DNA from: Marmoricola endophyticus
GTDB taxonomy: Bacteria; Actinomycetota; Actinomycetes; Propionibacteriales; Nocardioidaceae
Reading direction: 5' to 3'
NCBI RefSeq assembly: GCF_014644415.1
Contig: NZ_BMKQ01000001.1
Coordinates: forward strand, 2,497,984-2,561,983
DNA length: 64,000 nucleotides
Below, one piece after another: positions 1-64,000 of this stretch. A program made the translations under genes and the position numbers. The notes beneath the pieces are model-generated. The model was not told the origin of the DNA, did not search any database, and worked only from the letters and a program-made list of their open reading frames with translations. The stretch's first letter is position 1. Every line of letters begins with the position of its first letter.

Positions 1-606
1 CTGGGTGCCTGGGTGGAGGGCTCCGACCCGGGTGTGGAGGCCTGGGTGGTGCAGCGCGAGGTCTCCGACCTGCCGACCTACGTCGAGCTGTGGCTGAAGG
101 ACGCCGGCCTGCACGGGTCGCCGGAGTACGCGCGCCGCTACGACACCTGGCTGTCGTGGTTCGAGGAGCAGGGGGCGGAGGCGGTCGGCTTCGGCTGGAT
201 CAGCCTGCGGCGCACCGACGCCGAGCCCGGATTCGTCGCGCTGGACTGGCCGTACGAGGTCGCGCTGCCGCTCGGCGACGAGGTCGACCGCCACTTCGCT
301 GCGATCGAGGCGCTCCGCGAGCCGGACGAGGTGCTGCTCGGCCGGCGGCTGGTGCGCGCGGACGACGTCGTGCAGGAGTCGTACGCCGAGCCGGGCGCCG
401 AGGACCCGCACCGGATCGTGCTGCGGCGCCAGCGCGGGGTGCGGCGTGCGCGCCCCGTCGACACCGGGGAGGCGGCGCTGGTCGGGGCCTGCGACGGCGA
501 CCTGACGCTCGGCCAGATCGCCGCCGCGCTGGAAGAGCTGGTCGGGCCCGGCGACCGGGTGGCGGCTGTCCGGGAGCTCCTCGCCGAGGGCTTCCTGCTG
601 CCCTAG
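1..606 (+). CDS. C-terminal part of a SAM-dependent methyltransferase (left edge truncated)
   Basis: The reading frame is open at the left edge and ends at the TAG at 604-606, so only the last ~201 residues are present. The visible part resembles the C-terminal region of large actinobacterial class I methyltransferases (DUF7059/DUF7782 architecture), with a YVELWLKDAG segment, a WLSWFEEQGAEAVGFGWISLRR segment and a winged-helix-like tail (TLGQIAAALEEL). The SAM-binding Rossmann part would lie to the left of the window, so the catalytic motif cannot be checked. The family assignment rests on the recalled look of this C-terminus and on its place near topA. The substrate is unknown. Confidence 0.6.
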   Translation: MGAWVEGSDPGVEAWVVQREVSDLPTYVELWLKDAGLHGSPEYARRYDTWLSWFEEQGAEAVGFGWISLRRTDAEPGFVALDWPYEVALPLGDEVDRHFAAIEALREPDEVLLGRRLVRADDVVQESYAEPGAEDPHRIVLRRQRGVRRARPVDTGEAALVGACDGDLTLGQIAAALEELVGPGDRVAAVRELLAEGFLLP

Positions 607-640
607 GGCGCGTAGCAGGCCATGGATCTAGCGACGCGCC

Positions 641-1108
641 CTAGTCGACCAGCGGCCAGCCGCGCTCGGCGAGCTCACGGCGTACGTCCGCGGGCGGGCT
701 GTCCAGCGACACCTCGACCAGCTCGGCGTCGGTGGCGTCGCGCAACGAGATTCGGCGCCCGGACAAGGAGACCGACGCGACCTGGCGACGTCCCCAGCGG
801 GTGCGCTTGCCGCCCTCCACGACCCACAGCTCGGAGTCGGCCACCTCGATCGTGCGCGACGCGTGGCGCAGGAACAGCCCGAGAGCGAGGCCGACCAGCA
901 GCATCACGCCGAGGCGTACGACGAACGGCGCGGCGTGAGCCGCGTCCTCCAGGGTCGGCAGCAGGTCCTGCGCGGGCAGCCACTCCTGCCCGACGGCCCA
1001 CGAGGTGAGGCCCGGGACGACGAAAGAGAGCGCACCGCAGACGAGTACGGAACCCCCGACGAGGAACCCGGTGGAGCCAGCGTCGAGGCCGACGTGGGTG
1101 GAGGACAT
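641..1108 (-). CDS. YqeB-like membrane protein with PH-like domain
   Basis: 155 residues starting at the ATG of MSSTHVGLDAG; a longer version beginning at 1135 would run through the regulatory repeats and is less likely. Two hydrophobic segments (about residues 10-35 and 58-80) are followed by a soluble, beta-rich stretch (TIEVADSELWVVEGGKRTRWGRRQVASVSLSGRRISL is its core) typical of the YqeB/PH-like fold. The protein is probably anchored in the cytoplasmic membrane with the PH-like domain inside. It is divergent from the TetR gene at 1176 and shares its promoter region, so TetR control is likely. No biochemical role can be stated. Confidence 0.6.
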   Translation of the reverse strand: MSSTHVGLDAGSTGFLVGGSVLVCGALSFVVPGLTSWAVGQEWLPAQDLLPTLEDAAHAAPFVVRLGVMLLVGLALGLFLRHASRTIEVADSELWVVEGGKRTRWGRRQVASVSLSGRRISLRDATDAELVEVSLDSPPADVRRELAERGWPLVD

Positions 1109-1120
1109 GACGTCAGTGAA

Positions 1121-1154
1121 ACACGCGTGTCTCATTTCGGTAAAGGCGTGTCTC
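1121..1154. promoter_or_regulatory. Candidate TetR operator between divergent genes
   Basis: The 67 bases between the two divergent start codons hold the perfect palindrome ACACGCGTGT (1121-1130) and a repeated half site GCGTGTCTC (1125-1133 and 1146-1154), 21 bases apart. GAAACACGC on the left and the reverse reading GAGACACGC on the right can be read as inverted half sites. The position suits autoregulation by the TetR protein and control of the YqeB-like gene. Binding is inferred, not shown. Confidence 0.55.
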
Positions 1155-1175
1155 GTTCGCGGCTAGGGTGCAGAC

Positions 1176-1733
1176 GTGACCGACTCGCCGCGCGCCTCGC
1201 GCACCCGCCGCGACCTCGTCCGTTCCGCCGTCGAGGTCTGGGGCAGGGACTCGCGCGCGACACTCGCCGACGTGGCGACGGCCGCGGGCACCGGGCGGGC
1301 CACCCTGCACCGCTACTTCCCAGGGCGCGCGGAACTGGTCGCCGCGGTGGAGGAGGAGGCGCTGATCCGCCTCGGTGCGGCCGTGGACCGGGCCGAGGTG
1401 CTGGAGGGATCGGGCGCCGAGGCCCTGGCGCGGCTGTGCCACGAGATGCTCGTCGAGGACGAGGTGCTCGGTCTGGTCTTCGCCGACGACGCGCTGCTCG
1501 ACCTCGAGACGTGGGAGGCCGTCGGCCACCGGGACCCGGTCTCGCTCGTGGTCGAGCGCGGCCTCGACGACGGCTCGCTGGCGGCCGACCTGCCGGCGCA
1601 GTGGCTGGTCGTGCACGTGTGGGCGGCGCTGTTCGGGGGGTGGTTGGCGGCGCGCGACGGTGCCGTACACGCGCGCCGCGCCGCCGAGCTGATGGTCAGG
1701 ACCCTGCTCGGCGGCGTGGCGGCGACGAGCTGA
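1176..1733 (+). CDS. TetR/AcrR family transcriptional regulator
   Basis: 185 residues from a GTG start. The N-terminal helix-turn-helix is clear: TRRDLVRSAVEVWGRD then ATLADVATAAGTGRATLHRYFPGRAELVAAV (residues ~10-60), with the LHRYF recognition-helix end typical of TetR. The C-terminal helical ligand domain (residues ~65-185) has no assignable ligand. It presumably represses the divergent YqeB-like gene and itself through the repeats at 1121-1154. No ribosome binding site is obvious before the GTG, so the transcript may be leaderless. Confidence 0.85.
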   Translation: MTDSPRASRTRRDLVRSAVEVWGRDSRATLADVATAAGTGRATLHRYFPGRAELVAAVEEEALIRLGAAVDRAEVLEGSGAEALARLCHEMLVEDEVLGLVFADDALLDLETWEAVGHRDPVSLVVERGLDDGSLAADLPAQWLVVHVWAALFGGWLAARDGAVHARRAAELMVRTLLGGVAATS

Positions 1734-1740
1734 CTGGCTC

Positions 1741-2298
1741 TCAGCCGCGCAGCTTGCCGGTCAGCGCGACCACCTGGTCGAGGACGGTGGCGAGCTCGTC
1801 GGGCCGCCGGTCCAGCGGCGCGACGCCGGCCTCCCCGAAGTCGGTGAACAGCGACAGGCTGACCTGGCCGCGGACGGCGTACAGGTGCAGGTTGGCCGCG
1901 ATCACGCGCCACTGCTCCACCGCGCGGACGCCGCCGTCGGCGCCGTACCCGACCAGGCCGAGGGCCTTGTCGCCCCACTCCGGGCCGATCGAGTCGAAGG
2001 CGTTCTTGAAGGCGCCGGGCACGCCGTGGTTGTACTCCGGGGTGACGAAGACGAATCCGTCGAGCTCGTCGATCTTCTGCCCCCAGCGGGTGACGTGCGC
2101 GTCGTCGTACTGCCGGTTCGCCGCGCCGGGCACGGTCTCGCTGGTCAGCAGCGGGACGTCGTAGTCGGCCAGGTCGACCAGCTCGTAGTCCGCGTCGCCG
2201 CGCTGCTTCGCCTGGTCCAGGACCCACTGGGCGACGCTCTCGCCGGTGCGGCCCTTGCGGATGCTGCCGAGGACGATTCCGATCTTGGGTGTGCTCAT
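1741..2298 (-). CDS. NADPH-dependent FMN reductase family protein
   Basis: 185 residues, start at the ATG of MSTPKIGIVLGS. The flavodoxin-like fold is shown by the FMN phosphate loop GSIRKGRTGESVAQWV near the N-terminus and the flavin-binding motif TPEYNHGVPGAFKNAFD at about residues 88-104, which is diagnostic for this family. It is a cytoplasmic enzyme that reduces FMN or quinones/azo compounds with NAD(P)H. It is tail-to-tail with the TetR gene (stops 7 bases apart). It is divergent from topA across a 260-base spacer. The physiological electron acceptor is unknown. Confidence 0.88.
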   Translation of the reverse strand: MSTPKIGIVLGSIRKGRTGESVAQWVLDQAKQRGDADYELVDLADYDVPLLTSETVPGAANRQYDDAHVTRWGQKIDELDGFVFVTPEYNHGVPGAFKNAFDSIGPEWGDKALGLVGYGADGGVRAVEQWRVIAANLHLYAVRGQVSLSLFTDFGEAGVAPLDRRPDELATVLDQVVALTGKLRG

Positions 2299-2361
2299 GG
2301 CACGCGCAAGAGTCCCCGTCGGCGAGTTGTTCCCGCCCCGGCGTGCCCTGTGCAGCGCCGC

Positions 2362-2408
2362 GGTCTCGACGCCGCTCCCTCGCCGGCGCTCGGTCGCTGC
2401 TCGACCAC
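2362..2408. repeat. Dispersed GGTCTCGAC...CTGCTCGACCAC repeat, single copy
   Basis: Intergenic sequence that opens with GGTCTCGACG and closes with GCTGCTCGACCAC, closely matching the longer array at 9561-9708. It lies in the 260-base gap between the FMN reductase and topA, where no gene was found. It appears to be a copy of a dispersed intergenic repeat family. The function is unknown. Confidence 0.6.
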
Positions 2409-2558
2409 GGCGTGGTCGCGGCGACACCGTCCCGGCGCGGCATCGGTGACCTGCCCGACGGGCTCGCATGGCATTCTCGTCGCGGCGTCGCGCTACGTTG
2501 ACGTCGCCTGGTGCGGCGCGGGGAGGGCGCGTCGTACGTCGAAGAGAAAGCAGCAACC

Positions 2559-5297
2559 GTGAGCAAGCTCGTCATCGTGGAGTCGCCGGCCAAGGCCCGC
2601 ACCATCGGGGGCTACCTCGGCGACGACTACGTCGTGGAGTCCTCGATCGGGCACATCCGCGACCTGCCGCAGGGGGCTGCCGACACCCCGGCCAAGATCA
2701 AGGACAAGCCGTGGGGCCGGATGGCCATCGACGTCGACAACGGGTTCCAGCCCTACTACGTCGTGCCGCGCGACAAGAAGTCGCACGTGTCCAAGCTCAA
2801 GAGCCTGCTCAAGGACGCCGACGAGCTCTACCTCGCCACCGATGAGGACCGCGAGGGCGAGGCGATCGCCTGGCACCTGCTCGACGAGCTGAAGCCGAAG
2901 GTGCCGGTGCGGCGGATGGTCTTCCACGAGATCACCAAGGCCGCGATCCAGGCCGCTGCCGACAACCCGCGCGAGCTCGACATGGACCTCGTCGAGGCCC
3001 AGGAGGCGCGGCGGATCCTCGACCGGCTCTACGGCTACGAGGTCTCGCCCGTGCTGTGGCGCAAGGTGATGTCCGGGCTCTCCGCCGGGCGCGTGCAGTC
3101 GGTGGCGACCCGTCTGGTCGTCGACCGCGAGCGTGAGCGGATGGCGTTCCGGGTCGCGTCGTACTGGGACGTCGAGGGCACCTTCGACGCCGGGGAGAAG
3201 CACGAGCAGCGGATGTTCCCCGGCCGGCTGTTCTCCGTCGACGGCGCGCGCGTCGCGACCGGCAGCAGCTTCGGCGCCGACGGGCAGCTGAAGGGCTCGA
3301 AGAACGACGTCGTCCACCTCGACCAGCGCGGCGCCGAGGCGCTCGTGGCCGGGCTCGAGCAGACGACCTTCGAGGTGCGCTCGGTCGAGGCCAAGCCGTA
3401 CCGCCGCCAGCCGTACGCCCCCTTCCGCACCACGACGCTGCAGCAGGAGGCCTCGCGCAAGCTCGGGTTCAGCGCGTCCTCGACGATGTCGGTGGCGCAG
3501 CGGCTCTACGAGAACGGCTTCATCACCTACATGCGTACCGACTCCACGACGCTCTCGGACACCGCGGTGTCGGCGGCGCGGAGCCAGGTCAGCGAGCTGT
3601 ACGGCGGCGACTACCTGCCCGACAAGCCGCGGACGTACGCCTCCAAGGTCAAGAACGCCCAGGAGGCGCACGAGGCGATCCGCCCCTCGGGCGACCGCTT
3701 CCGCACCCCGGCGCAGACCGGGCTGAGCGGCGACCAGTTCCGGCTCTACGAGCTGATCTGGATGCGGACCGTCGCCTCGCAGATGAAGGACGCCACCGGC
3801 CAGTCCGTCTCGGTGCGCCTCGGCGGTGCCGCCGCGACCGGCGAGGACGTCGTCTTCGCCGCCAGCGGGCGCGTGATCAGCTTCCACGGGTTCCTCAAGG
3901 CGTACGTCGAGGGCCGCGACGACGGCGGCGAGGCCGACGACCGCGAGACCCGGCTGCCCGCCGTCGAGGAGGGCGACGCCGTGGTCGCGGCCGCCCTGAA
4001 CGCCGACGGGCACGAGACCAAGCCGCCGGCGCGCTACACCGAGGCGACGCTGGTCAAGGAGCTCGAGGAGCGCGAGATCGGGCGGCCCTCGACGTACGCC
4101 GCGATCATGGGCACGATCCTGGGCCGCGGCTACGTCTACAAGAAGGGCACGGCGCTGGTCCCGCACTGGCTGGCGTTCAGCGTCGTACGCCTCCTGGTCG
4201 AGCACTTCCCGCGGCAGATCTCCTACGAGTTCACCGCCGAGATGGAGGACAAGCTCGACGAGATCGCGGGCGGCCGCAAGGACCGCAACGAGGAGCTCGC
4301 GGAGTTCTACTTCGGGCGCGGGGACATCGTCGGGCTGCAGACGCTGGTCAACGAGCTCGGCGACATCGACCCCAAGCAGATGGCGACGTTCCCCGTGGGC
4401 GACGAGGACTCCGGGATCCACCTGCGGGTCGGGCGCTACGGGCCGTACGTCGAGGGCCCCGGGGACGACGGCGCCGCGTTCGCGAAGCGAGCCAACGTGC
4501 CCGACGACCTCCCGCCCGACGAGCTGAGCGTGGCCAAGGCCAAGGAGCTGCTGGCCAACCCCGCCGGCGAGGAGACGCCACTGGGCGAGGACCCGGAGAC
4601 CGGGCGGACGATCGTGGCCAAGAACGGCCGCTACGGCCCGTACGTCACCGAGCAGCTCGAGGAGTCCGAGTACGACGCCAAGGGCAAGGCCAAGGTGAAG
4701 CCGCGCACCGGCTCGCTGTTCAAGGACATGTCGCTGGACACGATCACGCTGGCCGAGGCGCTGAAGCTGCTCAGCCTGCCGCGCGTGGTCGGGGCCGACC
4801 CTGAGACGGGCGACGAGATCACCGCGCAGAACGGGCGGTACGGGCCGTACCTCAAGAAGGGGACGGACTCCCGCTCGCTGACCTCGGAGGAGCAGCTGTT
4901 CACGCTGACCCTGGAGGAGGCGCTGGCGATCTACGCCCAGCCCAAGCAGCGCGGCCGGGCGGCGGCGCAGGCGCCGCTCAAGGAGCTGGGTGCCGACCCG
5001 GTCTCGGGCGCGCCGGTCGTGGTCAAGGCGGGCCGGTTCGGCGAGTACGTCACCGACGGCGAGTACAACGCCACGCTCCGCAAGGACGACTCCGTCGAGG
5101 CGATCACGCTCGAGCGGGCCGCCGAGCTGCTCGAGGAGCGGCGCGCGAAGGGGCCTGCGAAGAAGTCGGCCAAGAAGGGCGCCAAGAAGTCGGCGGCGAA
5201 GAAGGCGCCGGCCAAGAAGAGCGCGGCGAAGAAGTCACCCGCGAAGAAGGCCGCCGCGAAGAAGACCACGACGAAGGCCGCGGCGAAGAGGTCGTGA
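2559..5297 (+). CDS. topA: DNA topoisomerase I (type IA)
   Basis: 912 residues from the GTG of MSKLVIVESPAKA; an upstream ATG at 2511 would add 16 unconserved residues. It relaxes negative supercoils. The TOPRIM domain has the catalytic Glu in VIVESPAKA (residue 8) and the acidic DEDREGE motif at 95-101. The active-site tyrosine is Tyr324 in FITYMRTDST. The C-terminal third holds repeated Topo_C-type modules, each with an NGRYGPY or similar motif. A lysine/alanine tail of about 45 residues (KKSAKK, AAKK repeats) follows, as in actinobacterial TopA, where such tails bind DNA. The stop overlaps the start of the next gene. Confidence 0.97.
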   Translation: MSKLVIVESPAKARTIGGYLGDDYVVESSIGHIRDLPQGAADTPAKIKDKPWGRMAIDVDNGFQPYYVVPRDKKSHVSKLKSLLKDADELYLATDEDREGEAIAWHLLDELKPKVPVRRMVFHEITKAAIQAAADNPRELDMDLVEAQEARRILDRLYGYEVSPVLWRKVMSGLSAGRVQSVATRLVVDRERERMAFRVASYWDVEGTFDAGEKHEQRMFPGRLFSVDGARVATGSSFGADGQLKGSKNDVVHLDQRGAEALVAGLEQTTFEVRSVEAKPYRRQPYAPFRTTTLQQEASRKLGFSASSTMSVAQRLYENGFITYMRTDSTTLSDTAVSAARSQVSELYGGDYLPDKPRTYASKVKNAQEAHEAIRPSGDRFRTPAQTGLSGDQFRLYELIWMRTVASQMKDATGQSVSVRLGGAAATGEDVVFAASGRVISFHGFLKAYVEGRDDGGEADDRETRLPAVEEGDAVVAAALNADGHETKPPARYTEATLVKELEEREIGRPSTYAAIMGTILGRGYVYKKGTALVPHWLAFSVVRLLVEHFPRQISYEFTAEMEDKLDEIAGGRKDRNEELAEFYFGRGDIVGLQTLVNELGDIDPKQMATFPVGDEDSGIHLRVGRYGPYVEGPGDDGAAFAKRANVPDDLPPDELSVAKAKELLANPAGEETPLGEDPETGRTIVAKNGRYGPYVTEQLEESEYDAKGKAKVKPRTGSLFKDMSLDTITLAEALKLLSLPRVVGADPETGDEITAQNGRYGPYLKKGTDSRSLTSEEQLFTLTLEEALAIYAQPKQRGRAAAQAPLKELGADPVSGAPVVVKAGRFGEYVTDGEYNATLRKDDSVEAITLERAAELLEERRAKGPAKKSAKKGAKKSAAKKAPAKKSAAKKSPAKKAAAKKTTTKAAAKRS

Positions 5298-6016
5298 GGC
5301 CCCGGGCGGCGGCGCTGCTGGTCGCAGTGCTGCTGACCGCGGGGTGCGGGTCGGCCGACCTCGACCGGCCGCGAGGGGCGGCCTCGCCCTCGGCGGACGG
5401 CTGCGCGGACCTCGTCGTGCTCGGGCTGCGCGGACAGGGGCAGTCGGCGAGCAAGGCGCAAGGGGTCGGCGACGAGGTCCTCGGCGTGGTGCGGGCGATC
5501 GGTGCTCGGCTGCCGGCGTCGCAGTCGCTCTCGCTCGTCGCCGTGCGCCACCCGGCCCGGCTCTCGCCGACGCAGGCCTCGTACGACGCCGACGTCGCGA
5601 CGGGGGTACGGATGGTGCAACGGCACCTGGACCGCCTGGCCCGGCGGTGCCCCGGCTCCGCGGTCGGGCTGGTCGGCTTCAGCGAGGGCGCGCAGGTGGT
5701 GCACCTCGCCGCGGCGCGCACCGACCACCGGCTGGCGTTCGTCGCCCTCATGGGCGACCCCCTGCGCCGCCCCGCGGGCGCGGGACGCGAGCTGCACCTC
5801 GGCACCCGTGTCACCGGGCGCGGCAGCAACGGCGCCGGCCCGCCCTTCCCCGCCCGGGTACGCCCGTACGTCGTCGAGGCCTGCGTCGCCGGCGACAACG
5901 TCTGCAACGTCCCACCCACCGGCCGGGTCGGCGGCGTCTCCGAGACCCACCGCCACGTCTACGAGCGCCCGGCCACCGCGCGGGCGATCGCTGGTGCCGT
6001 TCACCTGCCTCGTTGA
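5294..6016 (+). CDS. Cutinase-like secreted lipoprotein (alpha/beta hydrolase)
   Basis: 240 residues from a GTG that overlaps the topA stop (GTGA), so translation is probably coupled. A signal peptide ends in the lipobox LLTAGC, giving a lipid-anchored extracellular protein. The cutinase fold is suggested by the nucleophile elbow GFSEGAQ (Ser at about residue 135), a DPLRRPAG segment after the serine, and a late His in ETHRHVYE. Cysteines around the domain (CADL, RRCPG, EACVAGDNVC) match the disulfides of mycobacterial culp-type cutinases. The substrate would be an ester or lipid; no specific one can be named. The stop codon lies inside the left arm of the palindrome at 6011. Confidence 0.75.
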   Translation: MRPRAAALLVAVLLTAGCGSADLDRPRGAASPSADGCADLVVLGLRGQGQSASKAQGVGDEVLGVVRAIGARLPASQSLSLVAVRHPARLSPTQASYDADVATGVRMVQRHLDRLARRCPGSAVGLVGFSEGAQVVHLAAARTDHRLAFVALMGDPLRRPAGAGRELHLGTRVTGRGSNGAGPPFPARVRPYVVEACVAGDNVCNVPPTGRVGGVSETHRHVYERPATARAIAGAVHLPR

Positions 6017-6106
6017 GTGGTGTGTTCTGCAGGCTCGAGTGGCGCGTTCTACCGGTGCGGACCTGCACGAGGCACCACTCGACCCGGTAGAACACACCAC
6101 TCAACG
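6011..6106. repeat. 96-bp palindromic element with four GAGTGG-TGTTCT-type units
   Basis: Perfect 18-base terminal inverted repeats CGTTGAGTGGTGTGTTCT (6011-6028 and its complement at 6089-6106) bracket further internal copies. On each strand a second, degenerate unit begins with GAGTGG (for example GAGTGGCGCGTTCTACCGG from about 6038). A long hairpin is possible. It lies between the cutinase-like gene and tmk and contains the cutinase stop codon. It could act as a terminator or be a REP/MITE-like element. Confidence 0.75.
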
Positions 6107-6159
6107 CGTAGGGGGGACGCGCGGCGGGATCGTCGGCGCCCGGCCCTAGGCTCGGGTAC

Positions 6160-6771
6160 GTGCTCGCGGAGACCGGTCTGTTCGTCGCCCTGGAGGGGGG
6201 CGACGGTGCGGGCAAGTCGACCCAGGCGCGGCTCCTGGCGCGCAGGCTCGAGTCGACGTCGTACGACGTCCTGCTCACCCGCGAGCCCGGGGCGACCGAC
6301 GTCGGGGCGGAGATCCGACGCCTCGTGCTCGCCCCCGAGACCGGGACGATCCACCCTCGCACCGAGGCGCTGCTCTACGCCGCCGACAAGTCCGAGCACG
6401 TGGAGACGGTCCTGCGACCGGCGCTGGCGCGCGGGGCGGTGGTCGTCACGGACCGGTACGTCGACTCCTCGCTGGCCTACCAGGGAGGCGGGCGTACCTC
6501 CCACGACGGGCTGGAGGCGATGCTGCGCTGGGCCACCGGCGACCTGCGGCCGCACCTGACCGTGCTGCTCGACGTGGCCCCGGCGGAGGCGCGGTCGGCG
6601 GGGCAGGACCGGATCGAGGCGGAGGGCGCGGACTTCCACACACGGGTGCGCGACCACTTCCTCGCACTGGCCGCCGCGGACCCCGAGCACTACCTCGTGC
6701 TCGACGCGCGGGGCGACCGCGAGGCGATCGCCGCCCAGGTCTGGGCGCGCGTCGAGGAGCTCCTCCGATGA
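6160..6771 (+). CDS. tmk: dTMP kinase (thymidylate kinase)
   Basis: 203 residues from GTG, a normal length. It phosphorylates dTMP to dTDP for DNA synthesis in the cytoplasm. The P-loop is ALEGGDGAGKSTQ (residues ~10-22), the TREPG motif follows at about 40-44 and the DRYVDSSLAYQG substrate motif at about 91-102. The LID region is short with REA/EAEGADFHTRVRDHF. The ATG of holB overlaps its stop (ATGA), forming a conserved replication gene pair. No clear ribosome binding site precedes the GTG. Confidence 0.95.
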   Translation: MLAETGLFVALEGGDGAGKSTQARLLARRLESTSYDVLLTREPGATDVGAEIRRLVLAPETGTIHPRTEALLYAADKSEHVETVLRPALARGAVVVTDRYVDSSLAYQGGGRTSHDGLEAMLRWATGDLRPHLTVLLDVAPAEARSAGQDRIEAEGADFHTRVRDHFLALAAADPEHYLVLDARGDREAIAAQVWARVEELLR

Positions 6772-7892
6772 GCGTGTACGACCGCCTGGTCGGTCAGGAG
6801 CACGTCGTCGCGACGCTGCGCCGGGCCCGCGAGGGCGACATGACCCACGCGTGGCTGTTCACCGGCCCGCCGGGGTCCGGACGCTCCAACGCCGCGATCG
6901 CGTTCGCCGCGGCGCTGCAGTGCGAGTACGACGGGTGCGGCGAGTGCCACTCCTGCCGCACCGCGCTGAAGGGGTCGCACGAGGACATCACCGTGATGCG
7001 CACCGAGAAGCTCTCGATCGGTGTCGAGGACGTCCGCGAGATCGTGCGGCGGGCGGCGCTCTCGCCGGTCGGGCGGCGCTACCAGGTCTTCGTCGTCGAG
7101 GACGCCGACCGGCTCACCGAGCAGGCCGCGAACGCCCTGCTCAAGGCGATCGAGGAGCCGACCGACCGCACCGTGTGGCTGCTGTGCGCCCCCACCGTCG
7201 AGGACGTCCTGCCCACGATCCGGTCCCGGACCCGGCTGGTCGTGCTGGCCACGCCGCTGGCCGACGACATCGCCGCGTTCCTCACCGCGACGGCCGGCGT
7301 CGCAGCGGAGCGGGCGGCGTACTCCGCTCGCGCCAGCCAGGGCCACATCGGCCGCGCCCGCGCACTGGCGACCGACGACGAGACGTACGAGCGCCGCCGC
7401 AGCATCACCGACATCCCGTCGCGGATCACCGGCCTCGGGTCCTGCCTGGAGCAGGCCGAGAGGCTGCACACGCTGGCCAAGGAGGAGGCGGACGCGATCG
7501 GTGTCGGCGTCGACGAGCGGGAGAAGGAGTCCCTGGACGCGGCGTACGGCGTCGTCGACCGCGGTCGCCGTCCCCGGGAGTACGCCCCCGCCCTCCGCGA
7601 CCTCGAGAAGGCGCAGAAGACGCGCGCCAAGCGGCGTGTCCTCGACGTCGTCGACCGCGGGCTGATGGACCTCGCGTCGGTCTACCGCGACGCCATCGCG
7701 GTCCAGGTGGGTGCGCCGGGCGCCCTGGTCAACGAGGGCCAGCGCACCCAGGTCGAGGCGCTGGCGCGCGACTCGACCCCGGAGCAGAACCTCGTCCGCA
7801 TCGACGCGATCTTCGAGGCCCGCGAGCAGATGCTGGAGTTCAACGTCGCCGCGCTGACCGCGCTGGAGTCGCTGATGGTCGCTCTGCGGTGA
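6768..7892 (+). CDS. holB: DNA polymerase III subunit delta prime
   Basis: 374 residues. It is a clamp-loader subunit that helps load the beta clamp. N-terminal AAA+ domain: the degenerate P-loop GPPGSGRSNAA has Arg in place of the Walker Lys, as expected for delta prime, which does not hydrolyse ATP. A four-cysteine zinc module CEYDGCGECHSC lies at about residues 45-56, and the arginine-finger region is IRSRTRLV near 147. It is translationally coupled to tmk. The C-terminal helical collar region (about 220-374) is normal. Confidence 0.93.
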   Translation: MSVYDRLVGQEHVVATLRRAREGDMTHAWLFTGPPGSGRSNAAIAFAAALQCEYDGCGECHSCRTALKGSHEDITVMRTEKLSIGVEDVREIVRRAALSPVGRRYQVFVVEDADRLTEQAANALLKAIEEPTDRTVWLLCAPTVEDVLPTIRSRTRLVVLATPLADDIAAFLTATAGVAAERAAYSARASQGHIGRARALATDDETYERRRSITDIPSRITGLGSCLEQAERLHTLAKEEADAIGVGVDEREKESLDAAYGVVDRGRRPREYAPALRDLEKAQKTRAKRRVLDVVDRGLMDLASVYRDAIAVQVGAPGALVNEGQRTQVEALARDSTPEQNLVRIDAIFEAREQMLEFNVAALTALESLMVALR

Positions 7893-7931
7893 CGGGCGTC
7901 GACGTAGGTGCGCCCGCATAGGGTGCAGGAC

Positions 7932-9542
7932 ATGTCCGACACAGGCTGGACCCCGGCCACCCCGCCGCCGGCGCCCGAGGAGCCGACCCGGCGCAGGCGG
8001 CCGTGGCTCCCGATCGTCGTCGTGGGCGTGCTGGTGGTCGCCCTGGTCGCCGCTGGGGCGTACGCCGTCGTGGCGTTGCGCTCGGACGACCCGACCTCCT
8101 CCACCACCGCCACCCGAGAGCCGCGCGGTGCGATGCCGAGCGCACCGGCCGGGTTGTCGACGTACTACGACCAGGCGGCCGACTGGAAGGCGTGCGGCAG
8201 CGGCAACCAGTGCGCGACCGTCACGGTGCCGCTGGACTACGCCGCGCCCGACGCGAAGACGATCCGGCTCGCGCTGGTCAAGGTGCCGGCCAGCGGCAAG
8301 AAGATCGGCTCGCTCGTGGTCAACCCCGGCGGACCGGGGGGATCGGGACTGGACTACGCGTCCGCAGGGTCGGCGGCGTGGCCCGAGCCGCTGCTCCAGC
8401 ACTACGACCTGATCGGCTTCGACCCACGCGGCGTGGGCAAGTCGACGCCGCTGAGGTGCATGGACACCGCCGAGACCGACCGCTACGTCGGCACGGACCC
8501 CGACCCGGACACCCCGGCCGAGCAGCAGACCTTCACCGCGCTCACCAAGGGCTTCGGCGACGACTGCCTCGAGGAGTCCGGCGACCTCGCCCGGCACGTG
8601 TCCACCAGCGAGGTGGTCAAGGACCTCGACGTGATCCGCGCGGTGCTCGACGAGCCGAATCTCGACTACTTCGGCGCCTCGTACGGCACCACCATCGGCG
8701 CGCAGTACGCGAACGAGTTCCCCACCCACGTCGGCCGGATGGTGCTCGACGGCGCGATCTCGCAGGACCTCACCAACGAGGACCTCAACCTCGGCCAGGC
8801 CGGCGGCTTCGAGACCGCCCTGCGCGCGTACGTCAAGGACTGCGTCGCCGGCGGCGACTGCGTGCTCGGCGACAGCGTCGAGGCGGGCACCACTCGGGTC
8901 CGCGACCTCATCCACTCCGTCGAGGACAAGCCGCTGCCGACGGCGCTCAACGGTCGCAAGCTCGAGGCCGGGAACGCGCTGTACGGCGTGTTCTTCCCGC
9001 TGTACGTCCAGCAGTACTGGCCGCTGCTCACCCAGGCGCTCACGCAGGCGCTCAACGGGGACGGCACCGGCCTGCTGACCCTCTCCGACCAGTACACCGG
9101 GCGTGGGCAGAACTCGTACAAGGACAACTCGACGCAGGTGCTCCCCGCCGTGAACTGCCTCGACGACGACTCGGGCGTGCCGGTCTCGAAGGTGCCCGAC
9201 TACTTCGGCGAGTTCCGCAAGGCGTCACCGACCTTCGGCGAGGTCTTCGCCTACAGCCTCGCGGGGTGCGACGCGTGGCCGATCAAGCCGGTGCAGGGCC
9301 AGCAGCTCGGTCCGGTCACCGCGAAGGGCGCGCCGCCGATCGTGGTCGTCGGCACCACCCGCGACCCGGCGACGCCGTACCGCTGGGCCGTGAGCCTGTC
9401 CAAGGAGCTCGAGTCGGGCGTCCTGGTCAGCCGCGACGGCGACGGCCACACCGGCTTCAACCGCGGCAACTCCTGCGTCGACGACACGGTCGAGGGCTAC
9501 CTGCTCGACGGGAAGGTCCCCGAGGACGGCGTGCGCTGCTGA
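7932..9542 (+). CDS. Exported alpha/beta hydrolase, S33 tripeptidyl aminopeptidase type
   Basis: 536 residues from the ATG of MSDTGWTP; a GTG further upstream is less likely. A proline-rich cytoplasmic head is followed by one hydrophobic helix (about residues 28-52), so the enzyme is a signal-anchored or secreted protein. The hydrolase domain has the oxyanion motif NPGGPGGSG, the nucleophile elbow GASYGTTIG (Ser at about 250) and the C-terminal TAP-like segment ending DGDGHTGFNRG with the catalytic His. Cysteine pairs (CGSGNQC, CVAGGDC, SCVDDT, VRC) suggest disulfides. The same kind of gene follows holB in other actinomycetes. Likely role: removing N-terminal peptides outside the cell. Confidence 0.88.
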   Translation: MSDTGWTPATPPPAPEEPTRRRRPWLPIVVVGVLVVALVAAGAYAVVALRSDDPTSSTTATREPRGAMPSAPAGLSTYYDQAADWKACGSGNQCATVTVPLDYAAPDAKTIRLALVKVPASGKKIGSLVVNPGGPGGSGLDYASAGSAAWPEPLLQHYDLIGFDPRGVGKSTPLRCMDTAETDRYVGTDPDPDTPAEQQTFTALTKGFGDDCLEESGDLARHVSTSEVVKDLDVIRAVLDEPNLDYFGASYGTTIGAQYANEFPTHVGRMVLDGAISQDLTNEDLNLGQAGGFETALRAYVKDCVAGGDCVLGDSVEAGTTRVRDLIHSVEDKPLPTALNGRKLEAGNALYGVFFPLYVQQYWPLLTQALTQALNGDGTGLLTLSDQYTGRGQNSYKDNSTQVLPAVNCLDDDSGVPVSKVPDYFGEFRKASPTFGEVFAYSLAGCDAWPIKPVQGQQLGPVTAKGAPPIVVVGTTRDPATPYRWAVSLSKELESGVLVSRDGDGHTGFNRGNSCVDDTVEGYLLDGKVPEDGVRC

Positions 9543-9560
9543 CCGACCCCGTTCGCGGCA

Positions 9561-9708
9561 GGTCTCGACGCGCTCGCTGGCGCTCGCTGCTCGACCACCC
9601 GACGGGTCTCGACGTGCTCGCTGCTCGACCGACCTCAGGTGGTCGAGCCCGACCGAGCGCCAGCGAGGCGATGTCCTGAGCTCGTCGAAGGGGAGGACGT
9701 CGAGACCA
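9561..9708. repeat. Intergenic repeat array, GGTCTCGAC family with inverted copy
   Basis: A direct unit opens at 9561 (GGTCTCGACG to GCTCGACCAC, ending 9598) and a shorter one follows at 9604. An inverted, interrupted copy spans 9638-9708, from GGTGGTCGAG to GACGTCGAGACC. The right part includes TCCTGAGCTCGTCGAAGG, close to a word often seen in actinobacterial intergenic repeats. A related single copy is at 2362. The array fills the gap before rlmC and produces a false N-terminal extension of that reading frame. Confidence 0.7.
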
Positions 9709-9737
9709 CCCAGGCGGCCGCGACTAGCCTCGACGTC

Positions 9738-10862
9738 GTGCAGTGCGGCTACTACGACGCGGGTCGGTGCCGCTCGTGCACCCTGATCGAGCAGCCGTAC
9801 GACGCCCAGCTCGCCGGCAAGTGTGCGCGCGTGGGAGCGCTGCTCGACACTCACGAGGACCTGGTCTGGGCCGAGCCGGTCGCCTCGGTCGAGGAGGGGT
9901 TCCGCAACAAGGCCAAGCTCGTCGTCGGGGGCACGGTGGCGGCGCCGACGGTGGGGATCCTCGACGCGGAGCGGCGCGGCGTCGACCTGCGCGGCTGCGG
10001 CCTCCACGAGGACGCCATCGCCGAGGTGCTGCCGGCGCTCGCGGAGTTCGTGACGACCGCGAGCCTCACGCCGTACGACGTCCCGGCGCGCCGCGGCGAG
10101 CTGAAGCACCTGCTGGTCACCGCCTCGCCGACCGGTGAGCTGATGGTGCGGTTCGTGCTGCGCTCGCAGGAGCCGCTGGCGCGGATCCGCAAGCACCTCC
10201 CGACGCTGCTCGAGCGGCTCCCGCAGGTCGTGGTGGTCAGCGCCAACCTGCAGCCCGAGCACAAGGCGGTGCTCGAGGGCGAGCAGGAGATCGCGCTCAC
10301 CGAGCGGGAGTCGCTGCGGATGCCGGTCGGTGGGGTCGATCTGCTGCTGCGGCCGCAGTCGTTCTTCCAGACCAGCACCAGCGTCGCCGACGCGCTCTAC
10401 CGCCAGGTCCGCGCGTGGGTGGAGGAGGTACGCCCGCGCACGCTGTGGGACCTGTACTGCGGGGTCGGCGGGTTCGCGCTCGCCTGCGCCGCGCCGGGCC
10501 GAGCCGTGGTCGGGGTGGAGAGCAGCGAGGAGGCCGTACGCAGTGCCCGGGCTGCTGCCGAGAGGGACGGGGCACAGGCACGCTTCGTCGCCGCCGACGC
10601 CACGACCTGGGCACGGGAGCAGGGCGACGTGCCCGAGCTCGTCGTGGTCAACCCGCCGCGTCGCGGCATCGGCCCGGACCTGGCGGAGTGGTTGGAGGGG
10701 TCGGGTGTGGGCACGGTCGTCTACTCCAGCTGCCACCCAGAGTCGCTGGCCCGGGACCTGGCCGCGATGCCCTCGCTCCGGCCGGTCCGCGGCCGGGTCT
10801 TCGACATGTTCCCGCAGACCGGGCACCTCGAGACCGCGGTGCTGCTGCGCCGCGACCAATGA
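9738..10862 (+). CDS. rlmC: 23S rRNA (uracil-C5)-methyltransferase, RlmC-like
   Basis: 374 residues from the GTG of VQCGYYDAGRCRSC; the frame stays open upstream, but that stretch is repeat sequence. The N-terminal cysteines (CGYYDAGRCRSC plus KCARV) are the iron-sulfur ligands of the RlmC/RumB type, which lacks the TRAM domain of RlmD. The SAM-binding core has LYCGVGGFALACA (about 239-251), the NPPRRG motif and the catalytic cysteine in YSSCHPESLARDL. The family methylates U747 of 23S rRNA; a closely related RlmD-type target cannot be fully excluded. Confidence 0.88.
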   Translation: MQCGYYDAGRCRSCTLIEQPYDAQLAGKCARVGALLDTHEDLVWAEPVASVEEGFRNKAKLVVGGTVAAPTVGILDAERRGVDLRGCGLHEDAIAEVLPALAEFVTTASLTPYDVPARRGELKHLLVTASPTGELMVRFVLRSQEPLARIRKHLPTLLERLPQVVVVSANLQPEHKAVLEGEQEIALTERESLRMPVGGVDLLLRPQSFFQTSTSVADALYRQVRAWVEEVRPRTLWDLYCGVGGFALACAAPGRAVVGVESSEEAVRSARAAAERDGAQARFVAADATTWAREQGDVPELVVVNPPRRGIGPDLAEWLEGSGVGTVVYSSCHPESLARDLAAMPSLRPVRGRVFDMFPQTGHLETAVLLRRDQ

Positions 10863-10927
10863 CCATCCCTCGGACGGCCGGACGCGAGCGGTGACCTCGT
10901 GCCTGGGCCTGGGCTAGCGTGCCTGGC

Positions 10928-11905
10928 GTGCGCGAGATCGTGGTCTTCAGCGGCAGTGCCCACCGCGAGCTCGCTCGCGAGATCTGCGACCGGCTGGGTG
11001 TGCCGCTCTCGCCGGTCGACATCGTGCGCTTCTCCAACGACTGCCTGCAGACCCAGCTGCAGGCCAACTGCCGGCAGCGCGACGTCTACCTGATCCAGCC
11101 GCTGGTGCCGCCGACGCAGGAGCACCTGATGGAGCTGCTGCTGATGATCGACGCCGCGCGAGGCGCCTCGGCGGCGTCGATCACCGCGGTCGTACCGCAC
11201 TACGCCTACGCCCGCTCGGACAAGAAGGACGCCTCGCGGATCAGCCTGGGCGGACGGCTGGTGGCCGACCTGTTGAGCACGGCGGGGGTCGACCGGGTGA
11301 TCACGATGACCCTGCACGCCCCTCAGGTGCACGGCTTCTTCTCGGTGCCGGTGGACCAGCTGACCGCGCTCGGCGTCCTGGCCGACCACTTCCTCGACCA
11401 GGACCTGACCGACGCCGTCGTCGTCTCGCCCGACCTCGGCAACGCGAAGGTCGCCACCCAGTTCGCCCGCCTGCTCGGTCTGCCGGTCGCCGCGGGGAGC
11501 AAGCAGCGCCTGGCCGACGACCGCGTGGTGATCGACTCGATCGTCGGCGAGGTCTCCGGCAAGCGGGCGATCGTGCTCGACGACGAGATCGCCACCGGCG
11601 GCTCGATCGTGGAGCTGCTGGACAAGCTGGCCGAGGCGGGCTGCGAGCGCGCCGACGTGGCCTGCACGCACGGGTTGTTCGTCGGCAAGGCCGTCGAGCG
11701 GCTGCGCGACCACCCGCGGATCGGGGAGGTGATCAGCACCGACACGGTGCCGCCACCCGGGGACTGGCCCGAGCTGCGGGTGCTGTCGGTGGCCAGCCTC
11801 TTCGCCGAGGCGATCAACCGGGTCCACGCGGGGGAGTCGATCAGCAGCCTGTTCGACGGTGTCGACCCGACGCTCGGGCCGCCGCAGCCGAAGCTCTTCG
11901 ACTGA
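10928..11905 (+). CDS. prs: Ribose-phosphate pyrophosphokinase
   Basis: 325 residues if started at the second GTG (MREIVVFSGSAH), which fits the family's N-terminus; a GTG at 10919 would add three residues. It makes PRPP from ribose 5-phosphate and ATP for nucleotide, His and Trp synthesis. Motifs seen: the VPHYAYARSDKKD ATP loop (about 94-106), the metal-binding HAPQVHGFF, and the PRPP-binding loop AIVLDDEIATGGSIVELL (about 212-229). SPDLGNAK replaces the usual SPDxGGVxRA stretch, so this is a divergent member and may be a second PRPP synthase of the genome. Confidence 0.87.
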   Translation: MREIVVFSGSAHRELAREICDRLGVPLSPVDIVRFSNDCLQTQLQANCRQRDVYLIQPLVPPTQEHLMELLLMIDAARGASAASITAVVPHYAYARSDKKDASRISLGGRLVADLLSTAGVDRVITMTLHAPQVHGFFSVPVDQLTALGVLADHFLDQDLTDAVVVSPDLGNAKVATQFARLLGLPVAAGSKQRLADDRVVIDSIVGEVSGKRAIVLDDEIATGGSIVELLDKLAEAGCERADVACTHGLFVGKAVERLRDHPRIGEVISTDTVPPPGDWPELRVLSVASLFAEAINRVHAGESISSLFDGVDPTLGPPQPKLFD

Positions 11906-11943
11906 TTCGCGCCGGCGCGCTGCGTACGCCACCATGAGCGCTC

Positions 11944-12552
11944 GTGCCGACCTCCGAGACCGTTCCCCACTCCCGCGTCGAGGACGTTCTCGGCGTCCTG
12001 ACCGGTACGTTCGTCGCCTCCTTCGGTCTGGCGCTGCTGTCGCCGGTCGGTGCGGTCACCGGGGGGACGGCGGGCCTCTCGCTGCTGGTCTCCTACCTCC
12101 TGCCGCTGCCCTTCGGTGCGGTCTTCGCCCTGGTCAACCTGCCCTTCCTGGCCCTCGCTCTGTGGCAGAAGGGCAGTTCGTTCACGGTCCGCAGCGTCCT
12201 CTCGGTGGCGCTGGTCTCTGCGTTCTCGCTGGTGCACCCGCGGCTGCTGGACCTCGGTGACGTCGAGCCGGCGTACGCGATCCTCACCGGCAACCTCCTG
12301 GTCGGGATCGGGCTGCTGATCGTCTTCCGGCACGGGTCGAGCCTCGGCGGGTTCAACGTCGTCGCGCTGCTCGCCCAGGAGCGCCTCGGCTGGCGTGCGG
12401 GGTACGTCCAGCTCGGCCTCGACATCTGCGTCGTCCTGCTCGCCCTCACCGTCGCGGCGCCCGGCCTCGTCCTCCTCTCCGCGGTCGGCGCGGCGGTGCT
12501 GAACCTCGTGCTCGCGCTCAACCACCGGCCGGGTCGTTACCTCGGGGCCTGA
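11944..12552 (+). CDS. YitT family membrane protein
   Basis: 202 residues from GTG, 38 bases after prs. Five or six hydrophobic segments run across the protein. The family signature AVTGGTAGLSLLVSYLLPLPFGAVFALVNLPFLAL is at about residues 37-71, and a second half repeat, FRHGSSLGGFNVVALLAQERLGWRAGYVQLGLD, at about 128-160. It is an inner-membrane protein of unknown transport function. It is followed by a stem-loop at 12556. Confidence 0.82.
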   Translation: MPTSETVPHSRVEDVLGVLTGTFVASFGLALLSPVGAVTGGTAGLSLLVSYLLPLPFGAVFALVNLPFLALALWQKGSSFTVRSVLSVALVSAFSLVHPRLLDLGDVEPAYAILTGNLLVGIGLLIVFRHGSSLGGFNVVALLAQERLGWRAGYVQLGLDICVVLLALTVAAPGLVLLSAVGAAVLNLVLALNHRPGRYLGA

Positions 12553-12555
12553 GAT

Positions 12556-12573
12556 TCGCGGCATTCGCCGCGA
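12556..12573. terminator. Stem-loop after the YitT gene
   Basis: TCGCGGC-ATTC-GCCGCGA forms a perfect 7-bp stem with a 4-base loop, three bases after the stop codon. A weak pyrimidine run (CCCCTTTCG) follows. It is a plausible terminator without a strong T-tract, as is common in GC-rich actinobacteria. Confidence 0.55.
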
Positions 12574-12678
12574 GATGCCCCTTTCGCCTTTGCTGCCGGT
12601 CCGACGACTTCTGCGATAGCGCAGCGGAGCGCCGCTCGCACCCCTAGCGTGCAGGTGTCGAGCGGCAGGAGGACCGCG

Positions 12679-14394
12679 ATGAGAACAGGTGTCGCGCGCC
12701 TGACCGCGCTGGTCCTCGTCTGGCCGCTGCTCCTCGCCGCGCCGGCCCGCGCCCACGAGGACGACGGGGCCGACGGGACCCTGTCGGGCGCGGCGCACGC
12801 GCGTGAGGATCTCGCCGGCGAGCCGATGTCGAGGATCGAGCGGGACACGGCTGCGGCGGCCCGTGAGCCGGCCGCGGTGCGGACGCTGTCGCTCGTACGA
12901 CGGGTGGCGCAGCAGCAGGCGGACGCCGTCAGCGACGCCCCCGCCGTCAGCGGTCGGTGGAGCGCGCCGGTGCCGCTCGACGTGGTGCCGGTCTTCACCG
13001 CCGTGCTGCCCTCCGGCCGCGTGCTGATGTGGGACTCGGTCGGCGACGGTGCGGTCGACGACGCCGGGGACTCGCAGACGTTCACCCGTGCGCTCGTGCT
13101 CGACCCGGCGACCAACACCTCGCGGCGCGTGGACCTGCAGGGCTTCAACATCTTCTGCGCCGGCTACGCGCAGCTGCCCAACGGTGACGTCCTGGTGGCC
13201 GGTGGCAACAAGGACCACCTGTTCAACGGGATCGAGCAGACCCACCTGTTCCACTGGCGCACCGAGACCTGGTCGCGCGGGCCGGACATGGGCGTCGCGC
13301 GGTGGTACCCGGCGGTCACCGCCCTGGCCAACGGCGAGGCGGTCATCGTGGGCGGCGGGCCGGACGTCGCGCAGGTCTACCAGACCAACCGGAAGCTGCG
13401 GTACCTCACCGGGTTCACGAGCTTCGCCGAGCGTGTGTACGCGTTCCTCGTCCCGCGCGTCGACGGGCGCGTCGAGATGGTCGGCCCGCGTGACGAGATG
13501 GCGACGATGGACACCGACGGCGCGGGCACGCTCGACGCCACCCACGCCCGTGACGGCATCGATCGCGACTACGGCAGCTTCGCCGCGTACCGGCCCGACA
13601 AGGTCCTCGTCACCGGCGGCGGCGACCTGACCGAGGGCGGTGCCGAGCACGTGCCCACCCGTACCTCCGTGGTCGTCGACACCAGCGGCACCGGGACCAC
13701 CACCACGACGACCGGGTCCATGGCGTACCCCCGCCGCCAGCACAACCTGACCGTCCTCCCCGACGGCTCGGTCCTCGCCACCGGTGGGATGAGACGGTCC
13801 GTCGACCACCTCGTGGACCTGTCCGCCGCGGTCTTCGCCGCCGAACGGTGGTCGCCGACGACGGGCACCTGGACGACGCTGGCCAGCGCGGCCAAGGTCC
13901 GCGAGTACCACTCCACCGCCACGCTCCTCCCGGACGGGAGGGTGATGACCGGCGGGGGCGGCATCTGCAAGACCTGCGTCAACGTGGGCTACCTGGAGAA
14001 GAACGTCGAGTACTTCAGCCCTCCGTACCTCTTCGCGGCCGACGGCACCGCTGCAGTACGCCCACGCCTGACCAAGGTGCCCGCGACCGTGCGCCCCGGC
14101 AGCACGTTCTCCCTCAGGTCGCCCGCCGCGAGCACGATCCGCTCGATGGCCCTGGTCCGGCTCGGTGCGCCGACCCACTCCACCGACGCCGGCCAGCGGT
14201 ACGTGCCGCTGAGCTTCACCACGTCCGGCACCACGGTGACGGTCTCGGCCCCGGCAGACCAGAAGGTCGCGCCGCCCGGCTACTACATGCTCTTCGCGGT
14301 CAACGACAAGGGCGTGCCCTCGGTGGCGCCCATCGTCCGCGTCGGTGCGCCCTCGACCTTCGTCGTCACGCCCCGTCCGCCGAGCCGACGTTGA
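12679..14394 (+). CDS. Secreted copper-radical oxidase (galactose/glyoxal oxidase family, GlxA-like)
   Basis: 571 residues from ATG with GGAGGA about 10 bases before it. A signal peptide ends near APARAHED. The middle is a Kelch-type beta propeller with repeated LPDG/GG blades; the C-terminal ~100 residues are the DUF1929 (galactose oxidase early-set-like) domain. All five active-site positions of the family appear: Cys160 in NIFCAGY and Tyr210 in ARWYPA (Cys-Tyr cofactor), Tyr410-His411 in REYHST, and His500 in PTHSTD. It should oxidise a primary alcohol or aldehyde outside the cell and release H2O2. Streptomyces GlxA acts in glycan deposition at hyphal tips; the substrate here is unknown. 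Confidence 0.85.
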   Translation: MRTGVARLTALVLVWPLLLAAPARAHEDDGADGTLSGAAHAREDLAGEPMSRIERDTAAAAREPAAVRTLSLVRRVAQQQADAVSDAPAVSGRWSAPVPLDVVPVFTAVLPSGRVLMWDSVGDGAVDDAGDSQTFTRALVLDPATNTSRRVDLQGFNIFCAGYAQLPNGDVLVAGGNKDHLFNGIEQTHLFHWRTETWSRGPDMGVARWYPAVTALANGEAVIVGGGPDVAQVYQTNRKLRYLTGFTSFAERVYAFLVPRVDGRVEMVGPRDEMATMDTDGAGTLDATHARDGIDRDYGSFAAYRPDKVLVTGGGDLTEGGAEHVPTRTSVVVDTSGTGTTTTTTGSMAYPRRQHNLTVLPDGSVLATGGMRRSVDHLVDLSAAVFAAERWSPTTGTWTTLASAAKVREYHSTATLLPDGRVMTGGGGICKTCVNVGYLEKNVEYFSPPYLFAADGTAAVRPRLTKVPATVRPGSTFSLRSPAASTIRSMALVRLGAPTHSTDAGQRYVPLSFTTSGTTVTVSAPADQKVAPPGYYMLFAVNDKGVPSVAPIVRVGAPSTFVVTPRPPSRR

Positions 14395-14502
14395 GCGTCT
14401 CGGGCCCGGACCGCCGCGGCGCGGGCCCGTACTCGATTGGCTGTCCCCGGGAGTACGTCGCTATGCTCGCCGGGCGTGTTCGGCAGCAGGGCCGGTCACT
14501 GC

Positions 14503-14578
14503 GCCGCCCTAGCTCAGTCGGTAGAGCAATTCACTCGTAATGAATAGGTCGTCGGTTCGATTCCGACGGGCGGCTCCA
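14503..14578 (+). tRNA. tRNA-Thr (anticodon CGT)
   Basis: A 76-base cloverleaf. Acceptor arms GCCGCCC and GGGCGGC pair perfectly. The D-arm is GCTC/GAGC and the anticodon stem ATTCA/TGAAT encloses loop CTCGTAA with anticodon CGT at 14536-14538. The T-arm is GTCGG/CCGAC with TTCGATT. CCA is encoded at 14576-14578. A possible promoter is TTGGCT at 14437 with TATGCT at 14462. The 3' part of this gene is the likely attachment site of the island to its right. Confidence 0.97.
14532..14577 (+). repeat. attL-like 46-bp direct repeat within tRNA-Thr
   Basis: The left copy of the 46-base direct repeat. It begins just 5' of the anticodon loop and runs through the T-arm and acceptor stem to the second base of CCA. 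It is identical base for base to 30350-30395, and the flanks differ at once on both sides. This is the usual crossover position for tyrosine integrases that use tRNA genes. Confidence 0.8.
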
Positions 14579-15002
14579 GACACGTCCCTCCTGACCTGAG
14601 CGAACGCGGGTTGGGAGCAGGCAGGACGCCGCCCTTCTGTGATCGCTGCTCACCAGCGGCTCACCAGTGCCGCTGCCACCTCGGCCTGTTCTGCCGCACG
14701 CCGCGCTCCGCGCAGCCGTCCCGGCTGCGAGACAACACCACTCGAGGAGCCTGCCCTGAGCAGTCGCACAGCGGTCGGTGACCATCGGACACCCTGGACC
14801 AGACAGGTACCCAAGTGGTGGGGGAGAGCAGTGGATCGCGACGGGTGGGTGGGAGTCGCGCAGTGTGACAGTCCGCTTTGGTCGAGGACTCGTGTCTCAG
14901 GGATCAGACCGAATTCCTTAAACCTGAGTGACTAACTAGTGTTTGGTCCCCGCCCGCTGGTGGGGACCGACGGTCCACCACCTCGACCACGAGGAGCTAT
15001 CC
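14579..15002. other. Gene-free left end of the island
   Basis: 424 bases with no credible gene. It holds a tandem GCTCACCAG (14648-14656 and 14659-14667, 11-base period), which could be integrase arm-type sites. A perfect inverted repeat GGTCCCC/GGGGACC (14945-14951 and 14962-14968) just before the ABC operon may be a regulatory or attenuator stem. The AT-richer stretch around 14910-14945 (CTTAAACC, GACTAACTAG) is the likely promoter zone of the ABC operon. Confidence 0.5.
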
Positions 15003-16028
15003 ATGCGCCCCCGTCCGTACACACTCGTCGCTGCCGTTGCCGCCGTCGCGCTGTCCACCGTGGTGGCCGGTTGCGGGTCCGGGGGGTCAGGCTCCGGTGA
15101 CGAGCTCGGCGTCGGCTACTTCCAGAGCGCCACGATCGGGCCGGAGGTGCTCGTCGCGGGCAACAAGGACCTGGCTGGCAAGGTCGACGGCACGTTCAAG
15201 CTCAACCCGATCGACTCGGGTGTGGCCGGGTTGGCCTCCCTGCGGGGAGGGGCCTTTCCCTTCATCTCCGGTGTCGGCAACCCGCCGGTGGTGGGCGCGA
15301 TCGCGCAGAACACCAGGCTCAAGGTGATCTACGCCGAGTACTACGACGCCGCCCAGCTGATCGTGCCGTCCTCGGTCAAGACAAACGCCGACCTCGCAGG
15401 CAAGACGATCGGCGCGCTGCAGGGTTCCTCGGAGGACTTCGAGATCCGTGGGTGGCTGAAGACCCAGAAGCTTGAGAACAAGGTCAAGGTCGTCGGTTTC
15501 CCGAGCGAGGCGGCCATCGCGGCGGCGTACAAGGCGAAGAAGATCGACGCCGGTTACGTCGAGATCGCCCAAGCGCTGGACCTGAAGCAGAACGCCGGCG
15601 GGCGCCAAGTCGTCACCGCCGAGCAGATCGCCGAGCTCGGCTACCCCTCGGTCAACGTGCTCGCAGTGACCGACGACTTCGCGAAGAAGCACAAGAAGGT
15701 CGTCCAGCAGGTGGTGTGCCAGTTCGCCGAGGCGACCAAGATCTACACCGGCGGCCAGGCCGACAGCTATATCGAGAAGGCTGCCTCGACGGTCGGTGCC
15801 CCGGCCTCGCAGGCCGTCGACGCCACCACGGTGCTGCCCTTCGTGCCGGTCTCAGAGCAGGCCGAACAGCTTGCCCCGGGCGGCACGGTGGCGAAGGCCT
15901 ACAAGCTGACCGGCCAGTTCCTCGTAGACCAGGGCCGTACGACGACCGTGCCCACCGACGCGCAGATCGCCGACCACATCGACAGCTCCTACGTGGAGCA
16001 GGCCGTCAAGGACGGGTGCGGCCAGTGA
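15003..16028 (+). CDS. ABC transporter substrate-binding lipoprotein (sulfonate/taurine/nitrate type)
   Basis: 341 residues from the ATG preceded by GAGGAGC. The signal peptide ends in the lipobox TVVAGC, so it is anchored outside the membrane. The fold is the NMT1/SsuA/TauA type: GYFQSATIGPEVLVAG at the N-terminus, then a DLAGKTIGALQGSSEDFEIRGWL hinge (about 132-155) and an AAYKAKKIDAGYVEIAQAL segment. It is the first gene of a three-gene importer with coupled downstream genes. The ligand is likely a small organic anion such as an alkanesulfonate, but the sequence alone does not settle it. Confidence 0.85.
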   Translation: MRPRPYTLVAAVAAVALSTVVAGCGSGGSGSGDELGVGYFQSATIGPEVLVAGNKDLAGKVDGTFKLNPIDSGVAGLASLRGGAFPFISGVGNPPVVGAIAQNTRLKVIYAEYYDAAQLIVPSSVKTNADLAGKTIGALQGSSEDFEIRGWLKTQKLENKVKVVGFPSEAAIAAAYKAKKIDAGYVEIAQALDLKQNAGGRQVVTAEQIAELGYPSVNVLAVTDDFAKKHKKVVQQVVCQFAEATKIYTGGQADSYIEKAASTVGAPASQAVDATTVLPFVPVSEQAEQLAPGGTVAKAYKLTGQFLVDQGRTTTVPTDAQIADHIDSSYVEQAVKDGCGQ

Positions 16029-16834
16029 GCCGGGCGGCGATCCAGGTCGAGCCGACCGCCCAGGCGCCCGGCGCGGTCGCGATCCGCGGGGTCCGCAAGG
16101 GCTTCGCCGGACGGAGCCGGAAGTCGGCCGGCCGTCTGGCCCTCGACGGCTTCGACCTCGACGTGCGCGCCGGCGAGTTCCTGTGCCTGCTCGGGCCGTC
16201 GGGGTGCGGCAAGTCGACGCTGCTCAACATGCTCGCCGGCTTCTCCGCGGCGGACGCCGGCGAGATCAGTGTCGACGGCGAGCAGGTCCGCGGCCCGGGG
16301 CCCGAGCGCGGCGTGCTCTTCCAGACCCCGATGCTCTTCCCCTGGCTGACCACGCTGGACAACGTGCTCTACGGCCCGAAGGCACGCGGCGCCGAGCGCG
16401 GCGCCGCCCGCGCCGAGGCGCAGGAGCTGCTGCGGGTCGTCGGGCTGGAGTCCTCCAGCGAGTCCTACCCGCACGAGCTCTCCGGCGGCATGCGACACCG
16501 CGCCGCATTCGCTCGCGTGCTCGTCAACCGGCCCCGGCTGCTGCTGATGGACGAGCCGTTCGGCGCGCTCGACGCCATCACCCGCGTCGCCATGCAGCGC
16601 TTCTTGCTGCAGCTGTGGGAGCGCGACCGGATGACCGTCGTCTTCGTGACCCACGACGTGGAGGAGGCGGTGCTGCTCGGCGACCGGATCTGCGTGATGA
16701 GCGGGACGCCCGGGCGCACCCGGGCCGTCTTCGACGTCGACCTGCCCAGGCCGCGCGAGCTCGAGCTGACCGACACGGTCGAGTTCGCCCACCTCAAGCG
16801 ACAGGTCCGCGAGGCCCTCGAGGGGAGCCACTGA
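16025..16834 (+). CDS. ABC transporter ATP-binding protein (SsuB/TauB type)
   Basis: 269 residues from a GTG that overlaps the stop of the binding-protein gene (GTGA). It has Walker A GPSGCGKST (about 58-66), the Q-loop in LFQTPMLFPWLTTLDNVLYG, the signature LSGGMRHRAAFAR, Walker B LLLMDEPFGALDA and the H-loop VTHDVEEAVLLGDR. The usual LSGGMRQR is LSGGMRHR here. It drives uptake with the permease encoded one base downstream. Confidence 0.93.
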   Translation: MSRAAIQVEPTAQAPGAVAIRGVRKGFAGRSRKSAGRLALDGFDLDVRAGEFLCLLGPSGCGKSTLLNMLAGFSAADAGEISVDGEQVRGPGPERGVLFQTPMLFPWLTTLDNVLYGPKARGAERGAARAEAQELLRVVGLESSSESYPHELSGGMRHRAAFARVLVNRPRLLLMDEPFGALDAITRVAMQRFLLQLWERDRMTVVFVTHDVEEAVLLGDRICVMSGTPGRTRAVFDVDLPRPRELELTDTVEFAHLKRQVREALEGSH

Positions 16835-16835
16835 C

Positions 16836-17690
16836 ATGGCCAGCACCACCGACACCCAGGTCGGCGCCGCGCCACTGCAGGCTGCCGAGGAGCAGCTGAC
16901 CCTCGCCGGCGGGCGACGCGGCGCGTCGTACTCGCGGCTGCTGTGGGGTGCCGCCGGCATCGTGCTGTTCCTCCTCGGCTGGGAGGCGCTGGCCTACCTC
17001 CGCGACGATCCGGTGATCCTGCCGACCGTCCAGGAGACCGCTCGCACGTACGTCGACTATCTCGCCCGCCGCTACCCGGCCGCGGTGGGTGACACCCTGT
17101 GGCAGCACGCGCTGGTCAGCGTCGCCCGGATCGCCGCAGGCTGGGGCGTCGGCGTGCTGCTCGGAATCGCCGTGGGCGGGCTGATGTCGTCGGTGCCGCT
17201 CCTGCGGCACCTGATCGACCCGCTGATCGAGATCACCCGTCCGCTGCCGCCGCTGGCCTTCATACCGCTGTTCATCGTCTGGTTCGGGATCGGCGAGACC
17301 TCGAAGTTCCTGCTGATCCTCGTGGGCGTGGTGCCGATCATGATCATCGCGACCGTCGCCGCGCTCGACGCCGTGCCGCGCGAGCTCGAACAGGCCGGCC
17401 GGAGCCTGGGAGGCTCGCCGCTCCGGGTCCTGCTCACCGTACGGCTACGCAGCGCGCTGCCTTCGATCATCACCGGTATGCGGCTGGCCATGGGCGGCGC
17501 CTGGACCAGCATCGTGGCCGTCGAGCTGATCGCCGCGACCAGCGGACTGGGATACCTCATCAACAACGCCGGAGTGAACCTGCAGACACCACTGGTACTC
17601 AGCGGGATCGTGACCATCTCGATCCTCGGCATCGTCTTCGACACGCTGTTACGGCTGCTCCAACGCGCCGTCGACCCGACCCACCGCTGA
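16836..17690 (+). CDS. ABC transporter permease (SsuC/TauC type)
   Basis: 284 residues, ATG one base after the ATPase stop. Six hydrophobic segments are visible. The cytoplasmic EAA loop reads AALDAVPRELEQAGRSLGGSPLRVLLTVRLRSALPSIITGMRLAMG (about 178-223), the coupling helix that contacts the ATPase. It is an inner-membrane component of the operon starting at 15003. Nothing follows on the same strand for 660 bases, so the operon ends here. Confidence 0.93.
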   Translation: MASTTDTQVGAAPLQAAEEQLTLAGGRRGASYSRLLWGAAGIVLFLLGWEALAYLRDDPVILPTVQETARTYVDYLARRYPAAVGDTLWQHALVSVARIAAGWGVGVLLGIAVGGLMSSVPLLRHLIDPLIEITRPLPPLAFIPLFIVWFGIGETSKFLLILVGVVPIMIIATVAALDAVPRELEQAGRSLGGSPLRVLLTVRLRSALPSIITGMRLAMGGAWTSIVAVELIAATSGLGYLINNAGVNLQTPLVLSGIVTISILGIVFDTLLRLLQRAVDPTHR

Positions 17691-18350
17691 ACACGGAACG
17701 CTCCGGCACAGAAGGCACCAGTGGTTCGGCCCACACAGGCCAGAGGTGATCGGTTCCGGACGCCGGGTTCGGCAGACAAACACTTGTGAGCGACAAGACC
17801 CGTCGCGCGGCCGCATGGTGGCGGTCGCGCTCTCAGGGAGCTGTCTGGCCTTCGAAGCCGCGGGGTCCCGCAGCTGTTTGGCTTCATTGGTCAGAACATC
17901 TACCCGGGGCAAATCACAACCGGCGGACTCCGACCCCGCGCATCGACTGAGTCGACGGCGCCGGCCTCACCACAGAGCGTTCCTCTTTCGGCGAGTGGGG
18001 CTGAGTTGCAGGCCGGCAGGAGCGGGAGACGGGTTGTCGGTAGACCTGCCCCCTCCGCCAGTCCTTCAAGGAATGGCTCTGGGCGTGCCTGCTTTCGGGC
18101 AACCGGCCGAGCAGGGGCGCGTCTCAAGACGGCGGTTCGAGACGCTTGGACACGCCGCGGCCGACTTGCGGATCCGGTTCTCGGTTGATTGACACCGGTT
18201 CGGCGCCGTTGCCATCGCGACGGTCTCTGCCCTCGCGCTGTGGAGCGGCTCTTCGCGTGGCCGCCACGATCGACTCACCCCTGCAGAGGGGCCAGACACG
18301 CCACGCACACGTCAGAGTTGGCTCTGACGACCGGATAGAAGGAGATCTAG
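17691..18350. other. 660-base region without a recognisable gene
   Basis: Open frames of up to 148 codons exist on both strands but show no family motif, no good start context and no coding-like codon pattern. Base composition looks less GC-rich than the neighbours. It may be decayed mobile-element sequence. The right end contains a copy of the island promoter motif at 18273 and the ribosome binding site AAGGAG of the YtxH gene. Confidence 0.5.
18273..18291 (+). promoter_or_regulatory. Island motif copy 1 (ACTCACCCC-TGCA-GAGGGG)
   Basis: First of four similar sites in the island. It ends 59 bases before the YtxH start codon. Read on the + strand it matches the sites at 23344, 26217 and 30189, with a spacer of four bases. 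It may be an operator or promoter element of the operon 18351-19790. Confidence 0.6.
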
Positions 18351-18734
18351 ATGAGCAAGGTTGCCCTCGTGCTCGCTGCCGCTGGTGGATACGTCCTCGG
18401 CGCCCGCGCGGGCCGCGAACGGTACGAGCAGATCCGGACCCAGGCGCAGCACCTGTGGACGAGTCCGCGGGTGGAGAAGGCCAGGGGGGAGGCCCGCGAC
18501 GCTGCTTCCGAGGCCGGTGCCCACGCGAAGGACAAGGTCACCGAGGCGAGCGGGCAGGCCAAGGAGAAGGTCGTCGAGGCGATCTCGCACGAGCCGAGCG
18601 GGAGTGGGACCTCCTCCTCGACGGGTGCGCATGCACCCACGCCGAACGACATGCCCGAGCACCCGGCAGCGCCGGGCAACGCCCTCGAGGACGGGGCGAG
18701 TGGGACCGACAGCACGGGTGGCCGGCATGAGTGA
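18351..18734 (+). CDS. YtxH-like small membrane-associated protein
   Basis: 127 residues with a strong AAGGAGAT ribosome binding site. A short N-terminal hydrophobic segment (VALVLAAAGGYVLGARAG) is followed by a highly charged, Ala/Lys/Glu-rich helix (about 45-80: AKDKVTEASGQAKEKVVEAI) and a low-complexity Pro/Ser/Gly tail. This is the usual build of actinobacterial YtxH-type stress proteins. It is first in a tightly packed operon with a holin-like protein, DUF3618 and DUF4235 proteins. The molecular role is unknown; envelope stress is inferred from context. Confidence 0.7.
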   Translation: MSKVALVLAAAGGYVLGARAGRERYEQIRTQAQHLWTSPRVEKARGEARDAASEAGAHAKDKVTEASGQAKEKVVEAISHEPSGSGTSSSTGAHAPTPNDMPEHPAAPGNALEDGASGTDSTGGRHE

Positions 18735-19167
18735 GCAGACACCGGGCACACGGTCCACGGCAGAGGAGTCCACCGGTCAGCTGGTCGCTCAGCTGGGCGA
18801 CCAGCTCGGCACGCTGGTGCGAGCCGAGATGGAGCTGGCCCGCGCCGAGCTCACCGCGAGCGCCAAGCGTGCTGGTCTGGGAGCGGGCTTGTTCGGCACC
18901 GCGGGAGTGATCGGGCTGTACACGGTGGGCTGCGCTGTGGCCACCGCCATCCTGGCTCTGGCGCTGGTCGTCGACGCCTGGCTGGCGGCCCTGATCGTCA
19001 CCGTGGTGCTCGCCTTGATCGCCGCGGTCGCGACCTTGATCGGCAAGAAGCAGATCGGTGCCGCGCCGGCACCGGTGCAGCACAGCGTGGCCAGCGTGAA
19101 GACCGACGTCGACATCGTCACCCACCACGAGCACGACGCGGACCGCGCGGAGGAGAGCAAGCCATGA
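18727..19167 (+). CDS. Phage-holin-family (holin superfamily III) membrane protein
   Basis: 146 residues; the ATG lies inside the end of the YtxH gene (8-base overlap). An amphipathic stretch (QLVAQLGDQLGTLVRAEMELARAELTASAKRAGLGAG) precedes two hydrophobic helices at about 65-115, the typical layout of the Phage_holin_3_6 family. Despite the name, these proteins are common on actinobacterial chromosomes next to DUF3618 genes and need not be lytic. The cytoplasmic tail is charged and His-rich. Confidence 0.8.
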   Translation: MSEQTPGTRSTAEESTGQLVAQLGDQLGTLVRAEMELARAELTASAKRAGLGAGLFGTAGVIGLYTVGCAVATAILALALVVDAWLAALIVTVVLALIAAVATLIGKKQIGAAPAPVQHSVASVKTDVDIVTHHEHDADRAEESKP

Positions 19168-19442
19168 CCAGCGATCAGGAGCCGACCGGTTCAAGGCCCG
19201 TCGAGGAGATCGAGGCCGAGATCGCCGCCACTCGCCGCGATCTCGGCCAGACCGTCGAGGCGCTCGGCGAGCGCCTCGACGTCAAGTCCCGGGTCTCCGC
19301 CACCGTCCGTGCGGCACCTGGTCGAGCCCGCGCAGGCTTGACTCGCTCGGACGGGTCTGTGAGACCGGAGGCCGTGGCCGCTCTGGCTCTCATGGGCGCG
19401 GGCGTCGCGGCGATCATCGTCTGGCGTCGTCGACTGCGGTGA
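19164..19442 (+). CDS. DUF3618 domain protein
   Basis: 92 residues; ATGA overlap with the preceding gene. The DUF3618 signature is the N-terminal acidic helix PVEEIEAEIAATRRDLGQTVEALGERLDVKSRV (about 12-44). A single C-terminal membrane helix (AVAALALMGAGVAAIIVW) with a basic end follows. It is nearly always found with holin-like and YtxH-like genes, as here. The function is unknown. Confidence 0.88.
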   Translation: MTSDQEPTGSRPVEEIEAEIAATRRDLGQTVEALGERLDVKSRVSATVRAAPGRARAGLTRSDGSVRPEAVAALALMGAGVAAIIVWRRRLR

Positions 19443-19493
19443 CGCTCGCGGACACGACCACCCACCACACCAGCACGACGAGGAGTACCCCTG

Positions 19494-19790
19494 ATGCCCC
19501 ACGAAGAGACGACCAGCCGCTCGGCCAAGCTGCTGTACCGGCCGTTCGGAATCGCTACCAGCATCACCGCCGGCATCCTGGCCGGGCAGGTCTTCAAGCA
19601 GGTCTGGAAGCGCGGCACCGCCGGACCTGACGCCGACGCACCCAAGGCACTCGAGTCCGAGTACACCCTTCAGCAGGTCGTCATCGCCGCCGCCATCCAG
19701 GGCGCCATCTTCGCCTCGGTCAAGGCGCTCGCCGACCGCGCCGGTGCGCGGGCCTTCCAGCGCTGGACCGGCGAGTGGCCCGGTGACTAG
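19494..19790 (+). CDS. DUF4235 domain membrane protein
   Basis: 98 residues. Two hydrophobic segments (IATSITAGILAGQVFKQVW and LQQVVIAAAIQGAIFASVKAL) flank a short acidic loop, and the C-terminus ends FQRWTGEWPGD, matching DUF4235. It is the last gene of the YtxH-holin-DUF3618 operon, with a 51-base gap upstream. No function is known for the family. Confidence 0.85.
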   Translation: MPHEETTSRSAKLLYRPFGIATSITAGILAGQVFKQVWKRGTAGPDADAPKALESEYTLQQVVIAAAIQGAIFASVKALADRAGARAFQRWTGEWPGD

Positions 19791-19897
19791 AGCTGGCGAC
19801 GACTACCTCGCCGGACCGGATGTCAGCGGTACAGCCGCCGGTGAGGAGCGGCACCGCCGCACGTCGGAGCGCCCGTGTGACTAGAGCGCGCGCGGGG

Positions 19898-20305
19898 TCA
19901 CCTCTTCCGGGTGCCTGGCAGGAGGCCGCCGGCGTGGAGGGCGGCGGCCCACATCACGGGTTCCGCGAACAGCCTGACCAGGCGCTTGCGGTCGCTGTCG
20001 AGACCGACGCCGTCGCTGTGGTTGCGGAACTGGGAGATGTTGCCGGGGAAGACCGCGACGAGGAACGCCGTGGTCAGAGCGGCCATCTTCTCCCGCTCGC
20101 GAGGCAGAGCGACCAGGCCGAGGCCGAGAGCGATCTCGAAGGCGCCGGAGATGACGACGGCGTCGTCGGCGCTGATGGGCACCCAACCGGGGACTTGGGC
20201 CCGCCACGCCTTGCGGGCGAAGGTGAGGTGGGAGATGCCGGCGTAGGCCATGGCGGCGCCGCCGGCGTAGCGCACGACCTGCTGGCTGAGGGGCGGGGTG
20301 CTCAC
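19898..20305 (-). CDS. DoxX-family membrane protein
   Basis: 135 residues from a GTG with AAGGAG about 10 bases upstream. Four hydrophobic helices are visible, with the first helix motif VVRYAGGAAMAYAGISHLTFARKAWRAQVPGW, a typical DoxX-like start, and GAFEIALGLGLVALP in the second. It sits 68 bases downstream of the catalase gene and may be co-transcribed with it. DoxX relatives take part in redox or thiol stress responses, but no specific reaction can be assigned. Confidence 0.7.
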   Translation of the reverse strand: MSTPPLSQQVVRYAGGAAMAYAGISHLTFARKAWRAQVPGWVPISADDAVVISGAFEIALGLGLVALPREREKMAALTTAFLVAVFPGNISQFRNHSDGVGLDSDRKRLVRLFAEPVMWAAALHAGGLLPGTRKR

Positions 20306-20373
20306 GATGCGTGGTCTCCTTGATGGGGTGGTCGGGCGTTGGTCGCGAGGAGCGGGGAGCTTCGGCAGACGGG

Positions 20374-21423
20374 TCAGTCCGGGATCTCGGCGAGGGTGCG
20401 CGGTTCGGAGGGTGTGATCGCGTTGGTCTCGAACCTCCACCGGCCGAGCTCGTCGTAGGCCTGCTTGCGGACCCGGTTGATCGAGCCCAGAGGACGGTGC
20501 GCGACGAGACCGTTCCACGGTCGCCCGCCGAGCCTGTCGTCGGCGTAGACCCGCCGTGCCGGGCTGAACGTCTCCTGCGCCGGAAGCTCGACGACCCCGA
20601 CGCGGCGGTACGGGCTCAGCTCCTCGGACCACTCGACCGCGGCGTCCTCGACCGGCATCGCGTTCAGGTCGACGCACAGCTGCACTTCCAGGTCGAACCG
20701 CGCCGCACGCTCGGCCATGAACTCCCGCACCCACCGGTGCAGCACGTCGGGCGGGTCGCTACGTGAGACCTCCCGCCCGCCGAGAGCACGCATCTCCCCG
20801 GTCGCCGGCGTGAGCCGCAGCTTCGCGACATGATCGCCGTAGCGGAACGCCGACTGCGTGTAGTAGGTGTGCGCCAGCGGGTGGATGTTGGGGGTCCGCT
20901 CGAACAGCAGAGCGTCGAGGGTGCGCTGCTTGGCAACCGTGGTCACGTCGGTGAGCAGGTGGTGCCCGGCGTGCTTCTCCCGCTGACGGATCGAGGTGAG
21001 GTACGTCGTCGCGTCCCCGTCGGGGATGACCGGCCAGGTGTTGAACAGCCAGTCCTGGCTGGGCCAGCCCGGCTCGAGCTTCTCGCCGGGCACGCCGAGC
21101 ACCTTCAGCGCCGCACCGCGGGCCCGGGCCGCGGTGTCGGGGTCGATCTGACCGGGCTCGCTGGCCAGGCGCAGCACGACCTCGTAGCTCGCCGGCGCGG
21201 CGAACATGCCCTGTGCCAGCTCGGGCGGCAGGTCGTCGGCCACGGTCAGGGTGCCCGTCGCAACGCCATGGGACTTCGCGTGCGTCCCGGACGCAGCGTG
21301 CCGGTGCTGGTCGAAGGCCTTCTCCATCGTCGCGCGCATCAGCTCGATCGTCTCGGCGATCACCGCCGCCTCGTCGTCCTGGAGCTGCTCGATGTCCTTG
21401 GAGTAGCGGATCGGTGTCGGCAT
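20374..21423 (-). CDS. Small catalase-family heme protein
   Basis: 349 residues from the ATG of MPTPIRYSKDIEQL, shorter than classical catalases (~480) and in the range of catalase-related heme proteins. The distal-side segment reads ASGTHAKSHGVATGTLTV, resembling the catalase RxxHAKGxGAxG motif with its essential His. The proximal region has TQSAFRYGDHVAKLRLTP, where the Tyr would ligate heme. It may remove peroxides or act as an organic-peroxide-dependent enzyme. It is probably in one minus-strand transcript with HAD, FUSC and DoxX. Cytoplasmic; no signal peptide. Confidence 0.78.
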   Translation of the reverse strand: MPTPIRYSKDIEQLQDDEAAVIAETIELMRATMEKAFDQHRHAASGTHAKSHGVATGTLTVADDLPPELAQGMFAAPASYEVVLRLASEPGQIDPDTAARARGAALKVLGVPGEKLEPGWPSQDWLFNTWPVIPDGDATTYLTSIRQREKHAGHHLLTDVTTVAKQRTLDALLFERTPNIHPLAHTYYTQSAFRYGDHVAKLRLTPATGEMRALGGREVSRSDPPDVLHRWVREFMAERAARFDLEVQLCVDLNAMPVEDAAVEWSEELSPYRRVGVVELPAQETFSPARRVYADDRLGGRPWNGLVAHRPLGSINRVRKQAYDELGRWRFETNAITPSEPRTLAEIPD

Positions 21424-21556
21424 CGTCGTCAGCCTAGGGCGGCGGTCCACAGGATCGCGGGTGCGGCCGGTCGCACCGGGCCCGAGGCTGTTCGCGCGAT
21501 CTGCTGTCTGCCCACGGTCGGGCGGGGTGGCGACGTCTGCTTGCCGTCGGTCGTGG

Positions 21557-22636
21557 TCAGGTGTCGACGGGCCTGCGGCTGGCGACATCGTCCACGGTCT
21601 CCACGATGTTCTGCAGGTCGCTGATCAGAGCTCCGTAGACCGGCCAGAACAGCCCCGGCAGGCGCTCGTGGGAGAGCCGGGCGGCGAGGTCGCGAAGCCG
21701 GTCGTCGAGGTGCCCGACCTCGGCGTCGGGATCGGCGACCCGGCGACCGGTGTCGGCCAAGAGGTCCAGCCACGGTCCGCGGAAGTCGGGGTCCCACTCC
21801 TGCGCCGTTCGGGTCGCGGTGTCGACGGTGCGCGCGATCGCCCTCAGCTGCGCCACCCCGTCCTCGAGCCGGCGGAGCACCTGCTCGTACGTCGTCTGGT
21901 CCCCCACCGTCGACGACACCAGCCGGCGCGGGTTCCACCAGCTCGACTCGCGTGCGTGCCTGACCAGCTGCCAGCCGGTGTCGATCCGGGTGTCCATGTC
22001 CCTCGTGGAGTCGATCCAGGCCTGCGAGCGCTCCTCGGTCCAGGAGTCACGCATCTCGCGGGCCATCTGCTGCATCAGCTCGCCCATCTCCGCGTTGATC
22101 TGGTCGACCAGCTGCTGAGCGCTGCGGTCGTTGATCGGCGGCAGCACGACGAGGTTGACCATCACGCCCACCCCGACTCCGAGCAGGACGTCGAGGAGGC
22201 GGTCGGTGAGCATGACTTGGCGGTCCTGGTCACCCGCGGTGAGGACGAAGAGGGCTGTCGTGGCGACGGTGACCCCCTCGTCGCGCAGCACGCCCAGGCG
22301 CGCGAGCCCGAGCCCGACCAGCAGCGCCGCGCCCAGGGCCCACACGGACGGGCCGAGGGCCAGGACCGCCCCGTAGGCCACGGCGATGCCGAGCACCGTC
22401 GCCGCCACCGACTGCGCGCCACGGGCCAAGCTGCGGTAGACGGTCGCGTGGACCGTGAGCAGCGCCGTCCAGGGGGCGAGGAAGGCCTGGCCCAGGTCGA
22501 GAACCCGGTCGGCGAGCAGCCAGGCGGCGACGGCGGCCACCACGGCCTTGACCACCTGGGTCGCGTCGGTCTGCACGGCAGGTGTCGCCGCTGTGCGTCG
22601 CGCCGCGTCCCAGGCGCGGATGGCCACGGTGGTCAC
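21557..22636 (-). CDS. FUSC/aromatic acid exporter-like membrane protein
   Basis: 359 residues; its ATG overlaps the HAD stop (ATGA). The N-terminal half has about six hydrophobic helices, including the FUSC-type ALLTVHATVYRSLARGAQSVAATVLGIAVAYG. The cytoplasmic C-terminal half (about 180-359) is alpha-helical and charged. Relatives export aromatic acids or other organic anions; the substrate here is unknown. It belongs to the island operon that begins with HAD at 23307. Confidence 0.8.
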   Translation of the reverse strand: MTTVAIRAWDAARRTAATPAVQTDATQVVKAVVAAVAAWLLADRVLDLGQAFLAPWTALLTVHATVYRSLARGAQSVAATVLGIAVAYGAVLALGPSVWALGAALLVGLGLARLGVLRDEGVTVATTALFVLTAGDQDRQVMLTDRLLDVLLGVGVGVMVNLVVLPPINDRSAQQLVDQINAEMGELMQQMAREMRDSWTEERSQAWIDSTRDMDTRIDTGWQLVRHARESSWWNPRRLVSSTVGDQTTYEQVLRRLEDGVAQLRAIARTVDTATRTAQEWDPDFRGPWLDLLADTGRRVADPDAEVGHLDDRLRDLAARLSHERLPGLFWPVYGALISDLQNIVETVDDVASRRPVDT

Positions 22637-23307
22637 GATCCGGTGCGCGCCTCGTTCTGCACCGCCGCCAGCAGCTGGACCGCGGTCTCGAAGACCGCGT
22701 CCGCGCCCGCGTCGAGAAGCTCTTGGGCGCCGAACCCGCCGGTGAGCACCCCCACGGCCCGGTGACCGCCGCGACGCGCAGCCTGCATGTCGTACACCGC
22801 ATCGCCGACGACGAGGGCCTTCCTGCCTTCAACCCTCGCCACCGCGACATCAACGATCTGCGAGTCGGGCTTGGACGCCTCGGCGTCGTCGTTCGCGGCG
22901 ACGGCGTCCGAGCGGTCGTTGCCCTCGACCGTGGCGAGCAGTCGGCGCGTCTGCTCCGCGGACCCGGAGCTGGCCACCACCACCCGGAGCCCCAAGTCCC
23001 CCAGACCCCGCAGCAGGTCGGCCGCACCCGGGAGCGGCTGGACGCGGTCGAGCAGCGCCCAGAACGCCTCGTCGTGCCGGCTGCGCACCTCGTCGCCGTA
23101 CGACGTCTCCACCTCGTCGCCGGCCACGGCTGCCACCAGCCGGTCCCCGCCCATCCCGATGGCGCGGTGGATGCGCCACGACGGCACGGCGACGCCGACC
23201 GCGTCGAACGCGTCACCCCAGGTGCGCACGTGGTGGTAGACGGTGTCGACCAGGGTGCCGTCGACGTCGAGCACGACGGTGTCCACTCCGCTCAGCGAGA
23301 AGCGCAT
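22633..23307 (-). CDS. HAD-superfamily hydrolase (subfamily IA)
   Basis: 224 residues. Motif I is VLDVDGTLVDT (Asp14, Asp16), motif II VVVASSGS, the Lys of motif III is in ASKPDSQIV, and motif IV VVGDAVYDMQAARR gives the metal-binding acids. It probably dephosphorylates a small phosphate ester (phosphoglycolate-phosphatase or beta-phosphoglucomutase-like cap). It is the first gene after the divergent promoter at 23308-23393 that contains the island motif, and is coupled to FUSC. Confidence 0.88.
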   Translation of the reverse strand: MRFSLSGVDTVVLDVDGTLVDTVYHHVRTWGDAFDAVGVAVPSWRIHRAIGMGGDRLVAAVAGDEVETSYGDEVRSRHDEAFWALLDRVQPLPGAADLLRGLGDLGLRVVVASSGSAEQTRRLLATVEGNDRSDAVAANDDAEASKPDSQIVDVAVARVEGRKALVVGDAVYDMQAARRGGHRAVGVLTGGFGAQELLDAGADAVFETAVQLLAAVQNEARTGS

Positions 23308-23343
23308 CCGACGATGCTGTCAGCCTCCGACCCGTGGCCAGCA

Positions 23344-23376
23344 CCCCTCATCGGGGTGAGTGGGAACCCACTCGCG
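23344..23376. promoter_or_regulatory. Island motif copy 2 in a divergent promoter, with adjoining palindrome
   Basis: On the minus strand 23344-23361 reads ACTCACCCC-GAT-GAGGGG, the same motif as at 18273 and 30189. Overlapping it, GAGTGGGAACCCACTC (23358-23373) is an inverted repeat with a 2-base centre. The site is 36 bases from the HAD start and 32 bases from the start of the gene at 23394, so it could control both directions. Confidence 0.6.
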
Positions 23377-23393
23377 CACGGGTAAGACGAGGC

Positions 23394-23831
23394 ATGGACA
23401 CACCGAATGCCGAGCACACTCGCCCGAGCGGCGTCAGCGACGAGACCGTCGAGGCGGTGGACACCTTCACCCGGGCCCTGGAGACGATCGAGGTCGCGCG
23501 CGGCCACCTGATGCAGTTCCACCGGCTCACGGGCACCGGCGACACCCAGCTGCGCGAGTCGGTCGAGCAGCTTCGTGCCGCGGGGCACCGCCAGCTCGCC
23601 GACGACGTCGAACGGCACCTGGTGGGACGCAACGTGCTCGAGGGGCGCTGGACCTTCCAGCTCGTCGAGGAGTACGACGACCACTACTTCTCGCTGTGGC
23701 GCGAGCTGGAGGCGCGCGCCCGCGAGGAGCTCCTCGGCGGACGCCGTCACCTGCTGGAGGCGGAGATGAAGGAGGCCAACCGCACCCACGGTCACCCGCG
23801 GCACACCGCTGCCCCGGCCGACGGGGCCTGA
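23394..23831 (+). CDS. Conserved hypothetical protein of the stress island
   Basis: 145 residues, ATG of MDTPNAEHTRPSG. Hydrophilic and largely alpha-helical, with no signal peptide or membrane segment. Aromatic/acidic core: LEGRWTFQLVEEYDDHYFSLWRELEARAREELL (about 80-112). The His-rich tail (HGHPRHTA) may bind metal. I do not recognise a characterised family. It stands alone on the plus strand, divergent from HAD and sharing the island motif, so it is probably part of the same stress response. Confidence 0.7.
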   Translation: MDTPNAEHTRPSGVSDETVEAVDTFTRALETIEVARGHLMQFHRLTGTGDTQLRESVEQLRAAGHRQLADDVERHLVGRNVLEGRWTFQLVEEYDDHYFSLWRELEARAREELLGGRRHLLEAEMKEANRTHGHPRHTAAPADGA

Positions 23832-23859
23832 GCCGGGGACTGGTGCACCGAACGCGCGG

Positions 23860-25458
23860 TCAGTCCCGTCGCCACGGACGCGGGCCGAGCGACCTCAGCG
23901 CCGCACGGGCAGCGCTGGCACCCGGGGCGCCGTGCACACCTCCGCCCGGGTGAGCCGACGCGGAGGCCAGGAACAGGCCCGGCACGCCGGTGGCGGGACG
24001 GCCCAGCATGGCGGGCACGGGGCGGAACACGACATCCTGGTGCAGCTGCGAGGTCCCGCCGTTGATCGCACCACCGTCGAGGTTCGCGTCGCGGGCCTGG
24101 AGGTCGTTCGGGCCGAGCACGCGGCGCGACACAACGCGTTCGCCGAAACCGGGCGCCCGCTCCTCCAGGCGTGCCTGCACCCGGTCGGCGAAGCGCTCGC
24201 ACTCGCTGCGGTCCCAGCGTCCGGTCAGGTCGCCGCCTCCCGCGTCGCCACGTGTCTGCCCGGGCCGGGGGACGTGCGTGTAGGCCCACAGCGACTCGGT
24301 GCCGGCCGGCGATCGCGTCGGGTCGCTCGTGCTCATCTGCCCGGCCAGCAGGAAGGGCCGCTCCGGCACCAGGCCAGCGGCGACCTGCGCGGCGGCCAGA
24401 GCCATCTCCTCGACCGAGTCGGCCAGATGCACGGTCCCGGGTGCGCTCTCCGGTGCGCAGCGCCACGGGACCGGGCCGGAGAGCGCCCAGTCGACCTTCA
24501 CCGTGCCCGGGTCCAGCTCGAAGCCACGGATCTGGCGACGTACCGCGGCCGGGACGTCGCCCGGATCGAGCAGCTGCCCGAACAGCGCGGGTGCGGTGAC
24601 GTCGGCCAATACTGCCCGCCCCGCTCGGTAGGTCGCACCGTCCTCGGTCTCCACACCGCTCGCGCGGCCGCCCTCGACCCGGATCCGTCTGACCCGGCGG
24701 CCCGTGCGGACCTCTCCGCCGGCCGTGGTGAGCCGGCGGACGAGGGCGTCGGTGAGCCGGCCGGCGCCGCCGCGCGGGACGGGGAACCCGACCTCCTGGG
24801 CGAGCATCGTCATCATCAGGCCGAACGCGGCGGATCCCGGCGAGGTCGGCGGGATGTCGCTGTGTCCCGCGTTGCCGGCCAGCAGCAGCCCGGGTGCCGG
24901 TCCGTCGAACCGGTGCCGCGCCATCGAGAGCACCGGCCCGAGCATGTCCCGTACGAGCGGCAGACCGCCCGCGGCGGGAAGCCGGCGCAGGAGGCGTGAC
25001 CCGTGGCGTAGCGGGGGGAAGGGCGCGGTGAAGGCGTCGACCAGCGGCCCACCGATCCGGTCCCAGGTACGGCACAGCGCCAGCCAGGCGTCACCGTCCC
25101 CGGAGCACAGCTCGTCCAGCCCGGCGGCGGTGCGCTCGCGGTCGGGGTGGATCAGCGCCCACCGGCCGTCAGGCAGCGGGTGGCCGAGGGCCGCCGGCGG
25201 GTGGACCCACTCCAGTCCGTGGTCCTCGAGCCGGAGCGAGGTGAGAGGCGCCGAGACCGCGGCGAAGGGGTAGAAGGCGCTGAAGGTGTCGTGGACGAAG
25301 TCCGGGTGCACCTCGCGGTCGCTGCGGACCGCACCACCGGGGATCTGCTGCTCCTCGAGGATCAGGACGGACCACCCGGCGTCGGCCAGGTGGTTGGCGG
25401 CGACGAGGCCGTTGTGCCCGGCGCCGACGACGACGGCGTCGTACGCCTGCGAGGTCAC
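23860..25458 (-). CDS. Phytoene desaturase-family FAD oxidoreductase
   Basis: 532 residues from a GTG that overlaps the SRPBCC stop (GTGA). The N-terminal dinucleotide fold is YDAVVVGAGHNGLVAANHLADAGWSVLILEE (about 6-36). The C-terminal FAD-closing motif is TGVPGLFLASASAHPGGGVHGAPGASAARAAL, as in CrtI-like oxidoreductases. The whole reading matches the amine-oxidase/phytoene-desaturase family. No other carotenoid genes are nearby, so carotene synthesis is unlikely; it may desaturate or oxidise another hydrophobic substrate. Third gene of an operon with a zinc-ribbon protein and SRPBCC. Confidence 0.85.
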   Translation of the reverse strand: MTSQAYDAVVVGAGHNGLVAANHLADAGWSVLILEEQQIPGGAVRSDREVHPDFVHDTFSAFYPFAAVSAPLTSLRLEDHGLEWVHPPAALGHPLPDGRWALIHPDRERTAAGLDELCSGDGDAWLALCRTWDRIGGPLVDAFTAPFPPLRHGSRLLRRLPAAGGLPLVRDMLGPVLSMARHRFDGPAPGLLLAGNAGHSDIPPTSPGSAAFGLMMTMLAQEVGFPVPRGGAGRLTDALVRRLTTAGGEVRTGRRVRRIRVEGGRASGVETEDGATYRAGRAVLADVTAPALFGQLLDPGDVPAAVRRQIRGFELDPGTVKVDWALSGPVPWRCAPESAPGTVHLADSVEEMALAAAQVAAGLVPERPFLLAGQMSTSDPTRSPAGTESLWAYTHVPRPGQTRGDAGGGDLTGRWDRSECERFADRVQARLEERAPGFGERVVSRRVLGPNDLQARDANLDGGAINGGTSQLHQDVVFRPVPAMLGRPATGVPGLFLASASAHPGGGVHGAPGASAARAALRSLGPRPWRRD

Positions 25459-25913
25459 GAGCCGGTCGCCGCCCTGCCCTCGCACACGAGCGCGAGTCGT
25501 CGCAGCGTCTCGGCGTTTCGCCACCGGATCTGTGGCGAGCGCACGGGCCGCGGCACGAGGAGGCCCGGTCCGCTGGTCACGTCCTCGCTGATCCGTACGC
25601 GGGTGACTTCCTGCCCGGCGTGGTGCTCCCCCGCGAGGTCGAGCACCACCTCGGCCGCACCCAGCGGCCACCCGTGTGCCCGCAACCGGAGACGGCGCCC
25701 TGGCTCCGCCTCGAGCACCTCGGTCACGTCGTCGACGAGCAGCGGCCAGGCCCCGACCGAGTGGTGCAGCCGGGCGCCGGGCGCCGGCCAGGTCCGGTCG
25801 ACCGACCTCATCCGCGATGCGCCGACAACGAAGAGCGGGTAGAGCCACCCGTCGCACAGCACGTCCCACACCTGCCCGGGGCGGACGCCGACGACCCGTT
25901 CGCAGTGGTTCAT
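25455..25913 (-). CDS. SRPBCC (START-like) family protein
   Basis: 152 residues; ATGA overlap with the gene before and GTGA overlap with the flavoprotein after. The fold is suggested by the N-terminal MNHCERVVGVRPGQVWDVLCDGWLYPLFVVGASRMRSVD (substrate-cavity helix) and the strand RLRLRAHGWPLGAAEVVLDLA. These proteins bind hydrophobic ligands. Its coupling to an FAD oxidoreductase suggests it presents or binds the same lipid or polyketide-like substrate. Confidence 0.78.
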   Translation of the reverse strand: MNHCERVVGVRPGQVWDVLCDGWLYPLFVVGASRMRSVDRTWPAPGARLHHSVGAWPLLVDDVTEVLEAEPGRRLRLRAHGWPLGAAEVVLDLAGEHHAGQEVTRVRISEDVTSGPGLLVPRPVRSPQIRWRNAETLRRLALVCEGRAATGS

Positions 25914-26158
25914 CGGTCCATCGAGGCGTGCGCCACCGAGATGGGGCGCGACGCGATGCGGTCGAGGACGCGGTCTCGCAGGTCCTCGAGCTCGTCGTGC
26001 ACCATGAGTGCCTCGGACGCGCGCCGCTCAACGCGGCGGTGCCACGCGTCGTGCAGTCGTGCGTCGGCGACGGCGGCGCCGCAGCTCGTGCACACCCGGA
26101 GAGTCGCCTGCGGCTCGCGCCGGGGGACAGTGACGTCCTCGTCGTTCCTGGTGGTCAT
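25910..26158 (-). CDS. Small protein with CxxC zinc-ribbon-like motif
   Basis: 82 residues. RVCTSCGAAVADARLHDAWHRRVE at about 21-44 has a Cys-x2-Cys pair plus two histidines that could form a zinc site. The C-terminal half is a predicted helix or coiled coil (EALMVHDELEDLRDRVLDRIA). The ATG has a GGGGAGG-type ribosome binding site at suitable distance. It is the first gene of the operon with SRPBCC and flavoprotein. The function is unknown. Confidence 0.65.
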   Translation of the reverse strand: MTTRNDEDVTVPRREPQATLRVCTSCGAAVADARLHDAWHRRVERRASEALMVHDELEDLRDRVLDRIASRPISVAHASMDR

Positions 26159-26216
26159 GGAGCGCCTCCCCTAGGTGTCGTGCCGCCACCATTGACGTTC
26201 TCCCGAACATCGTCGG

Positions 26217-26239
26217 ACTCACCCACCCGATGAGGTGAG
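26217..26239. promoter_or_regulatory. Island motif copy 3 (looser match)
   Basis: ACTCACCC-ACCCGAT-GAGGTG on the + strand, a looser form of the island motif that is itself quasi-palindromic (CTCACC at both ends in opposite sense). It lies 58 bases upstream of the zinc-ribbon gene at 26158 and just after the stop of the response regulator. Confidence 0.5.
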
Positions 26240-26261
26240 CGCGCCGGCAGGTCCGAGGTCG

Positions 26262-26981
26262 TCAGCGCGCAGGTCGGTCCAGCCGGAAACCGTGGTCGAT
26301 GCCCCACAGGACCGCGTTCGAACGGTCCGCCACACCCATCGTGCGGTAGGCGGAGCGGACGTAGGTCTTGATGGTGTTGACGCCCAGGTAGAGGGACGCG
26401 GCGATCTCCTTGTTGCTCATGCCCTCGACGATCAGGGCGACGACCTCCGACTCCCGCTCTGTGAGTCCCTCCCGCTTGCCGGGCCAGAGCCGCTCGACCG
26501 GGGTTGGCTCTGCCTCTGCCCGCTGTGTCGCCTCGACTGTGGTCGTGGGCCCCGAGTAGGTCCCGGTGGCGTGGATCTCCTCGAGAGCCGCGACGAGGGC
26601 CTCGCCACCGAGCCACTTCGGGACCGCGATCGTCCTGACGGCGTCGTCCTCCGCGGGCAGGTGGTCGTCCGCACCTGGCTGGCCCTTCCAGTCGTACTGC
26701 ACGACGTAGCGAGGTGCCCACCCCCGACCGAGGAACTCCGACCAGTGCCGGTCCGCGACGCCTGCGCCGTACATGTCGTACAGCACGAGGTCGACAGCCT
26801 GCCCCGGCTTCGCGTCGGTGCCGACCTCCTCGATCCGCACGCGATCGGGGAATCGACGCAGCATGCCGGCCAGGCCCTCGACCACCAGCTCGTGGTCGTT
26901 GAGGACCGCGACGCGGACGGGACCCGAGGTGGGCAGCGCAGCCACGTCGGCGCCACCGTCGGACGAGCTGCTGCGGGCCAT
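26262..26981 (-). CDS. Orphan LuxR-type response regulator
   Basis: 239 residues from the ATG with AGGAG 10 bases upstream; a longer frame exists but lacks this site. The N-terminal receiver-like domain (22-145) keeps a candidate phosphoacceptor Asp69 (VLYDMYG), acidic Asp29 in LNDHE and Lys122 (VPKWLG). It has a Tyr in the position usually Thr/Ser and an insertion around 100-117. The C-terminal GerE helix-turn-helix is LTERESEVVALIVEGMSNKEIAASLYLGVNTIKTYVRSAYRTMGV (173-217). No sensor kinase is nearby. It is the only regulator in the island and the best candidate to bind the repeated motif. Confidence 0.85.
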   Translation of the reverse strand: MARSSSSDGGADVAALPTSGPVRVAVLNDHELVVEGLAGMLRRFPDRVRIEEVGTDAKPGQAVDLVLYDMYGAGVADRHWSEFLGRGWAPRYVVQYDWKGQPGADDHLPAEDDAVRTIAVPKWLGGEALVAALEEIHATGTYSGPTTTVEATQRAEAEPTPVERLWPGKREGLTERESEVVALIVEGMSNKEIAASLYLGVNTIKTYVRSAYRTMGVADRSNAVLWGIDHGFRLDRPAR

Positions 26982-27089
26982 GTCGCGGGACTCCTGAGGT
27001 CGAGCGGCTGCCACCGGGCAGGCTGCCACGCTGCCTCCACTGTCACGCCGACCCGTGACCGCGAGCAACTCGACGACCGCGGCGGCCCC

Positions 27090-27716
27090 TCACGCCGACG
27101 CCTCGAGCAGCACCAGCACGCCCCGGTCGTACGAGCGGGTCTCGCGCACGCAGAGGTCGAGCTGCTCGGCCATCGTGCCGAGACTCTCGACCTGGCTGCG
27201 TGATCCGAGCTGCAGCACCGCCGCCCCCTGCGGCGCCAAGTGCCGGGCGATCACACTCAGGCACGTACGCGCCACGGTCAACCCGTCGGCACCCCCGTCG
27301 ATGGCACTGAGCGGGTCCTCAGGGAACCGCGACACCGCCGAGCTGATCACCCACGGCGGGTCGGCGGTCACGAGCGGAAACGTCTCGCCCTCCTCGAGCG
27401 CGGTCGACAGATCCTGCTGCCGGACCTCGACCCGGGCGTCGAGCCCGGCGCGCTCGGCGTTGCGGCGCAGGTGCCCAGCCGCGGCGGCTGAGGACTCGAC
27501 GCACACCAGCTCCCGGCCGGTCTCGCACGCCGCCAGCAGTCCGATCTGGCCGGCGCCGGTGCAGAGCTCGAGAACGGGGCCCGGCGCGCTGCTGGCGGAC
27601 AGCTCCGCGATCCAGCGGCTCTGAGCGGTGGTCCACTCTCGTGGCGCCAGGACTCGGTGGTCGTAGCCGATGACCAGCCCGCCGAATTCGACCTGCTGCT
27701 CGACGGGGGCGCTCAC
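27090..27716 (-). CDS. Class I SAM-dependent methyltransferase
   Basis: 208 residues from a GTG overlapping the CDGSH stop (GTGA). SAM-binding motif I is VLELCTGAGQIGLLAA (about 51-66), the acidic end of the second strand is LVCVESS, and the catalytic motif TADPPWV (DPPW, like the DPPY/NPPY of N-methyltransferases and PrmC relatives) is near 128-134. The HemK-like layout suggests a methyl transfer to an amide or amino nitrogen, but the substrate is not evident. Last gene of the ADH-HDO-CDGSH-methyltransferase operon. Confidence 0.82.
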   Translation of the reverse strand: MSAPVEQQVEFGGLVIGYDHRVLAPREWTTAQSRWIAELSASSAPGPVLELCTGAGQIGLLAACETGRELVCVESSAAAAGHLRRNAERAGLDARVEVRQQDLSTALEEGETFPLVTADPPWVISSAVSRFPEDPLSAIDGGADGLTVARTCLSVIARHLAPQGAAVLQLGSRSQVESLGTMAEQLDLCVRETRSYDRGVLVLLEASA

Positions 27717-27931
27717 GAGGATGCCCTTCGTGCTCGGGCCACGGCCTGGTGCGTGCTGTCGCACCACGGCATGCGCTGCGACCTCTCGCACGCACACAGC
27801 GCCACCACCGGCCGGGTGACCGGGTGGGCAACCCCCTGCTCGTCCACCACGTCCTCGGCACCCCGGACCAGCACGGGGCCGCCGGGACACGCCTCGGTAC
27901 GCACCGCCGTGCCGCGCGGCTGCGCCGTCAT
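27713..27931 (-). CDS. CDGSH iron-sulfur domain protein
   Basis: 72 residues. The [2Fe-2S] ligands are Cys46, Cys48, Cys57 and His61 in CACERSQRMPWCDSTH, with the spacing of the CDGSH family; the glycine of the signature is Ser59 here. It should be a small electron-transfer or cluster-transfer protein. Its start codon shares one base with the stop of the diiron-enzyme gene upstream, and its stop overlaps the methyltransferase start, so all three are translated together. Confidence 0.92.
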   Translation of the reverse strand: MTAQPRGTAVRTEACPGGPVLVRGAEDVVDEQGVAHPVTRPVVALCACERSQRMPWCDSTHQAVARARRASS

Positions 27932-28935
27932 CAGCCGGCCCTCTCGGCACGGTCGTCCGACGCCCCCCACCGGCCGAGCAGCTCCTCGGCCGCGAGCCGG
28001 TCGAGGTGCAGGCAGCAGGCGGCACCGAACAGCACCTCGCTCCGCAGCTCGGGTCGTTCGACGACCAGGCTCCCGCACAGGTCGCGCGCGGCGACCTGCT
28101 CGTGCACCGCGTCGGCCTCGACGTGCTCGTCGAAGTAGGCGGCGACCTCCGGGCCGAGGCCCACCCTCTCGATGCCGGCCGCGATCTTGCGGGACGGGAC
28201 CGAGCTCGAGGCCTCGAACACCGCGAAGTGCCCGGCCCCGGCCGGGACCAGACGGCGATTGAGCGCCAGCATGCTGGGCAGGTTGGCCAGGGCCAACGAC
28301 GTCGCCCCGACGTCGGGAAGGTAGGCGCCCCACGAGTCGTCGAGCCCGGCGCCGCGCATCGTGCGCGCGTAGAGGTCCTGGTGCAACCGGTCGGCGCGAC
28401 CGGCACCGTACTCGTCGTACTGGATCTCGGCCAGCGCCACCTTGGCCGCCCCCCGCAGACGCGGGAGCATGAACGACTGGGCGTCGGCCTCGGCCAGCTG
28501 CTGCACGCTCCGCTCGCGCAGGTAGTCGAGCACGTGCTCGCGCGTCGCGTGCCGGTGCAGGTACGCCGCGACCGAGGGGCCGTCGTCCACGGCGACCATC
28601 GCCAGCAGCAGCTCCTCGACCGGGGTGCCTGCGTCGGTGACCGCGAGCCGCTCGCGGGTCGCGCTGCGGAGCTCGGCCTCGAAGGCCGACTCGAGCCCTC
28701 TCCGAAGGGTCACCACCGCCGGTGACCACTCGAGGTCGTCGTCGACGTCGTCGTAGCCCCGGTAGGAGAGCTGGTGGATCAGCCACAGCGCGAGCTGGGC
28801 ATCGAGGTCCTCGGTGAACGAGCCGGCCTCGGGCAGCTCCAGCGGTCCAGGGGCGCGATGTGCCCCACGGAGCAGCGCGTGCGCCCGCCGGCTGAGCGGA
28901 CCGACCGGGTCGGGGAGCAGCATCGTCGCGCTCAC
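27931..28935 (-). CDS. Iron-containing redox enzyme (heme-oxygenase-like diiron family)
   Basis: 334 residues, almost entirely alpha-helical. GTG at 28935 directly follows the dehydrogenase stop; an ATG 12 bases in is an alternative. The layout fits the HDO superfamily: an Asp-rich helix DVDDDLEWSP, then EIQYDEYGAGRADRLHQDLYARTM (about 166-189) with Glu/His that could bind iron, and YFDEHVEADAVHEQVAARDL (about 262-281) supplying a second set of Glu/His. Such enzymes cleave C-C or C-N bonds with O2. Co-translation with a CDGSH protein suggests electron supply from it. Confidence 0.8.
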   Translation of the reverse strand: MSATMLLPDPVGPLSRRAHALLRGAHRAPGPLELPEAGSFTEDLDAQLALWLIHQLSYRGYDDVDDDLEWSPAVVTLRRGLESAFEAELRSATRERLAVTDAGTPVEELLLAMVAVDDGPSVAAYLHRHATREHVLDYLRERSVQQLAEADAQSFMLPRLRGAAKVALAEIQYDEYGAGRADRLHQDLYARTMRGAGLDDSWGAYLPDVGATSLALANLPSMLALNRRLVPAGAGHFAVFEASSSVPSRKIAAGIERVGLGPEVAAYFDEHVEADAVHEQVAARDLCGSLVVERPELRSEVLFGAACCLHLDRLAAEELLGRWGASDDRAERAG

Positions 28936-30120
28936 TCAGGACCCGGGCGTGAAGACGACCTTCACGGTGCCATCGGTCTTCGCCTGGAACTGCTGGTACG
29001 CCTGTGCGGCCTGCGAGAGCGGCATCCGGTGGGTGGCGAAGTCCTCGGTCCCGAGGGGGTCGCCGTCCACGAGCAGCGGCATGATGTCGTCCACCCACCG
29101 TTTGACGTTGGCCTGCCCCATCCGCAGCTGCACCTGCTTGTCGAACATCGTCAGCAGCGGCATCGGATCGGCCTGACCCCCGTACACGCCGATCAGCGAG
29201 ATGGTGCCGCCGCGACGGACGGCGTCGATCGCGGTGTAGATGGCGGCCATCCGGTCCACACCGGCCACGCTCATGATCGGAGCCGAGACGGCGGCGGGCA
29301 GCGCGTTGAACAGCTTCTGCCCCAGCTCGGCCACCCGCGACCCGTGCGCCTCCATGCCGACGGCGTCGATCACCGAGTCGGCGCCGCGGCCGGACGTGCG
29401 TGAGCGCACCTCTTCACCGATGTCGTCGACGGCGTCGAGGTCGAGCACCTCGGCACCGCGCGCGGCGGCCCGGGCCCGTCGCTCCGGCACGCGGTCCACA
29501 GCGATCACGCGCAGCCCTCGATGGGTGGCGATCCGCACCGCCATGTCGCCGATCGGTCCGAGCCCGAGAACCAGCAGAGTCCCACCCTCGGGGACCTCGG
29601 CGTACTCCACCGACTGCCAGGCGGTGGGCAGCACGTCGGAGAGGAAGAGGAACCGGCCGTCGGGCGGGCCCTCGGGGACCTTGATCGGCATGAACTGCGC
29701 CTGCGGTACGCGCAGGTACTCCGCCTGGCCGCCTGGCACCTCGCCGTAGAGCTTGCTGAATCCGAACAGCGCCGCGCCCATGCCCTGGTCCCGGACCTGA
29801 GTGGTCTCGCACTGCGTGTGCAGACCGCGCTGGCACATCCAGCAGGCACCGCAGCAGATCTGGAAGGGCAGCACCACCCGGTCCCCCACCTTCAGGTCGC
29901 CGGCCTCGGCGCCGACCTCTTCGACGACTCCCATGGGCTCGTGCCCCAGCACGTCGCCCTTGCCCATGAACGGGGCGAGTGTCTCGTACAGGTGCAGGTC
30001 GGAGCCGCACAGGCCGCTCGACGTCACCCGCACGATCGCGTCGCTCGGCTCCTCGAGGACGGGGTCGGGGACCTCCTCCACCCGCACGTCGCGCTTGCCA
30101 TGCCACGTCACTGCCTGCAT
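28936..30120 (-). CDS. Zinc-dependent alcohol/formaldehyde dehydrogenase-like protein
   Basis: 394 residues. Catalytic zinc: Cys in GLCGSDLHLYE and His-Glu in LGHEPMGVVEEVG. Structural zinc: CGACWMCQRGLHTQC (about 93-107). The nucleotide fold is VLGLGPIGDMAVRIA. The length and the inserted loop resemble glutathione-independent formaldehyde dehydrogenases and related threonine-type medium-chain enzymes. It is the first gene of the four-gene operon and lies 68 bases from island motif copy 4. The substrate could be an aldehyde or alcohol formed by the following diiron enzyme; this is inference. Confidence 0.88.
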   Translation of the reverse strand: MQAVTWHGKRDVRVEEVPDPVLEEPSDAIVRVTSSGLCGSDLHLYETLAPFMGKGDVLGHEPMGVVEEVGAEAGDLKVGDRVVLPFQICCGACWMCQRGLHTQCETTQVRDQGMGAALFGFSKLYGEVPGGQAEYLRVPQAQFMPIKVPEGPPDGRFLFLSDVLPTAWQSVEYAEVPEGGTLLVLGLGPIGDMAVRIATHRGLRVIAVDRVPERRARAAARGAEVLDLDAVDDIGEEVRSRTSGRGADSVIDAVGMEAHGSRVAELGQKLFNALPAAVSAPIMSVAGVDRMAAIYTAIDAVRRGGTISLIGVYGGQADPMPLLTMFDKQVQLRMGQANVKRWVDDIMPLLVDGDPLGTEDFATHRMPLSQAAQAYQQFQAKTDGTVKVVFTPGS

Positions 30121-30188
30121 CCGGGGTCTCCCACCGCTCGTCGACTCGTGTCCACCCGAGCGATACCCACCCGCCGAGAGCGGCTACT

Positions 30189-30205
30189 CCCCTCATGGGG
30201 TGAGT
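30189..30205 (-). promoter_or_regulatory. Island motif copy 4 (ACTCACCCC-AT-GAGGGG)
   Basis: Minus-strand reading, 68 bases upstream of the dehydrogenase start codon. It is nearly the same as copy 2 (spacer GAT there, AT here), including the preceding CC. Confidence 0.6.
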
Positions 30206-30236
30206 GGCGAGGGTCGTGCGCGCATGGTCCGCTGCT

Positions 30237-30340
30237 GGTGGCAGTTGGGTGGCAGTTGCCGGGTCGTTAGGGGTGTCGTACGGTGTGGCTCTCGTGATGT
30301 TTCTGCAGGTCAGAGGGCTGCTGTGGAGTCACGTGGAGTC
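30237..30340. repeat. Short tandem repeats next to the right attachment site
   Basis: GGTGGCAGTTG occurs twice in tandem (30237-30247 and 30248-30258), and GTGGAGTC twice with a 10-base period (30323-30330 and 30333-30340). Paired short repeats close to an att core are typical of integrase arm-type and excisionase binding sites. The region 30121-30349 has no gene. Confidence 0.5.
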
Positions 30341-30349
30341 GCTGCGAAG

Positions 30350-30395
30350 CACTCGTAATGAATAGGTCGTCGGTTCGATTCCGACGGGCGGCTCC
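30350..30395 (+). repeat. attR-like 46-bp direct repeat (3' fragment of tRNA-Thr)
   Basis: Exact copy of 14532-14577. The 5' half of a tRNA is absent, so it cannot fold as a tRNA and is not a second gene. It marks the right end of the island. Confidence 0.85.
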
Positions 30396-30690
30396 GGTTG
30401 TCTTCAGCGCAGGCCGAGCGCGCCGCGGAGCTCTAGCACATGAACGTCTCCTGCGGCCGGTGCGCGTCAGCACTGTCTCCAGTTGTTCCGTCGACACGCC
30501 GTACTCTCCGTGCTCTGGGCGGTGGACCCGGCTGCGAGACGCGTTCAGGCGAGGGACGCGGCTCCGCCAGGCGTAGGGATCGGAGACCACGCGGCCCACG
30601 CGAGTCGGTATCGGATCTTCGGCGCTGGGCGCAGTCCGGAGCGGCGCGCGTGCCCGTCGCTTCGGCCGCCCAAGGGGCGGGCGTCGGCGT
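30396..30690. other. Gene-free spacer right of the island
   Basis: About 295 bases between the right repeat and the stop of the MarR gene. No frame shows family motifs or a convincing start. Nothing else was recognised. Confidence 0.4.
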
Positions 30691-31146
30691 TCAGTCGCGG
30701 GGTTCCGGCCTGGCGGCGTCGGCGGCGTCGGCGGCGACGCGGGAGAGCAGGTCGTGCACCGCACGCCGCTCGGCAGCGGTGAGTGAGGCGAAGATCCGGT
30801 CCTCGATCTCGCGGTACCGGTGAGCCGACCGCTCGTGGGCGCGCACGCCGGAGGCGGACAGGGTGACGACGTGGCGTCGGCGATCACGCGGGTCGCGGCG
30901 CCGCTCCAGCAGTCCGTCGCGCTCCAGCTCGTTGAGCAGGCCCACGACGTTGCTCGGGTCCAGGCTGAGGGCCGCGCCGAGGTCGCGCTGGCTCATCGGT
31001 CCGCGGTCGCGGAGCAGCTCGAGAGCGATCACGTGCCGCGGTCGGAGCGTGGTGTCGTCGTCGTCCGCGGCCCGCTCCGCGGCTCGGCGGCTGATCCGCG
31101 CCAGGTGGGCGAGCAGCGGAACCAGCTCGGGGGTGTCGGCGACCAT
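30691..31146 (-). CDS. MarR family transcriptional regulator
   Basis: 151 residues from ATG. The winged helix is clear: MSQRDLGAALSLDPSNVVGLLNELERDGLLERRRDPRDRRRHVVTLSASG (about 51-100), including the wing DPRDRRR. N- and C-terminal helices make the dimer interface. It is divergent from the amidohydrolase operon and most likely represses it through the inverted repeat at 31167-31193. The ligand would be a substrate of that operon. Confidence 0.92.
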   Translation of the reverse strand: MVADTPELVPLLAHLARISRRAAERAADDDDTTLRPRHVIALELLRDRGPMSQRDLGAALSLDPSNVVGLLNELERDGLLERRRDPRDRRRHVVTLSASGVRAHERSAHRYREIEDRIFASLTAAERRAVHDLLSRVAADAADAARPEPRD

Positions 31147-31166
31147 GACGAAAGCCTACAGTGAGG

Positions 31167-31193
31167 CAATCGTTTGTTATACACAAATGATTG
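31167..31193. promoter_or_regulatory. Candidate MarR operator
   Basis: Inverted repeat CAATCGTTTG-N7-CAAATGATTG with one mismatch, in the 62-base AT-rich spacer between the divergent MarR and amidohydrolase genes. The arms and spacing suit a MarR dimer. Confidence 0.7.
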
Positions 31194-31208
31194 AGGTATA
31201 CCTGAGAC

Positions 31209-32276
31209 ATGACTCCGATGCCGACCGCCGTCACGGAACCTCGACGGGTGATCGGCGTCGAGGAGCACGCGTGGACCCCGGAGCTCCGCGATGCCCTGCT
31301 GCACTGGGGAGGCGACGACACGGTCGACCTGATGAGCTCCCAGGCGGACGTCGACGCACGCCTGCGCGAGCTCGGTGACGAGCGCCTGCGGCGCATGGAT
31401 CGGCTCGGCGTCGACATGCAGGTGCTGTCCGTCACGACCCCCGGCACCCAACCGCTCCGCGCGGCGGAGGCGGTCCCGCTCGCGCGTGACGCGAACGACG
31501 CCCTGCTGGACGCCACGAGGCGGCACCCGGATCGCTTCGCCGCTTTCGCCACTCTTCCGACGCCCGACCCCGACGCCGCCGCGATCGAGCTGGACCGGGT
31601 GGTCCGAGCGGGCATGGTGGGCGCGATGCTCTTCCCCCGCACCGGCGAGGACCAGCTCGACCACCCGCGGTTCAGGCCCGTCTTCGAGAGCGCGGCAGAA
31701 CTGGGTGTGCCGATCTACCTCCACCCCGGGGTGCCGCCGCGAGCCGTACGCGCCTCGCTCTACGACGGGTTCGACCCGTGGGTGTCGATGCTCCTCGCCA
31801 CCGGCGGGTGGGGCTGGCACGCCGAGGCCGGTGTCGCCGTGCTCAGGCTGATCCTCGCCGGGACGTTCGACCGGCACCCGGACCTCCAGGTGGTGCTCGG
31901 TCACTGGGGTGAGCAGCTGGTGTCGTTCGCCGACCGAGCCGACCTGCTCAGCGGCGCTGCTGGACTCGAGCGGCCGGTGCTCGAGCAGGTCACCGACCAC
32001 GTGCACGTGAGCGCCGGGGGAGTGATGAGCCACCGGATGATGCGCGCGGCGCTCGACGTGCTCGGCGCCGATCGGGTGATGTACGGCCACGACGATCCGT
32101 ACGGCGCAGGTGCGGCCGGCCAGGCCGGCGCCGACTCGCGCGGTCGGTACGGCGGTCGTGACGGCGCCCGCCTGTTCGTCGAGGAGGCGCCCCTGTCCGA
32201 TCCCGACAAGGCTCGTCTCGCCCATGTCAACGCCGAGCGGCTGCTCGGCCTCGCACCTGTGGAGGAGCACTCGTGA
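31209..32276 (+). CDS. Amidohydrolase family protein (ACMSD-like)
   Basis: 355 residues from ATG (a second ATG three codons in is possible). The TIM-barrel metal motifs of the Amidohydrolase_2 family are present: RVIGVEEHAW at the N-terminus, IYLHPGVPP (His near 172), VLGHWGEQLVSF (His near 228) and YGHDDPYG with the late acid. The family decarboxylates or hydrolyses aromatic or alpha-keto acids. It is coupled to the next gene by a 4-base overlap and is probably repressed by the divergent MarR protein. Confidence 0.85.
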   Translation: MTPMPTAVTEPRRVIGVEEHAWTPELRDALLHWGGDDTVDLMSSQADVDARLRELGDERLRRMDRLGVDMQVLSVTTPGTQPLRAAEAVPLARDANDALLDATRRHPDRFAAFATLPTPDPDAAAIELDRVVRAGMVGAMLFPRTGEDQLDHPRFRPVFESAAELGVPIYLHPGVPPRAVRASLYDGFDPWVSMLLATGGWGWHAEAGVAVLRLILAGTFDRHPDLQVVLGHWGEQLVSFADRADLLSGAAGLERPVLEQVTDHVHVSAGGVMSHRMMRAALDVLGADRVMYGHDDPYGAGAAGQAGADSRGRYGGRDGARLFVEEAPLSDPDKARLAHVNAERLLGLAPVEEHS

Positions 32277-33196
32277 ACCGCACCCCTGTGCCGATGCCGT
32301 CGGCGACCCCGGCGCCGATCCTGTCGGTCAAGCCGATCACCGTGGACGCGCCGGACCGCGGCAGCGACCTCCAGGTGCGCGTCGCGGCGCCGCTCGTCGG
32401 CGGCGGGCTGCCGGTCGTGCTCTTCGCCCACGGGTTCGGCTCGTCGCTGGACCTCTACGGCCCGCTGACCGACCACTGGGCTGCGCAGGGGATGGTGGTG
32501 GTGCAACCGACCTTCCTCGACTCGCGGACGCTGGACCTGCCGGTGGACGACCCGCGCGTGCCGCACGTCTGGCGCCGGCGGGTCGACGACCTGGTGCACG
32601 TCCTCGACCGGCTCGGCGAGCTGGTCGCCACCGTGCCGGGCCTGGCCGACCGGGTGGACCCGACCCGGGTCGCCGTCGCCGGCCACTCCTTCGGCGGGCA
32701 GAGCGCCGGACAGCTGCTGGGACTGAGGGTCGACGGCTCGGGCGGCGAGCCCGGTCCTGACCGGTCCGACCCCCGGGTGCGTGCCGGGGTCCTGCTGGCC
32801 ACCGCCGGCCGCGGCGGTGACTCCCTCGCTCCCGGCACGGCCGAGGCGATGCCGTTCCTGAACGCTCGGTTCGACCAGATGAGCGCACCCGCCCTCGTGG
32901 TCGCCGGCGACCACGACGACTCGCCTCTCACGGTCCGCGGTCCGGCGTGGACCACCGATCCGTACCACCTCAGCCCTGGGCCCAAGTCGCTGCTGACCGT
33001 GCCCGGCGGCGAGCACTTCCTCGGTGGCATCGCCGGGTACGAGGCCGTCGAGAACACCGACCCCGACCCGGCTCGCCTCGCCCTCGTGCAGCGGGTGACG
33101 ACCGCCTACCTGCGCGCCGCCCTGCTCGAGGAGTCGGCGGACTGGGAGCGCCTGCGAGCCGAGGACTCGGACGGCGTCCTCGTCTCGAAGTCCTGA
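32273..33196 (+). CDS. Alpha/beta hydrolase, chlorophyllase/PAF-acetylhydrolase-like
   Basis: 307 residues, GTG in the GTGA overlap with the amidohydrolase gene. The oxyanion segment is VLFAHGFGSSLDLYGPLTDHWAAQGMVVVQP, the nucleophile elbow AGHSFGGQSAG (Ser near 143), the acid in VVAGDHDDSP and the His in PGGEHFLGG. No signal peptide. It is likely an esterase that works with the amidohydrolase on an ester or lactone substrate. Confidence 0.85.
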   Translation: MNRTPVPMPSATPAPILSVKPITVDAPDRGSDLQVRVAAPLVGGGLPVVLFAHGFGSSLDLYGPLTDHWAAQGMVVVQPTFLDSRTLDLPVDDPRVPHVWRRRVDDLVHVLDRLGELVATVPGLADRVDPTRVAVAGHSFGGQSAGQLLGLRVDGSGGEPGPDRSDPRVRAGVLLATAGRGGDSLAPGTAEAMPFLNARFDQMSAPALVVAGDHDDSPLTVRGPAWTTDPYHLSPGPKSLLTVPGGEHFLGGIAGYEAVENTDPDPARLALVQRVTTAYLRAALLEESADWERLRAEDSDGVLVSKS

Positions 33197-33373
33197 CCGG
33201 GCCTGGGGCCCCGCTCAGGGATGAGGAGCCGTCGGCGCCGGGGGTTGCGTCTGGCCGCCTGCGGTCGTTCGTCGCCGGCGCCGAGGTCGACACCCACGTT
33301 CCTTCACGCTGAACGAGGGCGCCGTGGACCGACTCGGGTACGTCATGGACCTGCGTCGCCGTGATCGCTCTGC

Positions 33374-34720
33374 TCAGCCCACTGGCGACATCGCGGAGCG
33401 GGGTGCGGGGACGTCGCCACCGAGCTTGTTCATCGGCGTCTTGTAGGTCTCCTTGCCCAGGGCGATCGCGGTGCCCGAGATCAGGCAGATCACCACGACC
33501 ATCACCGAGACAGGAAGCCACCCGCTGGAGTCGCCGCCGGCGAGCGCCACGGCGATGGTGGGGCCGAAGCCGGCGAGGGCGAAGCCGAACTGGGTGCCGA
33601 CCGCCATGCCCGAGAGCCGGACCTCGGTCGGGAAGATCTCCGAGTACGTCACCGGCCACACCGCGTTCGTCATGGCGTAGAGGAAGGAGTTGAACACGAT
33701 GCCGGTGAGGAAGATCAGTGCGACGCTCCCCGACGTCACCGACCAGAAGAACAGCGACAGCGACACCGCGCACCCGACCTGGCCGGTGAGGAAGACCTTC
33801 TTGCGGCCGATCCGGTCCGAGAGGGCGCCGAAGTAGGGGATGGTGAAGATCGCGATGAAGTTGGAGACGATGGCCAGCCACAGCATCACGGTGCTGCTGA
33901 CGCCGATGCCGTACTCGTCGCTGGTGGCGAACGCGAGGCCGAAGACGCTGAACAGCGTCCCGGTCGAGGCGATGAAGGCCGCGAAGAAGACGCGGACCAC
34001 TCCACGCCAGTGGTCGCGGAAGAGCACCTTGAGCGGCACCGACGGCTTCTCGCCGCGTGCCTCCTCCGCCTCGAACTCCGGGGTCTCGTCCAGGCTGCGA
34101 CGGATCAGGTAGCCGACCACCACGACCACCGCACTCAGCCAGAACGGCACCCGCCAGCCCCAGCTGAGGAGCTGGTCCTCGGAGAGGAAGGTGGACAGCG
34201 GCAGCACGATCGCCGGCGCGACGACCTGGCCGCTGACCGTGCCGGACAGCGTCCAGCTGGTGTAGTAGCCGCGCCGGTCCTCGGGAGCGTGCTCGAAGGA
34301 CATCGAGTTGGCGCCGGCCTGCTCGCCGGACGCGGAGAGCCCCTGGAGGAGCCGCAGCAGGACCAGCAGGATCGGGGCCCACAGGCCGATCTGGCTGTAC
34401 GTCGGCAGGCAGCCGATGAGGAACGTCGAGGCCCCCATCATCACCAGTGTGCCGACCATGACGCTCTTGCGGCCGACCCGGTCACCGATGTGTCCGCTGA
34501 CGAACGAGCCGAACGGTCGCGCGACGTAGGCGACGCCGAAGGTGGCCAGCGACGCGAGCGTCCCGGTGGCCGGATCGGCGTCGTCGAAGAAGATCTTCGG
34601 GAAGACCAGCGCGGCGATCGTGCCGTACACGAAGAAGTCGTAGTACTCCAGCGTGCTGCCGATCCACGCGGCGATGGCGGCCTTGCGCGGCTGCTTCACG
34701 TAGGTGGTGGTGGTTGACAT
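33374..34720 (-). CDS. MFS transporter of the metabolite:H+ symporter (MHS) family
   Basis: 448 residues, 12 hydrophobic helices. MHS hallmarks: AAIAAWIGSTLEYYDFFVYGTIAALVFPKIFF at the N-terminus, RPFGSFVSGHIGDRVGRKSVMV between helices 2 and 3, and GLSASGEQAGANSMSFEHAPEDRRGYYTS. Members carry shikimate, citrate, alpha-ketoglutarate or other organic acids with protons. It follows the AroQ-like gene by 51 bases on the same strand, which suggests import of a quinate/shikimate-like compound. Confidence 0.92.
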   Translation of the reverse strand: MSTTTTYVKQPRKAAIAAWIGSTLEYYDFFVYGTIAALVFPKIFFDDADPATGTLASLATFGVAYVARPFGSFVSGHIGDRVGRKSVMVGTLVMMGASTFLIGCLPTYSQIGLWAPILLVLLRLLQGLSASGEQAGANSMSFEHAPEDRRGYYTSWTLSGTVSGQVVAPAIVLPLSTFLSEDQLLSWGWRVPFWLSAVVVVVGYLIRRSLDETPEFEAEEARGEKPSVPLKVLFRDHWRGVVRVFFAAFIASTGTLFSVFGLAFATSDEYGIGVSSTVMLWLAIVSNFIAIFTIPYFGALSDRIGRKKVFLTGQVGCAVSLSLFFWSVTSGSVALIFLTGIVFNSFLYAMTNAVWPVTYSEIFPTEVRLSGMAVGTQFGFALAGFGPTIAVALAGGDSSGWLPVSVMVVVICLISGTAIALGKETYKTPMNKLGGDVPAPRSAMSPVG

Positions 34721-34771
34721 GGCGATCTCCGGTTCTCGGTGGGCGTGGAGAGGTGGGCTGGTCGGGAAGGA

Positions 34772-35209
34772 CTAGTCCTGGCGGATCTTGTGGACGAGGG
34801 CCTCGAGTGCGCTGGAGTAGCCGCGCCACGCGGCTCCGGCGATGTAGACCGCGGCCGAGCCGGCGAAGATGTCCACCCGCTCCTTGGCGTCGATCGCGTG
34901 CCACTGCGAGATGTGCACGACGGCGAAGGGGAGCTCGGTGTCGCGCAGGGCGTCGAGCAGCGGGTAGCCGACCGAGCTGAACCCGGCCGGGTTGACGATC
35001 AGCGCGTCCAGCTCGTCCTGGTGCTCGTGGACGAAGTCCACGAGGACGTGCTCGGCGTTGGACTGCTGGTGGATGACCTCGACCCCGAGGGTCGCGGCGG
35101 TCTTCTCCACGTCGACGGTGATGTCGTCGAGGGTGTGGTGGCCGTACTTGGCCGGGTTGCGACGACCCAGCCGGTTCAGGTTCGACCCGTGAAGAACTGC
35201 GACCTTCAT
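34772..35209 (-). CDS. Type II 3-dehydroquinate dehydratase-like protein (divergent)
   Basis: 145 residues, the usual length. The N-terminal loop HGSNLNRLGRRNPAKYG keeps the Arg and Tyr of the family motif GPNLNLLGxREPxxYG. The conserved Asn is in NPAGFSSVGYPLLDAL, but the standard NPGAYTHTS is much changed. The late catalytic His is in HISQWHA (standard HLSNxxxR). It keeps the Asn/Tyr/His catalytic residues with an altered substrate pocket. In context (MHS symporter, GntR regulator, PQQ dehydrogenase) a catabolic role on a quinate-like compound is more likely than aromatic biosynthesis. Confidence 0.78.
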   Translation of the reverse strand: MKVAVLHGSNLNRLGRRNPAKYGHHTLDDITVDVEKTAATLGVEVIHQQSNAEHVLVDFVHEHQDELDALIVNPAGFSSVGYPLLDALRDTELPFAVVHISQWHAIDAKERVDIFAGSAAVYIAGAAWRGYSSALEALVHKIRQD

Positions 35210-35252
35210 GATGGAGACTCCTGCGAGGATCGGGCGACGGCTCGAGCCGTCG

Positions 35253-35275
35253 GTGTACTAGAAATATATCGAGAG
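35253..35275. promoter_or_regulatory. Candidate GntR operator, site A
   Basis: AT-rich patch GTGTACTAGAAATATATCGA in the spacer between the divergent AroQ-like and GntR genes. Its complement, ATATATTTCTAGTACAC, resembles the site at 37086-37107 (ATATATTCCAAATATACAC). Confidence 0.5.
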
Positions 35276-35305
35276 TGTGACGTACGTCAAGTTCGGAGTG
35301 TGTGC

Positions 35306-35953
35306 ATGGCAGCGACCAAGTCCACGGAGGCCTACTCCCGCGTGCGCCGGGACATCGTCAGCGGGGTCATCCCGGCCAACGTCACCATCGACGAGGCCGA
35401 GCTGGGCCGTCGCTACGGACTGGGTCGGACCCCGATCCGCGAGGCGCTCAAGCAGCTGCGCAACGACCAGCTGCTGGTCTGGCCGGACCGCCGTTCCCCG
35501 TACGTCCCTGAGATCGGCGTCGGGCAGGTCCGTTCGCTCTACGAGGCGCGCACGATGTTCGAGACCCAGACCGCTGCGGTCGCCGCCGAGCGGATCACCG
35601 ACACCGAGGCAGAGTCCCTGGACCGCCTGGTCGCCGAGGAGGCGGACCTGGTGGCCCGGGGGATGCCGTACGAGGCGGTCGAGGTCGACCTGCAGTTCCA
35701 CCGCGGGGTCGCCGAGGCGACCGGCAACACGTTCCTCGTCGACGCCTCGACCAGGATCAACGTCTGCGCGCTGCGGATCTGGCACGACATGATCGCCACG
35801 GAGGAGATGCTCGCCACCGAGCACGCCGACATCGTCGAGGCGCTGCGCCGCCACGACGGCGACGGTGCGGCCGACGCCGCACGGCGGCACATCGCCAACG
35901 CCTACGAGCGCTACATCCGGATGACCTCGAGGATCCCCAGCCGTACGCGCTGA
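35306..35953 (+). CDS. GntR family regulator, FCD subfamily
   Basis: 215 residues from the ATG of MAATKSTEAYSRVRRDI; GGAG lies about 10 bases upstream. The winged helix is at about 10-70 (IDEAELGRRYGLGRTPIREALKQLRNDQLL). The FCD ligand domain follows with helical residues LYEARTMFETQTAAVAAERI, the metal-site pattern DLQFHRGVAEATGN and a late His (RRHIANAYERY). FCD regulators bind organic acids. It is divergent from the AroQ-like/MHS operon and convergent with the ThuA gene across a terminator hairpin. Confidence 0.92.
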   Translation: MAATKSTEAYSRVRRDIVSGVIPANVTIDEAELGRRYGLGRTPIREALKQLRNDQLLVWPDRRSPYVPEIGVGQVRSLYEARTMFETQTAAVAAERITDTEAESLDRLVAEEADLVARGMPYEAVEVDLQFHRGVAEATGNTFLVDASTRINVCALRIWHDMIATEEMLATEHADIVEALRRHDGDGAADAARRHIANAYERYIRMTSRIPSRTR

Positions 35954-35954
35954 T

Positions 35955-35985
35955 TCGCTGGGTGGGCTCCGCGCCCGCCCAGCGA
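35955..35985. terminator. Bidirectional terminator hairpin between GntR and ThuA genes
   Basis: TCGCTGGGTGGGC (35955-35967) and GCCCGCCCAGCGA (35973-35985) form a 13-bp stem with one mismatch and a 5-base loop. It lies exactly between two convergent stop codons. No T-run, as usual in this GC range. Confidence 0.65.
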
Positions 35986-35990
35986 GTCGC

Positions 35991-36950
35991 TCAACGGCAG
36001 AAGGGCTCGAGCCCGGCGGTGGACTTGATCCCGCCGACGATCAGCCGCTGGAACTCTCGCACCCCCGTCTCGGTGGAGGCAGGGTCGAAGTCGGTCTGCC
36101 CGTGGCCGAGCGTGGTGAGGAAGGCGCGGCCACCGTCGTAGTACTGGCACCACGCGACCGGGTGCTTCGAGCCGTGGCCCGGGTGGTGGTAGTTGCCGGT
36201 CACCCCCTGGGCGAGCGTCCCCTCGTCGACGGCGGCGAGGAAGCGCACCTTGGACGGGTAGGGCACGAGGTTGTACCACTCGTCGGTGAAGGCCCACCGC
36301 TTCGGCAGGTCCCGCGTCGAGACGTCCTTGCGGTCGGTCGTCCGGACGACGCCGGCCTGGTCGTGGCCGTGGTCGTAGAAGTTCGCGCCGCCGAGCAGGC
36401 CCTCGTACCAGGGCCAGTTGTACTCGGTGCCGAACGCGTTGTGGATGCCGACGAAGCCGCCGCCGCCGCGCACGTACTGCCGCAGCGAGGTCTGGGCGGC
36501 GTCGTCGAGGGTGTCCCTGCTGGTGCTCAGGAAGACGACGGCGTTGTACTTGAAGAGGTTCGCCGGCGACGCGAGCTGCGTGATGTCCTCGGTCCAGTCG
36601 ACGCCGAACCCGTACTTCTTGCCCAGGGCGATCATGCCGTTCTGGGCGGCGTTGGCCTCGCTCAGCGTCGGGTCGAGGCCCGGCCCCAGCGCTGGCCCGA
36701 GGTTGGCGTGACGAGGCCCCGCCGTCCGGGTGTACAGCAGGACCTTGATGCCCTTGCTGGTGTCGAAGTTGCCCCAGTCGTGGTAGCACTTCGCGCTCGT
36801 TCCGCGGCACACGCCGTAGTCGGGGTCGCCCAGCTGCTTGGCGGCGGTCGACGGCTTCGACGCGGCCGTTGCCGCGCCGTACGTCGTCGTGCCCACCGCC
36901 GCGAGCGCCGCGGCCGCGAGCGCGACCAGCACTGTCTTCGTCCTGCTCAT
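35991..36950 (-). CDS. Secreted ThuA-domain protein
   Basis: 319 residues from the ATG of MSRTKTVLVALAAAALAAVG, which begins a signal peptide (cleavage probably after YGAATAA). The ThuA-like glutamine-amidotransferase-type fold is indicated by IKVLLYTRTAGPRHANLGP (strand 1), DITQLASPANLFKYNAVVFLSTSRDTLDDAAQTSLRQYVRGGGGFVGIHNAFGTEYNWPWYEGLLGG (core, ~120-186) and the late HPVAWCQYYDGGRAFLTTLGHG. ThuA relatives act on sugars such as trehalose or in carbohydrate oxidation. It is divergent from the PQQ dehydrogenase and probably processes a related sugar or polyol outside the cell. Confidence 0.82.
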   Translation of the reverse strand: MSRTKTVLVALAAAALAAVGTTTYGAATAASKPSTAAKQLGDPDYGVCRGTSAKCYHDWGNFDTSKGIKVLLYTRTAGPRHANLGPALGPGLDPTLSEANAAQNGMIALGKKYGFGVDWTEDITQLASPANLFKYNAVVFLSTSRDTLDDAAQTSLRQYVRGGGGFVGIHNAFGTEYNWPWYEGLLGGANFYDHGHDQAGVVRTTDRKDVSTRDLPKRWAFTDEWYNLVPYPSKVRFLAAVDEGTLAQGVTGNYHHPGHGSKHPVAWCQYYDGGRAFLTTLGHGQTDFDPASTETGVREFQRLIVGGIKSTAGLEPFCR

Positions 36951-37085
36951 GGTCGTTCCACCTCGTTGTCTCCGGCGCCGCCCGTGGGGCTGGTCAGGGA
37001 CCGCCGGCCGTACGCCGGTGCGACGGGCGGTGCTGGGTGACCGGGCCGGGTCCGTCTGGTGGGCCCTTGTGGTGATGCCGGTCAC

Positions 37086-37107
37086 ATCATATATTCCAAA
37101 TATACAC
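37086..37107. promoter_or_regulatory. Candidate GntR operator, site B
   Basis: CATATATTCCAAATATACAC in the 200-base spacer between the divergent ThuA and PQQ dehydrogenase genes. It contains the imperfect inverted repeat TATATT-CC-AAATATA and resembles site A at 35253. A shared regulator for both promoters is inferred. Confidence 0.55.
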
Positions 37108-37150
37108 AGCCGGCTGGGACTGTCCAGCCCCACTCACTCGGGAGGACCCC

Positions 37151-39307
37151 ATGCAACGCAGAACGTTCATCGCCGGATCGTCCACGGCGCTCGGTGGCGC
37201 CCTGGCGACGAGCCTGCTCGACCAGGCGCCCGCCCAGGCGGCGAGTCTGCTGGCCCCGGCCGCACAGCCCTCGGGTTTCGGTCCGGTGGGACCCGACTTC
37301 CCGAAGGTCTGCGGCGACTACGCCAACCAGAACCACTCCCCGCTCACCCAGATCACGCGGGGCAACGTCCGCCGCCTGGGCGGGGCGTGGCACCAGACGC
37401 TCGAGCCGGACAGCACCGGTCGCTCGCAGCAGAGCACCGTGGTCGCCGAGGCCGGCGTGCTGTACGTCCAGTCGGCCCAGCAGAACGTCTTCGCCGTCGA
37501 CGGTCGGACGGGAAGGATCAGGTGGAAGACCAACGTCGGCACCGAGCAGATCAACATGCGTGGTGTCGCGCTGGACGGCAAGCGGGTCTTCACCATCTCC
37601 GGTGACAACCACGTGTACGCCCTCGACAAGGCGACCGGGGAGGTGGTCTGGAAGACGCTCCTGCTGACCGAGGACGCCGGCGGCGACGACAACGACGGCT
37701 GCGATCCCGAGAACGGCCAGTGCGGTGGCTCGGTCGGCTCGCTCGCGGGCGCCGTCGTGCACTGGGACGGTCTGATCTACGTCGGGATGCAGGGCAGCAC
37801 GGCGGGCGCCAGAGGGCGGGCGTACGCCCTGGACGCGAAGACCGGGAAGCTGCGGTGGACCTTCTGGTCGGCCCCGGGACCCGGCGAGTTCGGTCACGAC
37901 ACCTGGGAGGGCGACAGCTGGAAGACCGGCGGCGCCGTCCCGTGGATCCACCCGGCGATCGACCCCGCTCTCGGGCTCGTCTACTGGACCTTCGGCAACC
38001 CCTACCCGCGGACGAACGGCGAGACCCGGGGAGGCGACAACCTGTTCGCCAACTGCATCGTCGCGCTCGACGCGAAGAGCGGAAAGCGCCAGTGGCACTT
38101 CCAGTCGGTCCATCACGACATCTGGGACTACGACAACGTGATGGCGCCGGTGCTGGCCGACGTCAAGGTCAAGGGTCGCAAGCGCAAGGTCGTCGTGTAC
38201 GGCAGCAAGGTCGGGAAGTACTTCATCCTGGACCGTCGCAACGGCGACCCGATCCAGGGCCTCACCGAGCGGTCGGTGCCGCAGGACCCCCGGCAGAAGA
38301 CCGCCAAGACGCAGCCGGAGCCGGAGGGGGAGTCCTTCCTCCCGCAGAAGCCGCGCTTCGACAACGCGACCCGGCCGGTGCCGTTCTACCCCGTCGGCGG
38401 GGTCTTCGACACCTTCTGGGACCGGGCGACCATCATCTTCCCGGGCGCGGGCGGTGGGGCCGACTGGGGCCACGTCTCGTTCAACCCGCACACCGGGTGG
38501 ATCTACGTCGGCTACGGCCTGATCAACTCCGCGTACTCCAACACCTTGGAGGGCCGGGTCAACACCGCTCGGCCGTACGGCGAGTACTTCGGCGGCGGCA
38601 TCGCCGCGGTCGACCCGCGGGACAACTCGGTGGTGTGGTCGATCGAGAAGGACTGGTCGCTGGCCCACGGCAACGGCATCCTCACCACGGGCGGACGCGT
38701 GATGTTCCAGGGTGGTCCGGACGGCGTGCTCCAGGCGATGGACGACGAGACCGCCGAGGTGCTCTGGGAGTTCCAGTGCGGGGCCGGGGTGCACACCAGC
38801 CCCATCGCGTACGAGGTCGACGGCGAGCAGTACCTCGCTGTCTTCGCCGGCGGGAACTCGCTGCCGTACCCCGACATCCCGAAGGGCTCGGAGCTGTGGG
38901 CCTTCAAGATCGGCGGGAAAGTCAAGCAGGCGGCCGCGCCGACGCCGCCCTCGAAACGCAACCAGATCCGCACCACGCCCGTCGACGCCGCCACCGCCGA
39001 CAACACGGTCACGATCGGTCGGATCTGGGACGCCGCGGCGAAGAAGCCCGGTGGCGAGGAGAACCTGGTGGCGCAGAACGCGATGTCGCCGCAGGTGATG
39101 ACGGTCCCGCGCGGCACGACCGTCACCTTCGTCAACCCGGCCGACAACAAGACTGCACACGGGGCCGTCGCGTTCTTCGACTACGAGTTCGACAGCGGCA
39201 CCCTGATGCCGGGCGACACCTTCACGCACACCTTCGACACGACCGGGGAGTTCTTCTACAACGATCCCGTCTACCCGCAGAACACCGGCAAGATCGTCGT
39301 CGTCTGA
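37151..39307 (+). CDS. Tat-exported PQQ-dependent dehydrogenase with C-terminal cupredoxin-like domain
   Basis: 718 residues. The twin-arginine signal MQRRTFIAGSS marks export after folding. Residues ~45-600 form an eight-bladed quinoprotein propeller with blade motifs such as GRIRWKT, ATGEVVWKT and TGKLRWTF; the active-site stretch is HHDIWDYDN (321-329), as in glucose/quinate-type enzymes. Residues ~605-718 read as a cupredoxin fold (TVTFVNPADNKTAHGA ... FDSGTLMPGDTFTHTFDTTGEFFY). His670 is kept, but the usual Cys, His and Met ligands appear as Asn704/Asp705, Tyr708 and Asn711. It oxidises an alcohol, sugar or polyol outside the cell. No PQQ synthesis genes are visible here. Confidence 0.85.
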   Translation: MQRRTFIAGSSTALGGALATSLLDQAPAQAASLLAPAAQPSGFGPVGPDFPKVCGDYANQNHSPLTQITRGNVRRLGGAWHQTLEPDSTGRSQQSTVVAEAGVLYVQSAQQNVFAVDGRTGRIRWKTNVGTEQINMRGVALDGKRVFTISGDNHVYALDKATGEVVWKTLLLTEDAGGDDNDGCDPENGQCGGSVGSLAGAVVHWDGLIYVGMQGSTAGARGRAYALDAKTGKLRWTFWSAPGPGEFGHDTWEGDSWKTGGAVPWIHPAIDPALGLVYWTFGNPYPRTNGETRGGDNLFANCIVALDAKSGKRQWHFQSVHHDIWDYDNVMAPVLADVKVKGRKRKVVVYGSKVGKYFILDRRNGDPIQGLTERSVPQDPRQKTAKTQPEPEGESFLPQKPRFDNATRPVPFYPVGGVFDTFWDRATIIFPGAGGGADWGHVSFNPHTGWIYVGYGLINSAYSNTLEGRVNTARPYGEYFGGGIAAVDPRDNSVVWSIEKDWSLAHGNGILTTGGRVMFQGGPDGVLQAMDDETAEVLWEFQCGAGVHTSPIAYEVDGEQYLAVFAGGNSLPYPDIPKGSELWAFKIGGKVKQAAAPTPPSKRNQIRTTPVDAATADNTVTIGRIWDAAAKKPGGEENLVAQNAMSPQVMTVPRGTTVTFVNPADNKTAHGAVAFFDYEFDSGTLMPGDTFTHTFDTTGEFFYNDPVYPQNTGKIVVV

Positions 39308-39321
39308 GCACGGCGCGCCGT

Positions 39322-39340
39322 CCCGGGCGACCTGCCCGGG
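39322..39340 (+). terminator. Stem-loop after the PQQ dehydrogenase gene
   Basis: CCCGGGC-GACCT-GCCCGGG, a perfect 7-bp GC stem with a 5-base loop, 15 bases after the stop codon. There is no T-run. Confidence 0.55.
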
Positions 39341-39382
39341 GCGGTGCGGGCGAGCCGCAGCGGCCCCTCTAGCGTCGACGGC

Positions 39383-40480
39383 ATGGACACCCACTCCGCT
39401 CCACCCTCTGGGGGCACCGCCCTCGTCGTCGGCGCCACCGGGATCTCCGGGGCTGCCCTGTGCCGACGGCTGGTCGCCGACGGCTGGCGGGTGCTCGGCC
39501 TGTCCCGGCGCAGCCCTAGCAGCGTGGAAGGAGTGGAGCCGGTCCTGGCCGACCTGACCGACGCCGAGGCGCTGGCCGACTCGCTGGCGTCGTACGCCCC
39601 GACGCACGTGTTCCTCTGCGCCTGGGCCCGGCAGGAGACCGAGGAGCAGAACATCGAGGTGAACGCGGGCATCGTCCGCGACGTCCTCGCCGCGGTCCGC
39701 CCGGCCGGCAGCGTCCGGCACGTGGCGCTGGTGACCGGGCTCAAGCACTACCTCGGCCCGTTCGAGGCGTACGGCAAGGGCGAGATGCCCGACACGCCGT
39801 TCCACGAGGACGAGGAGCGGCTGCCGTACCCGAACTTCTACTACGCCCAGGAGGACGAGGTGCTCGCCGCGTCGGAGCGCGACGGGTTCACCTGGAGCGT
39901 GCACCGGGCGCACACGATGGTCGGGCGCGCGGTGGGCAACGCGATGAACATGGCGCAGACGCTGGCGGCGTACGCCGCGATCTGCCGTGAGACCGGGCGG
40001 CCCTTCACCTTCCCGGGCTCGCAGACCCAGTGGGACGGCCTGACCGACGTCACCGACGCCGACCTCCTGGCCGACCAGCTGGCGTGGGCGGCGACCGAGC
40101 CGGCGGCTGCGGACACGGCGTTCAACACCGCCAACGGCGACGTGTTCCGGTGGCGCTGGCTGTGGCCGCGGCTCGCCGAGCGGCTCGGGGTGGAGTGGGA
40201 GGGGTACGCCGACGCGCCCCGGCCGCTGGAGGAGCAGATGGTCGACGCCGCCGAGGTGTGGTCGGTCATCGCGCGACGCGAGGGGCTCGTCGCCGACGAC
40301 GTGGATCGGGTCGCGTCCTGGTGGCACACCGACGCCGACCTCGGCCGGGAGATGGAGTGCCTGACCGACCAGACCCGCAGTCGTGAGCGCGGGTGGACGG
40401 GCTACCGCTCGACGCTGGCTTCGTTCCTGGACACCGTCGACGCGCTGGAGGCCGAGCGGGTCGTGCCGCAGGTGCGCTGA
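39383..40480 (+). CDS. SDR-family reductase of the progesterone 5-beta-reductase/iridoid synthase (PRISE) type
   Basis: 365 residues from the ATG of MDTHSAPPSGG. NADPH-binding motif GATGISGAALCRRL (about 15-28). The family's unusual catalytic pair is seen: Lys in TGLKHYLGPFEAYGKG and Tyr in PNFYYAQEDEVLAA. The classical YxxxK is replaced by YxxxD. An SDR of this class reduces enones (1,4-addition of hydride). No operon partner is close; a 118-base gap follows before the next gene. Confidence 0.85.
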   Translation: MDTHSAPPSGGTALVVGATGISGAALCRRLVADGWRVLGLSRRSPSSVEGVEPVLADLTDAEALADSLASYAPTHVFLCAWARQETEEQNIEVNAGIVRDVLAAVRPAGSVRHVALVTGLKHYLGPFEAYGKGEMPDTPFHEDEERLPYPNFYYAQEDEVLAASERDGFTWSVHRAHTMVGRAVGNAMNMAQTLAAYAAICRETGRPFTFPGSQTQWDGLTDVTDADLLADQLAWAATEPAAADTAFNTANGDVFRWRWLWPRLAERLGVEWEGYADAPRPLEEQMVDAAEVWSVIARREGLVADDVDRVASWWHTDADLGREMECLTDQTRSRERGWTGYRSTLASFLDTVDALEAERVVPQVR

Positions 40481-40598
40481 GCGTCGCGAGTGGCCCGGAA
40501 GCGGCCACCGGCCGGGTGGCAGCTTCGCGTTCCGCGGGCGAGTCGCGGAACCGGTAGGTTCGGCCGCACCATCCCCACTTTTCCGGAGGCGCACCAGC

Positions 40599-40874
40599 AT
40601 GGACGTAGGCGGCATCTTCTCCGCGATCGTGGCGGGCATCGTGATCGGTGCGCTCGGCCGCCTGATCGTGCCCGGCAAGCAGGCGATCGGCTGGATCCTG
40701 ACGATCTTCCTCGGTCTCGTCGGGGCGTTCGTCGGCGGCTACCTCGCCCAGGGCGTGAACGTCGACGTGTGGTGGCAGGTGCTGATCTTCCAAGTCGTCG
40801 TGGCCGCCGTGCTGGTGCTGCTGGTCAGCTCGCTGCTACGCAGCAGCAGCCGGAACCGCGCGCTGAAGAAGTAG
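40599..40874 (+). CDS. GlsB/YeaQ/YmgE-type stress membrane protein
   Basis: 91 residues; CCGGAGG eight to ten bases before the ATG decides the start. Three hydrophobic helices: IFSAIVAGIVIGALGRLIVPG, AIGWILTIFLGLVGAFVGGYLAQ and VLIFQVVVAAVLVLLVSSLL. GALGRLIVPGKQ and GLVGAFVGGYLA are family hallmarks. It is a small inner-membrane protein linked to general or acid stress; the mechanism is unknown. It precedes an alpha/beta hydrolase by two bases. Confidence 0.88.
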   Translation: MDVGGIFSAIVAGIVIGALGRLIVPGKQAIGWILTIFLGLVGAFVGGYLAQGVNVDVWWQVLIFQVVVAAVLVLLVSSLLRSSSRNRALKK

Positions 40875-40876
40875 TC

Positions 40877-41593
40877 GTGGCGCTGCGCACCGAGCACTGG
40901 GGCCCGGCCGACGGCCCGCGCGCGCTCCTGGTCCACGGGATCACCTCCTCGGCGGCGACCATGGAGGAGCTGGCCACGGCGATGGCCGCCGCCGGGTGGT
41001 CGTGCACGGCCGTCGACCTGCCCGGGCACGGAACGTCCGGGCCGGCGACGTCGTACGCCTTCGCGGACGTGGCCGACGCGATCCACGACCAGCTCGGCGG
41101 CGGCTTCGACCTGTACGTCGGACACTCGCTCGGCGGTGCCGTGGGGACGGTCCTGCTGGCCCGCCACCCCGACACCGCCGCCCGTGCGGTGCTGCTCGAC
41201 CCCGCCCTCCTCGCGCCCCCGGAGCGGCTGCGGAGCATCGTCGACGGCGTGCTGCCGGCGAAGGAGGACGGCCCTGCCGAGGTGGCGGCCGCCAACCCGC
41301 GCTGGAGCCCGCGGACAGTCGAGCTGCGGGTCGAGGCGACGCAGGCCGTCGACCCGGACGCGGTCCGGGCCTTCGTCGAGGACAACGTCTGGGACGTCCG
41401 CGAGGACGCCGCACGGGTCACCGTGCCGGTGCGGGTGCTGGTCTCGACGAGCGACTCCGCGGTCGCCCCGCAGCTGCTCGACGAGCTGCCGGCGGCGAAC
41501 CCGCTGTGGAGCTTCGAGACCGTCGCGGACACCGGGCACTCGCTGCACCGGGACCGGCCCGAGGCGGTGCTGGAGCGCGTGCTGGCGCAGTAG
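40877..41593 (+). CDS. Alpha/beta fold hydrolase
   Basis: 238 residues from a GTG two bases after the preceding stop. It has the oxyanion motif LLVHGITSSAATM, the nucleophile elbow YVGHSLGGAVG (Ser near 87), the acid region VLVSTSDSAVAP and the His in DTGHSLHRDRP. No signal peptide, so it is cytoplasmic. Substrate unknown; an esterase or lactonase is likely. It is probably co-transcribed with the stress membrane protein. Confidence 0.87.
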   Translation: MALRTEHWGPADGPRALLVHGITSSAATMEELATAMAAAGWSCTAVDLPGHGTSGPATSYAFADVADAIHDQLGGGFDLYVGHSLGGAVGTVLLARHPDTAARAVLLDPALLAPPERLRSIVDGVLPAKEDGPAEVAAANPRWSPRTVELRVEATQAVDPDAVRAFVEDNVWDVREDAARVTVPVRVLVSTSDSAVAPQLLDELPAANPLWSFETVADTGHSLHRDRPEAVLERVLAQ

Positions 41594-41684
41594 GGCGCCC
41601 GTACGTCGATCCTCCGCCCATCCGACTGGCGGGCGACCGGTGACGGGCGTGAGGTCGGCTCGACCACCGCACGGTGGGGCCGGG

Positions 41685-42692
41685 TCACGAGTCCAGCAGC
41701 CCGGGCTCGAAGAGCTCCTCCACGGACCACTGCCGGGAGAGCCCCTGCTCGTGGTGGTAGCGCAGGTACGTCTCCAGCTCGCTCCGGTTCGCCGTGATCC
41801 CGTACGGCCACCAGTCCTCGCCGAGGAGCGCGAGGTCGCGGTCCATCAGGTCGTTGGCCCAGGGCAGCATCGTGGTGACCTGGTAGAGCAGCCGCATCCG
41901 CCGGTAGCGGTCGGCCGCCTGCTTCTTGGCGGCGCTGAACGCGTCGTACGCCGCCCGCGCCAGGCCGGGCAGCTCCTCGAGCAGGTCGCGGCGCACCGCG
42001 ACGGTGTGCATGATCGGGAACAGCCGGGTGCGCTCGTACCAGTCGCGCTCGACGGCGGGATAGTCCGGGAACAGGCGCCGCACCTCCGGACGTCCCTCGA
42101 GCGCGCTGGGCGGGACGTTCGCGGTGACCAGCGCGTCGATCTCACCGCTGAGGAGCATCTCGTCCAGCGAGCGGTCCTCGACGACGGTGAGGTCGACGTC
42201 GTCGGGCACGGGGTGGGTGGTGAAGCCGAAGGGCGAGGCCGGCCGGTCCAGCCCGGCGATCACCCACCGGCTGTCCTGGGGGCGGACGCCGTACTCGTCG
42301 GCGAGGATGCCCTTGGCCCACACGCCGGAGTCCTGGCCGAAGAGCCGGAACTCGCCGATGGTGCGACCCACCAGGTCCGCCGGCGACTCGATGCCGCTCG
42401 CGGCGTTGACGAAGAGGCTGGAGTGGCGGAAGACCCGGTTCGGGAAGATCGGCAGCGCGACGTACGGCGCCCCCGCCTCGATCGCTCTCAGCAGGAACGT
42501 CAGGCCCAGCTCGGAGACGTCCGTCTCGCCGTCGATGAACGCCTCGAAGACGTCGGGCAGCGTGGGGTACGTCCGCACCTCGGTGCCGCCGACCCCGTCG
42601 AGACCGTCGGTCTCCAGGCGCACGCTGCCGTCGAGCAGCGCGTGGGTGGTGTCGTAGTCGAAGGTGCCGATCCGCAGGGTCCGGTCGCTCAT
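41685..42692 (-). CDS. Periplasmic-binding-fold protein, 4,5-dihydroxyphthalate decarboxylase-like
   Basis: 335 residues from the ATG of MSDRTLRIGTFDYDTTHALLDG. No signal peptide, so it is cytoplasmic and probably an enzyme rather than a transport receptor. The fold is the NMT1/ABC-binding type: ESPADLVGRTIGEFRLFGQDSGVWAKGILADEYGV (about 107-141) and LLSGEIDALVTANVPP. Best resemblance is to Pht5/4,5-dihydroxyphthalate decarboxylase-type proteins. It is divergent from the LysR gene, its likely regulator. Function not proven. Confidence 0.7.
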   Translation of the reverse strand: MSDRTLRIGTFDYDTTHALLDGSVRLETDGLDGVGGTEVRTYPTLPDVFEAFIDGETDVSELGLTFLLRAIEAGAPYVALPIFPNRVFRHSSLFVNAASGIESPADLVGRTIGEFRLFGQDSGVWAKGILADEYGVRPQDSRWVIAGLDRPASPFGFTTHPVPDDVDLTVVEDRSLDEMLLSGEIDALVTANVPPSALEGRPEVRRLFPDYPAVERDWYERTRLFPIMHTVAVRRDLLEELPGLARAAYDAFSAAKKQAADRYRRMRLLYQVTTMLPWANDLMDRDLALLGEDWWPYGITANRSELETYLRYHHEQGLSRQWSVEELFEPGLLDS

Positions 42693-42783
42693 CGTGGTCT
42701 CCTCTCGGCCGGTCGTGCGCCGGCCCTCACCCACGACGCTGCGCCTCGCGACGGACACCGTCCACGTCCACCTCGGCAGGGCG

Positions 42784-42798
42784 ATACCGATCGGGTAT
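42784..42798. promoter_or_regulatory. LysR-box-like inverted repeat
   Basis: ATACC-GATCG-GGTAT in the spacer between the divergent LysR gene (start 42820) and the gene at 42692. It fits the T-N11-A pattern of LysR-type binding sites. Confidence 0.55.
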
Positions 42799-42819
42799 GC
42801 GCGGCGTACGGTCGGAGGG

Positions 42820-43689
42820 GTGGACCTCCGGTTGCTGGAGTACTTCGTCGCCGTCGCCGAGGAGCGCAGCATCGGTCGCGCCGCCGACCGGCTGGCGATG
42901 ACCCAGCCGCCGCTGAGCCGCGCGGTGCAGCGGCTCGAGCGCGAGCTGGGTGTACGTCTCCTCGAGCGGACGAACGCGGGCGTCACCGTGACGCCGGCGG
43001 GGGAGGTGCTGCTGCGCGAGGCGATCGCCGTGCTCGACCGGGTCGACCTGCTCCGCCGGCGCGTGGCGCACGACGACCCGCGGCGGATCGCCGTCGGCAC
43101 GCTGGCCGACGCCGCCGACCTGGTCGGTGCGCGACTGGTCGCGGCGTACCGCGAGCAGCGGCCGGACGTCACCGTCGAGGTGCACGAGGCGGACCTCTCC
43201 GACCCGACCGCAGGGCTGAGGTCGGGCCTGGTCGACGCCGCGATCACGCGGACGCCCTTCGACGACGACGGGCTGCAGCTGCGGGAGCTGGCGCGCCAGG
43301 AGGTCGGGCTGGTCGTCCGCGCGGAGGACCCGCTGGCCCGGGAGGAGGTGGTGCGTGTCGCGGACCTCGTCGACCGTCGCTGGGTACGCCTGCCCGAGGG
43401 CACCGACCAGCGGTGGCTGGACTACTGGACCGGCCCGGGCGGCGCGCCGCCCGACGTACCACCGGTCCGCACCATCTCCGAGTGCGTCCAGGGGGTGCTG
43501 TGGAACCAGATGACCGCCCTCGCCCCGCTCGACCAGGTGCTGCCCCCCGGGCTGGTGACCGTCCCGGTCACCGACCGCGAGCCGAACCTCATCGTGCTCG
43601 CGTGGCGCGCCGACGACCCGCACCCCCTGGTCCGGGCGCTCGTGGAGACCGCGGACCGGGTGCTCGGTCGCCCCGGTAGGACGGGCTGA
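42820..43689 (+). CDS. LysR family transcriptional regulator
   Basis: 289 residues from the GTG of VDLRLLEYFVAVAEERS; upstream frame is not conserved. The helix-turn-helix SIGRAADRLAMTQPPLSRAVQRLERELGVRLLERT (about 17-51) is typical. The effector domain follows with the RIAVGTLADAADLVGARLVAAYREQRPDVTVEVHEAD start. It is divergent from the decarboxylase-like gene at 42692 and probably controls it. Effector unknown; likely an aromatic acid. Confidence 0.93.
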   Translation: MDLRLLEYFVAVAEERSIGRAADRLAMTQPPLSRAVQRLERELGVRLLERTNAGVTVTPAGEVLLREAIAVLDRVDLLRRRVAHDDPRRIAVGTLADAADLVGARLVAAYREQRPDVTVEVHEADLSDPTAGLRSGLVDAAITRTPFDDDGLQLRELARQEVGLVVRAEDPLAREEVVRVADLVDRRWVRLPEGTDQRWLDYWTGPGGAPPDVPPVRTISECVQGVLWNQMTALAPLDQVLPPGLVTVPVTDREPNLIVLAWRADDPHPLVRALVETADRVLGRPGRTG

Positions 43690-43728
43690 TCCGAGAGCGT
43701 CCGGGCCCGAGACGGCTCGGTGTCGGCG

Positions 43729-44745
43729 TCAGTCCAGCAGCCGACGCAGCGCGGCGGGGACGTCGGAGGGTGCGGACACGGTCTCCAGCCGCGCGTCGAC
43801 CGCGCGGGCGAGCTCCCGGGCGGCCGCCGGGTCCGCGGCGGGGGCGAGGATCGCCAGCTCGTCGAGCAGGCCGGCGGCCGCGACCACGTCGTCGGGTGTC
43901 GTGGCCCGGCAGTCCGAGAGCAGGACGGTGCGCCGCCGGCGTGCGCTCGTGCGGCCGAGCTGGTCGGCGGCGGCGCGCAGGGCCGGGGCGAGGTGGGTGG
44001 TCCCGCGGCCGCGCAGGCCGAGGACGCGGTCCAGCACCTCCTCGCCGGTCCGTCCGTCACCCAGCGACCCCAGGGCGACGACGTCGTCGGCGAAGGTGAG
44101 CACCGCGCGCTGCTCGTGGGCCCGCAGCCAGAAGCCGGCCGTGGTCAGGCACGCGGTGGCGAGCGCCTCGCCGTCCATCGAGCCACTGCGGTCCAGCACC
44201 AGGCACCACGCGGTGCGCGAGGCGGACCAGCGGCGGCTCCACAGCTCGTCCGGCTCGAGGGCGTGACTCCCGGCGCGGGCCTGGGTCAGGTGGTCCATGC
44301 TGCGGTCGAGGTCCAGCTCGCCCTGGGGGTCGAGCCCGCGGACGCTGCGCATCCGGCCGGTGCCGCGGACGGTGGTCGGGGCGGTGCTGCGCGCCTCGCG
44401 CCACGCCAGCCGGTGGGCGAGCCGGCGCGCCTTCTCGCGCAGGCCCCGGTCGGTCGCGGTCGCCATCGCGGCGACCAGCTCCAGCGTCGTGTCCGGGTCG
44501 CGCCGGTGCGCCTCCTCGACGACGGACAGGTCCAGCTCGCCGACGTCGGGAGAGGCCTCGGCGAAGCCCGGACGCTGCTCGAGCGCGCGGCGCGGTGTCG
44601 TACGACGCGACTCCTGCGCGAGCCGCTCGTCGGCGGCGTCCCCCTCGAGGGCGGGCGCGTCCTGCGGCGTCAGGCCCGGCTGCTCGTCGGGCCGCCGGCT
44701 TTTCCCGGGTCGGTGTCGGGCGCGGGGGCGAACACCGACCACCAC
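43729..44745 (-). CDS. VWA domain protein (CoxE-like), partner of MoxR
   Basis: About 338 residues if started at the GTG at 44745, which overlaps the MoxR end by ~76 bases; the true start is uncertain, with GTG 44742 the next choice. The conserved part begins near the REARSTAPTTVRGTGRMRSV segment. The VWA MIDAS motif DRSGSMDG is near the middle, followed by FADDVVALGSLGDG, GRGTTHLAPALRAA and LLSDCRATTPDD. MoxR-VWA pairs act as AAA+ chaperones that insert metal cofactors or activate enzymes. The client may be the alcohol dehydrogenase upstream. Confidence 0.8.
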   Translation of the reverse strand: MVVGVRPRARHRPGKSRRPDEQPGLTPQDAPALEGDAADERLAQESRRTTPRRALEQRPGFAEASPDVGELDLSVVEEAHRRDPDTTLELVAAMATATDRGLREKARRLAHRLAWREARSTAPTTVRGTGRMRSVRGLDPQGELDLDRSMDHLTQARAGSHALEPDELWSRRWSASRTAWCLVLDRSGSMDGEALATACLTTAGFWLRAHEQRAVLTFADDVVALGSLGDGRTGEEVLDRVLGLRGRGTTHLAPALRAAADQLGRTSARRRRTVLLSDCRATTPDDVVAAAGLLDELAILAPAADPAAARELARAVDARLETVSAPSDVPAALRRLLD

Positions 44746-45605
44746 AGCTCGGTGACGACGTCCTCCGCGGTGCGCCCGGACCCCTCGCGCACGTCGATCC
44801 GCCCCGACAGGGCGAGCAGCGCGGCGTCCAGCCCGAGCGTCGGGTCGGTGGCGGGGAGCCCGCGCAGGGCGGCCAGCTCGCGTGCGACCAGGACGACGTC
44901 GATCGCGCCGCGCACCGACGACCCGACGCGGACGTCGCCGTGCTCGCGGGTGGCGCGCACGACGGCGACGACGTCGCCCACCCATGCGGCCGGCTCCGAG
45001 GTGGCGGTGCGCAGCAGCACGATCGCGGTCTCGTCCTCGGCGCCCTGGTAGCCGAGCACCAGCCGGCACATCCGGTCGCGGACGGCCTGGGAGATCCGGG
45101 CGGTGCCGACGGCGTCGTACGGGTTCATCGCGGCGACGAGCCGGAAGCCCGGCGCGGCGGCGATCGTGCCCAGCCGCGGCACGGTCAGCGTCCGCTCGCT
45201 CATCACGGTGACGAGCACGTTGAGGGTCTCCTCGGGGACCCGGTTCAGCTCCTCGACGTAGAGCAGCGACCCCTCGCGCAGCGCGCCGACCAGCGGACCG
45301 TCGACGAACACGGCCGGGTCGTAGCCGTCCTCGAGGAGCCGGGCCGGGTCGAAGTGCCCGACCAGGCGGGCCGGGGTCAGCTCGGCGTTCCCCTCGACGA
45401 GGACGAAGCCGACGCCGAGTCCCTCACCGACGGCGCGCAGCAGGGTCGACTTGCCGGTGCCGGGCGGGCCCTCGAGGAGGACGTGACGGTCGGCGGCCAG
45501 GGCGGCGAGCACCAGCTCGGACTCCCGGCGCCGACCCAGCACGTCGTCCCCGAGCCGCGCGAGCAGCGCTGCGGCGGACTCGGGGACGACGACGGGTGCG
45601 GCCAA
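44670..45605 (-). CDS. MoxR-family AAA+ ATPase
   Basis: 311 residues from a TTG two bases after the dehydrogenase stop; no better start exists upstream of the P-loop. Walker A is LEGPPGTGKSTLL (near 50-62), Walker B LLYVEELNRVP, sensor 1 VAAMNPYD, arginine finger in ISQAVRDRMCRLV. The C-terminal lid domain follows. It probably works with the downstream VWA protein to mature or activate a client enzyme. The TTG start and lack of Shine-Dalgarno suggest translational coupling to the dehydrogenase gene. Confidence 0.9.
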   Translation of the reverse strand: MAAPVVVPESAAALLARLGDDVLGRRRESELVLAALAADRHVLLEGPPGTGKSTLLRAVGEGLGVGFVLVEGNAELTPARLVGHFDPARLLEDGYDPAVFVDGPLVGALREGSLLYVEELNRVPEETLNVLVTVMSERTLTVPRLGTIAAAPGFRLVAAMNPYDAVGTARISQAVRDRMCRLVLGYQGAEDETAIVLLRTATSEPAAWVGDVVAVVRATREHGDVRVGSSVRGAIDVVLVARELAALRGLPATDPTLGLDAALLALSGRIDVREGSGRTAEDVVTELWWSVFAPAPDTDPGKAGGPTSSRA

Positions 45606-45607
45606 GA

Positions 45608-46732
45608 TCAGTCGTAGATGATGACGCCGCGGATGTTCTCCCCGTTGCGCATCGCCTCGTAGCCCTCGTTGACCTGGTCGAGGGTGTACGTCTGGGTGAT
45701 CAGCTCGTCCAGCTTGAGCTTGCCCTGGAGGTACATCTCGAACATCCGCGGGATGTCGGTGCGGATGTTGCACGAGCCGAAGAGCGAGCCGACGACCTGC
45801 TTCTCGGTCAGCGTCAGGTCGATCGCCGGGATGGAGATGCCCATCTCGGTCGAGGGGTGCAGGTTGGTGATCACCAGCCGTCCGCGCTGCCCGAGCAGGG
45901 CGTACGCCTTCCCGACGTCCTCCGAGGAGCCCAGGCCCATCGTCATGATGACCTTGTCGAAGCCGCGGCCCCAGTGCACCTCCTCGCCCTTCTCGGCCGC
46001 CTCCTCCATCGAGGAGTACGAGTGCGTCGCGCCCATCGAGGTCGCGGTCTCCCGCTTGAGCTCGACCGGGTCGATCGCCACGACGGCGCGGGCGCCGGCC
46101 ATCGCCGCCCCCTGGACCGCGTTCTGACCCAGCCCGCCGCAGCCGACGACGGCGACGTACTCGCCCGGGGACACGTCGGCGGTGTAGACCGCCGACCCCC
46201 AGCCGGTCAGGACGCCGCAGCCGAGCAGGCAGCCCTTGTCCAGCGGCCAGTCCTTGTCGACCTTCACCACCGAGGCCTGATTGACGACCGTGTGCTCGGC
46301 GAAGGTGCCGAGCAGGCACATCAGTCCGAGGTCCTCACCGTCCTTGCCGTGGTGGCGCGCGGTGCTGTCGGAGATCTGGAGGCCGGTGGGGTAGTGGGCG
46401 AGGGTCTCGCACTGGTTGGAGTGCCCGATGCTGCACATGTGGCAGTTGCCGCAGGCGGGGACGAAGCCGAAGACGACGTGGTCGCCCTCCTCGACGAAGG
46501 TCACGCCCTCGCCGACCTCCATCACGATCCCGGCGCCCTCGTGGCCGCCGATCACCGGAGCGCCGGGTACGACGCCGGCGAGGTCGCCGGTGTACACGTG
46601 CTCGTCGGAGTGGCACAACCCGGAGGCCACCATCTTCACCAGCACCTCGCCCTGCTTGGGCGGGTCGAGCTCGATCTCCTCGACGCTCCAGGGCTTCTCG
46701 ACTTCCCTGAGGATCGCTGCGCGTGTCTTCAT
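45608..46732 (-). CDS. NDMA-dependent alcohol dehydrogenase (zinc, class III type)
   Basis: 374 residues. Catalytic zinc ligands are in GLCHSDEHVYTG and GGHEGAGIVMEVG; structural zinc CGNCHMCSIGHSNQC (about 94-108). Nucleotide fold VVGCGGLGQNAVQGA. The overall reading matches the actinobacterial nicotinoprotein-like NDMA-dependent enzymes, which hold NAD tightly and use an artificial acceptor in vitro. It oxidises primary alcohols. It is followed within two bases by MoxR, and then a VWA gene. Confidence 0.92.
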   Translation of the reverse strand: MKTRAAILREVEKPWSVEEIELDPPKQGEVLVKMVASGLCHSDEHVYTGDLAGVVPGAPVIGGHEGAGIVMEVGEGVTFVEEGDHVVFGFVPACGNCHMCSIGHSNQCETLAHYPTGLQISDSTARHHGKDGEDLGLMCLLGTFAEHTVVNQASVVKVDKDWPLDKGCLLGCGVLTGWGSAVYTADVSPGEYVAVVGCGGLGQNAVQGAAMAGARAVVAIDPVELKRETATSMGATHSYSSMEEAAEKGEEVHWGRGFDKVIMTMGLGSSEDVGKAYALLGQRGRLVITNLHPSTEMGISIPAIDLTLTEKQVVGSLFGSCNIRTDIPRMFEMYLQGKLKLDELITQTYTLDQVNEGYEAMRNGENIRGVIIYD

Positions 46733-46823
46733 CAGGCCTCCGTTCGTGCGGGGTCTCCGCTGACCCCGTGGGGTGTGACGGAGACTACAGAGAGTGTGAC
46801 CTGCGCAACAGGGTTGTCGAACG

Positions 46824-47621
46824 TCAGTCGCGGCGGGGCGGTCTCGGCACGAAGAACGAGACCTCGCGGCGGTAGGCGTCGTACCCCTCGCGGCCCTTCA
46901 GCCGCTCCTCCGACGGCTTGGCCCCCGAGCCCCAGACGAGCAGGTAGGTCATCACCGCGGGGGAGAGGAAGGTCCAGACCCCCGGCGACGCTGCGGCGGC
47001 GACGAGGTACGCGCCGTTCCACACGCACGAGTCGCCGAAGTAGTTCGGGTGCCGAGACCAGTTCCACACCCCGTCGCGGCAGATCGCGGGTCGCTCGTCG
47101 GCGTCGCGCTCGTAGAACGCGCTCTTCTGCCGGTCCGCGACCGCCTCCAGCGTCAGCCCGCCGAGGATGCCCGACGTACCGAGCGCGACGAGGACCCGGC
47201 CTGCCGGTCCGACCGGGCCGCTGGCCGCGGCGACCTGCACCGGCAGCCCGATCGCCCACTGGGCGACACCCTGGCCGACGAAGATCTTGAGCACCTTCAC
47301 CGCCTCGGAGTCACCCTCGGTCAGCTCGGCGTACCGCTCGTCCTCCTCGTCGGTGCTCCGCACCCGGGAGAGCAGGTGGGAGCCGAGTCGCAGGCCCCAG
47401 GCGCCCAGGCCGGCGGCGAGGATCCCGCGCCGGGCCCGGTCACCGGTCCCGGCCAGCGCACTGCCGGCCGCCACGGCGGCGAGCCCCGGGCCCCAGGCGA
47501 CGTCGACCACCATCAGCCGGCCGTCCCGGCGCGAGGCGACGTACGCCGCCGCCTGGGTCGCGACCGCGATGCCGGCCGAGGTGAGGGTCGTGCGCGCGAA
47601 GCCCCTCGCGTCGAGTGCCAT
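46824..47621 (-). CDS. DUF1295 / steroid 5-alpha-reductase-like membrane protein
   Basis: 265 residues from the ATG of MALDARGFARTTLTSAGIAV. About six hydrophobic helices. The C-terminal family signature is WNWSRHPNYFGDSCVWNGAYLVAA (about 187-210) and RLKGREGYDAYRREVSFFVP near the end, shared by DUF1295 and isoprenylcysteine-methyltransferase relatives. It is an integral membrane enzyme, probably a reductase or methyltransferase of lipids. It is divergent from the SMR gene pair. Confidence 0.85.
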   Translation of the reverse strand: MALDARGFARTTLTSAGIAVATQAAAYVASRRDGRLMVVDVAWGPGLAAVAAGSALAGTGDRARRGILAAGLGAWGLRLGSHLLSRVRSTDEEDERYAELTEGDSEAVKVLKIFVGQGVAQWAIGLPVQVAAASGPVGPAGRVLVALGTSGILGGLTLEAVADRQKSAFYERDADERPAICRDGVWNWSRHPNYFGDSCVWNGAYLVAAAASPGVWTFLSPAVMTYLLVWGSGAKPSEERLKGREGYDAYRREVSFFVPRPPRRD

Positions 47622-47768
47622 CCGAGCCCTCCCTCTCGTCGGCGACCAGCCTCGTGCGCCGGCCGGTCGTCGCGTCACACCCGAAGGGCCGAGCCGCTCC
47701 CCGGTCGCGGTCGGCGCCCGGTGGACCCGACCGGGCCCCCGCGTGACGGCGGTCGGCACGATGGCCTC

Positions 47769-48083
47769 GTGGACCTCGCCCTTCTCCTGCCGACCGTGGC
47801 CTGCGGCGTGCTCGGCACGCTCGCCCTGCGAGCCTCGGACGGTCTGCGGCGCGGGCGGCCGACGCTTCTCGCCGCCGTCCTGTTCGTCGGTGCCACCGTC
47901 GGTCTGGGGCGGCTCACGCTCACCTCGCCCGTGGGTGCGGTCTACGCGGTCTGGGCGGGGCTGGCCGCCGTCACGCTGCTGGTGGTCGACCGGCTGGTGT
48001 TCCGCGAGCAGCTGCGGGCCGTGCACGTGGCGGGCGTGCTGGTCGTGCTCGCCGGCGTCGTCGTGATCGACCTGCAGCAGTGA
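47769..48083 (+). CDS. SMR family transporter subunit 1
   Basis: 104 residues from GTG, four hydrophobic helices. GAVYAVWAGLAAVTLLVVDRLVFREQL matches the SMR core YAIWSGVG...F and the end is GVLVVLAGVVVIDLQQ. At the position of the essential EmrE Glu14 the hand alignment gives Gly (ACGVLGTLALRASDG). Its stop overlaps the second SMR gene (GTGA), so the two probably form a hetero-oligomer. Substrate unknown. Confidence 0.85.
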   Translation: MDLALLLPTVACGVLGTLALRASDGLRRGRPTLLAAVLFVGATVGLGRLTLTSPVGAVYAVWAGLAAVTLLVVDRLVFREQLRAVHVAGVLVVLAGVVVIDLQQ

Positions 48084-48460
48084 CGGCGCCGATCGTGGCG
48101 GCGTACCACCGGCTGGTGCTGACCCGTGCCCAGGCGTGGACCGTGCTGCTGGCCGCGGTCGCGTGCGACACCGGTGCCTCGCTGGCGGTCGCCGGGTCCC
48201 ACGGCCTGACCCGGGTGGTTCCCGCGGGGCTCGCGCTGCTCGGCTTCGCCCTGGCCAACGTGCTGCTGGCCAAGGTGGTCCAGGTGGTGCCGACCTCGAT
48301 CGCGTACGCCGTGGCGACGGGAGCGGGTGCCGTCGTCGTCGCCCTCGGCGGACGGCTGCTGCTCGGCGACGAGCTCGGCGCCGGGACCTGGGCGGGGATC
48401 GGCCTGGTCGTCGCGGGCACGGTCGTGCTCAACCGTGCCGACGCCCGGGCCGATCGCTAA
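48080..48460 (+). CDS. SMR family transporter subunit 2
   Basis: 126 residues from the GTG that overlaps subunit 1. Four hydrophobic helices with an N-terminal extension of about 15 residues. Core motif TSIAYAVATGAGAVVVALGGRLLLGDELGAGTWAGIGLVVAGTVVLN. The counterpart of EmrE Glu14 is Asp in ACDTGASLAVAGSHG. Paired unequal SMR proteins such as EbrAB or YkkCD act together; here only this subunit carries the membrane acid. Its last 4 bases overlap the convergent nuclease gene. Confidence 0.85.
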   Translation: MTAPIVAAYHRLVLTRAQAWTVLLAAVACDTGASLAVAGSHGLTRVVPAGLALLGFALANVLLAKVVQVVPTSIAYAVATGAGAVVVALGGRLLLGDELGAGTWAGIGLVVAGTVVLNRADARADR

Positions 48461-49500
48461 CGAGAGCGCCAGCGCGCCCGGTCGTCGCCGGGCTTGGTGG
48501 AGCAGCCCATCGGGGTGCCCGCGGTCGTGACGCCCGTGGCGCCGACCGGGGTGCAGAACGCGCCGGGGTGGACGACCTGGCTGCCCGACGAGGCACCCGT
48601 GTCGGCGAAGCCGCGGGGGGCGCTGTCGTCGCGGGTCTCGGTACGGGTCTCCGCCCGTGCCTCGGTGCGGACCCGGGTGCGGGGCAGCGGCGCGCGGGTG
48701 GGGGCCGCGCCCGGACCGGGGAGGGCCAGGTCGCCGCAGCGGCTGAGGACGCGGACCATCGCGTCGCGCTCGGCCGGGGTCACGCGCAGGCGGTACTTCT
48801 GCTTCACCGCGACCTGCCGGGCGACGTACGCGCAGCGGAAGGCCTTGTTCGCCGGCAGCCAGGTGGCCGTGTCGCCGTCCCCCTTCTGGCGGTTGGCGCT
48901 CGCGTCGACGGCCAGCAGCTCGAGCGGGTCGTTGGCCAGCGCGTACCGCTTGGCCGGCCCCCACTGCGCCGCGCCCGTCTGCCAGGCGTCGCCGAGGGCG
49001 ACGACGTGGTCGACGTCGAGCTCGCTGGCTCCGCCGACCTCGAACCGGATGTCCCGGCCGGTGTACGGGTCGGGTGCGCGGGTGCCGGCCAGCACCTTGC
49101 AGTCGTTCTTCATCACGCGGTCCACCAGGTCGCGTCGGAGCACGTCGTTGCGGGTGTCGCAGCCGTTGCGGTCGGCGTCGTACCAGGCCTGGCCGAAGGC
49201 GTCACGGTCGTAGCCGGTCATCGGTCCGCGGCCGCCGACGACGAGCGTCGACACGGCGGCAAGGGCGCTGCCCGGGCCGGGGGGCGGCGTCGCGGCGCTG
49301 GCGGGGGCGCTCGGCGCCGCCTCGGTCGCCGTGGCGGTGGACGGTGTCGGCGTCGACCCCGCGCGGTCCTCGGCGACCGTGATGCTGCCGGGTGCTCGTC
49401 CTTGCGAGGTGTGCTCGGTGGACGGCAGCGCCGCGCACCCGGTGAGGGTGCCGACGAGGGCCAGGGAGGCCAGCAGGCGGGCGGGGGCGGGGGAGGGCAC
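48457..49500 (-). CDS. Secreted HNH-type nuclease lipoprotein (GmrSD/DUF1524-like)
   Basis: 347 residues. A lipoprotein signal ends LVGTLTGC. A Thr/Ser/Pro/Ala-rich linker (about 28-85) precedes the nuclease domain. The DUF1524/HNH motif is ELDVDHVVALGDAW (His near 167) and NDPLELLAVDASANRQKGDGD. Cys-containing flanks (GCDTRNDVLRRDL, NDCKVLAG, FRCAYVARQ) match secreted actinobacterial HNH proteins. The C-terminal HPGAFCTPVGATGVTTAGTPMGC module is common in such exported proteins. Likely an extracellular DNase; convergent with the SMR pair. Confidence 0.85.
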   Translation of the reverse strand: MPSPAPARLLASLALVGTLTGCAALPSTEHTSQGRAPGSITVAEDRAGSTPTPSTATATEAAPSAPASAATPPPGPGSALAAVSTLVVGGRGPMTGYDRDAFGQAWYDADRNGCDTRNDVLRRDLVDRVMKNDCKVLAGTRAPDPYTGRDIRFEVGGASELDVDHVVALGDAWQTGAAQWGPAKRYALANDPLELLAVDASANRQKGDGDTATWLPANKAFRCAYVARQVAVKQKYRLRVTPAERDAMVRVLSRCGDLALPGPGAAPTRAPLPRTRVRTEARAETRTETRDDSAPRGFADTGASSGSQVVHPGAFCTPVGATGVTTAGTPMGCSTKPGDDRARWRSR

Positions 49501-49550
49501 GACGTACTCCGAGAGGTGGCGGGGCGAGGCAGACGTACCGTAGTTCGGGT

Positions 49551-49572
49551 CCGCCCGGTTTCGGGCGGTTTT
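49551..49572 (+). terminator. Strong intrinsic-terminator-like hairpin
   Basis: CCGCCCG-GTTT-CGGGCGG followed by TTTT on the + strand: 7-bp GC stem, 4-base loop and a short T-run. It lies between two minus-strand genes, so the T-run direction would end transcripts running antisense to the nuclease gene. On the minus strand it could only act as a stem. Confidence 0.55.
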
Positions 49573-49601
49573 GCCGTGACCGGCGGCCCCGGATGCCGTC
49601 C

Positions 49602-49958
49602 TCAGTGCCGGCCGGAGCAGCGCTCCTCGGTGAGGTTGTCCCGCGCCCAGTCACCGAGCGCCTCGAGGGCGGGGAGCAGTGCCTCGCCGGCGTCGGTGAG
49701 GGCGTACTCGACCGTGACGGGCGGGCCGGGGTCGACCGACCGCGCGACCAGCCCCGCGTGGGCGAGCTCGCTGAGCCGGTCGGAGAGCACCGAGTCGCTG
49801 ATCCCGAGGCCGCGCTTGAGGTCGGCGTACCCGGCAGGACCTGCGCCGAGGAGGCTGAGCAGCATCCCGTTCCACCGCTTGCCGAGGAAGCCGAAGGCCC
49901 GGGAGAGCGCCGCGTCGCACGCCCGGGGCTGGTGCTCGACGGGGGCGCGACGGGTCAT
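49602..49958 (-). CDS. HxlR family transcriptional regulator
   Basis: 118 residues from ATG. The winged helix carries the family pattern CDAALSRAFGFLGKRWNGMLLSLLGAGPAGYADLKRGLGISDSVLSDRLSELAHAGLVARSVDPGPPVTVEYALTDAG (about 14-91). A Cys near the N-terminus (residue 14) could sense electrophiles. It is divergent from the nitroreductase gene and sits next to the inverted repeat at 49988. It probably represses both. Confidence 0.9.
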   Translation of the reverse strand: MTRRAPVEHQPRACDAALSRAFGFLGKRWNGMLLSLLGAGPAGYADLKRGLGISDSVLSDRLSELAHAGLVARSVDPGPPVTVEYALTDAGEALLPALEALGDWARDNLTEERCSGRH

Positions 49959-49987
49959 GTGACCGAGGGTACAGGGCTGCGGAAGTT

Positions 49988-50016
49988 GATGTAACTTTTA
50001 ATATCGAAGTAACATC
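49988..50016. promoter_or_regulatory. Candidate HxlR operator
   Basis: GATGTAACTT and AAGTAACATC are inverted arms with one mismatch, centred in the AT-rich 90-base spacer between the divergent HxlR and nitroreductase genes. Confidence 0.65.
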
Positions 50017-50048
50017 GGAATCCAGACCACCTCGATCGAGGAGACACC

Positions 50049-50660
50049 ATGACCACCAGCACGCTGGAGACCCTGTCCGAGACCGGCCGCTCCCTGCTGT
50101 TCAGCGAGGCGCGCACGGCCAACACCTTCGCCGACGTCCCGGTCGGCGACGAGCAGCTGCGCAGCATCTGGGAGCTGGCGCGGTTCTCGCCGACGATGGC
50201 CAACAGCCAGCCGCAGCGCGTGCTGTTCGTCCGTACGCCCGAGGGCAAGCAGCGCCTGGCCGTCCACCTGGCCGAGGGCAACCGGGCCAAGGCGCTCGGC
50301 GCTCCCGTGGTCGCGGTGCTCGCCTACGACACCGACTTCCACCAGCAGTTCCCGACCACGTTCCCCGCGCGGGGCGAGGCGTTGAAGGAGCAGTTCGGCG
50401 GCATGGACGAGGAGGCGCGCGGCCACGTCGCGAAGTACAGCGCCGCCCTCGCCACCGGTGTGCTCCTGCTCGCGATCCGCTCGCACGGCCTGGCGGCCGG
50501 CCCGATGGCCGGCTTCGACGCGGCCGGCATCGACGAGGAGTTCTTCGCCGGCACCACGTGGCACAGCCACCTGGTGGTCAACATCGGCCACCCCGGCAGC
50601 GACCCGTGGTTCGACCGGCTCCCGCGAGTCGACGTCGACGACGCGCTCGCCTGGGCCTGA
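50049..50660 (+). CDS. Nitroreductase-family protein, malonic semialdehyde reductase (RutE)-like
   Basis: 203 residues from ATG with CGAGGAGA upstream. FMN site: SEARTANTFADVPV, WELARFSPTMANSQPQRVLFVR (about 39-60) and the late VNIGHPGSDPWFDRLPR. Short form typical of RutE/HadB-like nitroreductases. It reduces an aldehyde or quinone/nitro compound with NAD(P)H. It is divergent from the HxlR regulator, a pairing common for electrophile-inducible reductases. The specific substrate is not established, so the rutE name is not given. Confidence 0.85.
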   Translation: MTTSTLETLSETGRSLLFSEARTANTFADVPVGDEQLRSIWELARFSPTMANSQPQRVLFVRTPEGKQRLAVHLAEGNRAKALGAPVVAVLAYDTDFHQQFPTTFPARGEALKEQFGGMDEEARGHVAKYSAALATGVLLLAIRSHGLAAGPMAGFDAAGIDEEFFAGTTWHSHLVVNIGHPGSDPWFDRLPRVDVDDALAWA

Positions 50661-50738
50661 CCCGCGGGCTCTCCCGGGTGGGCGAGGTCACCGCCGGCGC
50701 GGCGAGGAGGCCACCGCGCGGCTTGTAGATTCGAGGCC

Positions 50739-51413
50739 GTGAGTCCGGCTCGTCGTACGTCCCTCGCCCTCGCCGCGGCCGTCGTCGCCGCGCTCGCACT
50801 CGTCGGGTGCGGGAGCACGACCCAGGAGTCCGGCTCGGGCGGCTCCGGTGGCGCCGCGACGGTGGAGGGCACGGGAGGCGGCAGCGTCGCGGACCGCGCG
50901 TTCTCGTCCGAGCCGACGCCGAAGCCGGCACCCGCGGGCACCGTCACGAACGCCGACGGCAGCACGTTCTCCTACCGGTCCGCGCCGAAGGGGAAGCTGA
51001 CGCTGGTCTACTTCGGCTACACCAACTGCCCCGACGTCTGCCCGACGACGATGGCCGACATCGCCTCCGCGCTGGCGAAGCTGCCCGACGACGTCGCCGA
51101 CAAGGTCGACGTCCAGCTCGTCAGCACGGACCCCCGCCGTGACACCGACCCGCAGATCACGCAGTGGCTGGCCGGGTTCGACCCGTCGTTCAAGGGCGGG
51201 CGGGCGCCGATCGACCAGGTGGTCACCCAGGCGCGGGCGTACGGCATCGGCATCTCCCCGCCGACCACCGTCAAGGGCGACTACGAGGTCACCCACGGCG
51301 CCCAGGTGCTCGCCCTGGCACCGGGCGGCGGCGAGGTCGGCTACTTCCGTGAGCTGGCCGGGCCCGAGGGCTACGCCGCCGTGCTGCCGGGACTGGTGAA
51401 GAAGTGGGCGTGA
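50739..51413 (+). CDS. SCO1/SenC-type copper chaperone lipoprotein
   Basis: 224 residues from GTG. A lipobox ALALVGC ends the signal peptide, followed by a Gly/Ser linker. The thioredoxin-like domain has the copper motif YFGYTNCPDVCPTTM with Cys97 and Cys101, and the conserved His in YEVTHGAQVLAL. SCO proteins deliver copper to the CuA centre of cytochrome c oxidase. It is first in a coupled three-gene set with PCuAC and CtaG. Confidence 0.93.
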   Translation: MSPARRTSLALAAAVVAALALVGCGSTTQESGSGGSGGAATVEGTGGGSVADRAFSSEPTPKPAPAGTVTNADGSTFSYRSAPKGKLTLVYFGYTNCPDVCPTTMADIASALAKLPDDVADKVDVQLVSTDPRRDTDPQITQWLAGFDPSFKGGRAPIDQVVTQARAYGIGISPPTTVKGDYEVTHGAQVLALAPGGGEVGYFRELAGPEGYAAVLPGLVKKWA

Positions 51414-51949
51414 GCCGCACGGTCGCGGCCGTCGCCTCGCTCGCGCTCCTGGCCGGTACGGCGGCGTGCGGCAGCGGTGACGACGCGCCCGCCGCCGACG
51501 ACCGCTACGGCCACGCCGCGACGGGCGACCTCGCGCTGACCGACGGCTGGGCCACCGAGGCGCCGAAGGCCCCGACGTCGTCGGGCGACGCCACGGACAT
51601 GGGGAGCACGATGAGCGCGGTGAGTGGCGCGTACTTCACCCTGACCAACGACGGCGACACCGACGACGCGCTCGTGGGCGTCTCGACCGACGCAGCGTCG
51701 CAGGCTCAGCTGCACACCACCGAGTCCACCGGGGGCGGCACCGGCGGCACGATGAAGCAGGTGGCCCGCGTCCCCGTCCCGGCCGGGAAGAGCACCCGGC
51801 TGACGGTGGGCGGCTACCACGTCATGCTGATCTCGCCGACCCGTGCGCTCAGCGCCGGGGACGAGGTGTCGCTGCGGCTCCGCTTCGCCTCCGGTGCGGA
51901 CCTCGACGTCACCGTGCCCGTCCTCGACCGCGCGGACCGACCGTCGTGA
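51410..51949 (+). CDS. Copper chaperone PCu(A)C lipoprotein
   Basis: 179 residues from a GTG that overlaps the SCO stop (GTGA); a GTG at 51404 is an alternative. Lipoprotein signal ending AGTAAC. The copper-binding pattern is HTTES ... MKQV ... GYHVML (His, Met, His-x-Met), with the family start ALTDGWATEAP. It moves Cu(I) to oxidase assembly together with SCO. It is coupled to the next gene by a GTGA overlap. Confidence 0.88.
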   Translation: MSRTVAAVASLALLAGTAACGSGDDAPAADDRYGHAATGDLALTDGWATEAPKAPTSSGDATDMGSTMSAVSGAYFTLTNDGDTDDALVGVSTDAASQAQLHTTESTGGGTGGTMKQVARVPVPAGKSTRLTVGGYHVMLISPTRALSAGDEVSLRLRFASGADLDVTVPVLDRADRPS

Positions 51950-52971
51950 CCGGCCCCGCTCTCGGCGTGCTGCTCCCGCTCGACGGCATGGACGGGATGG
52001 GTGACCACATGATGGGCATGTCCGGCCCGATGTGGATGCCGTCCCTGCCGCCCACCTTCGAGCGGCTGGTATCGATCCACCTGCAGCCGGTGCCCCTGCT
52101 CCCGGTGCTGGCCCTGATCGGGCTGGGGCTCTACGTCTGGGGGATCCTGCGGCTGCGCCGCCGGGGCGCGCGCTGGTCGTGGGGTCGGACGGTGTCGTAC
52201 GTCGCCGGCGTCGTGATCACCCTGCTCGCCACCTCGACCGGCGTCGAGGGCTACGGCATGTCGCTGCTGAGCGTCCACATGGTCCAGCACATGACGCTGG
52301 TGATGGTCGTGCCGATCCTGGTGCTGGCCGGCGCCCCGATCACGCTGGCGCTGCGGGCGCTCCCGGCGGCCGGACAGGGCGCCGGCGTGCGCCGAGGGCT
52401 CGTACGCCTGCTGGGCAGCCGGTTCCTGCGGGTGCTGACCTCGCTGCCGGTGCGCTGGCTGTTCTTCCTGTCCGCGCTGTACGGCATCTACTTCACCCCC
52501 GCCTTCGACGGCCTGATGGCCACCGTGTGGGGCCACAACCTGATGCTGCTGCACTTCGTCGCGACCGGGCTGATCTTCTTCGGCCCGCTGGTCGCGGTCG
52601 ACCCGTGGCCGCACGTGCCGTCGCCGATCGTGCGCCTGCTGGAGGCGCTGGCCTCGACGCCGTTCCACGCGTTCTTCGGGATCGCGCTGATGAGCGCGCC
52701 GGACCTGATCGTCGACTTCTACCGCAACCCGCCGGCGTCGTGGGGCATCGACGTCCTGCACGACCAGGCGGTCGCCGGCGGCATCGCCTGGGCCACCTCG
52801 GAGGTCCCGACCCTGCTGCTGGCGGGCGTGATCCTGGTGGAGTGGATCCGCTCGGACAAGCGCGAGGCGGCCCGGCACGACCGAAGTGAGGACCGGACCG
52901 GCGACGCCGCGCTGACGGCGTACAACGAGCAGCTGGCCGCGATGGCCCGGCGGGACGCGTCCCTGCGCTGA
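51946..52971 (+). CDS. Cytochrome c oxidase assembly protein CtaG/Caa3 family
   Basis: 341 residues from GTG in a GTGA overlap. N-terminal Met/His-rich stretch (GMDGMGDHMMGMSGPMWMP) likely binds copper. Seven hydrophobic helices; family signatures LSVHMVQHMTLVMVVPILVLAGAPITLALRALP (about 106-138) and VWGHNLMLLHFVATGLIFFGPLVAVDPWP. It belongs to the CtaG/caa3 assembly family of Gram-positive bacteria. With SCO and PCuAC it makes a complete copper-delivery set for the terminal oxidase. Confidence 0.93.
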   Translation: MTGPALGVLLPLDGMDGMGDHMMGMSGPMWMPSLPPTFERLVSIHLQPVPLLPVLALIGLGLYVWGILRLRRRGARWSWGRTVSYVAGVVITLLATSTGVEGYGMSLLSVHMVQHMTLVMVVPILVLAGAPITLALRALPAAGQGAGVRRGLVRLLGSRFLRVLTSLPVRWLFFLSALYGIYFTPAFDGLMATVWGHNLMLLHFVATGLIFFGPLVAVDPWPHVPSPIVRLLEALASTPFHAFFGIALMSAPDLIVDFYRNPPASWGIDVLHDQAVAGGIAWATSEVPTLLLAGVILVEWIRSDKREAARHDRSEDRTGDAALTAYNEQLAAMARRDASLR

Positions 52972-52982
52972 GTCGGGGGTGG

Positions 52983-53102
52983 TCAGCGCTTGCGGATCGC
53001 CAGCATCAGCAGCGCCGGCAGGCCGAGCAGCACGACGACCAGCAGGATGAAGAAGTGCAGCGGCGTGAAGCCGTTGCCCAGGACCAGGACCGGGAGCACC
53101 AC
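52983..53102 (-). CDS. Very small single-span membrane protein
   Basis: 39 residues from the first of two adjacent GTG codons; AGGAGG lies 3 bases before the first and 6 before the second, which makes GTG at 53099 the likelier start (38 residues). The reading is MVLPVLVLGNGFTPLHF followed by a strongly hydrophobic helix (FILLVVVLLGLPALLMLAI) and a basic end RKR. The Shine-Dalgarno, the membrane helix and the tail make it credible despite its size. It is convergent with CtaG, so an oxidase-related role is possible but unproven. Confidence 0.6.
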   Translation of the reverse strand: MVLPVLVLGNGFTPLHFFILLVVVLLGLPALLMLAIRKR

Positions 53103-53220
53103 GGGCCTCCTCGAGAGGAATCTCGGGCCGGTCCGGTGACCGGCCCCGGTCGATCAAACACCCGTGCACCACACGGGTGTGCGGCGCCCTGCCCGTGACG
53201 CCGCGACCTAGGGTGCGCCC

Positions 53221-54396
53221 ATGCGCGCGGTGAGCTGCTCCCACTCCAGCCTGTCGGTCGTCGAGCGGCCCGACCCCCGGCCCGGCAAGGGCCAGCTGGT
53301 GGTCCAGGTCCTCCGCGCGGGGATCTGCGGCTCGGACATCCACGCCCGTGACCACGCCGACGACCTGGACGCGGTGATGGCCGAGCTGGGCTACGCCGAC
53401 TTCATGCGCAGCGACAACGAGGTCGTGATGGGCCACGAGTTCTGCGGGGTCGTGGTCGAGCGGGGCCCGAAGGCCGGCCGCGGCCTCGCGGTCGGCACCC
53501 CGGTGGTGTCCTTCCCGCTGGTCCGGGCGAACGGCACCGTCCACCTCACCGGGCTCTCCCCGCTCGCGCCCGGGGCGTACGCCGAGCGCGTCCTCGCCGA
53601 GGGGTCGATGACGTTCCCCGTCCCGAACGGGCTGGACCCCTCCGTCGCCGCGCTGACCGAGCCGATGGCCGTCGCCGGCCACGCCGTGAACCGCTCGGGG
53701 ATCGGGCGCCGCGACGTCGCCGTGGTGCTCGGCTGCGGACCGATCGGGCTGGCGGTGATCTGCACGCTCAAGGCGCAGGGGGTCCGCACGATCGTCGCCA
53801 GCGACCTCTCGGAGGGGCGCCGCGAGCTCGCCCGGCAGTGCGGTGCGGACGTGGTCGTCGACCCGCGCGAGGACTCGCCGTACGACGCGGGCGCCGAGCA
53901 CGCGGGGCGCCGCTACCTCTCGACCGCACCCGGGCTGCTCGAGCTCGCCGTCGGGTCGATGGAGAAGCTGCGGCTGCTGCCCGGCTGGACCCACGTCTAC
54001 CGCGCCGCCGACCGGGCCGGTGCCGCGGCGCCGACGGGCCCCGTCGTCTTCGAGTGCGTCGGCAACCCCGGCATGATCGAGGGCGTGCTCACCGACGCCC
54101 CGCTGGCGAGTCGGGTGGTGGTCGTCGGGGTGTGCATGGGGCTGGACCGGATCCGTCCGGCGATGGCGGTGAACAAGGAGATCGACCTGCGCTTCGTCCT
54201 CGGCTACACGCCGTTGGAGCTCCACGACACGCTGCAGCGGCTCGCCGAGGGCAAGCTCGACGCCTCGCCGCTGGTCACCGGCACCGTCGGCCTGGACGGT
54301 GTGGAGCAGGCCTTCGACGTCCTCGGCCGTGCCGAGCAGCACGCGAAGGTGCTGGTCGACCCGGCCAGCGACGTGGTGGAGCTGGCACCTCGCTGA
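53221..54396 (+). CDS. Zinc-binding alcohol dehydrogenase family protein
   Basis: 391 residues from ATG. Catalytic zinc ligands are in GICGSDIHARD and MGHEFCGVVVERG. The structural-zinc four-cysteine lobe is missing, unlike the two other dehydrogenases in the window. Nucleotide fold VVLGCGPIGLAVICTLKAQG (about 168-187). An insertion near 215-265 (AGRRYLSTAPGLLELAVGSMEKLRLLPGWTHVYRAAD) is unusual. Cytoplasmic NAD(P)-dependent oxidoreductase of unknown substrate. Confidence 0.87.
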   Translation: MRAVSCSHSSLSVVERPDPRPGKGQLVVQVLRAGICGSDIHARDHADDLDAVMAELGYADFMRSDNEVVMGHEFCGVVVERGPKAGRGLAVGTPVVSFPLVRANGTVHLTGLSPLAPGAYAERVLAEGSMTFPVPNGLDPSVAALTEPMAVAGHAVNRSGIGRRDVAVVLGCGPIGLAVICTLKAQGVRTIVASDLSEGRRELARQCGADVVVDPREDSPYDAGAEHAGRRYLSTAPGLLELAVGSMEKLRLLPGWTHVYRAADRAGAAAPTGPVVFECVGNPGMIEGVLTDAPLASRVVVVGVCMGLDRIRPAMAVNKEIDLRFVLGYTPLELHDTLQRLAEGKLDASPLVTGTVGLDGVEQAFDVLGRAEQHAKVLVDPASDVVELAPR

Positions 54397-54514
54397 GCAC
54401 CCGCCGGCCCGGCGTCGTACACAGCGTTCGTAGGCGTCGCGGGCGCGGATGGTGTGAGCCTTCTCGGCCTGTGTGCGCTGGGTTCGCGGGCCACCGCCTG
54501 TGCACCGTGGAGAC

Positions 54515-55066
54515 ATGTTTCCCGCACGTTTCGTCCGCCGCGCGACGCTCGCTGCGTCCCTCAGTGGAGCCCTGCTGAGCGTCACCGCCGCCCCGTCGCT
54601 CGCCTCCTCCCCGGATCGCGCGGAGCGGGCCTCGTCCTCCGACGGACACGCGCTGCTCGGACTGCAGCAGGGCGACGCCTCGACCGGGGACCGGCAGCAG
54701 CTCGGTCTGCTGTCGGTGCAGCGCCGCGACGGTGCGCGTCAGGCGCAGCTGCTGGGGGCGCAGCAGGATGCTGCGTCGGGCGAGCAGCAGCAGGTCGGGG
54801 TCCTCTCGAGCGAGCGTCGCGGCACCGCGAGCCAGGCGCAGCTGCTGGGTGCCCAGCAGAACGGCCGCTCGGGCGACCAGCAGCAGCTCGGCCTGCTCCA
54901 GCGCCAGTCCCGCGACGGACGTGCCCAGGACCAGCTCCTCGGCGGGCAGCAGCGCGCCGCCGACGGTCGCGAGCAGCAGGCCGGCCTTGCATCGACTTCC
55001 GGCCCGTCGGCGTCGCCGGGTGACCAGGGCCGGGTGCTGCCGATGACCCTGGGCGCGTCGCGATGA
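54515..55066 (+). CDS. Secreted glutamine-rich tandem-repeat protein upstream of the NRPS
   Basis: 183 residues from the ATG of MFPARFVRRATLAAS, an ordinary signal peptide ending near SLASS. The mature part has three tandem repeats of 31-32 residues (about 60-153), each starting QQLG/QQVG and containing QAQLLGAQQ-like and RDG/RG steps, plus a half copy (HALLGLQQGDAS) before them. No cysteines, no membrane span, no known family. Its stop overlaps the NRPS start codon (ATGA), so the two are translationally coupled. Why an exported repeat protein is coupled to a cytoplasmic NRPS is unclear. Confidence 0.75.
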   Translation: MFPARFVRRATLAASLSGALLSVTAAPSLASSPDRAERASSSDGHALLGLQQGDASTGDRQQLGLLSVQRRDGARQAQLLGAQQDAASGEQQQVGVLSSERRGTASQAQLLGAQQNGRSGDQQQLGLLQRQSRDGRAQDQLLGGQQRAADGREQQAGLASTSGPSASPGDQGRVLPMTLGASR

Positions 55067-58000
55067 CGATCGCCGACCGGCAGAGCGGGGTCGACGACGC
55101 CGGCGTGACGGCGCTGCCGCTGACCGCGGCGCAGCGCGGCCTGTGGTACGCCCACCAGCTCGCGCCGGACAACGGCGTCCTCAACATCGGCCACGTGCTC
55201 GAGCTGCACGACGACCTGGACGTCGACCTCTACCGGCGGGCGTGGCAGCGGACGCTCGACGAGGCGCAGGCGCTGCGGCTGCGCTTCGGGGTCGACGACG
55301 ACGGGGAGCCGTTCCAGGTGGTCGTCGACGGCGCGGAGATGGAGATCCCCGTCGTCGACCTGCGTGACGAGGCCGATCCCGCCAGTGCGGCCGCGCGGTG
55401 GATGCAGGACGACCTGCGCCGTCCGCGCGATCCCCGCGAGGGCGACCTGTTCACCGTGGCCGTCCTGCGACTGGCCGACGACCACGTCTACTGCTACCAG
55501 CGGATCCACCACATCGCGCTCGACGGGTACGCCGCGACCCTGGTCATGGCCCGCGTGACCATGGTCTACAACGCCCTGCTCGCCAGCGAGGACGTCGGCG
55601 ACGACATGGCTCTCCCGCTGTCCGCGCTCGTCGAGGAGGACCAGGCGTACGAGGGTTCCTCGGAGCAGCAGGACGACCGCGACTTCTGGACCGACCTGCT
55701 CGCGGACCGCCCGCCGCCGGGCACGCTCGCCGCGGACTCCGCGGGCCTGCCCACCCACCTGCTGCGCACCACGCAGACCCTCGACCCGGATGCGGTCGAC
55801 CGGCTCAACGCCACCGCCGAGCGGATCGGCGTCTCACGGTCCTCACTGCTGCTGGCGGGCGTGGCGGCGTACCTGCACCGCGTGACCTCCGAGCGCGAGG
55901 TCGTGCTCAGCCTGCCCGTCCTCGCCCGCACGAGCGACACCTCGAAGCTCGCGCCGGGGATGGTCTCCAACGTGGTGCCGCTGCGGCTCGACGTGCGTCC
56001 CGAGACCACCGTGGCGGAGCTGGCCCGGCAGGTCTCGCAGCGGGTGCGCGCACTGCTGCCGCACCAGCGCTACCGACCCGAGGACCTGCGTCGCGACCTC
56101 GACATGCCGCGCGGGACCGCGCTGGGCGGAGTGGCGGTCAACATCCTCCCGACCGAGGGCGAGCTGTCCTTCGGCGGCGCGCCAGGAACGCTGCACAACC
56201 TCTCGGTCGGTCCGGTCGACGACATGTCGATCGTGGTCTCGCGCGCCCCGGACGGGCACGGGCTGACGGTCGACGTCGACGCCCACCCCGACCTGTACGA
56301 CGAGGAGTCGCTCGAGCGTCACGGCGCCCGAGTCTCCTGCTTGCTGTCGGCGCTGGACGACGAGAGCGCGCAGGTCGCGTCGCTGCGGATCCGCACCGAC
56401 GCCGACCAGCGCGCCGACGCTTCCGAGGCCGGCGTCGCCACCGACGTGATCCGGCAGACGACCCTGCAGGTCTTCGAGGCCCAGGCCCGGCGTACGCCGG
56501 AGCAGCGCGCACTCGTCTCCGCCGACGAGGTGCTCACCTTCGCCGACCTGGACCGCCGCGCGAACCGGCTGGCGCGCAAGCTCGTCCACCACGGGGCGCG
56601 GCGCGGCGAGGTCGTCGCGGTGGCGCTGCCCAGACGCGCACAGATCGCCGTCTCCCTGGTCGGGGTGCACAAGGCCGGGGCGGCGTTCCTCCCGATCGAC
56701 CCCGCACACCCCACCGAGCGGATCCGCTCGATGCTCGAGGACGCGCAGCCCACCTGCGTGGTCACCGTCGAGGAGCTGCGCGACCAGCTGCCCGAGGACG
56801 CGCCGCTGCTGGTGCTCGACGACCCGGCCGAGGTCGAGGACGTCCTGCTGCGCTCGAGCGCGCCGCTGGAGGACGAGGAGCGCGGCGGGCGGGTGCAGCT
56901 CTCGGACCCGGCGTACGTCGTCTTCACCTCCGGCACCACGGGACGGCCGAAGGGGATCGTGGTCGAGCACCGTTCGCTGCTCAACCTGTTCGCCCACCAC
57001 CGCGCCGAGGTCTTCGGGCCGGCGATCGCCGCGGTCGGTGGGCGCAGGCTGCGCGTCGCGCACACCACCGGGGTGTCCTTCGACGCCGCGTGGGACGGCG
57101 CGCTGTGGCTGGTCGACGGCCACGAGCTGCACTTCGTGGAGGAGCGCGTGATGCGCGACCCCGAGGCGCTCGTGGACTACCTGGTCGACAACGAGATCGA
57201 CTCGATCGAGACCACGCCGACGTACCTCGACCAGCTGCTGGCCGGCGGCCTTCTCGGCGACGCCGGCGACAGCATCAGCGTCGTCGCGCTCGGCGGCGAG
57301 GCGGTGGGGGAGCAGTTGTGGGAGCGGCTCTCGGACCGTGAGGGACTGCTGGCGTACAACTTCTTCGGCCCGGCCGAGTCCACCGTCGACGTGGTCACCG
57401 CGCGGATCGGCGACCAGCGCACACCGAGCATCGGTCGCCCCGTGCACAACACGTCGGCCTACGTCCTCGACGGCTCGCTGGCGCGGACCCCGCTCGGCAT
57501 CACCGGCGAGCTCTACCTCGCCGGCGAGGGCCTCGCGCGCGGGTACGTCGGCCGCCCCGACCTCACCGCCGAGCGGTTCCTCGCCGACCCGTACGGCCCT
57601 CCCGGCTCGCGGATGTACCGCACCGGCGACCTCGCCCGCTGGCGCGCCGACGGGACGCTGGACTTCGTCGGCCGCGTCGACCGGCAGGTCAAGGTCCGGG
57701 GTTTCCGGATCGAGCCGGCCGAGATCCAGGGCCGGCTGACCCAGCACGACGACGTGTCCCGCGCGGCCGTGGTCACCCGCGAGGACCAGCCCGGCATCCA
57801 GCAGCTGGTGGCGTACGTCGTGCCGACCCCCGGCGTGGCGGACGACGACCTCGACGCGGGGGAGCTGCGGACGCACGTCGCGGCCGCGGTGCCCGACTAC
57901 ATGGTGCCCAGCGCGTTCGTGGTGGTGCCCGAGCTGCCGCTGACCGTGAACGGCAAGCTCGACGAGGCCGCCCTGCCGGCCCCGGACGGCGCGGACAGCG

Positions 58001-61000
58001 CCGGCGGGCACGGGCGCAGCCCGCGCACTCCCGAGGAGCAGCTGCTGGCCGGGCTGTTCGCCCAGACCCTCGGCGTCGCACAGGTCAGTGCGGACGACGA
58101 CTTCTTCTCCCTCGGCGGGCACTCGCTGCTCGCCACCCGACTGGTCAGCCGGATCCGCAACGAGGCCGGTGTCGAGCTGCCGATCCGGGCGCTGTTCGAG
58201 CACCCGACGGTCGAGGAGCTGGCCCGCGAGCTCGGCGAGGGCGGCGAGCGACGCCTGGAGCTCAAGGCGCACGAGCGGCCCGAGCGGCTGCCGCTGTCCT
58301 ACGCGCAGCGGCGGCTGTGGTTCCTCAGCCGGCTCGAGCCGGACAGCACGTCGTACCACATCCCGGCGACGCTGCGGCTGCGCGGCGACCTCGACCTCGA
58401 CGCGCTGCGCGAGGCCGTGCGCGACGTCGTGGAGCGTCACGAGTCGCTGCGCACGGTGTTCCCCGAGGACGAGGACGGCGACCCCTTCCAGCGGATCCTC
58501 GACCCCGGGGACGCGACGATCCCGATCAGGGTGCTCGACCCCGTGGACCGGGCGGACGCCGCCGAGGCGCTCGCGCCTGCCGTCGACCGCGCCTTCGACC
58601 TCACGGCCGACCTGCCGCTGCGGGTGACCGTGCTGCCGCTCGGCGAGCGCGAGCACCTGCTCTCCCTGGTCATGCACCACGTGGTCGGCGACGGCTGGTC
58701 GCTGGGGCCGCTGGCGCGCGACCTGTCGACGGCGTACGCCGCCCGGACGACCGGACAGGCGCCCGACTGGTCTCCGCTGGCCGTGCAGTACGCCGACTAC
58801 GCCCTCTGGCAGCGCGACCTGCTCGGTGACGATGAGGACCCCGACAGCCCGATCAGCCAGCAGCTGGACTACTGGCGCGAGCAGCTCGACGGCGTCCCGC
58901 CCGAGCTGGACCTGCCGCGCGACCGCGCCCGGCCCTCCGAGTCCACCGGCGCCGGCGGCACCGTCGCGCTGGGAGTCCCCGCGCAGGTGCACGAGCAGCT
59001 GGCCGCGCTGGCCGGGGAGCACGACGTCAGCGTGTTCATGGTGCTGCAGGCCGCGGTGGCCACGTTGCTGTCCCGCCTCGGCGGCGGCACCGACGTCCCC
59101 CTCGGCGCGCCCATCGCAGGGCGCACCGACGAGGCGCTCGACGACCTGGTCGGCTTCTTCGTGAACACCCTCGTGCTGCGCACGGACCTCTCCGGGCAGC
59201 CGACCTTCGATGAGCTGGTGGACCGGGTGCGCCGTGCCGACCTCGACGCGTACGCCCACCAGGACGTGCCCTTCGAGCGCGTCGTCGAGGAGCTGAAGCC
59301 GGAGCGCTCGCTGAGCAGGCACCCGCTGTTCCAGGTGATGCTGGCCTACCAGAACCAGGCCGACGTCGTGCCCCGGCTGGGCGACCTCGAGGTCGAGGTC
59401 GACGACCTCAGCGGCCCGGTCGGCGCGAAGTTCGACCTCTCCTTCGACCTTGCCCCCGTCGAGGACGAGGACGGCACGCGGATCACCGGCACCGTCGAGT
59501 ACGACGCCGACATCTTCGACGCCGCGACGGTGGAGGACCTGGCCCGGCGCTTCGAGCGGCTGGTCGCCGCGCTCGTGGCCGACCCGGGCGCGCCGGTCGC
59601 CGACGCCGAGATCACCGACGCGGAGGAGCGCGCCGCTCTGCTCGCCGCGCTGGACCGGACGGAGGAGACCACTGCGCGCGGCACGGTCCTCGACGCGGTC
59701 ACGCGCCGCGTCGAGGGGGCGTCCGACGCCGTCGCCGTCTCGGGCGCCGGCGCCTCGCTCACCTGGGCCGAGCTGGACCGTCGCGCCGACGCGCTCGCGT
59801 CTGGGCTCGCCGCCCGCGAGGCCGCGGGCCGCGTCGTCGGTGTCGCGCTCGAGCGGACGCCGGACCTGCTGGTGGCGGTGCTCGGCGTGCTGCGGGCCGG
59901 AGCGACGTACCTCCCGGTGGACGTGACGCTGCCCGCCGGCCGCGTCGCCGACATCGTGGCCGACGCCGACCCGCTGCTGGTGCTCACCGAGGGTGCCGAG
60001 ATGCCCGAGGGCACGACGACCGCGACGCTCGCCGAGGTCGAGGGAGCCGGGGATGCCGGCGGCAGCACCCCGCGGGCGCCGTCGCCCGAGGACGCGGCGT
60101 ACGTCCTCTTCACCTCCGGCTCGACCGGCCGACCCAAGGGGGTCGTGGTCGAGCACGGCTCGCTGGCCAACCTGCTGGCCTCGCACCGGCGCCACCTCGT
60201 GGAGCCGCTGGTCGAGCGGCTGGGCCGTCCCGCCCGGGTCGCGCACACCACCGCGGTCTCTTTCGACGCCTCGTGGGACCCGGTGCTCTGGCTGCTCGCC
60301 GGGGCCGAGCTGGTGCTCGCCGACGACGACACCCGCCGCGACCCGCAGGCGCTCGCCGCGTGGCTGGCCGAGGAGCAGGTCGACGTGCTGGAGACGACAC
60401 CGTCGTACGTCGGCGAGCTGCTCGGTCACGGCATCGACGACCTGGCGCTGGTCGCCCTGGGCGGGGAGGCCGTCGAGGCCGACCTGTGGACCCGGCTGCG
60501 CGAGTCGGGGCTGGCGGCGGTCAACCTCTACGGACCGACCGAGACCACCGTCGACGCGGTCACGGCCGACCTGTCGGGGTACGACGCCCCGGTGATCGGG
60601 CGGCCCGTCGACGGCGTGCGCGGCTACGTCCTCGACGACCGGCTCTCGCCGGTGCCGCCCGGCGTCGCGGGCGAGCTCTACCTCGCCGGCGCCGGCGTCG
60701 CCCGCGGCTACCTCGGCCGTCCGGACCTGACCGCCGAGTCGTTCCTGGCCGACCCCCACGGCGAGCCAGGCAGCCGGATGTACCGCACCGGTGACCTGGT
60801 CCGCACCGACGCCGAGGGCGTGCTCACCTTCCTGCGCCGCGCCGACGACCAGGTCAAGGTGCGCGGCTACCGCGTCGAGCCCGGCGAGGTCCGCGCCGTC
60901 CTGGAGAGCCACGACGACGTACGCCAGGCCGCCGTCCAGGTCCGCGAGGACGCCGCCGGCGCCGCACGCCTGGTCGCGCACCTGGTGCCCGAGCACGGTG

Positions 61001-64000
61001 ACCCGGACGACCTCGACGTGGACGGCGTGCGCCGGCTCGTGCGCGACAGGCTGCCCGACTACATGGTGCCGACCGGCTGGACCACGCTGGCCACGCTCCC
61101 GCTGACCCCGAACGGCAAGCTCGACACCACCGCGCTGCCCGACCCCGAGGTCGGTGGCGACGGCGGGCGGGCGCCCGCGACGCCGCAGGAGGAGTCCGTG
61201 GCGCGGCTGTTCGCCGAGGTGCTCGGCACCGGCGACACTGACGGGATCGGCGCCGAGTCGAGCTTCTTCGAGCTCGGCGGGCACTCGCTGCTCGCCACGC
61301 GGCTGGTCAGCCGGGTGCGCTCCGAGCTGGGCGTCGAGCTGCCGGTGCGGACCCTGTTCGAGTCCCCGACGGTGGCCGGCCTGGCCCAGCGGCTGCCCGA
61401 GGCCGCGAGTGCGCGGACCGTGCTGGAGCCGCGCGAGCGGCCCGACGAGGTGCCGCTGTCGTTCGCGCAGCGCCGTCTGTGGTTCCTCAACCGGCTGGAG
61501 GACTCGGGCGCGGCGTACCACATCCCGATGGCGCTGCGGCTGCGCGGCGACCTCGACGCCGACGCGCTCGAGGCCGCGCTGGGCGACGTCGTCCGCCGCC
61601 ACGAGGTGCTGCGCACGACCCTCCCGCTCGACGACGACGGCGAGCCGCACCAGGTGGTGCACGACCGCGGTCCGGAGCTGGAGCGGGTCACGATCGCCGC
61701 GGACGAGCTGGCCGCTGCGCTGCGCGAGCGCGCCGAGCGGCCGTTCGACCTGACCGCCGACCTGCCGCTGCGCACCGCCCTGGTGACGACGGGCGACGAG
61801 CACGTCCTGCTGCTGGTGGTCCACCACGTGGCCTCCGACGGCTGGTCGACCGGCCCGCTGGGCCGCGACCTGGCGACGGCGTACGCCGCCCGCGTCCGCG
61901 GCGAGGAGCCCGAGCTGTCCGCGTTGTCCGTGCAGTACGCCGACTACGCCCTCTGGCAGCGCGATCTCCTCGACGAGCAGGCCACCGACGACCAGCTGGC
62001 GTACTGGACCGAGCAGCTGGCAGCACTCCCCGAGGAGCTCGACCTGCCCACCGACCGGCCGCGGCCCTCGCAGGCGAGCGCGCAGGGCGGCGAGGTGCCG
62101 GTCGAGGTCCCTGACGACGTCGCGCACCGGCTGGCCGAGGTCGCCCGTGAGCGCGAGGCCAGCACGTTCATGGTGCTGCAGGCGGCGCTCGCCGCGCTGC
62201 TCTCGCGACTCGGTGCGGGCGAGGACGTGTCACTGGGCAGTCCCATCGCCGGCCGCACCGACGAGGCGCTCGAGGACCTGGTCGGCTTCTTCGTCAACAC
62301 CCTCGTGCTGCGCACCGACCTGTCCGGCGACCCCGACCTGGGCACCCTCCTGGACCGGGTGCGCTCGACCACGCTGGACGCCTTCGCTCACCAGGACCTG
62401 CCGTTCGAGCGGCTGGTGGAGGAGCTGCGGCCCGAGCGGTCGCTGGCCCGGCACCCGCTGTTCCAGGTCATGCTCACCACCGACGCGGCGCCCGGTGCGG
62501 AGCTGGACTTGCCCGGGCTCGACGTCGAGGGCGGGTCGGTCTCCTCCCGCTCGGCCAAGTTCGACCTGTCCTGGACGATCTCCGAGGACGCGGACGGTGG
62601 CCTGGGCGGGACGCTGGAGTATGCCGCCGACCTGTTCGACGAGGTCACGGCGCGCGAGATCGCCGACCGGTTCGTCTGCTTCCTCGGCGACTGGCTGGCC
62701 GAGCCGGGGACGCCGCTGTCCGTGGTGCCGCTCGGCACCCCGGACGAGCCGCGCGCCGAGCTCGGCGGGCCGGCCGGCGAGCGCCGCTGGGGCACCGTGC
62801 TCGACGCCCTCACCGAGCGCGCGGCGGCCCAGCCCGACGACACCGCGCTGGACGCCGGCGACACGTCGTGGACGTACGCCGACCTCGTCGACCGGGTCGG
62901 GCGTGTCGCGGCCGGGCTGGCCGAGCGTGGCGCCGGTCGCGGCGACGTGGTCGCCGTGGCGCTGGCGCGCGGGCCGCAGAGTCTGCCGACGCTGCTCGGC
63001 GTGCTGCGCAGCGGTGCGACGTACCTCCCGCTGGACCCCGAGCAGCCCGCCGAGCGGACTGCGCGGGTGCTGGAGCGCTCCGGGGCCGTGCTCGTCGTGA
63101 CCGGCGACGACGCCCCGGAGCTGCCCGACGGTCTGGCAACCGTCCGCGCCCAGGACCTCGACGGCACCGAGCCGCCCCCGGCACCTGCCGGGAAGGACGC
63201 GGCGTACGTGCTGTTCACCTCGGGCTCCACCGGCGAGCCGAAGGGCGTCGTGGTCGAGCACGCCGGGCTGGCCCGGCTGCTGGAGCACCACGAGGAGGCG
63301 CTGGTCGCCCCCGCGACCGAACGGGCCGGTCACCGGCTGCGGATGACGCACACCACGGCGCTCACCTTCGACGCGTCCTGGGACCCGGTCCTGTGGATGC
63401 TCGCCGGCGCCGAGCTGGTGCTCGCCGACGACGACACCCGGCGCGATCCCGAGGCGCTGGCCGCCACGGTGCGCGAGCAGCACGTCGACGTCGTGGAGAC
63501 GACGCCGTCGTTCGCTACCGCGCTGCTCGGCCACGATGTCGGCGACCTGTCGGTCCTGCTGCTCGGCGGCGAGGCAGTGCCCCCGGCGCTGTGGCAGGAC
63601 CTGCGCGAGCGTGCGGGGCTGCGGTCGGTCAACCTCTACGGCCCGACCGAGAGCACCGTGGACTCGCTGGTCGCCGAGATCGACGACCACGCCTCGCCGG
63701 TGGTCGGCACCCCGGTGCCCGGCACCCGGGCTCTCGTCCTCGACGACCGGCTCCGGCCGGTGCCGCCCGGCGTGCTCGGCGAGCTCTACCTCGCCGGCGA
63801 AGGCCTCGCCCGGGGATATCTCGGTGCGCCCGAGCAGACCGCCGAGCGCTTCGTGGCCGACCCGCACGGACCCGCCGGGGCTCGGCTCTACCGCACCGGG
63901 GACCTGGCGCGGATGCGCCGCGACGGAGCGCTGGTCTTCGGCGGTCGCGTCGACGACCAGGTGAAGATCCGCGGCTTCCGCGTCGAGCTCGGCGAGGTCG
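55063..64000 (+). CDS. Nonribosomal peptide synthetase, three modules visible (right edge truncated)
   Basis: 2,979 codons with no stop before the edge. Order: C1 (HHIALDG, His149-His150), A1 (core FTSGTTGRPKG from Phe621), T1 (LGGHSL, Ser1021), C2 (HHVVGDG from His1205), A2 (FTSGSTGRPKG from 1683), T2 (Ser2075), C3 (HHVASDG from 2254), A3 (FTSGSTGEPKG from 2718) cut within its last motifs. No epimerase, methylation or thioesterase domain appears so far. Hand-read pocket codes are DADEAGFVD (A1), DADEAGLVD (A2) and DADELGLVD (A3), so all three may load the same or similar, possibly basic, amino acid. A leading C domain suggests an acyl starter or an upstream partner. It makes a peptide of unknown structure. 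Confidence 0.93.
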   Translation, partial: MTIADRQSGVDDAGVTALPLTAAQRGLWYAHQLAPDNGVLNIGHVLELHDDLDVDLYRRAWQRTLDEAQALRLRFGVDDDGEPFQVVVDGAEMEIPVVDLRDEADPASAAARWMQDDLRRPRDPREGDLFTVAVLRLADDHVYCYQRIHHIALDGYAATLVMARVTMVYNALLASEDVGDDMALPLSALVEEDQAYEGSSEQQDDRDFWTDLLADRPPPGTLAADSAGLPTHLLRTTQTLDPDAVDRLNATAERIGVSRSSLLLAGVAAYLHRVTSEREVVLSLPVLARTSDTSKLAPGMVSNVVPLRLDVRPETTVAELARQVSQRVRALLPHQRYRPEDLRRDLDMPRGTALGGVAVNILPTEGELSFGGAPGTLHNLSVGPVDDMSIVVSRAPDGHGLTVDVDAHPDLYDEESLERHGARVSCLLSALDDESAQVASLRIRTDADQRADASEAGVATDVIRQTTLQVFEAQARRTPEQRALVSADEVLTFADLDRRANRLARKLVHHGARRGEVVAVALPRRAQIAVSLVGVHKAGAAFLPIDPAHPTERIRSMLEDAQPTCVVTVEELRDQLPEDAPLLVLDDPAEVEDVLLRSSAPLEDEERGGRVQLSDPAYVVFTSGTTGRPKGIVVEHRSLLNLFAHHRAEVFGPAIAAVGGRRLRVAHTTGVSFDAAWDGALWLVDGHELHFVEERVMRDPEALVDYLVDNEIDSIETTPTYLDQLLAGGLLGDAGDSISVVALGGEAVGEQLWERLSDREGLLAYNFFGPAESTVDVVTARIGDQRTPSIGRPVHNTSAYVLDGSLARTPLGITGELYLAGEGLARGYVGRPDLTAERFLADPYGPPGSRMYRTGDLARWRADGTLDFVGRVDRQVKVRGFRIEPAEIQGRLTQHDDVSRAAVVTREDQPGIQQLVAYVVPTPGVADDDLDAGELRTHVAAAVPDYMVPSAFVVVPELPLTVNGKLDEAALPAPDGADSAGGHGRSPRTPEEQLLAGLFAQTLGVAQVSADDDFFSLGGHSLLATRLVSRIRNEAGVELPIRALFEHPTVEELARELGEGGERRLELKAHERPERLPLSYAQRRLWFLSRLEPDSTSYHIPATLRLRGDLDLDALREAVRDVVERHESLRTVFPEDEDGDPFQRILDPGDATIPIRVLDPVDRADAAEALAPAVDRAFDLTADLPLRVTVLPLGEREHLLSLVMHHVVGDGWSLGPLARDLSTAYAARTTGQAPDWSPLAVQYADYALWQRDLLGDDEDPDSPISQQLDYWREQLDGVPPELDLPRDRARPSESTGAGGTVALGVPAQVHEQLAALAGEHDVSVFMVLQAAVATLLSRLGGGTDVPLGAPIAGRTDEALDDLVGFFVNTLVLRTDLSGQPTFDELVDRVRRADLDAYAHQDVPFERVVEELKPERSLSRHPLFQVMLAYQNQADVVPRLGDLEVEVDDLSGPVGAKFDLSFDLAPVEDEDGTRITGTVEYDADIFDAATVEDLARRFERLVAALVADPGAPVADAEITDAEERAALLAALDRTEETTARGTVLDAVTRRVEGASDAVAVSGAGASLTWAELDRRADALASGLAAREAAGRVVGVALERTPDLLVAVLGVLRAGATYLPVDVTLPAGRVADIVADADPLLVLTEGAEMPEGTTTATLAEVEGAGDAGGSTPRAPSPEDAAYVLFTSGSTGRPKGVVVEHGSLANLLASHRRHLVEPLVERLGRPARVAHTTAVSFDASWDPVLWLLAGAELVLADDDTRRDPQALAAWLAEEQVDVLETTPSYVGELLGHGIDDLALVALGGEAVEADLWTRLRESGLAAVNLYGPTETTVDAVTADLSGYDAPVIGRPVDGVRGYVLDDRLSPVPPGVAGELYLAGAGVARGYLGRPDLTAESFLADPHGEPGSRMYRTGDLVRTDAEGVLTFLRRADDQVKVRGYRVEPGEVRAVLESHDDVRQAAVQVREDAAGAARLVAHLVPEHGDPDDLDVDGVRRLVRDRLPDYMVPTGWTTLATLPLTPNGKLDTTALPDPEVGGDGGRAPATPQEESVARLFAEVLGTGDTDGIGAESSFFELGGHSLLATRLVSRVRSELGVELPVRTLFESPTVAGLAQRLPEAASARTVLEPRERPDEVPLSFAQRRLWFLNRLEDSGAAYHIPMALRLRGDLDADALEAALGDVVRRHEVLRTTLPLDDDGEPHQVVHDRGPELERVTIAADELAAALRERAERPFDLTADLPLRTALVTTGDEHVLLLVVHHVASDGWSTGPLGRDLATAYAARVRGEEPELSALSVQYADYALWQRDLLDEQATDDQLAYWTEQLAALPEELDLPTDRPRPSQASAQGGEVPVEVPDDVAHRLAEVAREREASTFMVLQAALAALLSRLGAGEDVSLGSPIAGRTDEALEDLVGFFVNTLVLRTDLSGDPDLGTLLDRVRSTTLDAFAHQDLPFERLVEELRPERSLARHPLFQVMLTTDAAPGAELDLPGLDVEGGSVSSRSAKFDLSWTISEDADGGLGGTLEYAADLFDEVTAREIADRFVCFLGDWLAEPGTPLSVVPLGTPDEPRAELGGPAGERRWGTVLDALTERAAAQPDDTALDAGDTSWTYADLVDRVGRVAAGLAERGAGRGDVVAVALARGPQSLPTLLGVLRSGATYLPLDPEQPAERTARVLERSGAVLVVTGDDAPELPDGLATVRAQDLDGTEPPPAPAGKDAAYVLFTSGSTGEPKGVVVEHAGLARLLEHHEEALVAPATERAGHRLRMTHTTALTFDASWDPVLWMLAGAELVLADDDTRRDPEALAATVREQHVDVVETTPSFATALLGHDVGDLSVLLLGGEAVPPALWQDLRERAGLRSVNLYGPTESTVDSLVAEIDDHASPVVGTPVPGTRALVLDDRLRPVPPGVLGELYLAGEGLARGYLGAPEQTAERFVADPHGPAGARLYRTGDLARMRRDGALVFGGRVDDQVKIRGFRVELGEV

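Follow-up and report, generated by a model that had tools for sequence, protein, structure and literature searches.

What is the role of a cupredoxin-like domain that has kept a single copper-ligand position, when it forms the tail of an exported quinoprotein dehydrogenase? The question is raised by a gene of Marmoricola endophyticus, which lies in the 64,000-nucleotide stretch of DNA analysed here (the window). The open reading frame and its key residues, His670 and the segment NDPVYPQN, were found as given in a preliminary description of this DNA (Table 1). A sequencing or frame artefact is ruled out, since a congener (G448) carries a gene 79–81% identical and many actinobacteria carry genes 65–73% identical, with the same ligand loss throughout; this conservation equally rules out a chance open reading frame. 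The propeller matches Pfam PF01011 with an E value of 3e-91. AlphaFold modelled the full-length protein with a mean pLDDT of 87 (<50 at residues 1–30), and the top Foldseek matches of the model were quinohemoprotein and methanol dehydrogenases, with E values reaching 4e-45. Export through the Tat pathway, as proposed earlier, is backed by an RRTFI motif typical of Tat signals but not by TIGR01409, which scored 11.7 bits against a cut-off of 16.7.

Table 1. The quinoprotein gene, its domains and residues of interest, and its neighbours in the window
Feature	Position	Strand	Basis or remark
MFS metabolite/H+ symporter close to shikimate transporters	33374..34720	-	TIGR00883 381 bits, NF007414 300 bits, both below cut-off
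Type II 3-dehydroquinate dehydratase-like protein, divergent, without His at the conserved His81 position	34772..35209	-	
GntR-family regulator	35318..35953	+	
Exported ThuA-family protein, conserved neighbour	35991..36953	-	PF06283, 6.7e-48
Shared intergenic region of the divergent ThuA and quinoprotein genes	36954..37150	.	
Quinoprotein-cupredoxin gene, 718 aa	37151..39307	+	ORF list, PF01011 match
Twin-arginine-type signal peptide (RRTFIAG...AQA), residues 1-31	37151..37243	+	sequence motif
PQQ-type propeller, residues ~45-590	37283..38920	+	PF01011, Foldseek
Thr217, replacing a metal-ligand Glu (Glu177 of methanol dehydrogenase)	37799..37801	+	alignment
Asn283, retained metal ligand (Asn261 of methanol dehydrogenase)	37997..37999	+	alignment
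Asp326 (catalytic base position; Asp303 of methanol dehydrogenase, Asp466 of Gcd) and Asp328	38126..38134	+	alignment
Lys353 (Arg331 of methanol dehydrogenase, Lys493 of Gcd)	38207..38209	+	alignment
Cupredoxin-like domain without type 1 copper ligands, residues ~605-718	38963..39304	+	profile searches, AlphaFold
His670, sole retained copper-ligand position	39158..39160	+	His 37/39, Arg 2/39
NDPVYPQN (704-711), with Asp705, Tyr708 and Asn711 at the Cys, His and Met places of blue copper proteins	39260..39283	+	

Searched as a single sequence, the tail scored weakly against Cupredoxin_1 (15–20 bits, under the cut-off of 27). We built a tail profile from 39 aligned family members and compared it with solved structures. 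The matches included copper nitrite reductase (9cck, E 9.3e-11), a blue copper protein (5fc9, E 1.9e-8), amicyanins (E about 1e-4 to 4e-5) and plastocyanin. An hhalign comparison with type 1 domains that are intact in distant relatives gave a probability of 99.2% and an E value of 6e-20 for the tail, and when folded alone by AlphaFold it was predicted to be β-rich, with a mean pLDDT of 94. A weak Pfam match to a PKD domain was dropped, since the family profile leads to cupredoxins and Cupredoxin_1 is matched by 32 of the 39 members. Judged by its sequence profiles and predicted strands, the tail is structurally a cupredoxin, as had been suggested, and very probably one without a copper site.

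In both of two alignments, Asp705 takes the place of the Cys ligand, Tyr708 that of the second His, and Asn711 that of Met/Gln. Type 1 cupredoxins such as amicyanin, plastocyanin and the C-terminal domain of 9cck thus share with the tail their profile, predicted fold and the position of His670, but their Cys, second His and Met ligands are replaced by Asp, Tyr and Asn. The His2-Cys(-Met/Gln) ligand set of type 1 copper is absent from the tail, where His670 alone is present, and the full set was found in none of the 39 aligned family members. The type 1 ligand loss noted earlier is a trait of the whole family. The idea that other residues form an intact type 1 site was rejected, because the two alignments agree and the positions concerned vary freely.

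Within the tail, Asn704, Asp705, Pro709 and Gly713 are invariant (39/39), and positions 706–708 and 711 vary freely across the family. Two further relatives, from the same order as the window (L117 and L118), have lost the ligand loop, which is shortened to NDGRPAGK (FFFNDGRPAGKVEV), with Asn-Asp kept. The invariance of Asn704-Asp705, the variation at 708 and 711, and this loss of the loop suggest that selection holds the Asn-Asp rather than a metal. Position 670 is Arg in two members (L042 and L078), both of which retain Asp705, and from this we infer a His-Asp or Arg-Asp pair (an ion pair) in the old copper cavity.

The preliminary description had allowed for a new mode of metal binding. In its most concrete form, the tail would hold copper, or some other metal, in a site that is not of type 1 and is built from His670, Asp705 and neighbouring residues, much like an azurin in which Cys is changed to Asp. 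Such azurin variants (C112D) have been described (PMC8915257), and the tail does carry an invariant Asp at the Cys-ligand position and His670 in 37/39 members. However, the second His ligand is missing, Arg replaces His670 in two relatives, 708 and 711 are free to vary, and L117 and L118 retain Asn-Asp after deletion of the ligand loop. A new metal site in the tail appears unlikely on these grounds, and the azurin-like version of it very improbable.

Cysteines in the tail are confined to two alignment columns, 671 and 706, whose residues directly follow the former His and Cys ligands, respectively. Both are present in 17/39 members and neither in 22/39; no member has one alone. In the propeller tree, the Cys-less state appears on two separate branches, the 17-row branch containing the window protein and a Nonomuraea/Micromonosporaceae branch, so joint change at the two positions has apparently occurred more than once. 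The same positions lie close to one another in blue copper proteins, where they tie the ligand loops together (e.g. Asn47 and Thr113 of azurin). Given this proximity and the covariation, a disulfide is the simplest reading. The data suggest that Cys671 and Cys706 form one in 17 members and that it was lost twice.

With its copper site gone, the tail would be unable to relay electrons through a metal. It more likely serves as a structural cap or as a surface for docking, in which Asn704-Asp705 would be the conserved element. This part of the earlier proposal is favoured over new metal binding. The former copper cavity would present the invariant Asn-Asp to a His or Arg, with a likely disulfide nearby in many relatives.

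Whether the propeller still works with pyrroloquinoline quinone (PQQ) bears on the function of the whole protein. Here residues were compared by alignment with methanol dehydrogenase, using equivalences that we take to be those established for the family. The catalytic Asp together with Arg/Lys, a general mark of PQQ enzymes, is present as Asp326 and Lys353, and Trp257 and Arg137 are also retained. The vicinal Cys-Cys disulfide that covers PQQ is absent, and Glu55 and Asn394 are replaced by Gln94 and Asp438. Quinohemoprotein and methanol/ethanol dehydrogenases (1kv9, 1kb0, PedH 6zcv; TIGR03075) have the same propeller fold, catalytic Asp and Asn261 equivalent, but the TIGR03075-type enzymes carry both the vicinal disulfide and Glu177, which the window protein lacks; its TIGR03075 score is 307.4 bits, below the cut-off of 480. 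The extra C-terminal domain of quinohemoproteins is likewise of another kind, a heme domain instead of a cupredoxin.

QuiA and Gcd (TIGR03074), in contrast, resemble the window protein in having the catalytic Asp and Lys and neither vicinal disulfide nor Glu177. E. coli Gcd is a genuine PQQ enzyme, so the absence of disulfide and Glu is compatible with PQQ. These two proteins nevertheless have an N-terminal membrane anchor and a different metal-ligand segment, whereas in the window protein a Tat-type signal runs straight into the propeller, and the TIGR03074 model for membrane quinate/glucose dehydrogenases scored 210.6 bits against a cut-off of 832.65.

The losses around the PQQ site could also mean that the propeller is empty: a binding or other non-redox protein without PQQ, in which both redox centres have disappeared. 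The equivalents of Glu177, Glu55, Asn394 and the vicinal disulfide are all gone, and the protein resembles the acidobacterial empty group of NCBIfam (acido-empty-quinoprotein group A, TIGR04528), though at 289 bits, below the cut-off of 650. Against this stand the retained Asp326, Asp328 and Lys353, the example of Gcd, and gene linkage. Genes for PqqB, PqqC and/or PqqE were found within about 8 kb in 14/38 relatives compared to 0/39 background loci (relatives share descent, so that this and the neighbour counts below are not independent), with PqqC and PqqE scoring above curated cut-offs. The relatives concerned include close ones with the same site changes as the window protein, and it is in this linkage that they differ from the TIGR04528 group, whose propeller is related. 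In five genomes (G161, G398, G400, G403 and G405) the quinoprotein gene encodes the sole full-length PF01011 protein found; GSDH-type proteins occur in all of these pqq-linked genomes and in the window genome as well.

The empty-propeller reading draws further support from the window genome, in which no PqqB, PqqC or PqqE was detected. The PqqC search was above cut-off in 21/48 genomes, and the PqqB search was positive in the one pqq-bearing genome included. A PqqE candidate in the window genome proved to be the mycofactocin maturase (623 bits). PqqC is missing likewise from about half of the relatives' genomes. The cofactor may, however, come from outside: many Gram-negatives with PQQ enzymes but without PQQ synthesis obtain PQQ externally (PMC12124388). 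An actinobacterium lacks the outer membrane that calls for an importer, which would leave an exported protein within reach of scavenged PQQ, and the window protein probably binds PQQ acquired in this way. Taken together, the evidence makes an empty propeller quite unlikely and a PQQ enzyme probable. The earlier label of PQQ dehydrogenase thus has the catalytic Asp and Lys and the pqq linkage of relatives in its favour, and the missing canonical residues and undetected host PqqB/PqqC/PqqE against it.

As separate observations, the window genome has mycofactocin-type genes and no detected PQQ synthesis genes. An NDMA-dependent alcohol dehydrogenase (above cut-off) is encoded in the window at 45608–46732 (-), with the mycofactocin maturase elsewhere in the genome (L020).

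Clues to the substrate come from gene context. The shikimate-transporter-like MFS gene and the type II dehydroquinase-like gene form an apparent operon near the quinoprotein gene. Among relatives, genes for AroQ, AroE or dehydroshikimate dehydratase (QsuB/QuiC) lie nearby in 19/38 cases versus 1/39 background loci, and a ThuA gene in 28/38 versus 0/39. In Acinetobacter, periplasmic QuiA converts quinate to dehydroquinate, which QuiB and QuiC then convert to protocatechuate (PMC4213383). The transporter, the dehydroquinase-like neighbour and the breakdown genes near relatives point to a quinate- or shikimate-like substrate. Our first choice, a tentative one held at slightly under even odds, is quinate, shikimate or a closely similar compound, which would place the window protein in the substrate class of QuiA. 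The window genome also holds a second quinate/shikimate set at about 1.22 Mb (L121, G000:C1:1212000-1228000), comprising QsuB/QuiC, AroE, a shikimate-type MFS transporter and a canonical AroQ.

The dehydroquinase-like protein reads NPAGFSS where typical enzymes read NPGAYTH, and versions without His at the His81 position also occur near the quinoprotein gene in L048, L054, L056 and L061. Given the absence of this His, the true product of the quinoprotein may differ from 3-dehydroquinate, and the neighbour may be a dehydratase that acts on a new substrate.

A PQQ enzyme acting on some other substrate must also be considered, namely one belonging to the pathway of the TPP enzyme, ALDH, class III CoA-transferase and citrate-synthase-like lyase encoded beside many relatives. 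A TPP enzyme is encoded near 24/38 relatives, more than have the quinate/shikimate breakdown genes, ALDH near 16/38, a citrate-synthase-like protein near 14/38 and a CoA-transferase near 13/38, compared to 0–1/39 in the background. In the window, however, none of these genes was found near the quinoprotein gene, which has the dehydroquinase-like and shikimate-type transporter genes instead. We regard this alternative as rather unlikely for the window protein. In L030:1490-7821 and other relatives, the set adjoining the quinoprotein gene consists of the TPP enzyme, ALDH, an IclR gene, the class III CoA-transferase and the citrate-synthase-like gene.

The reading that we prefer as a whole is that of an exported, PQQ-dependent quinoprotein dehydrogenase acting on quinate, shikimate or a closely related cyclitol acid and carrying a copper-less cupredoxin tail, to which we assign a probability of about 0.5. 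The propeller would oxidise its substrate at PQQ outside the membrane and pass the electrons from PQQ directly to an external carrier. Uptake of the product would then fall to the shikimate-type transporter, and the dehydroquinase-like enzyme would dehydrate it on the way towards protocatechuate.

Among the 148 genomes of a search for relatives, matches at E <1e-100 came only from that of the window, from a congener and from two members of a second family within the order. The gene is thus patchily distributed, with further occurrences dispersed among Actinomycetota, Burkholderiales and a few other groups. PQQ-dehydrogenase-type proteins with intact type 1 copper tails were found in Rokubacteria, Chloroflexi and Acetobacteraceae (L057:7986-9947, L058:2093-4033, L060:8001-10025, L062:7986-9959, L070:2887-4890). 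Their domain order is that of the window protein, but they keep the motif H...C-x-P-H-P-[WF]-[MQ] as well as the vicinal Cys-Cys and the Glu, all of which the window protein lacks, and in the propeller tree they branch apart from it, beside the heme-tailed enzymes. This separate branching leaves direct descent from intact copper-tailed enzymes unsupported, although the tail domains of the two groups may share one origin. In the open-access literature we found no paper on fusions of a PQQ dehydrogenase with an intact copper tail, nor anything on the present family under PQQ-cupredoxin or ThuA-PQQ enzymes.

If the preferred reading is true, it adds an exported, non-membrane quinoprotein of the quinate/shikimate class in actinobacteria and Burkholderiales. 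The tails would offer a natural series for metal loss in blue copper proteins, from the intact site of the distant relatives to the two-Cys site and the no-Cys site. The protein would also be a clear test case for whether PQQ enzymes other than the membrane-bound ones can function when the usual Glu metal ligand and disulfide are missing, and for whether Gram-positive hosts use PQQ without making it. A more far-reaching version, which we consider unlikely as stated, sets these quinoproteins apart as a family of their own, whose copper-based electron-relay domain became a metal-free docking or regulatory module. The copper site would have given way to a Cys-Cys disulfide, perhaps one that switches with redox state, in many members, and to a His-Asp pair on the branch that includes the window protein. 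The latter would be an extracellular actinobacterial PQQ dehydrogenase of the quinate/shikimate type whose host scavenges the cofactor.

Three minor observations concern the family and the rest of the window. In Microbacterium-type members (L005, L054, L056, L059, L061 and L072) the cupredoxin domain is followed by a further 100 or so residues. Genes for SCO1/SenC and PCuAC copper chaperones lie about 11 kb downstream, at 50739–51949 (+), and appear unrelated to the quinoprotein. The gene at 48457–49500 (-) encodes a putatively exported protein in which a nuclease-type GmrSD_C domain was recognised (PF07510, 1.5e-14).
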